Shown here in pieces: positions 1-35,141 of a stretch of DNA of 35,141 bases; within the stretch, counting starts at the first letter, position 1; each line of letters starts with the position of its first letter. The translations under genes were made by a program, and so were the position numbers. Source of the DNA: a virus. The notes beneath the pieces are model-generated. The model had not been told where the DNA came from and made no database searches. It worked only from the letters and a program-made list of their open reading frames with translations. The DNA lies in IMG/VR virus record IMGVR_UViG_3300024313_000504, positions 1 through 35,141 of that record. One strand, 5' to 3'.

Positions 1-1
1 T

Positions 2-97
2 GAACAAAAAACATTAGATGCCGTATGTAGAAGCGGTGTAAGAACTCCAGAATTATTAACCGCCTTAGATATTCATATTAAAGGATTTAACATTTAA
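2..97 (+). CDS. 3' end of an unidentified gene (partial)
   Basis: An open frame enters from the left edge and stops with TAA at 95-97, giving 31 residues that end in HIKGFNI. The stop lies two bases before the ATG of the glycosylase gene, so the two are probably co-transcribed. The visible tail (…SGVRTPELLTALDIHIKG…) reads like real coding sequence, but it is too short for me to assign a family. Confidence 0.6.
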   Translation, partial: EQKTLDAVCRSGVRTPELLTALDIHIKGFNI

Positions 98-99
98 AT

Positions 100-936
100 A
101 TGCCAGAATTAGCAGAGCTTAGATTAACCGCAGATTTTATCAACAAATCAGCAAGCGGTTTAAAATTTGTAAACATTAAAAAGAACCCAGTCCATAAAGG
201 TAAAGATGTTGAAGTCCCTTTTAAGTTTTTTAAAATATCAGCAGAGAGTAGAGGTAAGGAGCTTATGCTTACTCTTTCGGATAATGACTCAAAAGAAAAA
301 AGACACCTTTTAATGACCATGGGAATGAGCGGTCATTTTGCCCACACAAACATCGGCAAAGAGAAAAAACATTCTCACCTTATGTTTATTGAAAAAGACG
401 GTACAACATTATCATTTGTGGATGTTAGGAGATTCGGTAAATGGAAGTGGGTAGATGATTGGTCTCCTAATAGAGGACCAGATCCTACAACTGAATATGA
501 TGCCTTTACTGATAATATTATTCATAACTTACATAAAGCTGCGTTCAATCACCCTATACACACTGTACTTATGAACCAGTCTTACTTTAACGGTATAGGT
601 AATTATCTGCGAGCTGAAATACTTTATCGCTTGCCTTGGATTAATCCATTTGCGCCGGCAAGAGAAATTTTAAAACGAGAACCAGACCTTTTTGTATTAT
701 GTAGAGATATTCCTTTACAGGCATATAAACTAGGTGGAGGTCAACTTAAAGATTGGGAAAATCCATTCAGCACAGATCCTGAGCCTTTAAGAAAATTTAT
801 GAGGTGCTACGGTAACCCGCAGATGGCTAAAAGGAAGGATAAGAATGGGAGAATGTTTTGGTATGATTCTAAATGGAATGAAGATGCATTATGGGATCAT
901 TATAGTGGACTCCCAAATCCTTCTGCTTATGTGTAA
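100..936 (+). CDS. Fpg/Nei-family DNA glycosylase, NEIL1-like (zincless finger)
   Basis: Base-excision repair glycosylase/AP lyase, 278 aa. The N-terminus is MPEL, so after Met removal Pro is the expected Schiff-base nucleophile and Glu follows it. K53 in RGKEL fits the conserved beta-loop lysine. MGMSG (74-78) and DVRRFG (108-113) are family motifs. The helix-two-turn-helix is clear at 160-175 (SYFNGIGNYLRAEIL), with N168 the usual DNA-contacting Asn. The C-terminus lacks the four-Cys zinc finger of bacterial Fpg/Nei. Instead RCYGNP (235-240) and NGRMFWY (249-255) resemble the zincless finger of NEIL1, with R251 in the place of its finger arginine. It probably removes oxidised bases from phage DNA. 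The family is certain; the NEIL1-like subtype is inferred from remembered sequence. Confidence 0.92.
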   Translation: MPELAELRLTADFINKSASGLKFVNIKKNPVHKGKDVEVPFKFFKISAESRGKELMLTLSDNDSKEKRHLLMTMGMSGHFAHTNIGKEKKHSHLMFIEKDGTTLSFVDVRRFGKWKWVDDWSPNRGPDPTTEYDAFTDNIIHNLHKAAFNHPIHTVLMNQSYFNGIGNYLRAEILYRLPWINPFAPAREILKREPDLFVLCRDIPLQAYKLGGGQLKDWENPFSTDPEPLRKFMRCYGNPQMAKRKDKNGRMFWYDSKWNEDALWDHYSGLPNPSAYV

Positions 937-956
937 ACAAACTTACCTTTTAGCCA

Positions 957-968
957 TATAAAAATAAA
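957..968 (+). promoter_or_regulatory. Putative phage promoter, TATAAAAATAAA
   Basis: Exact match to the recurrent TATAAWAATAAA element. It starts 23 nt before the ATG at 980 and lies in the 43-nt gap after the glycosylase gene. Confidence 0.55.
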
Positions 969-979
969 TCAAAATTTAT

Positions 980-1474
980 ATGGCAAACATTGATAACAAA
1001 TGTAAAGATTTGGAAGTAAGAGACTTCTTTACAGAAAACGGTTATGATCATTCTAAGAATTCTTTAGAAGATCTTTATTCATTACAGAATGAAACACAAT
1101 CTATGTATTTTGAAAAACAAGGAAAGAAACCTTTTTCAGAATATAACATAGGTGATGTAGTAGATTTTCTAATGGTTACTAATCATGCAATCATTGATGA
1201 ATTACATGAGATGATGGATGCAGTTGGTGGAATTGAAGACGGTGAAGGTAATGCTGCATGGAAACCTTGGAAGTCTACAAACCCTGAAGTTAGAAATAAA
1301 AAATTATCTGATTTAACCCCAGGTGATTTAAAAGAACTTAAAATGGAATGGATAGATGTAATGCATTTCGTATTTAATGCTGGGCTAGCGATAGGTGTTA
1401 CTCCACAAGAATTTTATAATTTTTACTTAAGTAAGAACGAAGAAAATTGGAATAGACAGAAAAACAATTACTAA
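980..1474 (+). CDS. All-alpha NTP pyrophosphatase, dUTPase/dCTPase-like
   Basis: 164 aa, resembling the dimeric all-alpha dUTPase/dCTPase group (MazG-like superfamily, which includes T4 gp56). The metal-binding signature is visible as ExxE at E74-E77 (DELHEMMD) and ExxD at E123-D126, followed by H129 (EWIDVMHF). A Trp pair, W94-W97, lies between the two helices. The family hydrolyses dUTP and/or dCTP to the monophosphate, which limits uracil in DNA and feeds dTMP synthesis. That fits a position upstream of the polymerase and ribonucleotide reductase genes. Whether it prefers dUTP or dCTP cannot be read from the sequence. Preference matters here, because dCTP removal would hint at modified cytosine in the phage DNA. 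Confidence 0.82.
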   Translation: MANIDNKCKDLEVRDFFTENGYDHSKNSLEDLYSLQNETQSMYFEKQGKKPFSEYNIGDVVDFLMVTNHAIIDELHEMMDAVGGIEDGEGNAAWKPWKSTNPEVRNKKLSDLTPGDLKELKMEWIDVMHFVFNAGLAIGVTPQEFYNFYLSKNEENWNRQKNNY

Positions 1475-1482
1475 TAAATCTA

Positions 1483-1494
1483 TATAAAAATAAA
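1483..1494 (+). promoter_or_regulatory. Putative phage promoter, TATAAAAATAAA
   Basis: Exact match to the recurrent element, with an upstream TA making TATATAA. It starts only 14 nt before the ATG at 1497, so a transcript from it would be almost leaderless. Confidence 0.5.
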
Positions 1495-1496
1495 AT

Positions 1497-2903
1497 ATGC
1501 TTTTAGATATTACACAAGAAGACCGTCAATTATTTGTTTCTTATTTTAACTTAGATGGCAAAACCAGATTTAAGACTTATGATCTTCAAACTGAAGATAT
1601 GTTTAATTGGGAAGTTTGTGATGATACTGATTCAAAAGCAGATTCAAAAATAAAAAACTGGGATGGCCGTTCAGTAAAAAAGGTAAGATCACGCTGGTTA
1701 AATAAGTATAGAATAATTGAATACATGGATCAATTATCTTTTTCTGATAGAGAACTAATTTTTGGTTATCATTTTCCTAGAACTTATTTTGTAGATATCG
1801 AGGTTGAGGTAACCGATTCATTTCCTGAGCCTAGTAAAGCGCCTAACCCGGTTACTACAATTTGTATTGTTACACCTGAACGCCAATGTATTGTTTTGGC
1901 AACTAAAGATTTAGATAATAAAACACAAACTAAAATTCAGAATCAAATAGATGAACATTTTAAAGACATAGATGATGATTTTTCTTTTACCTTTAAATGT
2001 TTTAAATCTGAGTATGATATGATGTCAACCTTTATGATGTCCTTTGTACAAAAATTCCCTATGATGACCGGATGGAATTATATTAAATTTGATTGGCAAT
2101 ACATTATTAACCGATGTAAAAAATTAGGTGTTGATATTGGATCTGCTTCACCAATAGGAAGAAACTTTGGAAGAGATGAATTTCCTTGTCATGTAGGTGT
2201 AATGGATTATTTAGATATTTATGCTAAATGGGATAGGACTGTTGATATTAAAGAAGATTTTAAATTAGATACGGTAGGTGAAGCTGTAGTAGGAATTAAG
2301 AAAGTTAAATATGAAGGTACTATTCAAGATATGTATGAAAAGGATTATCCTAAATATGTTTTCTATAATGTAATTGATACTGCATTAGTTTATCTTATTC
2401 ATCAAAAGATTAAGACAATGGATATTGCATTAACTATTGCTCATATGACTCAGATTAGTATATTTAAAGCCGCATCACCAGTTGCAATTACTGAAGCACT
2501 TTTGGCAAGAGAGTTTTTAACAAGGAATCTTGTAATGGCAAAAGATCCTAAGGCCCCTCCATCTAAACGAGAACAATTTGAAGGTGCTTTTGTAAAAGAG
2601 CCAATAACAGGTATGCATAATGCTGTAGCCGCATTTGATTTTGCTTCACTATATCCTTCTATTATGAGACAATTAAATGTATCACCAGAAAGTTTTAAGA
2701 AAAAGGTATCACCTGAAAAAAGAAATGATGAAAGAGGTGAGAATAATATTGTATCAGTAACAGGTGCAGTTTATGATACTGAGCGATCTGTCCTTAAAGA
2801 TGTTCTTACTAGGTTATATGATCAAAGAAAAGAATATAAAGCAGAATCTTTTAGATTGCAGCAAAAAGCATATGATTTAGAACAAGAACTAAAAAAGTCT
2901 TAA
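1497..2903 (+). CDS. 43A: DNA polymerase (T4 gp43 type), N-terminal piece: exonuclease plus motif A
   Basis: 468 aa, the first half of a family B replicative polymerase. Exo I is D100-I-E102 (YFVDIEVE). Exo II is around D199 (GWNYIKFDW). Exo III is Y290-xxx-D294 (YNVIDTA). Polymerase motif A is D381 in DFASLYPSI. The protein ends just after the P-helix region of the fingers (RLYDQRKEYK…) with a charged helix and a normal TAA. Motifs B and C are absent here and lie on a separate gene at 17955-19079. In RB69/T4 gp43 the break corresponds to the tip of the fingers, and the long loop there appears to be missing. No intein boundary, homing endonuclease or frameshift is visible. The two products presumably associate into one enzyme of 842 residues (inference). 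Confidence 0.95.
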   Translation: MLLDITQEDRQLFVSYFNLDGKTRFKTYDLQTEDMFNWEVCDDTDSKADSKIKNWDGRSVKKVRSRWLNKYRIIEYMDQLSFSDRELIFGYHFPRTYFVDIEVEVTDSFPEPSKAPNPVTTICIVTPERQCIVLATKDLDNKTQTKIQNQIDEHFKDIDDDFSFTFKCFKSEYDMMSTFMMSFVQKFPMMTGWNYIKFDWQYIINRCKKLGVDIGSASPIGRNFGRDEFPCHVGVMDYLDIYAKWDRTVDIKEDFKLDTVGEAVVGIKKVKYEGTIQDMYEKDYPKYVFYNVIDTALVYLIHQKIKTMDIALTIAHMTQISIFKAASPVAITEALLAREFLTRNLVMAKDPKAPPSKREQFEGAFVKEPITGMHNAVAAFDFASLYPSIMRQLNVSPESFKKKVSPEKRNDERGENNIVSVTGAVYDTERSVLKDVLTRLYDQRKEYKAESFRLQQKAYDLEQELKKS

Positions 2904-2931
2904 ATAAATAAACAACACTAAACAAACAAAC

Positions 2932-2951
2932 TATGCAACTCCCGTTGCATA
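2932..2951 (+). other. Perfect 8-bp hairpin in the nrdB leader
   Basis: TATGCAAC, loop TCCC, GTTGCATA. It sits in the 73-nt gap before nrdB, 25 nt from its ATG. No U-run follows (ATTTAGTC), so it does not look like an intrinsic terminator. It could be an RNA processing or stability element, or a protein-binding site. The same bases hold a seven-codon ORF (2933-2956). Confidence 0.55.
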
Positions 2952-2976
2952 TTTAGTCAAAAAAGAAAAATTAACA

Positions 2977-3972
2977 ATGAGCAAACTTTTTACCGAACGC
3001 ATCGAATATAAACCTTTTGAATTTCCAGAATATTATCTGGATGGTTGGTTACCACAAGCACAAGCCTTTTGGCTTCATACAGAAATATCAATGCAGGGTG
3101 ATTTAAAAGATTGGAATGAAAATATTAAACCTCATGAAAAAAACCTAGTTGGAAATATTCTTTTAGGGTTTGCTCAAACTGAATGTGCGGTATCTGATTA
3201 TTGGACAGGAATGGTTACTAAATGGTTTCCTAAACATGAGATAAGACAAATGGCAATGATGTTTGGTTCACAAGAAACCATTCATGCTGTTGCATACTCT
3301 TATTTAAATGAAACATTAGGACTTGAAGATTATACTGCATTTTTACATGAACCTTCAATGGCTAATAAATTTGAATTCTTAATGTCAACTAAAGCCGAGT
3401 ATACAGATAAAGATTTATTAAAAAGTAAAGATGCTAGGAAAGAGGTTGCTAGGAGTCTTGCAATATTTTCTGCCTTTGCTGAAGGTGTAAGTTTATATAG
3501 CTCCTTTGCTGTTCTTTATTCTTTTCAAATGAGAAACCTTTTGAAAGGTATAGGTCAACAAATGAAATGGTCTGTAAGAGATGAATCATTACATTCTAAA
3601 ATGGGATGTAGGCTATTTAATCATATGTGCTCTGAAGATGAAACTCTAAGAGAAAGTGTTAAAGAATCTGTTTATGAAGCTGCAAAATTAATTGTAGGCA
3701 TGGAACATGATTATATTGATAAGATATTTGAACAAGGAGATATTGAAAATCTTAAAGCATATGATTTAAAGAATTTTATTTACAGAAGAACAAACGAAAA
3801 ATTACAAGAACTAGGATTGGATCCAATATTTGAATATGATGAAAAATCTGCTGATGCGTTGGATTGGTTTTATCATTTAACAGGTGGGCATACTCATACT
3901 GACTTTTTTGCAATCAGACCAACTGATTATGCTAAAGCAGGTGAAGGCGATGATTGGGATGATATTTGGTAA
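2977..3972 (+). CDS. nrdB: Ribonucleotide reductase class I, beta subunit
   Basis: 331 aa ferritin-like radical subunit that partners NrdA to reduce ribonucleoside diphosphates. By alignment with E. coli NrdB the metal ligands are E69, E100, H103 (SQETIH), E169 (FAEGVSLY), E203 and H206 (RDESLH). The radical Tyr is Y107, seven residues after E100 as in E. coli Y122. The first ligand is Glu where E. coli has Asp84; the spacing to the next ligand (31 residues) is identical. The C-terminal tail (DDWDDIW) is acidic and aromatic, as expected for the peptide that docks into NrdA. The gene has no TATA element close upstream but has a hairpin leader. NrdA follows after one inserted gene. Confidence 0.96.
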   Translation: MSKLFTERIEYKPFEFPEYYLDGWLPQAQAFWLHTEISMQGDLKDWNENIKPHEKNLVGNILLGFAQTECAVSDYWTGMVTKWFPKHEIRQMAMMFGSQETIHAVAYSYLNETLGLEDYTAFLHEPSMANKFEFLMSTKAEYTDKDLLKSKDARKEVARSLAIFSAFAEGVSLYSSFAVLYSFQMRNLLKGIGQQMKWSVRDESLHSKMGCRLFNHMCSEDETLRESVKESVYEAAKLIVGMEHDYIDKIFEQGDIENLKAYDLKNFIYRRTNEKLQELGLDPIFEYDEKSADALDWFYHLTGGHTHTDFFAIRPTDYAKAGEGDDWDDIW

Positions 3973-3981
3973 ATTATAGAT

Positions 3982-4599
3982 ATGTATATAAATAATATAA
4001 CAAACGACTTAAAAATAGAAGATTATACAATTAGCATTCACCCATCGGTTAAATTGGTAAATTGTGAAATTAATTCATTTGGTAAAAATCATACTTTAAT
4101 TATTGATGAGGGCGTATCATTATGCAATGTTAAGTTTCGGTTTGAAGGATCAGGGTCTACTGTACATATTAAAACTAATACTATCATTCAACAAAATGCC
4201 TTACTTTGGTTGGAGAATAATACTTCTATAACAATTGGTAGTGGTTCAAGAATTGAAAGTGTACATATAGCAGCATTAGAAAATAAAAAAGTAATTATAG
4301 GTGATGGATGTTTATTTGCTTCTGATATTGAAATAAGAACAAGTGATAGTCATTTTATATATGAAAAGGGTACTACTAATAGAATTAATCACCCTTCTGA
4401 TGTTATCATAGGAAATAAAGTTTGGGTATGTGCATATTGTAAAATTATGAAAGGCGTTAATATTGAAGATAATTGTGTTATAGGATCTTCATCATTAGTA
4501 AACAAATCATTTAAAGAAAGTAACGTGATTATTGCAGGTGTGCCTGCAAAAATAATAAAAAGAGATATTGAATGGTCAACATGGGCTAAGAAAAATTAA
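3982..4599 (+). CDS. Hexapeptide-repeat (left-handed beta-helix) acyltransferase
   Basis: 205 aa O-acetyl/acyltransferase-like protein. Imperfect hexapeptide turns run through most of the chain (for example SITIGSGSRI, VIIGDGCLF, VIIGNKVWV, NCVIGSSSLV). The C-terminal IIAGVPAKIIKR is typical of the maltose/galactoside acetyltransferase branch. H in TSDSHFI is the likely catalytic His. Such enzymes acetylate sugars or sugar-linked amines using acetyl-CoA. It lies between nrdB (9 nt away) and nrdA (6 nt away), so it interrupts the reductase operon and is probably co-transcribed with it. Its function fits better with the glycan genes that start at 6391. The acceptor is unknown. Confidence 0.85.
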   Translation: MYINNITNDLKIEDYTISIHPSVKLVNCEINSFGKNHTLIIDEGVSLCNVKFRFEGSGSTVHIKTNTIIQQNALLWLENNTSITIGSGSRIESVHIAALENKKVIIGDGCLFASDIEIRTSDSHFIYEKGTTNRINHPSDVIIGNKVWVCAYCKIMKGVNIEDNCVIGSSSLVNKSFKESNVIIAGVPAKIIKRDIEWSTWAKKN

Positions 4600-4605
4600 A
4601 TAAAA

Positions 4606-6381
4606 ATGACAGCAGATCAAATAGAAAAGGAATTAGGTTGGGAACGTGGTATTGATTATCCAGAATGGGGTCATACTGATGTTTACTTAAACACAATATC
4701 AAGAGGGTATTGTTTACCAGGAGAAACACCAAAGGACGCATATTGGAGAGTAGCAACAACTGTAGCAAATAGACTTAAGAAACCAGAAATGGCAGATAAG
4801 TTTATGAAGTACATTTGGAAGGGATGGTTAAATTTAGCCTCACCTGTATTAAGTAACACTGGAACTGAAAGAGGTTTACCTATAAGCTGTTTCGGTATAG
4901 ATGTAGCGGATTCAATAAATGACATAGGGCAAAAGAACCTTGAGTTAATGTTATTAGCTAAGCATGGTGGTGGGGTAGGAATATGCCATAATCAAATTAG
5001 ACCAGCCGGAGCAGAGATAACTGATAACGGAACCAGTGACGGTGTAGTACCTTTTATTAAAATTAATGATTCTACAATTCTTGCAACTAATCAAGGAGCT
5101 GTAAGGAGAGGTGCTGCGAGTACTAACTTAAGTATTGAACATGAAGATTTTTGGGAATGGCTAGAAATTAGAGAACCTAAAGGTGATATTAATAGACAAT
5201 GTTTAAATACAAACCAATGTGTTGTTATTTCTGATAAGTTTATGAGAAATGTTTTAGAAGGTGATGCTGAATCTAGAAAAAGATATGGAGCAGTGCAGAG
5301 AAAGCGTAGACAAACCGGTCAACCATATATTATGTATAGAGGAAATGTTAACAAACAAAATCCTGAAGCATATAAGAAAAACGGCTTAAAGGTTTTTATG
5401 ACTAACATTTGTTCTGAAATTGTTTTACATACAGATGAAAATCATTCTTTTGTTTGTTGTTTAAGTTCTCTTAATCTTTCTAAGTATGATGAATGGAAAA
5501 ATACTAATCTGATTTATGATTCAACATGGTTCTTAGATGGTGTACTTGAAGAATTTTTACAAAAAGCAAAATATAGAAAAGGATTTGAAAATTCTGTAAG
5601 ATCTGCTGAAAAAGGTAGAGCATTAGGTTTAGGTGTATTAGGATGGCATACTTACTTACAGCAAAGAGGTATCGCATTTGAAGGATTAGAAGCTCAATAT
5701 GAAACTCGTAATATATTTTCTCAAATAAAGATAGAAAGTGAAAAGGCAAGCCGAGATCTTGCTGAGGAATACGGAGAACCTTTATGGTGTAGAGATACTG
5801 GCTTTAGAAATACTCACTTAAGAGCAGTCGCACCAACAGTTTCCAATTCAAAATTAGCAGGTGGGATATCTGCAGGAATTGAACCAGTACCAGCAAATAT
5901 ATGGACCGATCAATCTGCCAAAGGAACTTTTATTAGAAAGAATAGTCAATTAGAAGCATACCTTGATAAAATTGGCCATGATAATAAAAAGGTATGGGAT
6001 AAAATTATGGCAGACGGTGGATCTGTGCAAGGTTTAAAATTCTTAGATGATTGGTGTTTCTTAAAAGGTATTCTAATGAAATGTAAAGATGTACCACAAT
6101 ACCAAGAAGGTGTTCCATTTAAAGATGTATTTAAAACCTTTAAAGAAATAAATCAATTAGAACTAGTAAAACAAGCAGGCGTTAGACAACAATATGTAGA
6201 CCAGGCAGTATCTTTAAATCTTGCCTTTCCTAAAGAAGCCACCCCAAAATGGATTAATCAAGTCCACTTGGAAGCATGGAAGCAAGGAATTAAAACTTTA
6301 TATTATATGAGAACTGAATCTGTATTAAGAGGTGACATTGCTCAAAAGGCAATGGAAGACTGTATCAGTTGTGACGGTTAA
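4606..6381 (+). CDS. nrdA: Ribonucleotide reductase class I, alpha subunit, without ATP-cone
   Basis: 591 aa catalytic subunit. Active-site residues are all present: C95 (PISCFG), N267, C269 and E271 (TNICSE), the second redox Cys at C284 or C285, the radical-transfer pair Y566-Y567 (TLYYMRTES), and a C-terminal shuttle pair C586/C589 (CISCDG). The protein is about 170 residues shorter than E. coli NrdA (761). Most of the loss is N-terminal (C95 here against C225 there), so the N-terminal ATP-cone that mediates dATP feedback inhibition is missing. The distance from the radical Cys to the C-terminus (322 residues) equals that of E. coli. The enzyme is therefore probably complete in catalysis but insensitive to dATP shut-off at that site. 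Confidence 0.96.
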   Translation: MTADQIEKELGWERGIDYPEWGHTDVYLNTISRGYCLPGETPKDAYWRVATTVANRLKKPEMADKFMKYIWKGWLNLASPVLSNTGTERGLPISCFGIDVADSINDIGQKNLELMLLAKHGGGVGICHNQIRPAGAEITDNGTSDGVVPFIKINDSTILATNQGAVRRGAASTNLSIEHEDFWEWLEIREPKGDINRQCLNTNQCVVISDKFMRNVLEGDAESRKRYGAVQRKRRQTGQPYIMYRGNVNKQNPEAYKKNGLKVFMTNICSEIVLHTDENHSFVCCLSSLNLSKYDEWKNTNLIYDSTWFLDGVLEEFLQKAKYRKGFENSVRSAEKGRALGLGVLGWHTYLQQRGIAFEGLEAQYETRNIFSQIKIESEKASRDLAEEYGEPLWCRDTGFRNTHLRAVAPTVSNSKLAGGISAGIEPVPANIWTDQSAKGTFIRKNSQLEAYLDKIGHDNKKVWDKIMADGGSVQGLKFLDDWCFLKGILMKCKDVPQYQEGVPFKDVFKTFKEINQLELVKQAGVRQQYVDQAVSLNLAFPKEATPKWINQVHLEAWKQGIKTLYYMRTESVLRGDIAQKAMEDCISCDG

Positions 6382-6390
6382 AAATAAATT

Positions 6391-7137
6391 ATGAAAGACT
6401 ATACTTATATACTTGGCCCTTGTAGTATTGAAAACGAGGATAACTTTTTAGAAGTAGCTAAAACATTAGATGCTTATATGGGAGATAAGAACTGGTACTT
6501 AAAAGGATCTTTTGATAAAGCAAATAGAACTTCTATACATTCCGATAGAGGTCCTGGTTTAGAAGAAGGGATGGAAATCATGAGAACCATTAAGCACTAT
6601 TATCCTAATATTAGAATTATAACAGATATCCATGAACCTTCTCAAGCATTACCTTTATCTGAAGTAGTAGATGTTATTCAAATACCTGCATTTTTATGTC
6701 GCCAAACTGACCTTTTGATAGCATGTGCAAAAAACTTTAATGTTATTAATATTAAGAAAGGCCAATGGTTATCTGCTGAAGCAATGAAACATGCAGTTGC
6801 TAAGATTAAAGAAGTAGACCCAACCTGCGAAGTATGGGTAACTGAAAGAGGATCTAATTTTGGGTATGATAGATTAATTGTAGATTTTAGAGGAGTTGAT
6901 GTAATGAAAGAATTTGCAGATAAAGTTATTTTAGATTGCACTCACTCAACACAGATGGCCGGTGAAGGTATAACCGGAGGTAGTCGTAAATTGGCTAAAC
7001 AGTATTCACAAGCCGCAAAGATATTTGAATATGATGGATCTTTTATTGAAACTCACCCAGATCCAGATAATGCAATATCAGATGCCGGAAGTCAGGTAGA
7101 ATTAGATTGGTTAATTTCCAATTTAGATAACATATGA
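6391..7137 (+). CDS. kdsA: 3-deoxy-D-manno-octulosonate 8-phosphate synthase, metal-dependent type
   Basis: 248 aa TIM-barrel enzyme condensing arabinose 5-phosphate with phosphoenolpyruvate to KDO-8-phosphate, an early step of lipopolysaccharide inner-core synthesis. Family motifs run throughout: GPCSIE (9-14), KGSFDKANRTS (38-48), RGPGLEEG (53-60), TDIHEPSQA (78-86), QIPAFLCRQTDLL (97-109), TERGSNFGYD (151-160), DCTHSTQ (182-188) and ETHPDPDNA (220-228). C11, H185, E220 and D231 match the four metal ligands of the Aquifex-type enzyme; E. coli KdsA has Asn instead of the Cys and needs no metal. The end overlaps the next ATG (ATGA). I recognise neither kdsB nor a typical kdsC in the window, so the product may enter the host pathway or a phage-specific one. 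Confidence 0.95.
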   Translation: MKDYTYILGPCSIENEDNFLEVAKTLDAYMGDKNWYLKGSFDKANRTSIHSDRGPGLEEGMEIMRTIKHYYPNIRIITDIHEPSQALPLSEVVDVIQIPAFLCRQTDLLIACAKNFNVINIKKGQWLSAEAMKHAVAKIKEVDPTCEVWVTERGSNFGYDRLIVDFRGVDVMKEFADKVILDCTHSTQMAGEGITGGSRKLAKQYSQAAKIFEYDGSFIETHPDPDNAISDAGSQVELDWLISNLDNI

Positions 7138-8204
7138 ATTTAGAAAAGATATTAGAAAATAGCCTTAAGACTGAAAACCATAAGTATTTTCATATTGAAG
7201 ATTTAACTGAATGGTCCAAAAAAGTTTTATCCAAAGGTCATGTTGAATATCATACGGATGAAGACGATAATGTAATTTCTTATGTAGCTTATTATAAAAA
7301 TAAAAATAGTTATTTTATTACTATGGTATGGACTCATCCTAATCATAGAGGTAAAGGTCTTTCTAAAAAAATCATTAAAGATATTGTAGATTCAACTGAG
7401 CTTCCTATTGATTTAGAAGTTCATAAAGATAACCCTGCATATAACTTATATCGAATATTAAAGTTTGAAACTGTTGGCTTTAATGATGATCTCATAATAA
7501 TGAGGAGATGTAAGAAGTTAGCTATAATGCAACCTTATATCTTTCCTTATGTAGGTTACTTCAGTTTAATCAATTCATCTGATAAAATTTTATTTTATGA
7601 TGATGTTAACTTTATTAAAAGAGGATGGATTCACAGGCAAAGAATCCTCATAAATGGTAAGGATCATTTATTTACCATTCCTTTAAATAAACCATCACAA
7701 AATAAAAAGATAAATCAAATAGAAATATCTGAAAATGAAAGTAGAATAAAAATCATAAAGAGTATTGAAAGCGCATATAAAAAGGCACCATACTTTAAAG
7801 AAGTTTTTCCAATTATCAAAAAAGTCATATTAGGTAAGTATACACATATTGATGAAATGGCTATTTCTTCTTTAGCTGCAGTATGTAAATATTTAAACTT
7901 AGAGATTAATTATGATAGGACTTCAAAGGCTGATCCTAATTCACAAGGAAAAGAAAAGTGTGAAAGGTTAGCATCCATAACAAAGACATTAGGTTTTTCT
8001 AATTATGTAAATGTAATAAATGACATGTATGATAAAGAAACTTTTAAAACAAAAGGTGTTAATTTATTTTTTAATGATCATAAAATAAAATCATATAACC
8101 AATTCGGTAAACCCTTCGTATCTCACTTGTCAATTATTGATGTTTTAATGTTTAATTCAATAAGAGACACCAAGAAATTAATATTATCATATCATATCAT
8201 TTAA
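7134..8204 (+). CDS. Fusion of GNAT acetyltransferase and WbqC-like protein
   Basis: 356 aa with two parts. Residues 1-125 look like a GNAT N-acetyltransferase: the acetyl-CoA loop is HRGKGLSKK (71-79), and NPAYNLYRILKFE (100-112) is the usual C-terminal GNAT motif. Residues 128-356 match the WbqC-like family (LAIMQPYIFPYVGYF at 129-143, then KILFYDDVNF), which is found in O-antigen and capsule clusters and is thought to help build N-acylated amino sugars. An in-frame ATG at 7500 sits exactly at the domain junction and is preceded by CATAATA, so a free WbqC-like product is possible. The ATGA overlap with kdsA implies translational coupling. The joint activity is probably modification of an amino sugar (inference). 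Confidence 0.85.
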   Translation: MNLEKILENSLKTENHKYFHIEDLTEWSKKVLSKGHVEYHTDEDDNVISYVAYYKNKNSYFITMVWTHPNHRGKGLSKKIIKDIVDSTELPIDLEVHKDNPAYNLYRILKFETVGFNDDLIIMRRCKKLAIMQPYIFPYVGYFSLINSSDKILFYDDVNFIKRGWIHRQRILINGKDHLFTIPLNKPSQNKKINQIEISENESRIKIIKSIESAYKKAPYFKEVFPIIKKVILGKYTHIDEMAISSLAAVCKYLNLEINYDRTSKADPNSQGKEKCERLASITKTLGFSNYVNVINDMYDKETFKTKGVNLFFNDHKIKSYNQFGKPFVSHLSIIDVLMFNSIRDTKKLILSYHII

Positions 8205-8210
8205 CGGATA

Positions 8211-8220
8211 TATAATAAAA
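8211..8220 (+). promoter_or_regulatory. Putative phage promoter, TATAATAAAA
   Basis: Near match to the recurrent element inside TATATAATAAAA, starting 23 nt before the ATG at 8234 and just after the stop of the GNAT-WbqC gene. Confidence 0.5.
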
Positions 8221-8233
8221 TTAGAAAACCAAT

Positions 8234-9121
8234 ATGTTACAGTCATATGATACTTACTTATTATTAGAATCTTTTATTAATGATAAAAACTTTGAAATTT
8301 TAAATGAAAAGAATCTTTCTAGTAAAATTAATAATGATATAAAATTTGCTGTGGTTATGCCAACTTATAAAATTAAGAGTGATGCAGGTGTACATAAGAC
8401 AAGAGCAAGTCATATGTCTTCGGTTGATGTTCTTAAGGATTCATTAGGATCTATTAAAAATCAAAAATTTAAAAATTGGAAATTATTTATAGTTGGTGAT
8501 AAGTATGAAGAAGATCAAGAATTAAAAGATTTACTATCTTCTATGTTTAAGCCTGGCCAATATGAATATTTTAATTTACCTAAACCTGGTGAAAGAGAAT
8601 CTAATATATCATCGGAAGAAAAAAGATTAACTGGAGGAATTAAAGCAGTTAACAAAGGATTAGATATGGCGGCATCTGCCGGTTTTGATTATGTTACAAG
8701 ATTAGATCATGATGACAAATGGGCGCCTAATCATTTAGAGCTTTTGGCAAAAGCATATTCACAATTTCCTAACCTAGGATTTGTGTTTACTCAAGGTAAG
8801 AAAAAGATAGATGCTACTAATTCTTCTGGCGGTTATATGATGATGCCTGATGCGACACCAGAATTAGATGTTAATAACAAAGGTTATGCAACAGGTCAAA
8901 CTGCTGCTAGTTCTGTTTCATGGTGTCCTAAGTTAATCGGTAAATTTAAATACCGAGATGCATCAGCACAAAAAGGAACTGAACCAAAACAAAAGAAAAC
9001 TATTGCCGGTGATGTTGATTTATTTCAACGGATGATGAAAGCAATAAAAGACAAAGAACATAAATACATGTTTATACCTAAGATGACTGTATATCACAGG
9101 AACAGAAAAGGTAAATTTTAA
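8234..9121 (+). CDS. Family 2 glycosyltransferase (GT-A fold)
   Basis: 295 aa. The Rossmann-like nucleotide-sugar domain starts at FAVVMPTYK (38-46). The metal-binding DxD is within RLDHDDKW (D158, D160, D161), after FDYVTRLD. GDVDLFQRM, late in the protein, is a plausible catalytic-base region. No membrane segment is evident, so it is probably a soluble cytoplasmic enzyme. Its own promoter-like element precedes it, and the Hc1 gene and a strong terminator follow. Sugar donor and acceptor cannot be deduced. By context it is one of three probable glycosyltransferases in a 10-kb sugar block. Confidence 0.88.
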   Translation: MLQSYDTYLLLESFINDKNFEILNEKNLSSKINNDIKFAVVMPTYKIKSDAGVHKTRASHMSSVDVLKDSLGSIKNQKFKNWKLFIVGDKYEEDQELKDLLSSMFKPGQYEYFNLPKPGERESNISSEEKRLTGGIKAVNKGLDMAASAGFDYVTRLDHDDKWAPNHLELLAKAYSQFPNLGFVFTQGKKKIDATNSSGGYMMMPDATPELDVNNKGYATGQTAASSVSWCPKLIGKFKYRDASAQKGTEPKQKKTIAGDVDLFQRMMKAIKDKEHKYMFIPKMTVYHRNRKGKF

Positions 9122-9128
9122 GTGAATA

Positions 9129-9146
9129 TATATTAAAACAATAAAA
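9129..9146 (+). promoter_or_regulatory. Weak promoter-like element before the Hc1 gene
   Basis: TATATTAAAACAATAAAA, a degenerate version of the recurrent element, starting 28 nt before the ATG at 9157. With the terminator downstream it could make the Hc1 gene a separate small transcript. Confidence 0.35.
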
Positions 9147-9156
9147 AATAACTATT

Positions 9157-9333
9157 ATGGAAAAATTCGAAGAAATCAAAGCCCTTATTGAATCAGTAAG
9201 TGAAGACGTAGATAAATTTTACGCGAAAGGAAATAAGGCAGCTGCTGTTAGAATTAGAAAATCAATGCAAGATGTTAAAAATCTAGCACAAGAATTGAGA
9301 TTACACGTCCAGGAGACAAAGAACAATATGTAA
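9157..9333 (+). CDS. Hc1-type histone H1-like DNA-binding protein
   Basis: 58 aa. The whole sequence is a helical, charged protein with the family core DKFYAKGNKAAAVRIRKSMQ (19-38) and LAQELRLHVQETK (43-55). From memory this matches the short histone H1-like (Hc1 domain) proteins encoded by nearly all Flavobacteriia and other Bacteroidota. Those bind or bridge DNA and are related to the N-terminal part of chlamydial Hc1. In a phage it could compact or mark phage DNA, or mimic and replace the host protein. It sits alone between the GT2 gene and a perfect terminator, with a degenerate promoter-like element before it. The family call is strong; the role is inference. It is the best clue to the host phylum. 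Confidence 0.85.
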   Translation: MEKFEEIKALIESVSEDVDKFYAKGNKAAAVRIRKSMQDVKNLAQELRLHVQETKNNM

Positions 9334-9351
9334 TTTTACCTATCTTCTATT

Positions 9352-9385
9352 AAAAAGGACTATCTTTAACTAGGTAGTCCTTTTT
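9352..9385 (+). terminator. Intrinsic terminator after the Hc1 gene
   Basis: AAAAAGGACTA pairs perfectly with TAGTCCTTTTT. The stem can be extended by TCT/AGG to 14 bp with a six-base loop, and it ends in a T-run. The A-rich left arm would allow some function on the opposite strand, but no minus-strand genes are present. Confidence 0.9.
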
Positions 9386-9432
9386 GTTTGTATAATGTCC
9401 TATTATACTTGAAACTTTTTTTAAAACCTCTA

Positions 9433-9444
9433 TATAATAATAAA
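9433..9444 (+). promoter_or_regulatory. Promoter of the sugar operon, TATAATAATAAA
   Basis: One of the best matches to the recurrent element (TATATAATAATAAAT from 9431), 25 nt before the ATG at 9458. It lies between a strong terminator and a run of eight closely packed genes, so it should drive the operon 9458-16469. Confidence 0.65.
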
Positions 9445-9457
9445 TCAGTTAATTTAT

Positions 9458-10009
9458 ATGGAAAGGTGCTTAATATTAGATTTTGATGATACATTAGTTT
9501 CAACTATTGATACTCATGCAAATTCTTGGAAGCTTGCAATAGAAAGAGTGCTAAATAGAGATATTCCTATTGAAACAATAATGTCAGATATTAATTATGG
9601 AATGGATGTTCTTTTAAAAAAATATCAATTAACTGAAACTGAATCTCAATTAGCACAAGATTATAAAAGAGAAATATTTTCAAAGAATCTTCATAAGACT
9701 AAGATAAACCAATTACTTTTGTGGATAATTAAAAATTCACAATTTGAAAAGGTTATTATAGCATCAAATTCGTCTAGAGAAAATGTAGATAGAATTATGG
9801 CTTATCATAATATAAGTCACGAATTATTTGATTTGATTGTAACAAGAGATAATGTTTTAAATAAAAAGCCACATTCAGATATGGCAGATTTAATTTTTAA
9901 AACATTTCCTAAATATAATCCATCTGATTTTTTAATGGTTGGTGATTCAGAAGTAGATTCAACATTCGCACATAAAAACAAAATGAAATGCATACTGGTA
10001 AAGTTTTAG
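9458..10009 (+). CDS. HAD-superfamily phosphatase (beta-phosphoglucomutase-like)
   Basis: 183 aa. HAD motif I is DFDDT with nucleophile D8 and acid/base D10. Motif II is IASNSS (S103). Motif III is K137 in NKKPHSD. Motif IV is VGDSEVD (D163, D167). A helical cap lies between motifs I and II (about 15-85), placing it in the capped subfamily with phosphoglycolate phosphatase and beta-phosphoglucomutase. It is first in a tightly coupled operon and overlaps the kinase gene by 22 nt. It probably removes phosphate from, or moves it on, a sugar intermediate. KdsC-type KDO-8-phosphatases lack such a cap, so I do not call it KdsC. Confidence 0.88.
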   Translation: MERCLILDFDDTLVSTIDTHANSWKLAIERVLNRDIPIETIMSDINYGMDVLLKKYQLTETESQLAQDYKREIFSKNLHKTKINQLLLWIIKNSQFEKVIIASNSSRENVDRIMAYHNISHELFDLIVTRDNVLNKKPHSDMADLIFKTFPKYNPSDFLMVGDSEVDSTFAHKNKMKCILVKF

Positions 10010-10734
10010 TAGGAAACAGTGGAGACAGAGTATATCTCCAAGATAACAAAGTTATTAAAGAGGCAGGGGTTTATCCTATAAAGTTTAAACAACAAATGGA
10101 TTGGTTGCGAAACTGTACTCACCCTAATTTTATAAAAATCAATCCTATTTCAGATACCTCATTTGAAATGAAAAGGTACCCTACTTGGTATGATAAAATC
10201 TGTGAGCAGCCATTAATTAAATCAATTGACCAATTAGATGATCTCATTCATATTGTAAATGATTTTGATGGTTATGGTACTGATGTAGATACAAGATCTT
10301 ATTTAGATAAATTAGAAGGTAGGACAGGATATAAATATGAAGGTAATTTAAATGCCTCATCCGGTTGGGGTTTTGTTCATGGTGATTTAACAGTAAGCAA
10401 TATTTTATATGATAAGGACTTTATTTTTATTGATCCACGAGGTACTGAAGAACAGAATTATTATGATTATGGAAAACTGATGCAATCTTTTGTAATGAAA
10501 TATGAGGCCCATATATACAATGAAAGGAATTCTAAATACCTTAAGTTCTGTAGAGAAGCAGAAAATATAATGTATGAATGGTATGATGAATATCAATTAA
10601 AATTCTTTTTAGCGGTTCACTTATTAGGAGCAGTACCTTTCTTTGAATTAAACGAAAGATATGAATTAGCTGGAATGTTCCTTAAAAAAGGCCATGAATT
10701 ATTTGACGAATTAGAAATTAAATATAGCAAATGA
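9988..10734 (+). CDS. APH/choline-kinase-fold small-molecule kinase
   Basis: 248 aa. A reduced protein-kinase-like fold is indicated by a Gly-rich start (VGNSGDRVYL), the ATP-binding Lys K24 (VIKEA), the catalytic loop HGDLTVSNIL (H131, D133, N138), and a DFG-equivalent metal-binding Asp D149 in IDPRG. This is the signature of aminoglycoside phosphotransferase, choline kinase and capsule-cluster sugar kinases. Between a phosphatase and a nucleotidyltransferase it most likely phosphorylates a sugar or polyol for nucleotide activation (inference). Resistance to an antibiotic is less likely in this setting. It overlaps its neighbours on both sides (22 nt upstream; ATGA downstream). Confidence 0.82.
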   Translation: MHTGKVLVGNSGDRVYLQDNKVIKEAGVYPIKFKQQMDWLRNCTHPNFIKINPISDTSFEMKRYPTWYDKICEQPLIKSIDQLDDLIHIVNDFDGYGTDVDTRSYLDKLEGRTGYKYEGNLNASSGWGFVHGDLTVSNILYDKDFIFIDPRGTEEQNYYDYGKLMQSFVMKYEAHIYNERNSKYLKFCREAENIMYEWYDEYQLKFFLAVHLLGAVPFFELNERYELAGMFLKKGHELFDELEIKYSK

Positions 10735-11438
10735 GCAGAGTAAGAAAAGCAATTATCTTAGCAGCCGGGAGGTCTACTAGGTATGGATCAAATAAACTTA
10801 TAGATCCAATTTTAGGAAAATCAACAATCCAGTACTGTATTGAATTCTGTATTGAAAATGGAATAGAGGATGCGTATGTTACAATAAGTAAATCTGACTT
10901 CTTTTTTAAGAATAGGAATACAAAGTTATCTCATCCTATTATTGAAAGTTTATCAAAGTATAAAGAAAAGATAAACATTTGTTATGAATTCCAGGAGGAT
11001 GATGAATATGGGCCAGGTGCTGCAATTAAGGCATGGGAAGGTAAATTTTATGAACCTTTCTTATGTCTCTTTGGTGACAATTATTACCAAGGTAATATTG
11101 GCTTAGAATACCATGATCCAAACAATACTGTTGTTACTTATAAGGATTATGATACTAGAGCAAGGAATTTACAACTAGCTACTATCATAGAAGATGTAGT
11201 TATTGAAAAACCTCATGGTGTAGTAAACGGTAGATACTTCTGTGGATATATGATATTTGCAAAAGAAGCGTTTGATAACTTAAGCAGTATTAAATTATCT
11301 AATAGGAATGAATATGAAATTACTCATCTTATAAACTCGATGAATGTTTTAAAATTTGAAGAATTAGATATATGTTGGTATGATTTAACATACGAACAAG
11401 ATAAACAAGTAATAGAAGATATTATTCAAAATTGTTAA
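10731..11438 (+). CDS. Sugar-1-phosphate nucleotidyltransferase (RmlA/GalU-like)
   Basis: 235 aa. The N-terminal signature is AIILAAGRSTRYGSNK (7-22), the NTP-binding loop of this family. LCLFGDNYYQ holds the Asp that binds the catalytic metal and sugar phosphate, and EKPHGVVNGRYFCGYMIF is the expected sugar-binding region. The reaction would be NTP plus sugar 1-phosphate giving NDP-sugar plus pyrophosphate. It differs from KdsB, whose start is PARxxSxRxPGK. Translation is coupled to the kinase by ATGA, and the next gene begins two bases after the stop. The nucleotide and sugar are not predictable from the motifs I can see. Confidence 0.87.
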   Translation: MSRVRKAIILAAGRSTRYGSNKLIDPILGKSTIQYCIEFCIENGIEDAYVTISKSDFFFKNRNTKLSHPIIESLSKYKEKINICYEFQEDDEYGPGAAIKAWEGKFYEPFLCLFGDNYYQGNIGLEYHDPNNTVVTYKDYDTRARNLQLATIIEDVVIEKPHGVVNGRYFCGYMIFAKEAFDNLSSIKLSNRNEYEITHLINSMNVLKFEELDICWYDLTYEQDKQVIEDIIQNC

Positions 11439-11439
11439 T

Positions 11440-12705
11440 ATGAAAGAAAATGTAAAAAAGATTGGTTTTTTTAAATTAGGTAAAGCCATAAAGTTTAATG
11501 AAAACAGTTGGAGCGCAATTGGAGGCGATTGCGAACCTAAGCAATTAATTTGTTCAATTGCAAACCGAAATCCTAATATTGAATATTGGTTATTAAGCCC
11601 TAATGATTTAGGTAAGTTTAGAGCAAAACAAAAACCTAAAGTAGCTTCATTGTTTGGTCCTCCTACTACTGATGATCCAATAGTACCTAATAATATTAAG
11701 GAATTTCATTCTACTATGAAAGAGAGAAAGTCTACCGATGAAACCGTTGAAATTATCCAAGGGTTAGATTTAGATTTTATTTTCTTTTATACTGGTCCAA
11801 CAAGTACTGTTAATATCCCAGAGTATATTAATAAGAAGGATGGTACCGGTCAAGTTAAATCATTAGACTTCTTTAAGTATTATGCAGCTCCTATTATTAA
11901 ATCAATGAATGAGTTGGAAAAGAAAGTTCCTATTGTTGGTTTACTTGTTGATAACCGTTATATTCTTGCATGTAAAGATTGGGGAATTAACAATAGGCCA
12001 ACTTATTACTTAGCACAAAATACATTTACTAAAGAAGAGCAGTATTTCTGCAACCCACCATTAAGAGATGTTAAAACTATTACATCTACCTATGAATATT
12101 CAGGTATTGAAACAGTATTTTTATTAGATAAGAAAAGATATGATACTGATGAATTATTTAAAATGAAGAAGACTGATTCATTTATGATGCTACAGAATCA
12201 AGGTAAAGGATCAGGTGGAATGGATCGTTGGGATCCGGTAAAAGAATATATTGTTGATCAAGAAATAGAGACTGATATCTATGGAAAATGGGATGACGAG
12301 ATTAAGGAAAAGTATCCTAAATGGTTTAAAGGTGAAACTAGAATTGAAACAATGACCGATGAATTACTCGGTACTAAATATACATTCTGTGTACCTATTA
12401 AAGAAGGTATGGTAACCTCTAAGTATGCAGAAATGCTACACTATGGTATTATACCATTCTTACACCCATCTTACGACACTGACTTTAATGTATTCCCTGA
12501 AGGACATTTTATTAGATGTAAATCAGCAGAAGATTTAAAAAAGAAAATAGAATTCTTAAATGCAAACCCAGAGCATTACAAGAAATTATTTTATAACCTA
12601 CAAGAAAAGTATCTTAAGGATTCTTATTATACTGGAGAACATGTAGATAACAAGATCTGGGAATCTTATGAAAGAGTAACTAAAACTGAAACCGTAAATG
12701 TATAA
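11440..12705 (+). CDS. Probable GT-B-fold glycosyltransferase
   Basis: 421 aa. I do not recognise a precise family. The C-terminal third looks like the donor-binding domain of a GT-B transferase: TFCVPIKEGMVTSKYAEML (about 335-353), then HYGIIPFLHPSY and a helical run (EDLKKKIEFL…YKKLFYNLQEKYL) that is common at the end of GT-B proteins. The N-terminal part has IGFFKLGKAIKF and DFIFFYTGPTS, compatible with a Rossmann-like acceptor domain. Phage DNA-glucosyltransferases also use this fold, so modified DNA is one possible acceptor; glycans or virion proteins are others. The end overlaps the epimerase start by 8 nt. Confidence 0.6.
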   Translation: MKENVKKIGFFKLGKAIKFNENSWSAIGGDCEPKQLICSIANRNPNIEYWLLSPNDLGKFRAKQKPKVASLFGPPTTDDPIVPNNIKEFHSTMKERKSTDETVEIIQGLDLDFIFFYTGPTSTVNIPEYINKKDGTGQVKSLDFFKYYAAPIIKSMNELEKKVPIVGLLVDNRYILACKDWGINNRPTYYLAQNTFTKEEQYFCNPPLRDVKTITSTYEYSGIETVFLLDKKRYDTDELFKMKKTDSFMMLQNQGKGSGGMDRWDPVKEYIVDQEIETDIYGKWDDEIKEKYPKWFKGETRIETMTDELLGTKYTFCVPIKEGMVTSKYAEMLHYGIIPFLHPSYDTDFNVFPEGHFIRCKSAEDLKKKIEFLNANPEHYKKLFYNLQEKYLKDSYYTGEHVDNKIWESYERVTKTETVNV

Positions 12706-13720
12706 TTCTGAAACAAAAATCCTAGTCACCGGTGGTGCTGGGTTCGTTGGTACAAATTTTATCAATGATTTATTAAATAGAGGCCATAACCCTAAATGTA
12801 TTGCTGTGATTGATAACATGGAACACGGTACTTATATACCTAAAGTCCATGACCAAATTGAAAATTTTCATAAAGTAGATATTAGAAATCAATATGTAGA
12901 AAATATAATTCAGGAATTTTCTCCTGATTATGTTTACCACTTTGCAGGGTTAGTTTCTATTTATGATTGTCACGAAGACCCTTATGAAGCTGTAGATAAT
13001 AATATCTTAGGAAGTATTAATGTAATGAACGGCTGTGTAAAGGCAGATGTAAAAAGAATTATCTTTAGTGAAACTTCTGCAGTATACGAAAATTGTGAAA
13101 TGCCTAAAGAAGGATTTAACGAAAAGCAATCTGATCCTACTACAATTTATTCTACAACTAAAGCATGTCTTGCCTTATTAGCAGAATCATATCAGAGAAC
13201 TAAAGGTTTAAATTATACTGCATTAAGATACTTTAATGTTGCAGGACCACTACAAGATTATAATAGAACTATTCCTCCTGTATTTGCCGGATTTATTTTA
13301 AGAATTAAAGGTAATCATAATCCTATAGTGTTTGGTGATTATATGAAAGCAAGAGATTATATTGATGTATCTGATGTTAACGCATTTCATATTCTTTGTA
13401 TGGAAAATGAAGACACGGCAAACCAAACATTTAATTTAGGTACTGGTAAAATGACAAACCTAATGGATCTTAAAAATATGATTGGTGATATTATGGGAGT
13501 TGATGAACCTGTGTTTGATCATTACGATCCAATTGCAGGTGAGGCTTTAAATATTAGAGGAGATATCTCTAAAGCTAAGTCGGTAGGATGGGAACCTAAA
13601 AAGGATATTAGAGATACTATTAAAGAAACGATAGTTTACCTCGAAGAAGAGATTAGACAAGGTACAATTGATCCATTAACATTTATGGAAAATTTAGAAA
13701 TTGAAAAAGTAAAAATTTAA
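12698..13720 (+). CDS. NAD-dependent sugar epimerase/dehydratase (extended SDR)
   Basis: 340 aa. The NAD-binding loop is TGGAGFVG (11-18). The catalytic triad region is SETSAVY (124-130) and Y151-xxx-K155 (YSTTK). Further matches are ALRYFNVAGP and ARDYIDVSDV, which place it near the UDP-glucose 4-epimerase/GDP-mannose dehydratase group. It probably converts the nucleotide sugar made by the upstream nucleotidyltransferase into the form used by the glycosyltransferases. Which epimerisation or dehydration it catalyses cannot be told. It is tightly packed between the GT-B-like and C5-methyltransferase-like genes. Confidence 0.93.
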   Translation: MYNSETKILVTGGAGFVGTNFINDLLNRGHNPKCIAVIDNMEHGTYIPKVHDQIENFHKVDIRNQYVENIIQEFSPDYVYHFAGLVSIYDCHEDPYEAVDNNILGSINVMNGCVKADVKRIIFSETSAVYENCEMPKEGFNEKQSDPTTIYSTTKACLALLAESYQRTKGLNYTALRYFNVAGPLQDYNRTIPPVFAGFILRIKGNHNPIVFGDYMKARDYIDVSDVNAFHILCMENEDTANQTFNLGTGKMTNLMDLKNMIGDIMGVDEPVFDHYDPIAGEALNIRGDISKAKSVGWEPKKDIRDTIKETIVYLEEEIRQGTIDPLTFMENLEIEKVKI

Positions 13721-13721
13721 T

Positions 13722-14984
13722 ATGGAAAAAGAATTAAAATGGGGTACTATAATTCCACTGATTGGCGGTAGTGCTATAGGATGTAAAAAATCTGCAGGTA
13801 ATGAACCGGCCTTTCATTTAAGCTATGATGCATTTGCTGCTAATGAAAGTCATATCGAAAAATATTGGCCAGAAGTACCTATGTACAGATTGGATCATGA
13901 AGATTTAGATATACCTAAACAAACTTTTAATGAAGTCGACTATGTAAATTCAGTATGTCCTTGTGCAGGTTTATCACAATTAAATTCTGCGAAAGGTAGT
14001 GCTGCATCTCGAGGATCTGGCGCAACACAGAATCAATGGATGTATAATTCATCAGAGTATATTTTAGAAAATGTAAAGCCTAAAGTTCTTTGGGGTGAAA
14101 ATGCACCTGGTCTTTTTACTAAGATGGGAGAAGGCGTAGTTGATAGATTAAAAGCTATTGGTGAAAAATACGGATATAGTTTTTCGTTAATTAAAACTAA
14201 TACTGAATTGCATGGAATACCACAAAGAAGAATGAGAACCTTTTATTTCTTTTGGAATACCCCAACAGTTCCTATGTTAAGTTGGAAGTTTAGAGAAAAG
14301 AAAAATCTTATTGATTATTTGAATGAAATACCAGAAGATGCTACGCACCAAGATATGTTTATGGTTGAAGGAAAGGTTACAGACCATTTTAAACCTTATG
14401 AATATGTTTTAGAAAAAGAAGGTTTAACACACTCTGAATTTGCTGCTAAATTTAAGAAAGGTACTATTGCACAGTACTTAGAAAAAAATGAATTAATACC
14501 TGATTGTATTAAATGGTTAGAAGAACATTATCCTAAAAGAGGATTTTCAAATAAAAAATCTACAAAGACTTTTATTGATATGTTAGAGCACCAAGAATAT
14601 AAAACTAGTCAAGGGTTAGGTTATTGGGATGCATCACCACACTTCTTTCATGATTCATTTTCTGCTCTTATTGGTAGAAATATGTTTAATGGTGTTCATC
14701 CTATAGAAAATAGATATCTTAATGTAAGAGAGATGTTGCATTTAATGGGCTTACCTCTAGACTTCGGTATTGAAAATCCAAAGCAAGTAAATCATATTGC
14801 ACAGAATGTACCAGTGACTACTGCAATGGATATGGCTGATGAAGTTAAGAAATTTTGCAACGGTGAAGCTAAAATGACTAACTATACATTTTTAAAGCAA
14901 GACAATACAAATCATAAAATTATTGAATCTGTAGAAATTGGATCAGAACCTAAAAAGAAATATAAAGTAAAAAGTATAATTTAA
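13722..14984 (+). CDS. C5-cytosine methyltransferase-like protein with unusual motif I
   Basis: 420 aa. Motif IV is SVCPCAGLSQ, with the PC nucleophile C81. Motif VI is GENAPG (E126, N127). Motif VIII is IPQRRMR (168-172). Motif IX-like RYLNVREMLHLMGLP (331-345) and motif X-like QNVPVTTAMDMADEV complete the fold. The SAM-binding motif I is not the usual FxGxGG: the start reads IPLIGGSAIGCKKSAGNEPA, and the acidic ribose-binding residue is not obvious. A large insertion (about 185-300) lies in the target-recognition region. The nucleophile suggests chemistry at C5 of a pyrimidine in DNA. Its place inside a sugar operon raises the possibility that it prepares a base for glycosylation (inference). 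A plain DNA methyltransferase is the conservative reading. Confidence 0.8.
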   Translation: MEKELKWGTIIPLIGGSAIGCKKSAGNEPAFHLSYDAFAANESHIEKYWPEVPMYRLDHEDLDIPKQTFNEVDYVNSVCPCAGLSQLNSAKGSAASRGSGATQNQWMYNSSEYILENVKPKVLWGENAPGLFTKMGEGVVDRLKAIGEKYGYSFSLIKTNTELHGIPQRRMRTFYFFWNTPTVPMLSWKFREKKNLIDYLNEIPEDATHQDMFMVEGKVTDHFKPYEYVLEKEGLTHSEFAAKFKKGTIAQYLEKNELIPDCIKWLEEHYPKRGFSNKKSTKTFIDMLEHQEYKTSQGLGYWDASPHFFHDSFSALIGRNMFNGVHPIENRYLNVREMLHLMGLPLDFGIENPKQVNHIAQNVPVTTAMDMADEVKKFCNGEAKMTNYTFLKQDNTNHKIIESVEIGSEPKKKYKVKSII

Positions 14985-14986
14985 TT

Positions 14987-16003
14987 ATGAAAGATAACGC
15001 GCTAGCCATAGGAATATCTAGTCTAGAGTTTACAAATATTTTATGTAGTTATTATCCTAAAGGAATCAAAGAAAATTTTGATATTTATTTATTTGTAGAT
15101 AATACTAAAATAGATTTAGAAAAACTTAAAGGTATTTTTAATGAACATAACTTAGATATTTTTAAAAATGCAAAGATAATAATACTAAAAGACCTTTATG
15201 ATTATTATATAGAAAAGCATAATTATGAAGGTAAGTCTAAAGAATTTTTATTAAGTCATGGATGCTTATTTAAAATCTTAATGCCTATATACTTAAAGGA
15301 AAAATTTAAAGTAAAGAGAACCTTAGTGTCAGATGACGATGTATTTATTTTAAATGACCTAAGTTATATGTGGGATGAATATGAAGAGTTCGGTATTAAA
15401 AAAGAAAACTTATTTTATATTAGAAATAAAGATAAGCATGATGTAATGAATGCTTTTAATGAAATTTTTGAAAGTGACTTTACATTAGACCAAATGAATA
15501 ACCTTTCAATAAATGCAGGTAATATTATTTATGCTGATGATCCTAAATTAGAATATTACTTTGAACGATTTATGAAGCATCCTTTTATTCACCACCAATA
15601 TTTTAATTTTAGTGGATATACAAGCTGGACAGTAGAACAGAGATTCCATCATTTTAACATTCATAGGTATTTAGCGGAAGGTAGAAAGGTAAAGTTTACT
15701 GAAAGTAAAGATTTAAGATTAATGCAAAATAGAGATAAGATGATGAAGGCAGGTACACCTCCTGATAAGTATCTTAAGGTAGTTGTACCTTCTATTATTC
15801 ATTATGCAATAGGAGTAAAAAAACCGCTATGGTTAAATGATTTTTTACCAGGCCTAGAATGGAGATACGGTTTTAAATATGAAGCCAAATACGAGCTTAA
15901 AAATATACTTTATGACAAGAATTGGCAACCACCTTCTTTTAAAAGTATACAGAAAAATGGATTTATATTAAAAAAAGAATTAAAAACAAAATCAGTATTT
16001 TAA
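14987..16003 (+). CDS. GT-A glycosyltransferase, GT8-like
   Basis: 338 aa. The metal site is VSDDDVFIL (D116-D118). SINAGNIIYA (174-183) matches the N-[AS]-G segment that follows the DxD in GT8 enzymes. The segment before the DxD (LFKILMPIYL) also fits that family. The C-terminal region (after 250) is basic and aromatic, without a predicted membrane helix. No nucleotide-sugar specificity can be read. It follows the C5-methyltransferase-like gene by two bases and precedes the cyclophilin gene by one, so it belongs to the same operon. Confidence 0.72.
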   Translation: MKDNALAIGISSLEFTNILCSYYPKGIKENFDIYLFVDNTKIDLEKLKGIFNEHNLDIFKNAKIIILKDLYDYYIEKHNYEGKSKEFLLSHGCLFKILMPIYLKEKFKVKRTLVSDDDVFILNDLSYMWDEYEEFGIKKENLFYIRNKDKHDVMNAFNEIFESDFTLDQMNNLSINAGNIIYADDPKLEYYFERFMKHPFIHHQYFNFSGYTSWTVEQRFHHFNIHRYLAEGRKVKFTESKDLRLMQNRDKMMKAGTPPDKYLKVVVPSIIHYAIGVKKPLWLNDFLPGLEWRYGFKYEAKYELKNILYDKNWQPPSFKSIQKNGFILKKELKTKSVF

Positions 16004-16004
16004 A

Positions 16005-16469
16005 ATGGAAAGAATAATAACAGCAACCTTTAAAATGGATAAAGGTGATATAATTTTTAGATTATTAGAAGAGGCATCATTTCATACTAATAGATTTATA
16101 GATAATGCCAACAACGGCTTATTTAAAGATATTGTCTTTAGTAGAGTAATTCCTGGCTTTATGGCACAAAGTGGTCCTAATGAACCTGCTGAAGGTACTC
16201 ATTCATATATGCATGATGAGTTAATTCCACCAAGAAGGTATAAAGAAAATAACAAACATTTTTTTGGAACACTAAGTGGAGCAAACACTGGACAGCCTAA
16301 TAGTGATATGGGGGCGTTTTTTGTATGCTTTTCTATAAATGCCACAAGACATTTAGATGCTGGTCATACTACGTTTGGTCAAGTATTTGATGGCTGGGAA
16401 CATATAGAAAAGATAGAACAGGGAGATATCATTAACAATGTAATTATTAACGCATATACATTAAACTAA
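16005..16469 (+). CDS. Cyclophilin-type peptidyl-prolyl cis-trans isomerase
   Basis: 154 aa single-domain cyclophilin. FSRVIPGFMAQSG (45-57) carries R47, F52, M53 and Q55, equivalent to human CypA R55, F60, M61 and Q63. MGAFFVCFS (102-110) and RHLDAGHTTFGQVFDGWE (115-132) complete the active site. The position of CypA W121 is H116, which usually means weak cyclosporin binding. There is no signal peptide, so it should be cytoplasmic. It is the last gene of the sugar operon. It could assist folding of an operon enzyme or a structural protein. A cyclophilin is an uncommon gene for a T4-like phage and was probably acquired from a bacterium. Confidence 0.93.
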   Translation: MERIITATFKMDKGDIIFRLLEEASFHTNRFIDNANNGLFKDIVFSRVIPGFMAQSGPNEPAEGTHSYMHDELIPPRRYKENNKHFFGTLSGANTGQPNSDMGAFFVCFSINATRHLDAGHTTFGQVFDGWEHIEKIEQGDIINNVIINAYTLN

Positions 16470-16483
16470 GTAACAATAATCAA

Positions 16484-16495
16484 TATAATAATAAA
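16484..16495 (+). promoter_or_regulatory. Promoter of the sliding clamp gene, TATAATAATAAA
   Basis: Exact match to the recurrent element, starting 27 nt before the ATG at 16511, in a 41-nt gap after the cyclophilin gene. Confidence 0.6.
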
Positions 16496-16510
16496 CAAAT
16501 AATATTTTAA

Positions 16511-17260
16511 ATGGAAACAAAAATTAACAAAATTGACGGTTATGAACTAAGTTCATTCGTTCGCAAACTACTTCCAATTGACAAATTTATCTTTATGAAA
16601 ATCGCTAAAGAAGGAACTGTATCTTCTGTCTATTTTCCTGAGAGAGATGCCGTAAAATTGGTTAACACACCTACTGCTGATATATTTGAAGCAGATATTG
16701 AAAATCCTGTAAAAGTAAGCTTTTATAATGGAACTAAAGTTATTGATGCATTAAGCCATTTTAATGGTGATGTAAAAGGTCGCATTAAATATACTGAATA
16801 TGATGGAGAATTAATGGCAAGTGATTTTATTTTAGAAAATGAAGATCTTCAGATTAATTTAGCCTGTACAGATCCTTCATTATCTTTTATGGAAATGAGC
16901 AAAGAAGAAACTGACCGAGCGTTTGATGTAGATTCCAAAATGTTTAGTTTTGATTTACTTACTACTCATGTAGATAAAATGAAATCATTATTTAACTTAG
17001 ATAAGGATGAAGATATCTTTACTCTTTATATTGGAGAAAAAGGCATTAATATTAAAGGTACTTCTTATGATGCTACTTTATGCCACTCTTATGATTCAGA
17101 TGTAGAGAAAGGTGCAAAGGTTGTAATTTACAAAAAGTATATTAATCTTTTAGATAAGGAAAATTACAAAGTAAGTGTATGTGAAAATAAAGTAGTATTT
17201 AAATCGTTAGATACTAATACACATCTTACTGTGGCTGTTGCAATTACCGACGAGGATTAA
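16511..17260 (+). CDS. 45: Sliding clamp (T4 gp45-like)
   Basis: 249 aa DNA polymerase processivity factor. The pattern of short beta-strands and two acidic, hydrophobic repeats (for example VKVSFYNGTKVIDALSHF; FTLYIGEKGINIKG) fits the gp45/PCNA fold, and the length is close to T4 gp45 (228). The assignment rests on overall similarity and on position, because clamps have no catalytic motif. T4 gp45 forms a trimeric ring, tethers gp43, and also activates late transcription through gp55, for which a homologue is present at 28266. The clamp-loader genes 44 and 62 are not seen in this window. Confidence 0.78.
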   Translation: METKINKIDGYELSSFVRKLLPIDKFIFMKIAKEGTVSSVYFPERDAVKLVNTPTADIFEADIENPVKVSFYNGTKVIDALSHFNGDVKGRIKYTEYDGELMASDFILENEDLQINLACTDPSLSFMEMSKEETDRAFDVDSKMFSFDLLTTHVDKMKSLFNLDKDEDIFTLYIGEKGINIKGTSYDATLCHSYDSDVEKGAKVVIYKKYINLLDKENYKVSVCENKVVFKSLDTNTHLTVAVAITDED

Positions 17261-17273
17261 ATAAATTCTTGGC

Positions 17274-17858
17274 ATGGCAGAGTTAGAAAAACATTTAGGT
17301 GGTCATCAATACCGCACTCACATGGATCATGGATCTTTAAATTGGTTCATAAAAAGTTTAAATATAAAAAGTTTTTTAGACGTAGGATGTGGCCCAGGCG
17401 GTATGGTTGATTTGGCAAAACAAAAAGGCTTAAGTGTAAAAGGTATTGATGGTGATTGGACATTAAAAAGACAATGCTCAGCAGATTACATAGTACATGA
17501 TTATACTACAGGATCCTCAGGTTTAGAAGAAACTTTTGACATGTGTTGGTCAACTGAATTCGTAGAGCATGTAGATGAAAAGTATATACCTCATTATATA
17601 AAAGATTTTACATTAGCTAAATATGTGGTTATAACTCATGCTCCTCCAGGCTGGGGTGGATTCCATCACGTGAACGAACAGTACAAACCTTATTGGATTA
17701 ATAAATTGGAGGAATACGGTTTAATGTACAATGAAGAATATACCAAAGAGCTCCGCAATGTAACTACTATGAATTACCCCGAAGAGAGGTTAGAGTGGAG
17801 TAACGCTTTTATAAAGAATACAGGTTTATTTTTTGAAAACCTTCGTTTTAAATCTTAA
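17274..17858 (+). CDS. Class I SAM-dependent methyltransferase
   Basis: 194 aa. SAM-binding motif I is FLDVGCGPGG (34-43), followed by VKGIDGDW with D59 as the acidic ribose-binding residue. The later strand region reads FDMCWSTEFVEHV and then YVVITHAPPGW. No DNA-methylase motif such as DPPY or NPPF is present, so the target is more likely a small molecule, sugar or protein. It lies 13 nt after the clamp gene and ends just before a strong terminator, so it is probably co-transcribed with gene 45 although its function may belong with the sugar block. Confidence 0.88.
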   Translation: MAELEKHLGGHQYRTHMDHGSLNWFIKSLNIKSFLDVGCGPGGMVDLAKQKGLSVKGIDGDWTLKRQCSADYIVHDYTTGSSGLEETFDMCWSTEFVEHVDEKYIPHYIKDFTLAKYVVITHAPPGWGGFHHVNEQYKPYWINKLEEYGLMYNEEYTKELRNVTTMNYPEERLEWSNAFIKNTGLFFENLRFKS

Positions 17859-17877
17859 TTACATTTTTATAATACAT

Positions 17878-17907
17878 AAAAGGCGCTTCATATAGAGGCG
17901 CCTTTTT
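17878..17907 (+). terminator. Intrinsic terminator after the methyltransferase gene
   Basis: AAAAGGCGC pairs with GCGCCTTTT. TTC/GAG extends the stem to 12 bp with the loop ATATA, and a T-run follows. It separates the clamp-methyltransferase unit from the second polymerase gene. Confidence 0.92.
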
Positions 17908-17931
17908 CATAAACCTTTTACAGATTTACTA

Positions 17932-17946
17932 TATAATTAATATAAA
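17932..17946 (+). promoter_or_regulatory. Putative promoter of the second polymerase piece
   Basis: TATAATTAATATAAA inside TATATAATTAA, starting 23 nt before the ATG at 17955 and directly after the terminator. The second polymerase piece therefore seems to have its own transcription start. Confidence 0.55.
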
Positions 17947-17954
17947 GAAATATA

Positions 17955-19079
17955 ATGACAGAGACTACAGAATTACAAAAAATTAACGAGGAGGCATCAA
18001 AGTTTTATAATTATGAACAGGCAGTTAAGTTAATGCTTAACTCTATATACGGTGCATTTGGTAATCCTTATTTTTATTTCTTTAATGTAGATATAGCAGA
18101 AACAATTACCCTCCAAGGTAAAGATGCTATTTTATATACCGAAGAATTGCTTAATAGGTATTTTAAAGATTATTGGCATAAAGATATTGCAGCTCATAAA
18201 GAAATGGGAATAACCGTAACAGGTAAAATTGAAAAACCTGTAGGTATTTATATTGATACAGATTCTGTTTATGTTAAATTTGATGAGGTAATAGAAAAAT
18301 CAGAAGGCTGGAAAGGTGATGAAAAGGAATTTATTTTAAAGCTATATAAAGTTAGAGTAAATGAGTACCTTGAAAAGATTTTACAAAAATATGCGGATGT
18401 AAATAACGCGGAAAACTTTTTATCTTTTGAATTAGAGAGTATTGCTAAAAATGCAATTTGGTTAGCCAAGAAAAAATATATGCAAAATATAGTTTGGAAG
18501 GATCCTGATATTCACTACGATGATCTTTCTAAAATTAGCTCAAAAGGATTTGAAATCATACAATCATCTACTCCTATTTTTGCTAGAGAAAAACTAAAGG
18601 AACTATTAACTTATATTTTTTCTGTTAGTAAATTAGATATGAAAGCTTTTGCTGCATTACTTAAAGATGTTAAGAGACAGTTTAGATTGGCTAACGTAGA
18701 TCAAATCAGTTTTTCAAGAAAAGTAAATAACTATCAAAAGTATATTGTTAATGATTATGAATCATTTGAGATTGCATCTAAATGCCCAATCGGTGTTAGG
18801 TCAGCAGGGTATCATAATTACTTACTAAATAATTCAGGCAAAAAAGGTAAATATCAACCATTAGGAAATGGTGAAAAATGTAAAATGTATTTTTCTGAAG
18901 ATAAATCTTGTGATGTATTTGCATATGCACCTGGTGATTATCCTTATGAATTTGCTCCTAAAATTGATTATGATAGGCAGTTTGAAAAAACAATATTAGA
19001 TCCAATAAATCGTGTTGTAACCGCAATGGGCTTTAAAGGATTTAATCGAAATCTTATTTATACTACAAGCCTCTTCTAA
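17955..19079 (+). CDS. 43B: DNA polymerase (T4 gp43 type), C-terminal piece: motifs B and C, thumb
   Basis: 374 aa. After a 17-residue lead the protein enters the fingers N-helix with motif B, K25-xxx-N29-S30-x-Y32-G33 (KLMLNSIYGAFGN). Motif C is YIDTDSVYV (D101, D103). The palm/thumb segment includes AKKKYMQNIVW and SSKGFEIIQSSTP, which align with RB69 gp43 (KKRYALNVW; QKSSTP). The C-terminus ends in TTSLF; RB69 gp43 ends in a clamp-binding peptide containing SLF, so clamp binding may be kept. There is no exonuclease domain or motif A. Those are on 1497-2903, about 15 kb upstream. Two separate start codons, promoters and stops show that the split is genuine rather than a sequencing frameshift. 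Confidence 0.95.
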   Translation: MTETTELQKINEEASKFYNYEQAVKLMLNSIYGAFGNPYFYFFNVDIAETITLQGKDAILYTEELLNRYFKDYWHKDIAAHKEMGITVTGKIEKPVGIYIDTDSVYVKFDEVIEKSEGWKGDEKEFILKLYKVRVNEYLEKILQKYADVNNAENFLSFELESIAKNAIWLAKKKYMQNIVWKDPDIHYDDLSKISSKGFEIIQSSTPIFAREKLKELLTYIFSVSKLDMKAFAALLKDVKRQFRLANVDQISFSRKVNNYQKYIVNDYESFEIASKCPIGVRSAGYHNYLLNNSGKKGKYQPLGNGEKCKMYFSEDKSCDVFAYAPGDYPYEFAPKIDYDRQFEKTILDPINRVVTAMGFKGFNRNLIYTTSLF

Positions 19080-19102
19080 GTAAACAAAAGGTAAAAAAAC
19101 AA

Positions 19103-19114
19103 TATAATAATAAA
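19103..19114 (+). promoter_or_regulatory. Promoter of uvsX, TATAATAATAAA
   Basis: Exact match to the recurrent element, 23 nt before the ATG at 19126. Confidence 0.6.
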
Positions 19115-19125
19115 ATAAAACAAAT

Positions 19126-20322
19126 ATGGCAAAAGAATTTTCATTCGCAGATTTAAACAAAGAAATGTCAAAACACTCCACTTATGGTGAGACATTAGAT
19201 AAATCTACAATTTCAGAAATAGATCATTATATCCCAACAGGAAATTGGCATCTTAACGCATGTTTAACAGGTTCTTTATTTGGAGGTTATCCTAATAACA
19301 GAGCTGTTGCATTAGCCGGGCCTTCTGGTACTGGTAAAACTTATCTTATCTTAAATGCAATCAAACAAGCACAGGCACAAGGTTATAGTATTGTATTTTA
19401 TGATTCTGAAAATGCTGTAGATAAAACCTTAGTAGAAAAGTTCGGTATTGATCCAACTAAATTTAGATATGAACCATGTAATACTGTTCAAGAATTTAGA
19501 ACTTCAGTAACTGCAATTACTGATGTACTGATTGAACAGAAAGCAAAAGGTATTGCTCTACCTAAAATTATGGTAGTGTTAGATTCTGCAGGTAACTTGG
19601 CAACTCAAAAAGAAATTGATGATGCTAAAACCGGAAGTAGTAAAGCTGATATGACAAGAGCTAAACTTCTAAAATCTACATTCCGAATCATTATGACGCA
19701 ATTCGGTATATGTAAAATACCTTTCTTATTTACTAATCATACTTACCAAACACAAGATTTATTTTCTAGGCAAGTAGGTGGTGGTGGAACTGGTCCTGAG
19801 TATGCTGCTTCTATTATTTTATTTTTAGGTAAAGCTAAACTAAAAGAAGGTATAGAACAAACCGGTATTATTGTTACTGCTAAACCAAATAAGAATAGAT
19901 TTGCAAAACCAACAAACATTAAATTCCATATATCTTTTAATAAAGGTATGAATCCTTATATTGGATTAGAAGAATATATTAGCTGGGACACATGTGGCGT
20001 TGAAAGAGGAAGGTTTATAAATGAAAATGCATTTAAGAAATTAACTGATATTGGCAAAGCAGATTGTAGAGAACATTCTTTTAATAAAGATGGTAAAGAT
20101 GTAACTTGGTATTTTCAACCAGCCGCTACTGCAAGAAAAATCTGTGTAAAGCATCTTAATGATACTGTTGATCTTAATCAATTATTTACACCAGAAGTAA
20201 TGACCGAGAGTGTACTGAAGGCGTTGGAGCCAATCGTTGCTGCTAAGTTTAAGTATGGTGAAGAACTTGATGTTGAAAATTTAACCGAAATGCTAGAAGC
20301 CGATGTTACCGAAAAATCTTAA
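19126..20322 (+). CDS. uvsX: RecA-like recombinase UvsX
   Basis: 398 aa strand-exchange protein, close to T4 UvsX in length (391). Walker A is GPSGTGKT (65-72). FYDSENAVD holds the expected catalytic Glu. KIMVVLDSAGNLAT is the Walker B region, and the glycine-rich RQVGGGGTGPEYAAS fits DNA-binding loop 2. It should catalyse homologous pairing for recombination-dependent replication together with gp46/47 and gp41, all encoded within 6 kb downstream. It has its own TATAATAATAAA element. The final 20 nt overlap the start of a small downstream gene. Confidence 0.95.
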   Translation: MAKEFSFADLNKEMSKHSTYGETLDKSTISEIDHYIPTGNWHLNACLTGSLFGGYPNNRAVALAGPSGTGKTYLILNAIKQAQAQGYSIVFYDSENAVDKTLVEKFGIDPTKFRYEPCNTVQEFRTSVTAITDVLIEQKAKGIALPKIMVVLDSAGNLATQKEIDDAKTGSSKADMTRAKLLKSTFRIIMTQFGICKIPFLFTNHTYQTQDLFSRQVGGGGTGPEYAASIILFLGKAKLKEGIEQTGIIVTAKPNKNRFAKPTNIKFHISFNKGMNPYIGLEEYISWDTCGVERGRFINENAFKKLTDIGKADCREHSFNKDGKDVTWYFQPAATARKICVKHLNDTVDLNQLFTPEVMTESVLKALEPIVAAKFKYGEELDVENLTEMLEADVTEKS

Positions 20323-20602
20323 TACTGCAAAACTTAAAGTAAAGCACGTATTAGGAAATCATACATCATTACCTAACTATCCAGATTCCGAGGATATTAT
20401 ATATGAACTAATACGAGATTATTGTGGAAAGGTTGCAAAGGAAATTAAATTTACCAATGTATCCTTAAAGAAAAAGTATAGCCTAGATGATGAAAAGGCT
20501 AATTCCATAATTATGCAACTTAGAAATGATAAGATAATTAAAGTATCATTATCTAATTCTGCTTATACTACATACGAGGTAATTGTAAATCCTTATGAAT
20601 AA
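20303..20602 (+). CDS. Small protein of unknown function, possibly winged-helix
   Basis: 99 aa, starting inside the end of uvsX in another frame, so it is probably translationally coupled. I do not recognise a family. The second half (VSLKKKYSLDDEKANSIIMQ, then LRNDKIIKVS) has the helix-turn-helix-wing look of a small winged-helix fold, but this is only a pattern impression. Between uvsX and the gp41 helicase, a DNA-binding replication or recombination accessory role (UvsY- or gp59-like in function) is a reasonable guess without sequence support. A weak AT-rich hairpin follows. Confidence 0.7.
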   Translation: MLPKNLNTAKLKVKHVLGNHTSLPNYPDSEDIIYELIRDYCGKVAKEIKFTNVSLKKKYSLDDEKANSIIMQLRNDKIIKVSLSNSAYTTYEVIVNPYE

Positions 20603-20618
20603 ACTAAATATAGTTTTT
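20601..20618 (+). terminator. Weak AT-rich hairpin, possible terminator
   Basis: AAACTA, loop AATA, TAGTTT, then TT. The six-base stem overlaps the stop codon of the small gene and immediately precedes the promoter-like element of gene 41. The pairing is weak, so termination is uncertain. Confidence 0.3.
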
Positions 20619-20622
20619 GCTA

Positions 20623-20634
20623 TATAAAAATAAA
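20623..20634 (+). promoter_or_regulatory. Promoter of the gene 41 helicase, TATAAAAATAAA
   Basis: Exact match to the recurrent element (TATATAAAAATAAAA from 20621), starting 17 nt before the ATG at 20640. Confidence 0.55.
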
Positions 20635-20639
20635 AAAGA

Positions 20640-21923
20640 ATGAATTCTAGTACAGATCACGAAAAAATATTTTTTAATTACTTTCTTAAAAAACCACATT
20701 ATCTAAAAAGTACTGGTCCAGGTTTCTTTTCTAATAATGATTTAGATCATATAGCAAAATTATCTAAAAAGTTTTATACTGATTTTGGTGAAAGTCCTTC
20801 AAGAGAACAAATGAAGGCGCTGATTAAAGATGATCCAAATGAAATACCTGACAGTATTGTATCAAGTATTTATGATATTAATATTAATGAATATGACCAA
20901 GATTGGCTAAAAAGAACAGGTGAGTCCTGGGTTAAATGGAAACATTTTGATAAACAGTTAGTAAGAACTATTGAATATGTAAAAACTCAAGATGTTTCAC
21001 CAGAGAATGTTGAAGATGTTGTAACTCGAGCAATAGGTATGATCTCTACTGAAGGATCATTAAACTTTGACACCGATATTGGATTAGACTTTTTTAAACC
21101 AGAAGATCACGTACAGAGAACATCAAAGAAAATAGAAACAGGATGGACTTTTGTAGATAATGTATCAGGTGGTGGGTATGATACAAAATCTTTAATAGTT
21201 TATGCAGGTGAACAGAACATTGGTAAATCTATATGGTTAGCTAATGATGCTGCTAATTTTGTTAGGATGGGTCATAATGTAGTTTTTATATCTGCAGAGA
21301 TGTCGGCGCAAAAAGTATTAAAGAGAATAGGATCAAATCTATTAAGTATACCAATGCCGCAATATGACGAAAAGACTGGTAATAGAGATTATATGAAAAG
21401 GCGCCTCGAAAAAATATCTCGAGGTTTATTACCACCAGGTAAACTTTTTGTAAAAGAAATGCCAACTTCGCAAGGTACGGTTTTAGATATAGAAGCTTAT
21501 TTAAAAGATTTAGAAGAAGCACAAGATCATAAAGTAAATGTATTAGTTGTTGATTATATTAACATTCTTGCAAATTATAGAAATCCTAATACAGAAAATA
21601 CTTATATGAAAATTAAACAAATTGCTGAGGATCTTCGTGCCTTAGCAGTTAAGAGAGACATGTTGGTTATTTCTGCAACTCAAATTAATAGAGGTGCATG
21701 GGATGCCACTGAAGTAAGAATGGAAAACATTGCAGAATCTGCAGGTCTTGCGCATACAGCAGATGTTATGTATGCTCTTATCCAAGATTCTATGATGCAT
21801 GCAAATCGTGAGTATTGGTTAAAGGTACTAAAAATTAGAGACGGTCAAGGTAAAGGTACTCGATGTAGATTTAATATTGATTATGATCACATGAGATTAA
21901 CTGAAACTGATGATATAAATTAA
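20640..21923 (+). CDS. 41: Replicative DNA helicase (T4 gp41, DnaB-like)
   Basis: 427 aa hexameric 5'-3' helicase of the replication fork. The N-terminal part (1-150) is helical. The RecA-like motor starts at GWTFVDNVSGGG. Walker A is GEQNIGKS (190-197), similar in form to T4 gp41. FISAEMS carries the catalytic Glu. VNVLVVDYINIL is Walker B, and ISATQINRGAW plus KIRDGQGKGTRCRF are the following motifs. Length is near T4 gp41 (475), somewhat shorter. No primase domain is fused, so a separate gp61-like primase is expected elsewhere. It is followed by a gene of unknown function and then 47 and 46. Confidence 0.95.
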   Translation: MNSSTDHEKIFFNYFLKKPHYLKSTGPGFFSNNDLDHIAKLSKKFYTDFGESPSREQMKALIKDDPNEIPDSIVSSIYDININEYDQDWLKRTGESWVKWKHFDKQLVRTIEYVKTQDVSPENVEDVVTRAIGMISTEGSLNFDTDIGLDFFKPEDHVQRTSKKIETGWTFVDNVSGGGYDTKSLIVYAGEQNIGKSIWLANDAANFVRMGHNVVFISAEMSAQKVLKRIGSNLLSIPMPQYDEKTGNRDYMKRRLEKISRGLLPPGKLFVKEMPTSQGTVLDIEAYLKDLEEAQDHKVNVLVVDYINILANYRNPNTENTYMKIKQIAEDLRALAVKRDMLVISATQINRGAWDATEVRMENIAESAGLAHTADVMYALIQDSMMHANREYWLKVLKIRDGQGKGTRCRFNIDYDHMRLTETDDIN

Positions 21924-21925
21924 AA
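21914..21925 (+). promoter_or_regulatory. Promoter-like element overlapping the end of gene 41
   Basis: TATAAATTAAAA, 19 nt before the ATG at 21933. It includes the last codons and stop of gene 41, so coding constraints could explain part of the match. Confidence 0.35.
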
Positions 21926-21932
21926 TAAAAAT

Positions 21933-22430
21933 ATGTGGGGAAAAAAGAAAAAACCTAAATTAGATGAAAATGGAAAACCTATTCCACCTAAATTAGCAGA
22001 CAAAGATAAAATTTTTAATAACACTTATGGTGAACAGGATATAACTGAAAATAAAGTAAATTTTACAGTTGCTGCAACTTATGGTGATAGTATGGATCCT
22101 GATGATAAGATGCATTATGAATTACTTATTAGTAAAATAGATAAGATTATTAAAGGTAGTGAATATGAACATTTAAATGAAGCTACCCCAGAAGGTGTCA
22201 TTAAAAAATTAAATAAGGTACAAATTAATCGTGTATATTCTCATATTATTGAAAAAATAGGTGATGGTTATACAAGAGTAGATATCTTTAGTGTCATATC
22301 AGATTACTTTGATGTATTTCCTAATAAATTCTATAATTCACTTTCAAATAAATTTAAAGATGAACTTATTAGAGAATTGGATGATAAGTATAATATCCTA
22401 GAGAAAAGAAAAATCAGAAAATTATTTTAA
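21933..22430 (+). CDS. Protein of unknown function in the replication operon
   Basis: 165 aa; I recognise no family. The N-terminus is very basic and Pro-rich (MWGKKKKPKLDENGKPIPPK) and probably disordered. The rest is helical, with the notable stretches YSHIIEKIGDGYTRVDIFSV and a basic end (KRKIRKLF). The terminal LF after a basic helix could be a clamp- or partner-binding tail, which is speculative. It lies 9 nt after gene 41 and one base before gene 47, so it is most likely a replication or recombination accessory protein. Confidence 0.75.
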   Translation: MWGKKKKPKLDENGKPIPPKLADKDKIFNNTYGEQDITENKVNFTVAATYGDSMDPDDKMHYELLISKIDKIIKGSEYEHLNEATPEGVIKKLNKVQINRVYSHIIEKIGDGYTRVDIFSVISDYFDVFPNKFYNSLSNKFKDELIRELDDKYNILEKRKIRKLF

Positions 22431-22431
22431 C

Positions 22432-23517
22432 ATGGCAAGAGTTTGGATGGTAAGTGATTCACATTTAGGGTGTAGATCAAATTCTGTATTATGGCTTAAT
22501 ATTATTGAAGATTACTTTTTTGAGTTTTTTATACCTTTAGTTAAAAAAGAATATAAAGAAGGTGATGTTCTTTATCATTTAGGCGATGTGTTTGATAATC
22601 GTCAGAGTGTTAATTTAGCTGCACAAGATTTGGCAATCAGAGTGTTTGAAGAATTAGGTAAAATATTTCCTGATATTCATATCATAGTTGGTAATCATGA
22701 TATTATGAGAAAGAATTCAAATGATATAGCATCTGTGGATTGTTTAAAATATTTACCTAATGTTACTGTTCATAAAGAACCTAGAATTTTAAAGTACGGT
22801 AATGCTAAATGTTTGCTTATGCCGTGGCGAAGAGACCATAAGCATGAAAAAGAAACTTTAGATTCTATTAAGGAAAATATCGATTATATGTTTTGTCATA
22901 CTGAAACAAGAGGTGTACAAACTTCTCCTAGTACAAAACATTTACATGAAGGTGGTAATGATGTAGGAATATTTAAAAGATTTAAAAGAGTTTATTCTGG
23001 CCATATTCATTATAGACAAGATAAACAAAATTTTGTTCTTGTAGGTAATCCTTACCAAATGACAAGATCTGATAGAGGCAATCAAAAAGGTATCTATGTA
23101 TTGGATTTAGATACAGGTAAGCATGAATTCTTTATGAATAAGAGGAGCCCAGAATTTATAAGGTATTATATTAATGATATCTTGGAGATGCGTATGGATG
23201 ATATAAAGAAAGAAATAAAGGATAATTTTGTGGATGTTTTTATACCATCAAATGTACTAGGTAAATATAACATTAATATGTTTATGGATTATTTAGATGG
23301 TGTTGCTAGAAAATTAGAACCTAGGATTTATGATGAAGAAAATCCTTATGATAGAGAAGATGGGGAAATGTCTGATTTTAACGGAGAACTTAACCTAATG
23401 AATATTGCAGCAGAATACATTAATTCTCTAGAATATGAAGAAGATTTAAAGGAAAGGTTAAAGGTATCGGTACAGGATTTATATAAAAGAACATTATCAC
23501 CTAACTATGAAGATTAA
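22432..23517 (+). CDS. 47: Recombination nuclease subunit gp47 (Mre11/SbcD-like)
   Basis: 361 aa metallophosphoesterase. Motifs are DSH (D9, H11) in VSDSHLG, GDVFD (D52), GNHD (N88, H89, D90), H156 in FCHTE, and GHIH (H191, H193). With gp46 it resects DNA ends for recombination-dependent replication and helps degrade host DNA in T4. The C-terminal part (after about 240) is helical and should bind the gp46 coiled-coil base. The end overlaps the gp46 start by 11 nt, as expected for a coupled complex. Confidence 0.96.
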   Translation: MARVWMVSDSHLGCRSNSVLWLNIIEDYFFEFFIPLVKKEYKEGDVLYHLGDVFDNRQSVNLAAQDLAIRVFEELGKIFPDIHIIVGNHDIMRKNSNDIASVDCLKYLPNVTVHKEPRILKYGNAKCLLMPWRRDHKHEKETLDSIKENIDYMFCHTETRGVQTSPSTKHLHEGGNDVGIFKRFKRVYSGHIHYRQDKQNFVLVGNPYQMTRSDRGNQKGIYVLDLDTGKHEFFMNKRSPEFIRYYINDILEMRMDDIKKEIKDNFVDVFIPSNVLGKYNINMFMDYLDGVARKLEPRIYDEENPYDREDGEMSDFNGELNLMNIAAEYINSLEYEEDLKERLKVSVQDLYKRTLSPNYED

Positions 23518-25177
23518 AAAAGTAGAATTTAAAAACTTTGCGAGCTACGGTAATCGTACACAAGTAATAGAATTTGATAAAGACAAGAGTGATCTTTATT
23601 TAGTTCTAGGTGGAAATGGTGCAGGTAAAAGTACATTAGCAAAAGTTATAACTTATCTATGTTACGGTAAAGTAGAAGGATCAACATTAAAGGATTTGCC
23701 TAATAGAGTAAACAGCGCTCTTTGGGGTAAGATACATTTAGAATCTAAAAACAATACGGTTGAAATAGAAAGAGGAATTAATCCCGGTATTTTTAATGTA
23801 AAAATAAATGGATCTGAATATGATGTTGCAGGTAAAGTAAATTTACAAGATTTTTTAGAAACAGAAATTTATGAAATACCTTATCATGTATTTAAGAATG
23901 TAATTATTTTATCTGTAAATGATTTTAAGTCTTTTATTACAATGTCACCTTATGACAAGAAAAGAATCATAGATAAGATATTTGGATTTTCTATCATTAA
24001 TGAAATGGCTGAAGCTGTTAAAGAAAAGAGGAGAACTATTATTGAGGAGATAAGAACATATGATGATGAAATAAGAACTCTTAATGAATCAATAGAATCT
24101 GTAATTGATAAGATAAAGCATTTTGAAAAGGTTAGTAAAAATAAAGATGCTGAAAAAATTAAAATTCTTAAGGAGAAGTTATTGCAGTTAAATGAAAATA
24201 GAAAAAAACTAAAAGAGCTTACATCTGCAACGAAAATTAACTTAGAAAAATTAGATGAAAATTCAAGAAAGCAAAACAATAAAAAATCAACATTAAATTC
24301 TAAGATTAATACTGTTAAGAAAGAACTTAAGCTATACGAAAACAACGAATGCCCTACATGTACAGCTCCTCTTAATTCTGATTTTCATTTAGATATTAAA
24401 AAAGAAAAACAAGATTCTTTAGATTTATTATTTACTGAATGGAATCAAATAAAAGACGATGCAGAAAAAGCAGAGGCTGAATTAACTGATCTTAGGCAAA
24501 AAGGTAGGAAGATACATGTTAAGGTTGGTCAATTAGAAACTCAAATGGAAGCCATTAAAGATAAGTTAATTGAAATGGCTGATAAAGATGAATCGGAATC
24601 TGGATCTCATCTTAAGCAATTAGTAAAAGATTTTAAAACTAGGAAGGATGATAAATCTACCGGTAAACTAAAGAGTGAAGGTCAGGATTATTACTTAACT
24701 ATCTTAGAAAACATTATGGGTGAAAATGGAATTAAGAACTTAGCAGTAAGATCTATACTTCCTTCTTTTAATAACCACATCCAATTAATGGGGAGAGAGA
24801 TGGGAATACCGTTTGGTATTAGATTTAATGAAAAGTTTTATTGTTCTCTCCATCATTTAGGAACAGAGATTAGCCCTAAGACATTAAGCACAGGTGAAAA
24901 GAAAAAGGTTGATTTTGTAATCATCATGGCATTAATAAAAATGATTAAGGTTAGATTCCCATCACTAAACATTTTGTTTTTAGATGAAATCTTCTCTTCT
25001 ATTGACTCTGATGGTGTACACCATATAATTAACATACTTCATAATACAATACAAGATATAGGCCTTAATACCTTTGTTATTAATCACACAGTTTTACCAA
25101 GCGAATATTTTGATAAAAAGATTGAAATAACTAAAGATGGTGGCTTTAGCGAATTTAACATTGAATCTATTGGATAA
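23507..25177 (+). CDS. 46: Recombination nuclease ATPase subunit gp46 (Rad50/SbcC-like)
   Basis: 556 aa SMC-like ATPase. Walker A is GGNGAGKST (35-43). A coiled-coil arm runs from about 165 to 380. The zinc hook is CPTC (C282, C285) at its tip. The ABC signature is LSTGEKKKV (460-468), and Walker B is ILFLDEIFSSID (D493, E494). The order and length match T4 gp46 (560). It pairs with the overlapping gene 47 product. No promoter-like element lies directly upstream, consistent with cotranscription from gene 47. Confidence 0.96.
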   Translation: MKIKKVEFKNFASYGNRTQVIEFDKDKSDLYLVLGGNGAGKSTLAKVITYLCYGKVEGSTLKDLPNRVNSALWGKIHLESKNNTVEIERGINPGIFNVKINGSEYDVAGKVNLQDFLETEIYEIPYHVFKNVIILSVNDFKSFITMSPYDKKRIIDKIFGFSIINEMAEAVKEKRRTIIEEIRTYDDEIRTLNESIESVIDKIKHFEKVSKNKDAEKIKILKEKLLQLNENRKKLKELTSATKINLEKLDENSRKQNNKKSTLNSKINTVKKELKLYENNECPTCTAPLNSDFHLDIKKEKQDSLDLLFTEWNQIKDDAEKAEAELTDLRQKGRKIHVKVGQLETQMEAIKDKLIEMADKDESESGSHLKQLVKDFKTRKDDKSTGKLKSEGQDYYLTILENIMGENGIKNLAVRSILPSFNNHIQLMGREMGIPFGIRFNEKFYCSLHHLGTEISPKTLSTGEKKKVDFVIIMALIKMIKVRFPSLNILFLDEIFSSIDSDGVHHIINILHNTIQDIGLNTFVINHTVLPSEYFDKKIEITKDGGFSEFNIESIG

Positions 25178-25183
25178 ATAGAA

Positions 25184-25194
25184 TATAAACAAAG
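25184..25194 (+). promoter_or_regulatory. Promoter-like element before the gp15-like gene
   Basis: TATAAACAAAG, a shortened version of the recurrent element, 19 nt before the ATG at 25203. It would mark the switch from replication to morphogenesis genes. Confidence 0.4.
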
Positions 25195-25202
25195 TCTAAT
25201 AG

Positions 25203-26159
25203 ATGTCAGCATATAACCAGGAATTTAATAAAGATAATACTATACTCAGATACCTAACTGTTGGTATGTTAGCTGAATTAAGTAAAAAGGTATACTTTTA
25301 TAATCAAATAGATGAGGATACTTTAAAGAAAATTGAAGTACCTTTCTTTTATTCTATTTCTGGTAATGAGAGATTTCTTTTAGATAACTTTATGTTTGAT
25401 GCTGAAAAGACAGGTAAAGCAATAGGTGATTATGAAGTAGTTCCTCGAGGAATAGTTCAAATGAATTCAATGTCTATTAGCGCCGATGAACAAACTAATA
25501 AGTTTACGCGAGCAGAATTTGTAAGAGAGTGGGATGGTGTGTTAAAGACATTTTCTTTAATGACTAACTTTTTACCAATAACTATAGGATTCAGCGTAAC
25601 TATTATTTGTTCTGATAATTTAGAGATGTTAAAGGTTACTGAAGCCATTATGAGTAAATTATATAAAGGCACTTTATTTAATGTAGATTTAGGTATGTTC
25701 AGAGTTAATGCTTCAATGTCAGTGCCAGAGGATTATTCACAAGATAGGTTATTTGAATGGGGGCTTAATGACAAAAAAGAATTTCAGGTTACTTTTGAAA
25801 TGGAATTAAAATCATTTATGCCAGTATTTGAAAGTGGTATTTTATTACCAGAGATTGATTTTATTACTAAAGAAGCATTAAAAGCCAATCCTAATGCATC
25901 AGGTGTTGGTCAACTTAGGTGTGATGATAGTGGAAATATGGGAATCTATTTCGGTGGCATATTCCAAACCTTTAAATTTAGTGATAATGATATAAGAGTT
26001 GCTCCGGTAACGGCAATGTATAGTAATAGTGGATTTAATAATACTACTGATGAAGAAGTAGGTGGGCCATTTGAAGAAAGAGAGATTGATTCATCACCTA
26101 AACCACTAGAAAGTAAACCCAGTAAGGTTTATCGTAATGCTAATAATGATGAAGGATAA
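25203..26159 (+). CDS. 15: Probable tail completion/sheath terminator protein (T4 gp15-like)
   Basis: 318 aa. The order of features resembles T4 gp15: an N-terminal ILRYLTVGMLAELSKKV, a VPFFYSISGNERF segment (T4: VPITYASKEHF), a central VPRGIVQMNSMSI strand (T4: LPRINLHLVDF), PITIGFSVTIICSDNLEML (T4: PIKMIYELSIFTRYEDDMF), and a final RLFEWGLNDKKEFQVTFEME (T4: RRRIEWSLTFEV). The C-terminal 60 residues are acidic, Pro- and Ser-rich and probably disordered, as in T4. gp15 caps the tail and joins it to the head. The identification rests on remembered T4 sequence and overall pattern, so it is probable rather than certain. Confidence 0.65.
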   Translation: MSAYNQEFNKDNTILRYLTVGMLAELSKKVYFYNQIDEDTLKKIEVPFFYSISGNERFLLDNFMFDAEKTGKAIGDYEVVPRGIVQMNSMSISADEQTNKFTRAEFVREWDGVLKTFSLMTNFLPITIGFSVTIICSDNLEMLKVTEAIMSKLYKGTLFNVDLGMFRVNASMSVPEDYSQDRLFEWGLNDKKEFQVTFEMELKSFMPVFESGILLPEIDFITKEALKANPNASGVGQLRCDDSGNMGIYFGGIFQTFKFSDNDIRVAPVTAMYSNSGFNNTTDEEVGGPFEEREIDSSPKPLESKPSKVYRNANNDEG

Positions 26160-26181
26160 TTAACTCTAAGATCCTAGAATA

Positions 26182-26193
26182 TATAAAACAAAT
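26182..26193 (+). promoter_or_regulatory. Putative phage promoter, TATAAAACAAAT
   Basis: Variant of the recurrent element (TATATAAAACAAAT from 26180), 25 nt before the ATG at 26207. Confidence 0.5.
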
Positions 26194-26206
26194 CAAATTC
26201 TATAAT

Positions 26207-28183
26207 ATGGAAAAAGTTATTAAAGAAGGTCAGACACAAGTTTATATGGGCGGCGGAATAGATCGTCAATATGGTGTTAATACTGACGCACCTTACCTTA
26301 ATACTCCACCACAGCAACTAATTGATATAGTTGGTGTTCTGTTTTCCCAAAGCGGTAAAACTAAATTGGATGGAAAAAATGGTAAAGTAGTAGAAGGTGG
26401 GCCGATGACAGACTCACAAGTTCTTACAATTCTGGTAGGAATGGGAACGCCTCAACAATTAGCAATGAGTGCTATTAACGCCTTTAAAGGAAATCAAATA
26501 GAAATTACAGAAAATAATAATAAACAAAAAAATCATAACGAAATGAAATTTACAATTGCTGAACTGCACGAAAATGTTATGAAGAGCATCGAAGCTTTAA
26601 AGGTAATGAATTCGGATAACTCCAGAGTTTCTTATACTGCTAACAATGCCCTCAACATTTTAGAAGAATCTCTCAAGGCATTCCCTATGAGATTTAAAAA
26701 CGAAGAAACTGAAGTAATCAGTGAAGAGATAGAAAACAATGTAAACCCTATGCTTAAGTTTACAATTGCTAAACAACTTCACAGAGATTTAGCATCTTCA
26801 GATTGGATTAATCCAATAAGAGAATTAAGATCTTATATTACAGGAGCTTATACAGATACAAAATGGTCTTTTAGAATAGCCGAAGCAGTATCACGTACAC
26901 AAACACAAAAAGGAAAAATGTTTGAAGGATTAGTAAATGATTTAGAAGGTTTATTAACTGAATCATCAGATTCTATAAAAGCTAAGTTTTCTTCTATTGC
27001 TGCAAAGAATCCATGGTCAATGGATTGTAAAGCTATTCTTAATGAAATGAAAGCAGAAGATAATAAAGCTTCTTCAAATGGAGGTGGACATATTTCTACA
27101 ATTCTTTCACCAGTTTTAGAATCAGAAAATGGATTAACATTCCACTTACATGGAAAGAATTATAACTTTGATGGAAAGGCAATTACTGAAACTGAAGTTA
27201 AAGATGCTAGATTCTTTGATGTATTAGAAGGATTAGGAATGTTTAAGAATATGAATAATACTTTAGTTACTTTCGGTGAAGGTAATGACAGAACATTAGA
27301 ATATAATTTAACTGAAGGTACTATTAAATTAGGAAATACTGATTTATCAAATGCTAGTATAATTGAATTAAAAGAATCTTTAATGGCTCTTAACTTTTTC
27401 GGTTATAGAAATCAATGGAAGATTGATAAAGTATGTAAATTCTTTGAATCTGTTGATCTTCTTGCTGAAATGGATAACTTTACAAATATTACTTCAAATG
27501 AATTTTCAAATTTATTTTTAACTATGATTAATGTCCAAGAAGGATTTTATGTAAATAAAGTTAATTCTGGAATGCACGTAAATGAAATGGTATTTGTATC
27601 TTCTGCAACTGAGACAGTTAAATTAGTTAAGGAATTTATTAACTATGACGCTTCTCCAATTTTATCAGAACAACTGATTGCTGAAAATAATGAAGTTGCT
27701 AAAGTTGAAAAGGAAAGATCTGATATTTCAGATAAAATTTCATTTTTAGAAGAAAAGAAAGCAAAGGTAAAAGAAGCTATTAATAAACTTGGCGAAACTG
27801 AGGAACTTACTGAAGCTATGAATCTGTTAGAAGAAGAAATTTCTAAGTTTGAAAAATCTTTACAAGAAACATATGACAAAGTTGTATTAGGTGGTAACAA
27901 AGGCGATAAGTCTAAAACACACGACGGAGAAGATTTTGAAGAAGAAGATGAAAAGAAAGAAGAAGCAGTAACAGAAAAAAAAAGTCGTAACGATTATTTA
28001 GACGATGGATTTGTTGAAGCTGAGATTGCTAAAAATGGTAACGGTCTTAAAAAAGGTATGGAAGTTATGGTAAGTGCTGAAGACTATACTTCTTTAGGTG
28101 ATGATGACCAATTAGAATGTATTAACCCTAAAACTGGAAAATCTACAATTTGCCCAAAGAGCCAATTGAATGTTAAGATTTAA
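26207..28183 (+). CDS. Large protein of unknown function, possibly a virion or head-core protein
   Basis: 658 aa, no family recognised. Residues 1-100 begin with a Gly/Tyr-rich segment and contain MTDSQVLTILVGMGTPQQL. An A-rich, Asn/Lys linker (101-112) leads to M113, after which the sequence restarts as MKFTIAELHENV; a similar MLKFTIAKQLHRDL lies at 182-195. Residues 492-558 are a strong coiled coil. 566-600 is acidic and Lys-rich. 601-658 looks like a small folded domain (KKGMEVMVSAEDYTSLGDDD). An ATG at 26543 (M113) is preceded by AATAATAATAAAC, nearly the promoter element, so a shorter product is possible. Position between gp15-like and gp55 genes suggests a structural role (inference). 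Confidence 0.72.
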   Translation: MEKVIKEGQTQVYMGGGIDRQYGVNTDAPYLNTPPQQLIDIVGVLFSQSGKTKLDGKNGKVVEGGPMTDSQVLTILVGMGTPQQLAMSAINAFKGNQIEITENNNKQKNHNEMKFTIAELHENVMKSIEALKVMNSDNSRVSYTANNALNILEESLKAFPMRFKNEETEVISEEIENNVNPMLKFTIAKQLHRDLASSDWINPIRELRSYITGAYTDTKWSFRIAEAVSRTQTQKGKMFEGLVNDLEGLLTESSDSIKAKFSSIAAKNPWSMDCKAILNEMKAEDNKASSNGGGHISTILSPVLESENGLTFHLHGKNYNFDGKAITETEVKDARFFDVLEGLGMFKNMNNTLVTFGEGNDRTLEYNLTEGTIKLGNTDLSNASIIELKESLMALNFFGYRNQWKIDKVCKFFESVDLLAEMDNFTNITSNEFSNLFLTMINVQEGFYVNKVNSGMHVNEMVFVSSATETVKLVKEFINYDASPILSEQLIAENNEVAKVEKERSDISDKISFLEEKKAKVKEAINKLGETEELTEAMNLLEEEISKFEKSLQETYDKVVLGGNKGDKSKTHDGEDFEEEDEKKEEAVTEKKSRNDYLDDGFVEAEIAKNGNGLKKGMEVMVSAEDYTSLGDDDQLECINPKTGKSTICPKSQLNVKI

Positions 28184-28200
28184 TAACCCTTTATAATATA

Positions 28201-28237
28201 AAGAGCCGGTAGTAATAATAAACTATCGGCTTTTTTT
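28201..28237 (+). terminator. Intrinsic terminator before the gp55-like gene
   Basis: AGCCGGTAG pairs with CTATCGGCT (one G-T pair), can be extended by AAG/TTT to 12 bp, has the loop TAATAATAAA, and is followed by a run of seven T. Confidence 0.9.
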
Positions 28238-28240
28238 GTA

Positions 28241-28252
28241 TATAATAATAAA
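28241..28252 (+). promoter_or_regulatory. Promoter of the gp55-like sigma gene, TATAATAATAAA
   Basis: Exact match to the recurrent element (TATATAATAATAAAT from 28239), 25 nt before the ATG at 28266 and directly after the terminator T-run. If gp55 recognises this element, the sigma gene would stimulate itself. Confidence 0.62.
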
Positions 28253-28265
28253 TAAACATTTACAA

Positions 28266-28631
28266 ATGGCAAGAAAAAGAAATTATCTCAACAACAGAGA
28301 TCTTTTAGAAGAAATAATATTATCCAAAGAACAGGATGAGCTTACACCAAAGGCATTAGAGTTTTTAATGTTATTAGCTGATAAGTGTTCTAGAAAACTA
28401 TCATATGCAAACCCAGACGATAGACAAGACTGTATAGCATCTGCTTATATGGATCTATTTAAATATTGGAGAAATTTTAATCCAGAAAAATCAACTAATG
28501 CGTTTGCTTATTTTACTGAAATATGTAAAAGAGGATTTGCAAAAGGGTGGAATAAACTACATCCTAGAAAATATGCAGGTACTGTTTCAATTAATGGTAG
28601 TGCTGATAGTGACGGCATATATACTATATAA
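28266..28631 (+). CDS. 55: Late-transcription sigma factor, T4 gp55-like, short form
   Basis: 121 aa. The N-terminus YLNNRDLLEEIIL parallels T4 gp55 (YVNNKELLQAII). The core contains DDRQDCIASAYMDLFKYWRNF and NAFAYFTEICKRGFAKGW, a reduced sigma-70 region 2 as in gp55, which recognises TATAAATA late promoters. T4 gp55 has 185 residues, so this version lacks about 60 at the C-terminus, where T4 carries its clamp-interacting tail. I start the gene at 28266 because an upstream ATG at 28236 falls in the terminator-promoter overlap and would add a non-conserved leader. Its expected target is the TATAAWAATAAA element found throughout the window. Confidence 0.78.
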   Translation: MARKRNYLNNRDLLEEIILSKEQDELTPKALEFLMLLADKCSRKLSYANPDDRQDCIASAYMDLFKYWRNFNPEKSTNAFAYFTEICKRGFAKGWNKLHPRKYAGTVSINGSADSDGIYTI

Positions 28632-28638
28632 ATTTTAA

Positions 28639-29115
28639 ATGAGCATTAAAAAGGTAAAACCTACTTCAAAGTCTGGATTTAAACAAGGGTATTATAATCC
28701 TATTAATCCACAAAAGTATATAGGCCCTCATCCTATCATATATAGAAGTAGCTGGGAACGTAAGTTTTGCCATTGGTGTGATCATAATGAACAAGTAATA
28801 AAGTGGGCTTCTGAACCTTTTTCCATAAAATACTTTAATATGTTGGATAGTAAGTTTCATAACTATTATCCAGATTTTTATATAAAAATGGATAAAGCTG
28901 GTATAATTGAAGAATATGTAGTAGAAATAAAACCTAAGGCTCAATTACAAAAACCTAAACCACCAAAAAGAAAAACAGCAAAGGCACTTAAAAATTTTAA
29001 ACATGGATATGAAACTTATGTTAGAAACCTTTGTAAAACTGAAGCATTAAATAAAATGGCAAAACAGAGAAATTTTAAAGTAATGCTTTTAACAGAAGAC
29101 TCAAAATTATTCTAA
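28639..29115 (+). CDS. 4: Head completion protein (T4 gp4-like, nuclease fold)
   Basis: 158 aa, similar to T4 gp4/gp50 (150 aa). Shared stretches are YRSSWERKFCHWCDHNEQVIKW (28S-to-W segment; T4 YRSNWEKFFFEWLDKNPEIIAW), PYFxx/IKYF, and the acidic-core EYVVEIKPKAQ (T4 FFIEIKPKKE), which is the D/E-x-K signature of a restriction-endonuclease-like fold. The C-terminus ends KVMLLTEDSKLF (T4 KFRILTEDGLRAL). The protein completes the packaged head before tail joining. It starts 7 nt after gene 55, and its stop overlaps the next ATG by one base (TAATG). Confidence 0.9.
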   Translation: MSIKKVKPTSKSGFKQGYYNPINPQKYIGPHPIIYRSSWERKFCHWCDHNEQVIKWASEPFSIKYFNMLDSKFHNYYPDFYIKMDKAGIIEEYVVEIKPKAQLQKPKPPKRKTAKALKNFKHGYETYVRNLCKTEALNKMAKQRNFKVMLLTEDSKLF

Positions 29116-29690
29116 TGGCAATAGTAGGATCCTTTCAAGAAGACTTAGATATTTACCTTGCAGATTATAAAGGTAGAACTGGTGCTTCTAAACAATCAGA
29201 CAAAGACCTTAAAGGTATCGGTAGTATTGCAAAAGGATTATTAGATAACGGTAAGATGTATTCGTTTGAGTACTTTACACCAGACGAAACATTTTATGAT
29301 ACTTATCCTTTAGTATTAGGTTTAGGCAAAAGTGATAATGATCATCAATTAGGTTTAAACATCCACTACATTCCTTATGATTCTAGAATACCTTTTCTTT
29401 CTGATGTTTTTAAATCATTTAAAAGTACTATTGCTTCTGCAATAAATAAAGCACCAGGTAATCCTATAGCTCAACCTAGGTTAAGTGAATTTACCTATGA
29501 TAATTTAAAAAAATCTCTAGGTAGAAAATATAATCTTACTTATGCAATTAGACAGTATAGATTAGATAGAATGAGAAAACCTAGAATGTTAGGATATGAT
29601 GATTGGTATATAGGTGCTGTAAACAATCAAAATCATTTTTTTGGTGGAAATATTAATGAAGCGCAAGCATTATATTACAAGAATATATAA
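29115..29690 (+). CDS. Conserved morphogenesis-region protein, function unknown
   Basis: 191 aa. It contains MYSFEYFTPDETFYDTYPLV and LGLNIHYIPYDSRI, a combination (YPLV, then GLNxHYxP) I associate with uncharacterised proteins of T4-like phages. The C-terminal half is basic (LKKSLGRKYN, YRLDRMRKPRMLG) and ends aromatic. By position after gene 4 it could be the counterpart of T4 gp53 (baseplate wedge) or gp2 (DNA end protector), but I see no convincing similarity to gp53. It is coupled to gene 4 by TAATG. Its last codons contain the promoter element of the portal gene. Confidence 0.75.
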   Translation: MAIVGSFQEDLDIYLADYKGRTGASKQSDKDLKGIGSIAKGLLDNGKMYSFEYFTPDETFYDTYPLVLGLGKSDNDHQLGLNIHYIPYDSRIPFLSDVFKSFKSTIASAINKAPGNPIAQPRLSEFTYDNLKKSLGRKYNLTYAIRQYRLDRMRKPRMLGYDDWYIGAVNNQNHFFGGNINEAQALYYKNI

Positions 29691-29699
29691 ACAATAAAA
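29686..29699 (+). promoter_or_regulatory. Promoter of the portal gene, TATAAACAATAAAA
   Basis: Variant of the recurrent element (TATATAAACAATAAAA from 29684), 25 nt before the ATG at 29711 and overlapping the stop of the previous gene. Confidence 0.5.
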
Positions 29700-29710
29700 G
29701 ATAAAACAAT

Positions 29711-31357
29711 ATGGCAGGTTTTACTGATAGAAGAGGACCCTTAAGTACAGGTAATCCAGTAAGGAAGATTTTAAAGGATCTTTCTAATTTAGGCATGGCT
29801 TACGATGATATGATCATCCGTAATTCTCGTGCAGTAGGGTTTACAGAAAATCAAATGGGTTACCAATTTAATCCAATGGGTTCTGATGCTGATGATATGT
29901 ATAGTGCATTTGCTGCATTATCATTAACAGATACTACAATGAAAAAGAATATCTCTATATTTGATAGAGATTATGAAAAGAAAAGAGATCAGCTTAGAGA
30001 ATATGCAGTACAAGATGAAATAGAAGATATCCTAGATGTAATTACCGATGAGGCAATTGTATTTGATGAATCTAATTTTATGGCATATTCAAATTTTCAT
30101 GGACATATTGCAAGTTCTATCGAAGATGAGATTGGTGATGTATATAATAACCTTTATAATTACTTTGGTTTTAATGATTCAGTTCAGCCATGGAATTATT
30201 TTAGAAAATGGTTAGTAGATGGATTCCTTGCTTTTGAGATAGTATATAATGATAAACAGACAGAGATTATAGGATTTAAAGAATTAGACCCTATTTCCTT
30301 AATGCCTGGTATAGATACTGACACTGGAAAGAAGCAATGGGTACAATATAAAGGACAGGGTGCTAAAGAGAGAAAGTTATGGGATTCACAAATCATATAC
30401 CTTTCTTATTCACAAGTTAATTCACCAATGAGAATATCTTATGTTGAAAGATTAATAAGATCATTTAACCTTTTAAGAATTATGGAAACAACTAGAATTA
30501 TCTGGGCTGTTTCTAATGCTTCATTTAAGACTCAATTTATTATACCTGTAGGTGGTAAATCTAAAACTAGAGCAAAACAATCATTAGCTTCATTAATGAA
30601 CTCATATAGAGAAGTTGTAGATTTTAACCAAGAAAGTGGTGAAATTGTAACTAACGGAAAACCAATGATGCCTTTTAATAAAGAATATTGGTTACCTTCA
30701 AAAGACGGTGATTCACCAGAGATTAGTACAATTGGTGGGGATGGACCAGACTTAGGAGATACTGAATCTCTTAAATATTTTGCAGATAGATTAAAATTGG
30801 CTTCTAAGATTCCTTTCTCAAGATTTGATAAAGAAGGTGGAAATACTTATGATATGGATGCTAGCGGAATGCTAAGAGATGAAATTAAGTTTTCTAAATT
30901 TGTTGATCGCTTAAGATCTATATTCCAAGAAATACTCGTAAAGCCAATGTATCTTCAAATGTGTCTTAATCATCCAGAATTAAAAAACGATGTTTCATTT
31001 AAATCCGGTTTAGGATTAGATTTTGTTAAGGATAACGTCTTTGAAGAAATGAAAGAAATGGAATTACAAACGAAAAGAGTAGATTTTATAGGTAACCTAA
31101 AAACTCAATTAAGTACCATGACAGCAGAAATGGAGGAAATTCCATACTTCGATTTAGGATTCTTGGTTAAGAGATATGGCGGCTTTACTCGTGAAGATTT
31201 AAAGGCTAATGCTAGAGCAAAAGAAAGAGCTGATTTAGAGAAAGAAAAATACTCAGATGAAGATATTGAAAAGATCCTTTTAGGTGCCGATAAAGCAGAT
31301 TTTAAACCAGAGAAGAAAGAAGGTGCAGCAGATGAAGATCCATTAGCAGACCTCTAA
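29711..31357 (+). CDS. 20: Portal vertex protein (T4 gp20)
   Basis: 548 aa, close to T4 gp20 (524). Recognisable portal segments include EYAVQDEIEDILDVITDEAI, WLVDGFLAFEIVYN, FKELDPISLMPGI, and KEYWLPSKDG followed by ISTIGG and LGDTESLKYFADRLKLASKIPFSR split around residues 330-375. The protein forms the dodecameric ring through which DNA is packaged and to which the neck attaches. The last 40 residues are charged and probably disordered. It is followed after 49 nt by the protease-scaffold gene in the T4 order 20-21-22-23. Confidence 0.95.
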   Translation: MAGFTDRRGPLSTGNPVRKILKDLSNLGMAYDDMIIRNSRAVGFTENQMGYQFNPMGSDADDMYSAFAALSLTDTTMKKNISIFDRDYEKKRDQLREYAVQDEIEDILDVITDEAIVFDESNFMAYSNFHGHIASSIEDEIGDVYNNLYNYFGFNDSVQPWNYFRKWLVDGFLAFEIVYNDKQTEIIGFKELDPISLMPGIDTDTGKKQWVQYKGQGAKERKLWDSQIIYLSYSQVNSPMRISYVERLIRSFNLLRIMETTRIIWAVSNASFKTQFIIPVGGKSKTRAKQSLASLMNSYREVVDFNQESGEIVTNGKPMMPFNKEYWLPSKDGDSPEISTIGGDGPDLGDTESLKYFADRLKLASKIPFSRFDKEGGNTYDMDASGMLRDEIKFSKFVDRLRSIFQEILVKPMYLQMCLNHPELKNDVSFKSGLGLDFVKDNVFEEMKEMELQTKRVDFIGNLKTQLSTMTAEMEEIPYFDLGFLVKRYGGFTREDLKANARAKERADLEKEKYSDEDIEKILLGADKADFKPEKKEGAADEDPLADL

Positions 31358-31382
31358 TAAAAACTTTACAGAGATTGTAATA

Positions 31383-31394
31383 TATAAATCAAAT
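31383..31394 (+). promoter_or_regulatory. Putative late promoter, TATAAATCAAAT
   Basis: Closest in form to the T4 late promoter TATAAATA (TATATAAATCAAAT from 31381), 24 nt before the ATG at 31407. Confidence 0.55.
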
Positions 31395-31406
31395 AACTAC
31401 TAGAAA

Positions 31407-33212
31407 ATGTCAGGAAAAAAATTATTAATTCTTGAAAGACAGAAATCAAATTTAGATATAACTACCGGTGAAGACGGTTCTGTTGTATTAGAGGGAGTAT
31501 TTACCGAATTTGATGTTAAGAACAAGAATAACCGAATTTATGAGGAGAAAGAAGTAATGCCTCACATTAATGAATTACAAGAAAAGGTTAAGACCAATAA
31601 GCTTCTAGGTGAATTAGACCACCCAAAAGATTTTGATGTTAGTTTAGCTAATGTATCTCATGTTGTAGAATCTTTAGATTATGATAAAGATAAAAAACAA
31701 GTTATTGGTAAAATAAGATTATTAAATACTTCTAAAGGTAAAGAAGCGCAGGCTCTTATCAAAGATGGTATTCCTTTACATATTTCAAGTAGAGCTGCTG
31801 GTACAGTAGATGAAAATGGTAAAGTTAAAATTAAAAAGTTTTTTACTTATGATCTGGTTGCAGATCCTGGTTTTGAGAATGCAGAATTATCCAGAGTAAA
31901 TGAATCTTTTGGCCTAAGTAATGATGATGGAATATTGATTTACGAAATGGAAGAAACTGAAAATAACAACGATAATAAAAAAGATCTAACAATGGAAAAT
32001 AAAAACTATGTATCCGTCGAAGATTTTCAAAAGTATACTGAATATGTATCTGGAGTTCTAAGTAATGTTAAGGAATCTACTAATTCTAACAATGATGAGG
32101 TAATGGAAAAACTTATTAAGTACACCGAGCATATTGCAGAGAAAGTAAATCAGGTTACTGATTATGCTGAATACTTATCAGAAAACTTAGACAAAAATAT
32201 TTCATACTCTGACTATTTAGCAGAGAATGTAAATTCAATTAAAGATTATGCTTCTTATTTAGCTGAAGAGCTTGATGGTAGTATTCAATATTCTGAGCAT
32301 GTTGCTGAGATGGCTGACAAAGGAATTCAATATTCTAACTATGTTGCCGAAAACTTAGAAAAGAGTATCGATTATTCTGAATATGTAGCCGAGAAGGTTG
32401 ATCAGAATATTGCTTATTCTGAATATCTTGGTGAAAATGTAGATAAGAGTATTAAATATTCTGAATACATTGCAGAGAATATAAATACTCCTAAAGCCGA
32501 TTCTATTAATGAAGATACTGTTAATGAATACGGAATGAAGGAAGGTGCTATGCCAACAATGGAAGAAGTTTCAAAATGTATGGATGAAGGTATGACATAC
32601 GAACAAGTTTGTGAAAAGTATCCAGATGCTGATAAAGGCAAATTAAAAGAAATGTGTGAATCGTGTGGTAAAACTCATGAGACTGTAGATTATAAAAATT
32701 CTATTGAAGAAAAATTAGAAAAGTTAATTGCAGCTGCTGAGGTTAAGAATGTATCTGAAATGCACTTTATGAATTTCTTAGGAGAATCTAAAAAGAATGA
32801 ATTTAATTCTTTATCAACAGAGAAGCAAGCTATGATTGTAGAATCAATGAATGCTAAACCAATTATGTCAACTATACAAGCTGAAAATATTTGGGAATCT
32901 AATTTTATTGAAAAGAAAAGAGAATTAGATGTAGTTTCTGATATGCCAGAAAAATTTAAAGAAAAATGGAATAACCTTTCTGAATCAAGACAACATCAAA
33001 TTATTTCTGAATCAAGGTTTCATCCTGTAAATAATCAATATGGAATTAATAACTTTTGGTCAACAAGAGATCTTAGAGATACTCAAATTGTAACAGAAGC
33101 TATTAACGAAAGTAAAACTGCTGCCGAGTCTGCAAATACAAAAGAGCCATTAATAAATGAATCTTTTAAAAACGACTTAGTAAACAAAATGAAATTCAGA
33201 TTAGGTAGATAA
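31407..33212 (+). CDS. 21: Prohead protease fused to scaffold/core protein (T4 gp21-gp22-like)
   Basis: 601 aa. Residues 1-165 are a gp21-type serine protease (S77 family): a conserved start (GVFTEFDVKNKNNRIYEE), catalytic H72 in LGELDHPKD, and catalytic S127 or S128 in HISSRAAGT. T4 gp21 has 212 residues and gp22 is a separate 269-residue scaffold. Here the frame continues through an Asn-rich linker (183-195), a helical region with ten 14-residue repeats (210-364), a Cys-rich patch (C391, C402, C417, C420) and a helical C-terminus. An in-frame ATG at 31992 (M196) could yield the scaffold alone. Eight [LIV]-x-E-S motifs (after E166, E460, E479, E497, E526, E535, E568, E585) look like self-cleavage sites. 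Protease identity is strong; the scaffold role is inferred from position and composition. Confidence 0.88.
   Translation: MSGKKLLILERQKSNLDITTGEDGSVVLEGVFTEFDVKNKNNRIYEEKEVMPHINELQEKVKTNKLLGELDHPKDFDVSLANVSHVVESLDYDKDKKQVIGKIRLLNTSKGKEAQALIKDGIPLHISSRAAGTVDENGKVKIKKFFTYDLVADPGFENAELSRVNESFGLSNDDGILIYEMEETENNNDNKKDLTMENKNYVSVEDFQKYTEYVSGVLSNVKESTNSNNDEVMEKLIKYTEHIAEKVNQVTDYAEYLSENLDKNISYSDYLAENVNSIKDYASYLAEELDGSIQYSEHVAEMADKGIQYSNYVAENLEKSIDYSEYVAEKVDQNIAYSEYLGENVDKSIKYSEYIAENINTPKADSINEDTVNEYGMKEGAMPTMEEVSKCMDEGMTYEQVCEKYPDADKGKLKEMCESCGKTHETVDYKNSIEEKLEKLIAAAEVKNVSEMHFMNFLGESKKNEFNSLSTEKQAMIVESMNAKPIMSTIQAENIWESNFIEKKRELDVVSDMPEKFKEKWNNLSESRQHQIISESRFHPVNNQYGINNFWSTRDLRDTQIVTEAINESKTAAESANTKEPLINESFKNDLVNKMKFRLGR
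32121..32498 (+). repeat. Nine tandem 14-residue (42-bp) coding repeats in the scaffold region
   Basis: Residues 239-364 are nine consecutive units of 14 residues with the consensus YSEYVAENVDKSIx. A tenth, degenerate copy begins at Y210 (YTEYVSGVLSNVKE) and is separated by an Asn-rich insert. Fourteen residues equal two heptads, so the segment should form a long amphipathic helix or coiled coil. The DNA copies have diverged, so the repeat is protein-level rather than a recent tandem duplication. Confidence 0.9.
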
Positions 33213-33274
33213 TCTAATCTAAAAGATATTAATCGAATGGTTAAGAAGAAAAGAACCGAGGCGATTAAATAAAC

Positions 33275-33290
33275 GGAATTGAAAAATTCC
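33275..33290 (+). other. GNRA-tetraloop hairpin in the capsid gene leader
   Basis: GGAATT, loop GAAA, AATTCC, in the 107-nt leader before the gp23 gene and 30 nt from its ATG. It has a perfect 6-bp stem with a stable tetraloop and no U-run. A role in mRNA stability or translation of the abundant capsid message is plausible. An 11-codon basic ORF (33237-33272) lies just upstream. Confidence 0.5.
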
Positions 33291-33319
33291 ACAAAAATGC
33301 GAAAAATAATTTTATAAAA

Positions 33320-35029
33320 ATGTACGCAAATCAATTAATCAACGAGGCTGAGGTTCAAAAGACCTGGGGCCCTATCATTGAGGAAAGTACTGGTATCACT
33401 GAAAAAGCCAAGTTATCTTGGATGTCTAAGTATTGCCATTACCATAACCTTAATGAAAGTGTATATAATACTGTACACTTAAATCCAAACATGAATACTC
33501 AAGGTATGGGAGCAACTGCTTTTCCTAGTGATCCTACTACAATGAACAACTTTAACGGTGCTATGACTCCAGGTTCTGGAGATAGACCTTTTTCTTTGTT
33601 ACCACTTGCAATGCAAGTAGCAGCTCAGACTGTAGGTTTAGACTTAGTACCAGTTGTACCAATGCAAGGTCCTATGGGAGTATTAACTTACCTAGACTTC
33701 GTATATGGTGGAGGTAGAACAACTCAAGCTGGTGGAATAGACGGAAACTCTGCTCCATTATTAATTAAAGCTCCACTAACTCAGGTTACTGGAACTGCTT
33801 TAGCTGTAAATTCAGTAATCTACGTAGGTACTGGTGCAAATGCATCATATGAATTAACTTATGTAGGTCAATCAAGAATTGACGGATTTCCAATTTTCCG
33901 TGTAAGAGGTAACTCTGACGCTGCTGGAACTACGTTTGCTCAAGGTACTGAAGGATACGAACCAATTTATACTGCTGTTGCTGCTGCTACTAGCTTTTTC
34001 TTAGAAGCTGCAATGACTACTGACTTAGGTGACTTTGACGGTGCTGCTGAATACGTTAAAGCTTTAGAAGACCATATTACTGGTTTCTCTGGTGATGCGT
34101 TTGAAGACAACAACAGAGCTGGTAATCCACCAATGGTTGCTATTGACTCTAACGATCCTTATGAAAGAGGTGTAGGAGAATCTACTCCAGATAACATTAT
34201 GGGTCTAAGTTTATTTAACAAATCAGTTGCTGCAAAAACTTTCCAAGTTGCTGCTGCCGTAACTAGAGAACAAGTTCAAGATCTGAAGCAATTCGGAATT
34301 GACGCTGTTGCTCAAGTAGAAGCTGTATTGGTAAATGAGTTAACTCAATCTATTAACAAATACATCTTGGATAGAATCTTCAGAAATGGAGCTACTAATG
34401 CAGGTAATGTAAATACTGTTGATGGTTTACAATTATCTGCTGCTTATGGTACTACTGTTGGTGCTGTTACAATTCCACTAGGACTTGGAAATGCTGACAA
34501 CACAACAATTATCAATGCAACTGTTCAAAGAACTATTGTTGGTGCAGGTGGTGAAACACAAGGAACTTTACAACGTAGGTTGTATACTAAAGTACTTGCT
34601 GCTTCTAACCTAATCGCAACAAGAGGAAGAAGAGGACCTGCTACTTTCGCAGTAACTTCTGGAGAAATTGCTACGGCACTTCAGGATGTTGCAGGATTCG
34701 TACCTTACCCACTATCAAATACAATCAACCAAGCTGGTGGATCTTTATATCCAATCGGTGCTTTGGCTGGTGTAACTATTTATGTTGATCCAAACATGGC
34801 TTGGACTGACTATAGAGTTGCTGTAGGTAGAAAAGGTGATGGTAATTCTCCTGGATTAGTATTCATGCCTTACTTAATGGCTGAATCTGTTGAGACAATC
34901 GCAGAAGGAACTATGGCTCCTAAAATCGCGGTTAAATCTAGATTCGCTTTAGTAGACGCTGGATTCCACCCAGAAACAATGTATTACACATTAGGTTTTG
35001 AATTCGAGGCTGGTACTAGTATCATCTAA
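33320..35029 (+). CDS. 23: Major capsid protein (T4 gp23)
   Basis: 569 aa, somewhat longer than T4 gp23 (521). The HK97-fold capsid family is shown by the N-terminal LINEAEVQKTWGPIIEE, PLAMQVAAQTVGLDLVPVVP followed by GPMGVLTYLDFVYGG, and the C-terminal VGRKGDGNSPGLVFMPYL with KSRFALVDAGFHPE. It forms the capsid hexamers. The N-terminal region has candidate protease sites I-E-E22 before S23 and L-N-E46 before S47, matching the [LIV]-x-E-S motifs in the protease-scaffold protein. No TATAAWAATAAA element lies at the usual distance. A hairpin leader and a strong downstream terminator frame the gene. Codon use looks more C- and G-tolerant than its neighbours, as expected for high expression. Confidence 0.97.
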   Translation: MYANQLINEAEVQKTWGPIIEESTGITEKAKLSWMSKYCHYHNLNESVYNTVHLNPNMNTQGMGATAFPSDPTTMNNFNGAMTPGSGDRPFSLLPLAMQVAAQTVGLDLVPVVPMQGPMGVLTYLDFVYGGGRTTQAGGIDGNSAPLLIKAPLTQVTGTALAVNSVIYVGTGANASYELTYVGQSRIDGFPIFRVRGNSDAAGTTFAQGTEGYEPIYTAVAAATSFFLEAAMTTDLGDFDGAAEYVKALEDHITGFSGDAFEDNNRAGNPPMVAIDSNDPYERGVGESTPDNIMGLSLFNKSVAAKTFQVAAAVTREQVQDLKQFGIDAVAQVEAVLVNELTQSINKYILDRIFRNGATNAGNVNTVDGLQLSAAYGTTVGAVTIPLGLGNADNTTIINATVQRTIVGAGGETQGTLQRRLYTKVLAASNLIATRGRRGPATFAVTSGEIATALQDVAGFVPYPLSNTINQAGGSLYPIGALAGVTIYVDPNMAWTDYRVAVGRKGDGNSPGLVFMPYLMAESVETIAEGTMAPKIAVKSRFALVDAGFHPETMYYTLGFEFEAGTSII

Positions 35030-35054
35030 GAATAAAAACTTATAATACAGTTTT

Positions 35055-35086
35055 AAAAGGTTCGCTTAACGGCGGACCTTTTTTTT
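35055..35086 (+). terminator. Intrinsic terminator after the capsid gene
   Basis: AAAAGGTTCGC pairs with GCGGACCTTTT (one G-T pair) around the loop TTAACG, with a run of eight T. It should insulate the capsid message. Confidence 0.92.
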
Positions 35087-35105
35087 GTCTTATATCAGTT
35101 GAATA

Positions 35106-35116
35106 TATAAAAAAAT
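35106..35116 (+). promoter_or_regulatory. Putative phage promoter at the right edge
   Basis: TATAAAAAAAT (TATATAAAAAAAT from 35104), 23 nt before an ATG at 35129 and just after the capsid terminator. Confidence 0.5.
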
Positions 35117-35128
35117 CAATAACTAGAT

Positions 35129-35141
35129 ATGAAAAGAGTAA
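35129..35141 (+). CDS. Start of the next gene (partial)
   Basis: ATG AAA AGA GTA, cut by the window edge. It is supported only by the promoter-like element at the usual 23-nt distance and the A-rich leader. Too short to identify. Confidence 0.45.

Follow-up and report, generated by a model that had tools for sequence, protein, structure and literature searches.

A phage gene cassette with a probable role in the glycosylation of modified cytosines in DNA

The window analyzed here is the whole 35,141-nucleotide stretch of IMG/VR virus record IMGVR_UViG_3300024313_000504, and the block of interest spans positions 6391–16469. The eleven ORFs named in the original prediction were confirmed in position and orientation, and all features described below lie on the plus strand. 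The block consists of two modules, A (6391–9121) and B (9458–16003), and a cyclophilin gene at its end (16005–16469; PF00160, 8e-24). Between the modules lie a gene for an Hc1 histone H1-like protein of 58 amino acids (9157–9333; PF07432, 1.5e-23), a terminator-like hairpin (9351–9386; 15-pair stem and T tail) and, 3′ of the hairpin, a promoter-like site (9409–9438; 11/12), the last two recognized by consensus match only. Taken together, these three features suggest that the block is divided into two transcription units. None of them had been listed for this locus previously. The proposal that all eleven genes serve a single sugar did not hold: the kdsA-GT2 region varies independently and stops at the Hc1 gene, hairpin, and promoter-like site, and the cyclophilin, which occurs in few relatives (median 56%), probably stands outside the pathway.

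Module A comprises three genes, and its content varies among relatives. The first encodes the Kdo-8-P synthase KdsA (6391–7137; NF003543, 284 bits against a cut-off of 242), which is found at 63–96% in relatives and is missing from L030 and L063. The second, a GNAT-WbqC fusion (7134–8204; PF00583, 5e-8; PF08889, 2e-61), occupies a variable slot that in most relatives is filled instead by amino-sugar genes, namely Polysacc_synt_2, a PglD-like gene, and a DegT aminotransferase. The third encodes a GT2 glycosyltransferase (8234–9121; PF00535, 7e-9) with a median of 52% within the clade.

Module B is a tight operon of seven genes. It opens with a HAD phosphatase (9458–10009; HAD_2 PF13419, 8e-22), an APH-fold sugar kinase (9988–10734) with a weak Pfam APH match (0.02) and the active-site string HGD..N..IDPRG, and a sugar-1-phosphate nucleotidyltransferase (10731–11438; NTP_transf_3, 1.5e-6; TIGR03992, 5e-16; PDB 2ggo, 2.5e-6). 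The kinase and the nucleotidyltransferase each align with a fused NTP-APH family (hhalign 96.3% and 96.2%, respectively). These are followed by a GT-B protein (GTB; 11440–12705), an NAD-dependent nucleotide-sugar epimerase (12698–13720; PF01370, 3e-46), a C5-MTase-like protein with an altered SAM pocket (C5MT; 13722–14984; PF00145, 2e-19), and a putative GT8-like glycosyltransferase (14987–16003). The last was assigned by eye from a DDD motif, and a family search with it gave zero matches; the gene is missing in one subclade (L018, L026, L033, and L036). A close homolog of the epimerase (1e-120) lies between the HAD and GTB genes in L162 and L170.

The expectation that the whole block would be conserved in relatives was borne out for module B, where synteny extends over ≈35 related contigs, but not for the variable module A or the sporadic cyclophilin. 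Far from occurring only singly or scattered in these relatives, the module B genes stay together, and this synteny argues that their arrangement is not due to chance. GTB and C5MT are conserved at the level of the clamp and DnaB. A core of HAD, NTP-APH, GTB, and C5MT genes turns up again in very distant phages together with a TS-type gene of the dCMP-hydroxymethylase kind, and the GTB and C5MT genes are linked there as well. The two are nevertheless separable, as Enterococcus phages carry GTB without C5MT and S-TIM5 carries C5MT without GTB. The core of module B belongs to a phage cassette that is widespread and apparently undescribed.

The GT-B protein is the proposed DNA glycosyltransferase. 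Its Pfam match is weak (PF13524, 0.004) and its fold is clear; because a profile search by sequence found no match in the PDB, a fold comparison was needed. The best PDB matches of its AF2 model are structures of T4 DNA beta-glucosyltransferase (BGT; 1nzd/1qkj), at a TM of about 0.5 and with non-DNA transferases such as BshA matched too.

The C5-MTase-like protein had been assigned correctly by homology, and its family aligns with canonical C5-MTases (hhalign 99.8%), but it is doubtful whether it works as a canonical SAM methylase. The catalytic residues C81, E126, and R170/R172 are invariant in the family, as is Asn362, the equivalent of HhaI N304, and the ENV motif reads ENA. The canonical SAM pocket (FxGxG and the motif II acid) is lost, however: all 43 representatives have other residues in place of HhaI F18, G20, and E40, whereas 81 canonical C5-MTase relatives keep these three. 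The HhaI and T4 gp42 sequences served only as alignment yardsticks; our conclusions rest on the 81 canonical C5-MTases and on the RB69 and XG4 proteins. A single-sequence PDB search with C5MT found no match. Its structure model has a pLDDT of 69.7, with low values in the motif loops, and is too poor for a judgment of the SAM pocket; it matches C5-MTase folds, with CmoX (8yf3) at the top. The family is almost restricted to phages. A scan of prokaryote genomes for C5MT returned only two MAG contigs, both probably viral, so the window clade's host rests on inference; that of the window phage is probably a member of the Bacteroidota.

This protein might be an ordinary SAM-dependent cytosine-5 methyltransferase that makes protective 5mC and merely travels with the cassette. 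The clear homology, the retained catalytic Cys, Glu, and Arg and N304 equivalent, and the C5-MTase fold matches all agree with that account, which we nonetheless consider unlikely. Besides the replaced pocket residues, few cytosines would be left to methylate if most are already 5-substituted, and genomic context also separates the two groups: 13 of 18 C5MT lineages have a hydroxymethylase-type gene no more than 10 kb away, as against none of the 39 canonical C5-MTase loci. Elsewhere, C5MT relatives adjoin genes for T4-type alpha-GT (AGT), TAGT, or HMUDK-like proteins. At somewhat less than even probability, the C5-MTase-like protein is a phage-specific enzyme that has given up the usual use of SAM and would apply Cys-C6 covalent chemistry on DNA cytosine to some other reaction tied to hydroxymethylcytosine, either placing a one-carbon unit on leftover cytosines or activating hydroxymethylcytosine for further attachment. 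As such, it would be a shared core part of many phage cytosine-hypermodification systems.

An improbable alternative for the whole block is that its sugar is destined for the host envelope or virion proteins, as in the LPS-type auxiliary gene sets of large cyanophages. Envelope glycans are the usual business of the KdsA, WbqC, and GT2 families, module A of relatives carries bacillosamine-type genes, and cyanophage relatives of the epimerase are annotated as nucleotide-sugar epimerases. Module B, however, matches the replication genes in conservation, and in distant phages it adjoins dCMP-hydroxymethylase-type rather than envelope genes, with relatives next to T4 AGT and TAGT; the envelope or virion role is likely true for module A only. 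We give very little credence to a route in which 5hmC is made within DNA by the C5-MTase and a TET/JBP dioxygenase and then glycosylated, as in TET-TAGT phages: TAGT genes do adjoin C5MT relatives in L134, L143, L146, and L148, but PF12851 was found in 0 of 20 and 0 of 34 records in searches run without a positive control, and the hydroxymethyl group would come from TS-type genes instead. Least credible of all is a CmoX-type carboxymethyltransferase yielding 5-carboxymethylcytosine, a type we rejected despite the top fold match, which is generic to C5-MTases, because the defining Arg at the HhaI N304 position is replaced by the invariant Asn, the ribose-binding Glu47 that CmoX keeps (PMC12783734) is lost, and neither CmoA nor CmoY was noticed within the window.

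Glycosylation of cytosine in DNA, one hypothesis of the original prediction, is now the best-supported reading for 9458–16003. It is well supported by the core lying beside the hydroxymethylase type in unrelated phages, the RB69-type activation genes, the T4 BGT-like GT-B fold, and a gp56-like dCTP/dUTP pyrophosphatase encoded outside the block (980–1474; dUTPase_2 PF08761, 7e-4). This dCTPase, which belongs to the proposed pathway, is conserved in relatives and has a homolog in XG4 (36% identity, E 2.8e-24) that appears to resemble T4 gp56. In the window clade, every contig of sufficient length (G001, G002, G005, and others) carries a dCMP-hydroxymethylase-type (TS-type) gene next to a thymidylate-kinase-family kinase, in each case outside the part represented by the window itself; the TS-type enzymes carry the catalytic Cys and the dCMP-specific Asp.

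From the homologies, operon layout, conservation, and genetic linkage observed here, we infer the reactions, their order, and the nature of the sugar. The gp56-like dCTPase would remove dCTP, and the TS-homologous enzyme, encoded elsewhere beside a dNMP kinase, would supply 5-hydroxymethyl- (or 5-hydroxy-) dCMP for DNA. The HAD phosphatase, APH-fold kinase, and nucleotidyltransferase could convert a sugar phosphate successively to free sugar, sugar-1-phosphate, and NDP-sugar, which the epimerase would adjust; the analogy with RB69 and Thanatos suggests that this sugar may be a pentose. GTB would then attach the sugar to the modified base of the DNA, in the way that T4 BGT attaches glucose, and the GT8-like protein may provide a second sugar. 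The C5-MTase-like protein would act on DNA cytosine within the same pathway, improbably as an ordinary SAM methylase. We are fairly confident that 9458–16003 serves a T4-like phage as an operon for DNA hypermodification along this route, and, judging from sequences and structure models, the cassette very probably places a sugar on modified cytosines of the phage's own DNA.

Because restriction enzymes and Cas nucleases are blocked by sugar-modified cytosine, the presence of such a cassette in hundreds of phage contigs would enlarge the counter-defense repertoire known so far. It would also help explain phage DNA that resists cutting or sequencing. In the C5-MTase-like protein, its near-constant partner, the cassette offers a tangible candidate for new DNA-cytosine chemistry. 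A direct test is feasible in two cultured phages, Pseudoalteromonas phage XG4, which has the full cassette, and cyanophage S-TIM5.

Overall, glycosylation of cytosine in DNA is well supported, and the cassette would represent a new version of the T4/RB69 type. CmoX likewise employs a C5-MTase homolog for hypermodification in phage, but it requires Cx-SAM, Arg350, and Glu47 (PMC12783734), and both residues are absent from the C5-MTase-like family. The cassette of Enterococcus phages 9183, Planchet, and TJE4, whose genes carry no function annotation, shares the thymidylate kinase, TS-type, HAD, nucleotidyltransferase-kinase, and GTB genes, with no C5-MTase-like gene detectable. T4 hydroxymethylcytosine glucosylation (gp42, gp56, AGT, and BGT) shares the dCTPase, the dCMP-hydroxymethylase type, the dNMP kinase, and a GT-B fold nearest to BGT, although sequence similarity between GTB and BGT is undetectable; unlike T4, the cassette has its own sugar-activation set and a C5-MTase-like partner. 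The closest known systems also include the RB69 arabinosyl-cytosine locus (ORF048, ORF051, ORF53_52c, and API; PMC6024577) and Thanatos TH1_060/TH1_062, where the counterpart genes are essential (PMC12838424). Both share the TS-type dCMP enzyme, the dCTPase, and a homologous small HAD and nucleotidyltransferase-kinase, and no C5-MTase-like gene was found in either. The cassette HAD and NTP-APH proteins are homologous to RB69 ORF051 and ORF53_52c, with the window HAD not orthologous to ORF051 and the window NTP and APH proteins connected to ORF53_52c through the fused family (hhalign 96–98%; direct RB69 matches weak, at 66% and 24%). RB69 uses another glycosyltransferase, for which ORF003c has been proposed. 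The window differs further in having separate genes for the kinase and the nucleotidyltransferase, and in its additional epimerase and GT8-like genes.

The window, a linear fragment of 35,141 bases from an IMG/VR virus record, contains every gene that the original prediction had named in its sugar block, each at its predicted position. Pfam support is weak for the GT-B glycosyltransferase (GTB, 11440-12705) and the APH-fold kinase, and the GT8-like reading frame has no match. Absent from that prediction were a small gene (9157-9333) for a phage-encoded Hc1 histone H1-like protein (PF07432), which is kept in the clade of contigs syntenic with the window; a strong terminator-like hairpin of 15 pairs (9351-9386), among nine terminator-like patterns observed in the region versus 2.8 expected; and a promoter-like site (9409-9438) matching 11 of 12 consensus positions. 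Because neighboring genes from 9458 to 16469 overlap or lie at most 3 bases apart, this stretch looks like one operon. The whole block sits between the two halves of a DNA polymerase B split into separate genes 15 kb apart, the first (1497-2903) carrying motif A and the second (17955-19079) motifs B and C, a split kept in relatives. A hexapeptide acyltransferase gene (3982-4599) is inserted between nrdB and nrdA, as seen in just one of the related contigs (L078). The Hc1 protein and the Flavobacterium-phage-like nrdA (59%) hint at a Bacteroidota host. The major capsid protein (33320-35029) is closest to that of LR756500, a 462-kb uncultured huge phage (60%) that also has kdsA, followed by Prevotella Lak phages (≈40%). 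Flavobacterium phage MaF61 (L005) carries adenosuccinate synthetase and lyase genes among its structural genes, which could represent a 2-aminoadenine-type pathway.

Gene order is largely conserved across ≈35 related IMG/VR contigs: nrdA, kdsA, variable region, GT2, Hc1, HAD phosphatase, APH-fold kinase, nucleotidyltransferase, GTB, epimerase, C5-MTase-like protein (C5MT), GT8-like gene, clamp. The interval between kdsA and GT2, occupied by GNAT-WbqC in the window, holds in most relatives a Polysacc_synt_2 dehydratase, a PglD-like acyltransferase, and a DegT aminotransferase, which we take to be a bacillosamine-type amino-sugar set; two contigs (L030 and L063) lack kdsA and retain the remaining genes. 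Median identities in the clade, computed over distinct identity values and descriptive only, are 87 to 93% for GTB, C5MT, the nucleotidyltransferase, and the epimerase, similar to the ≈88% for clamp, UvsX, and DnaB, and 52%, 56%, and 69% for the variable GT2, cyclophilin, and HAD genes, respectively.

Distant phages have just the core of the cassette (9458-16003) in common with the window. Pseudoalteromonas phage XG4 and three contigs (L032, L037, and L039) encode a thymidylate-synthase-type (TS-type) protein, a HAD, a fused nucleotidyltransferase-kinase, GTB (≈30% identity), and C5MT (34-63%). Profile scans of IMG/VR gave at least 272 stretches matching GTB and 593 or more matching C5MT, the best 80 of each being retained. 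C5MT lies near GTB in all 46 distant GTB loci (L154-L199), most of which add HAD plus the nucleotidyltransferase-kinase or a TS-type gene. The exceptions to this pairing come from cultured phages: C5MT is missing from the cassette of Enterococcus phages 9183, Planchet, and TJE4, whereas S-TIM5 lacks GTB but encodes C5MT.

The TS-type gene points to the acceptor base. In all cassette TS-type proteins checked, Asp occupies the position of Asn in thymidylate synthase, the dCMP-specific form, and the catalytic Cys is present wherever the fragment extends to it; two canonical ThyA copies in the same set have Asn. Six records of the window clade (G001, G002, G005, G006, G008, and G011) have the gene, ≈50 kb downstream of C5MT; it was not found in the shorter contigs. 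A divergent TS-type gene occurs in all C5MT-bearing records >100 kb examined, a set outside which phage G falls; it is far from C5MT in the 389- and 360-kb records, the Asp check having covered other records. In L090, the TS-type gene follows one for a thymidylate-kinase-family kinase. Together with the gp56-like dCTPase gene of the window (980-1474), these dCMP-specific proteins make dCTP removal plus hydroxymethyl-dCMP synthesis likely. By analogy with Thanatos, in which oxygen is bound directly to C5 (PMC12838424), the modified base may instead be 5-hydroxycytosine.

The sugar-activation genes resemble those of RB69. The fused nucleotidyltransferase-kinase is homologous to ORF53_52c (blastp 2e-12; hhalign 97.6% and 96.5% for its two parts), proposed by Thomas et al. 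to supply UDP-arabinose (PMC6024577); its Thanatos homolog, TH1_060, is essential (PMC12838424). The small cassette HAD is homologous to RB69 ORF051 (hhalign 99.9%), whose annotation as phosphoheptose isomerase (L094; NC_004928, 27708-28094) is probably a misannotation. The APH-fold kinase and nucleotidyltransferase of the window match the fused family (hhalign 96%), and its HAD differs in type from the small one. L117 likewise has the three as separate genes, a cytidylyltransferase-like gene takes the place of this arrangement in L162 and L191, and L039 further contains a SIS isomerase domain in fusion with a HAD, as well as a ribulose-phosphate epimerase-like gene. Overall, gene content favors pentose-type sugars as a class. 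For the transferase, the two best PDB matches of the GTB model (pLDDT 72.7, pTM 0.76) are T4 DNA beta-glucosyltransferase (1nzd and 1qkj), and T4 AGT is also among the matches; TM-scores of ≈0.5 indicate a common fold, and we infer specificity for DNA from gene context.

The C5MT profile (window gene, 13722-14984) aligns securely to 81 fetched canonical C5-MTases (99.8%, E 7e-28). Cys81, ENAP, QxRxR, and QNVP are invariant in 43 of 43 representatives, each <75% identical to the others. At the positions of HhaI F18, G20, and E40, these have Ile/Val (one Gln), Leu, and Ser/Thr/Gly, and the Pfam match starts only at profile position 44-46. Since the W41 position still holds an aromatic residue and the N304 position its Asn, SAM may still be bound in an unusual way. 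In vitro and without SAM, canonical C5-MTases can attach formaldehyde to C5 of cytosine or release it from there, and can couple nucleophiles to 5hmC. With intact Cys chemistry, an altered SAM pocket, and a link to hydroxymethylcytosine, C5MT would fit such reactions; ordinary methylation is less likely than not.

Among 18 distinct lineages with full flanks, a dCMP-hydroxymethylase-type gene lies within 10 kb of C5MT in 13, GTB nearby in nine, and the nucleotidyltransferase-kinase in 10, versus none of these at 39 canonical C5-MTase loci, a set neither genome-size-matched nor dereplicated. C5MT relatives also adjoin T4-type AGT (L130, E 3e-75), TAGT (L143 and others), and, in L106, an HMUDK-like gene and inositol-phosphate synthase. 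For gp301 of Bacillus phage G (26% identity), the neighborhood includes two genes annotated as alpha-glucosyltransferases along with a HAD and a thymidylyltransferase. Just two MAG contigs matched among 84,980 prokaryote genomes scanned. C5MT thus emerges as a common partner of cytosine hypermodification, whichever group is added. In six contigs (L106, L118, L122, L127, L132, and L145), relatives stand beside the inositol-1-phosphate synthase family and the family with the HMUDK-like L106 member, and inositol-type decoration of DNA is possible there. L109 and L112 have two C5MT-like genes in tandem beside TS-type and nucleotidyltransferase-kinase genes.

A literature search thin on subscription journals, and thus weak evidence, found no paper on this cassette. 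The cassette would work in the manner of T4/RB69 cytosine glycosylation, and most likely it is a system of that type. Relative to T4 and RB69, its transferase family is new, its sugar-activation genes are rearranged, and one further enzyme is nearly always present.
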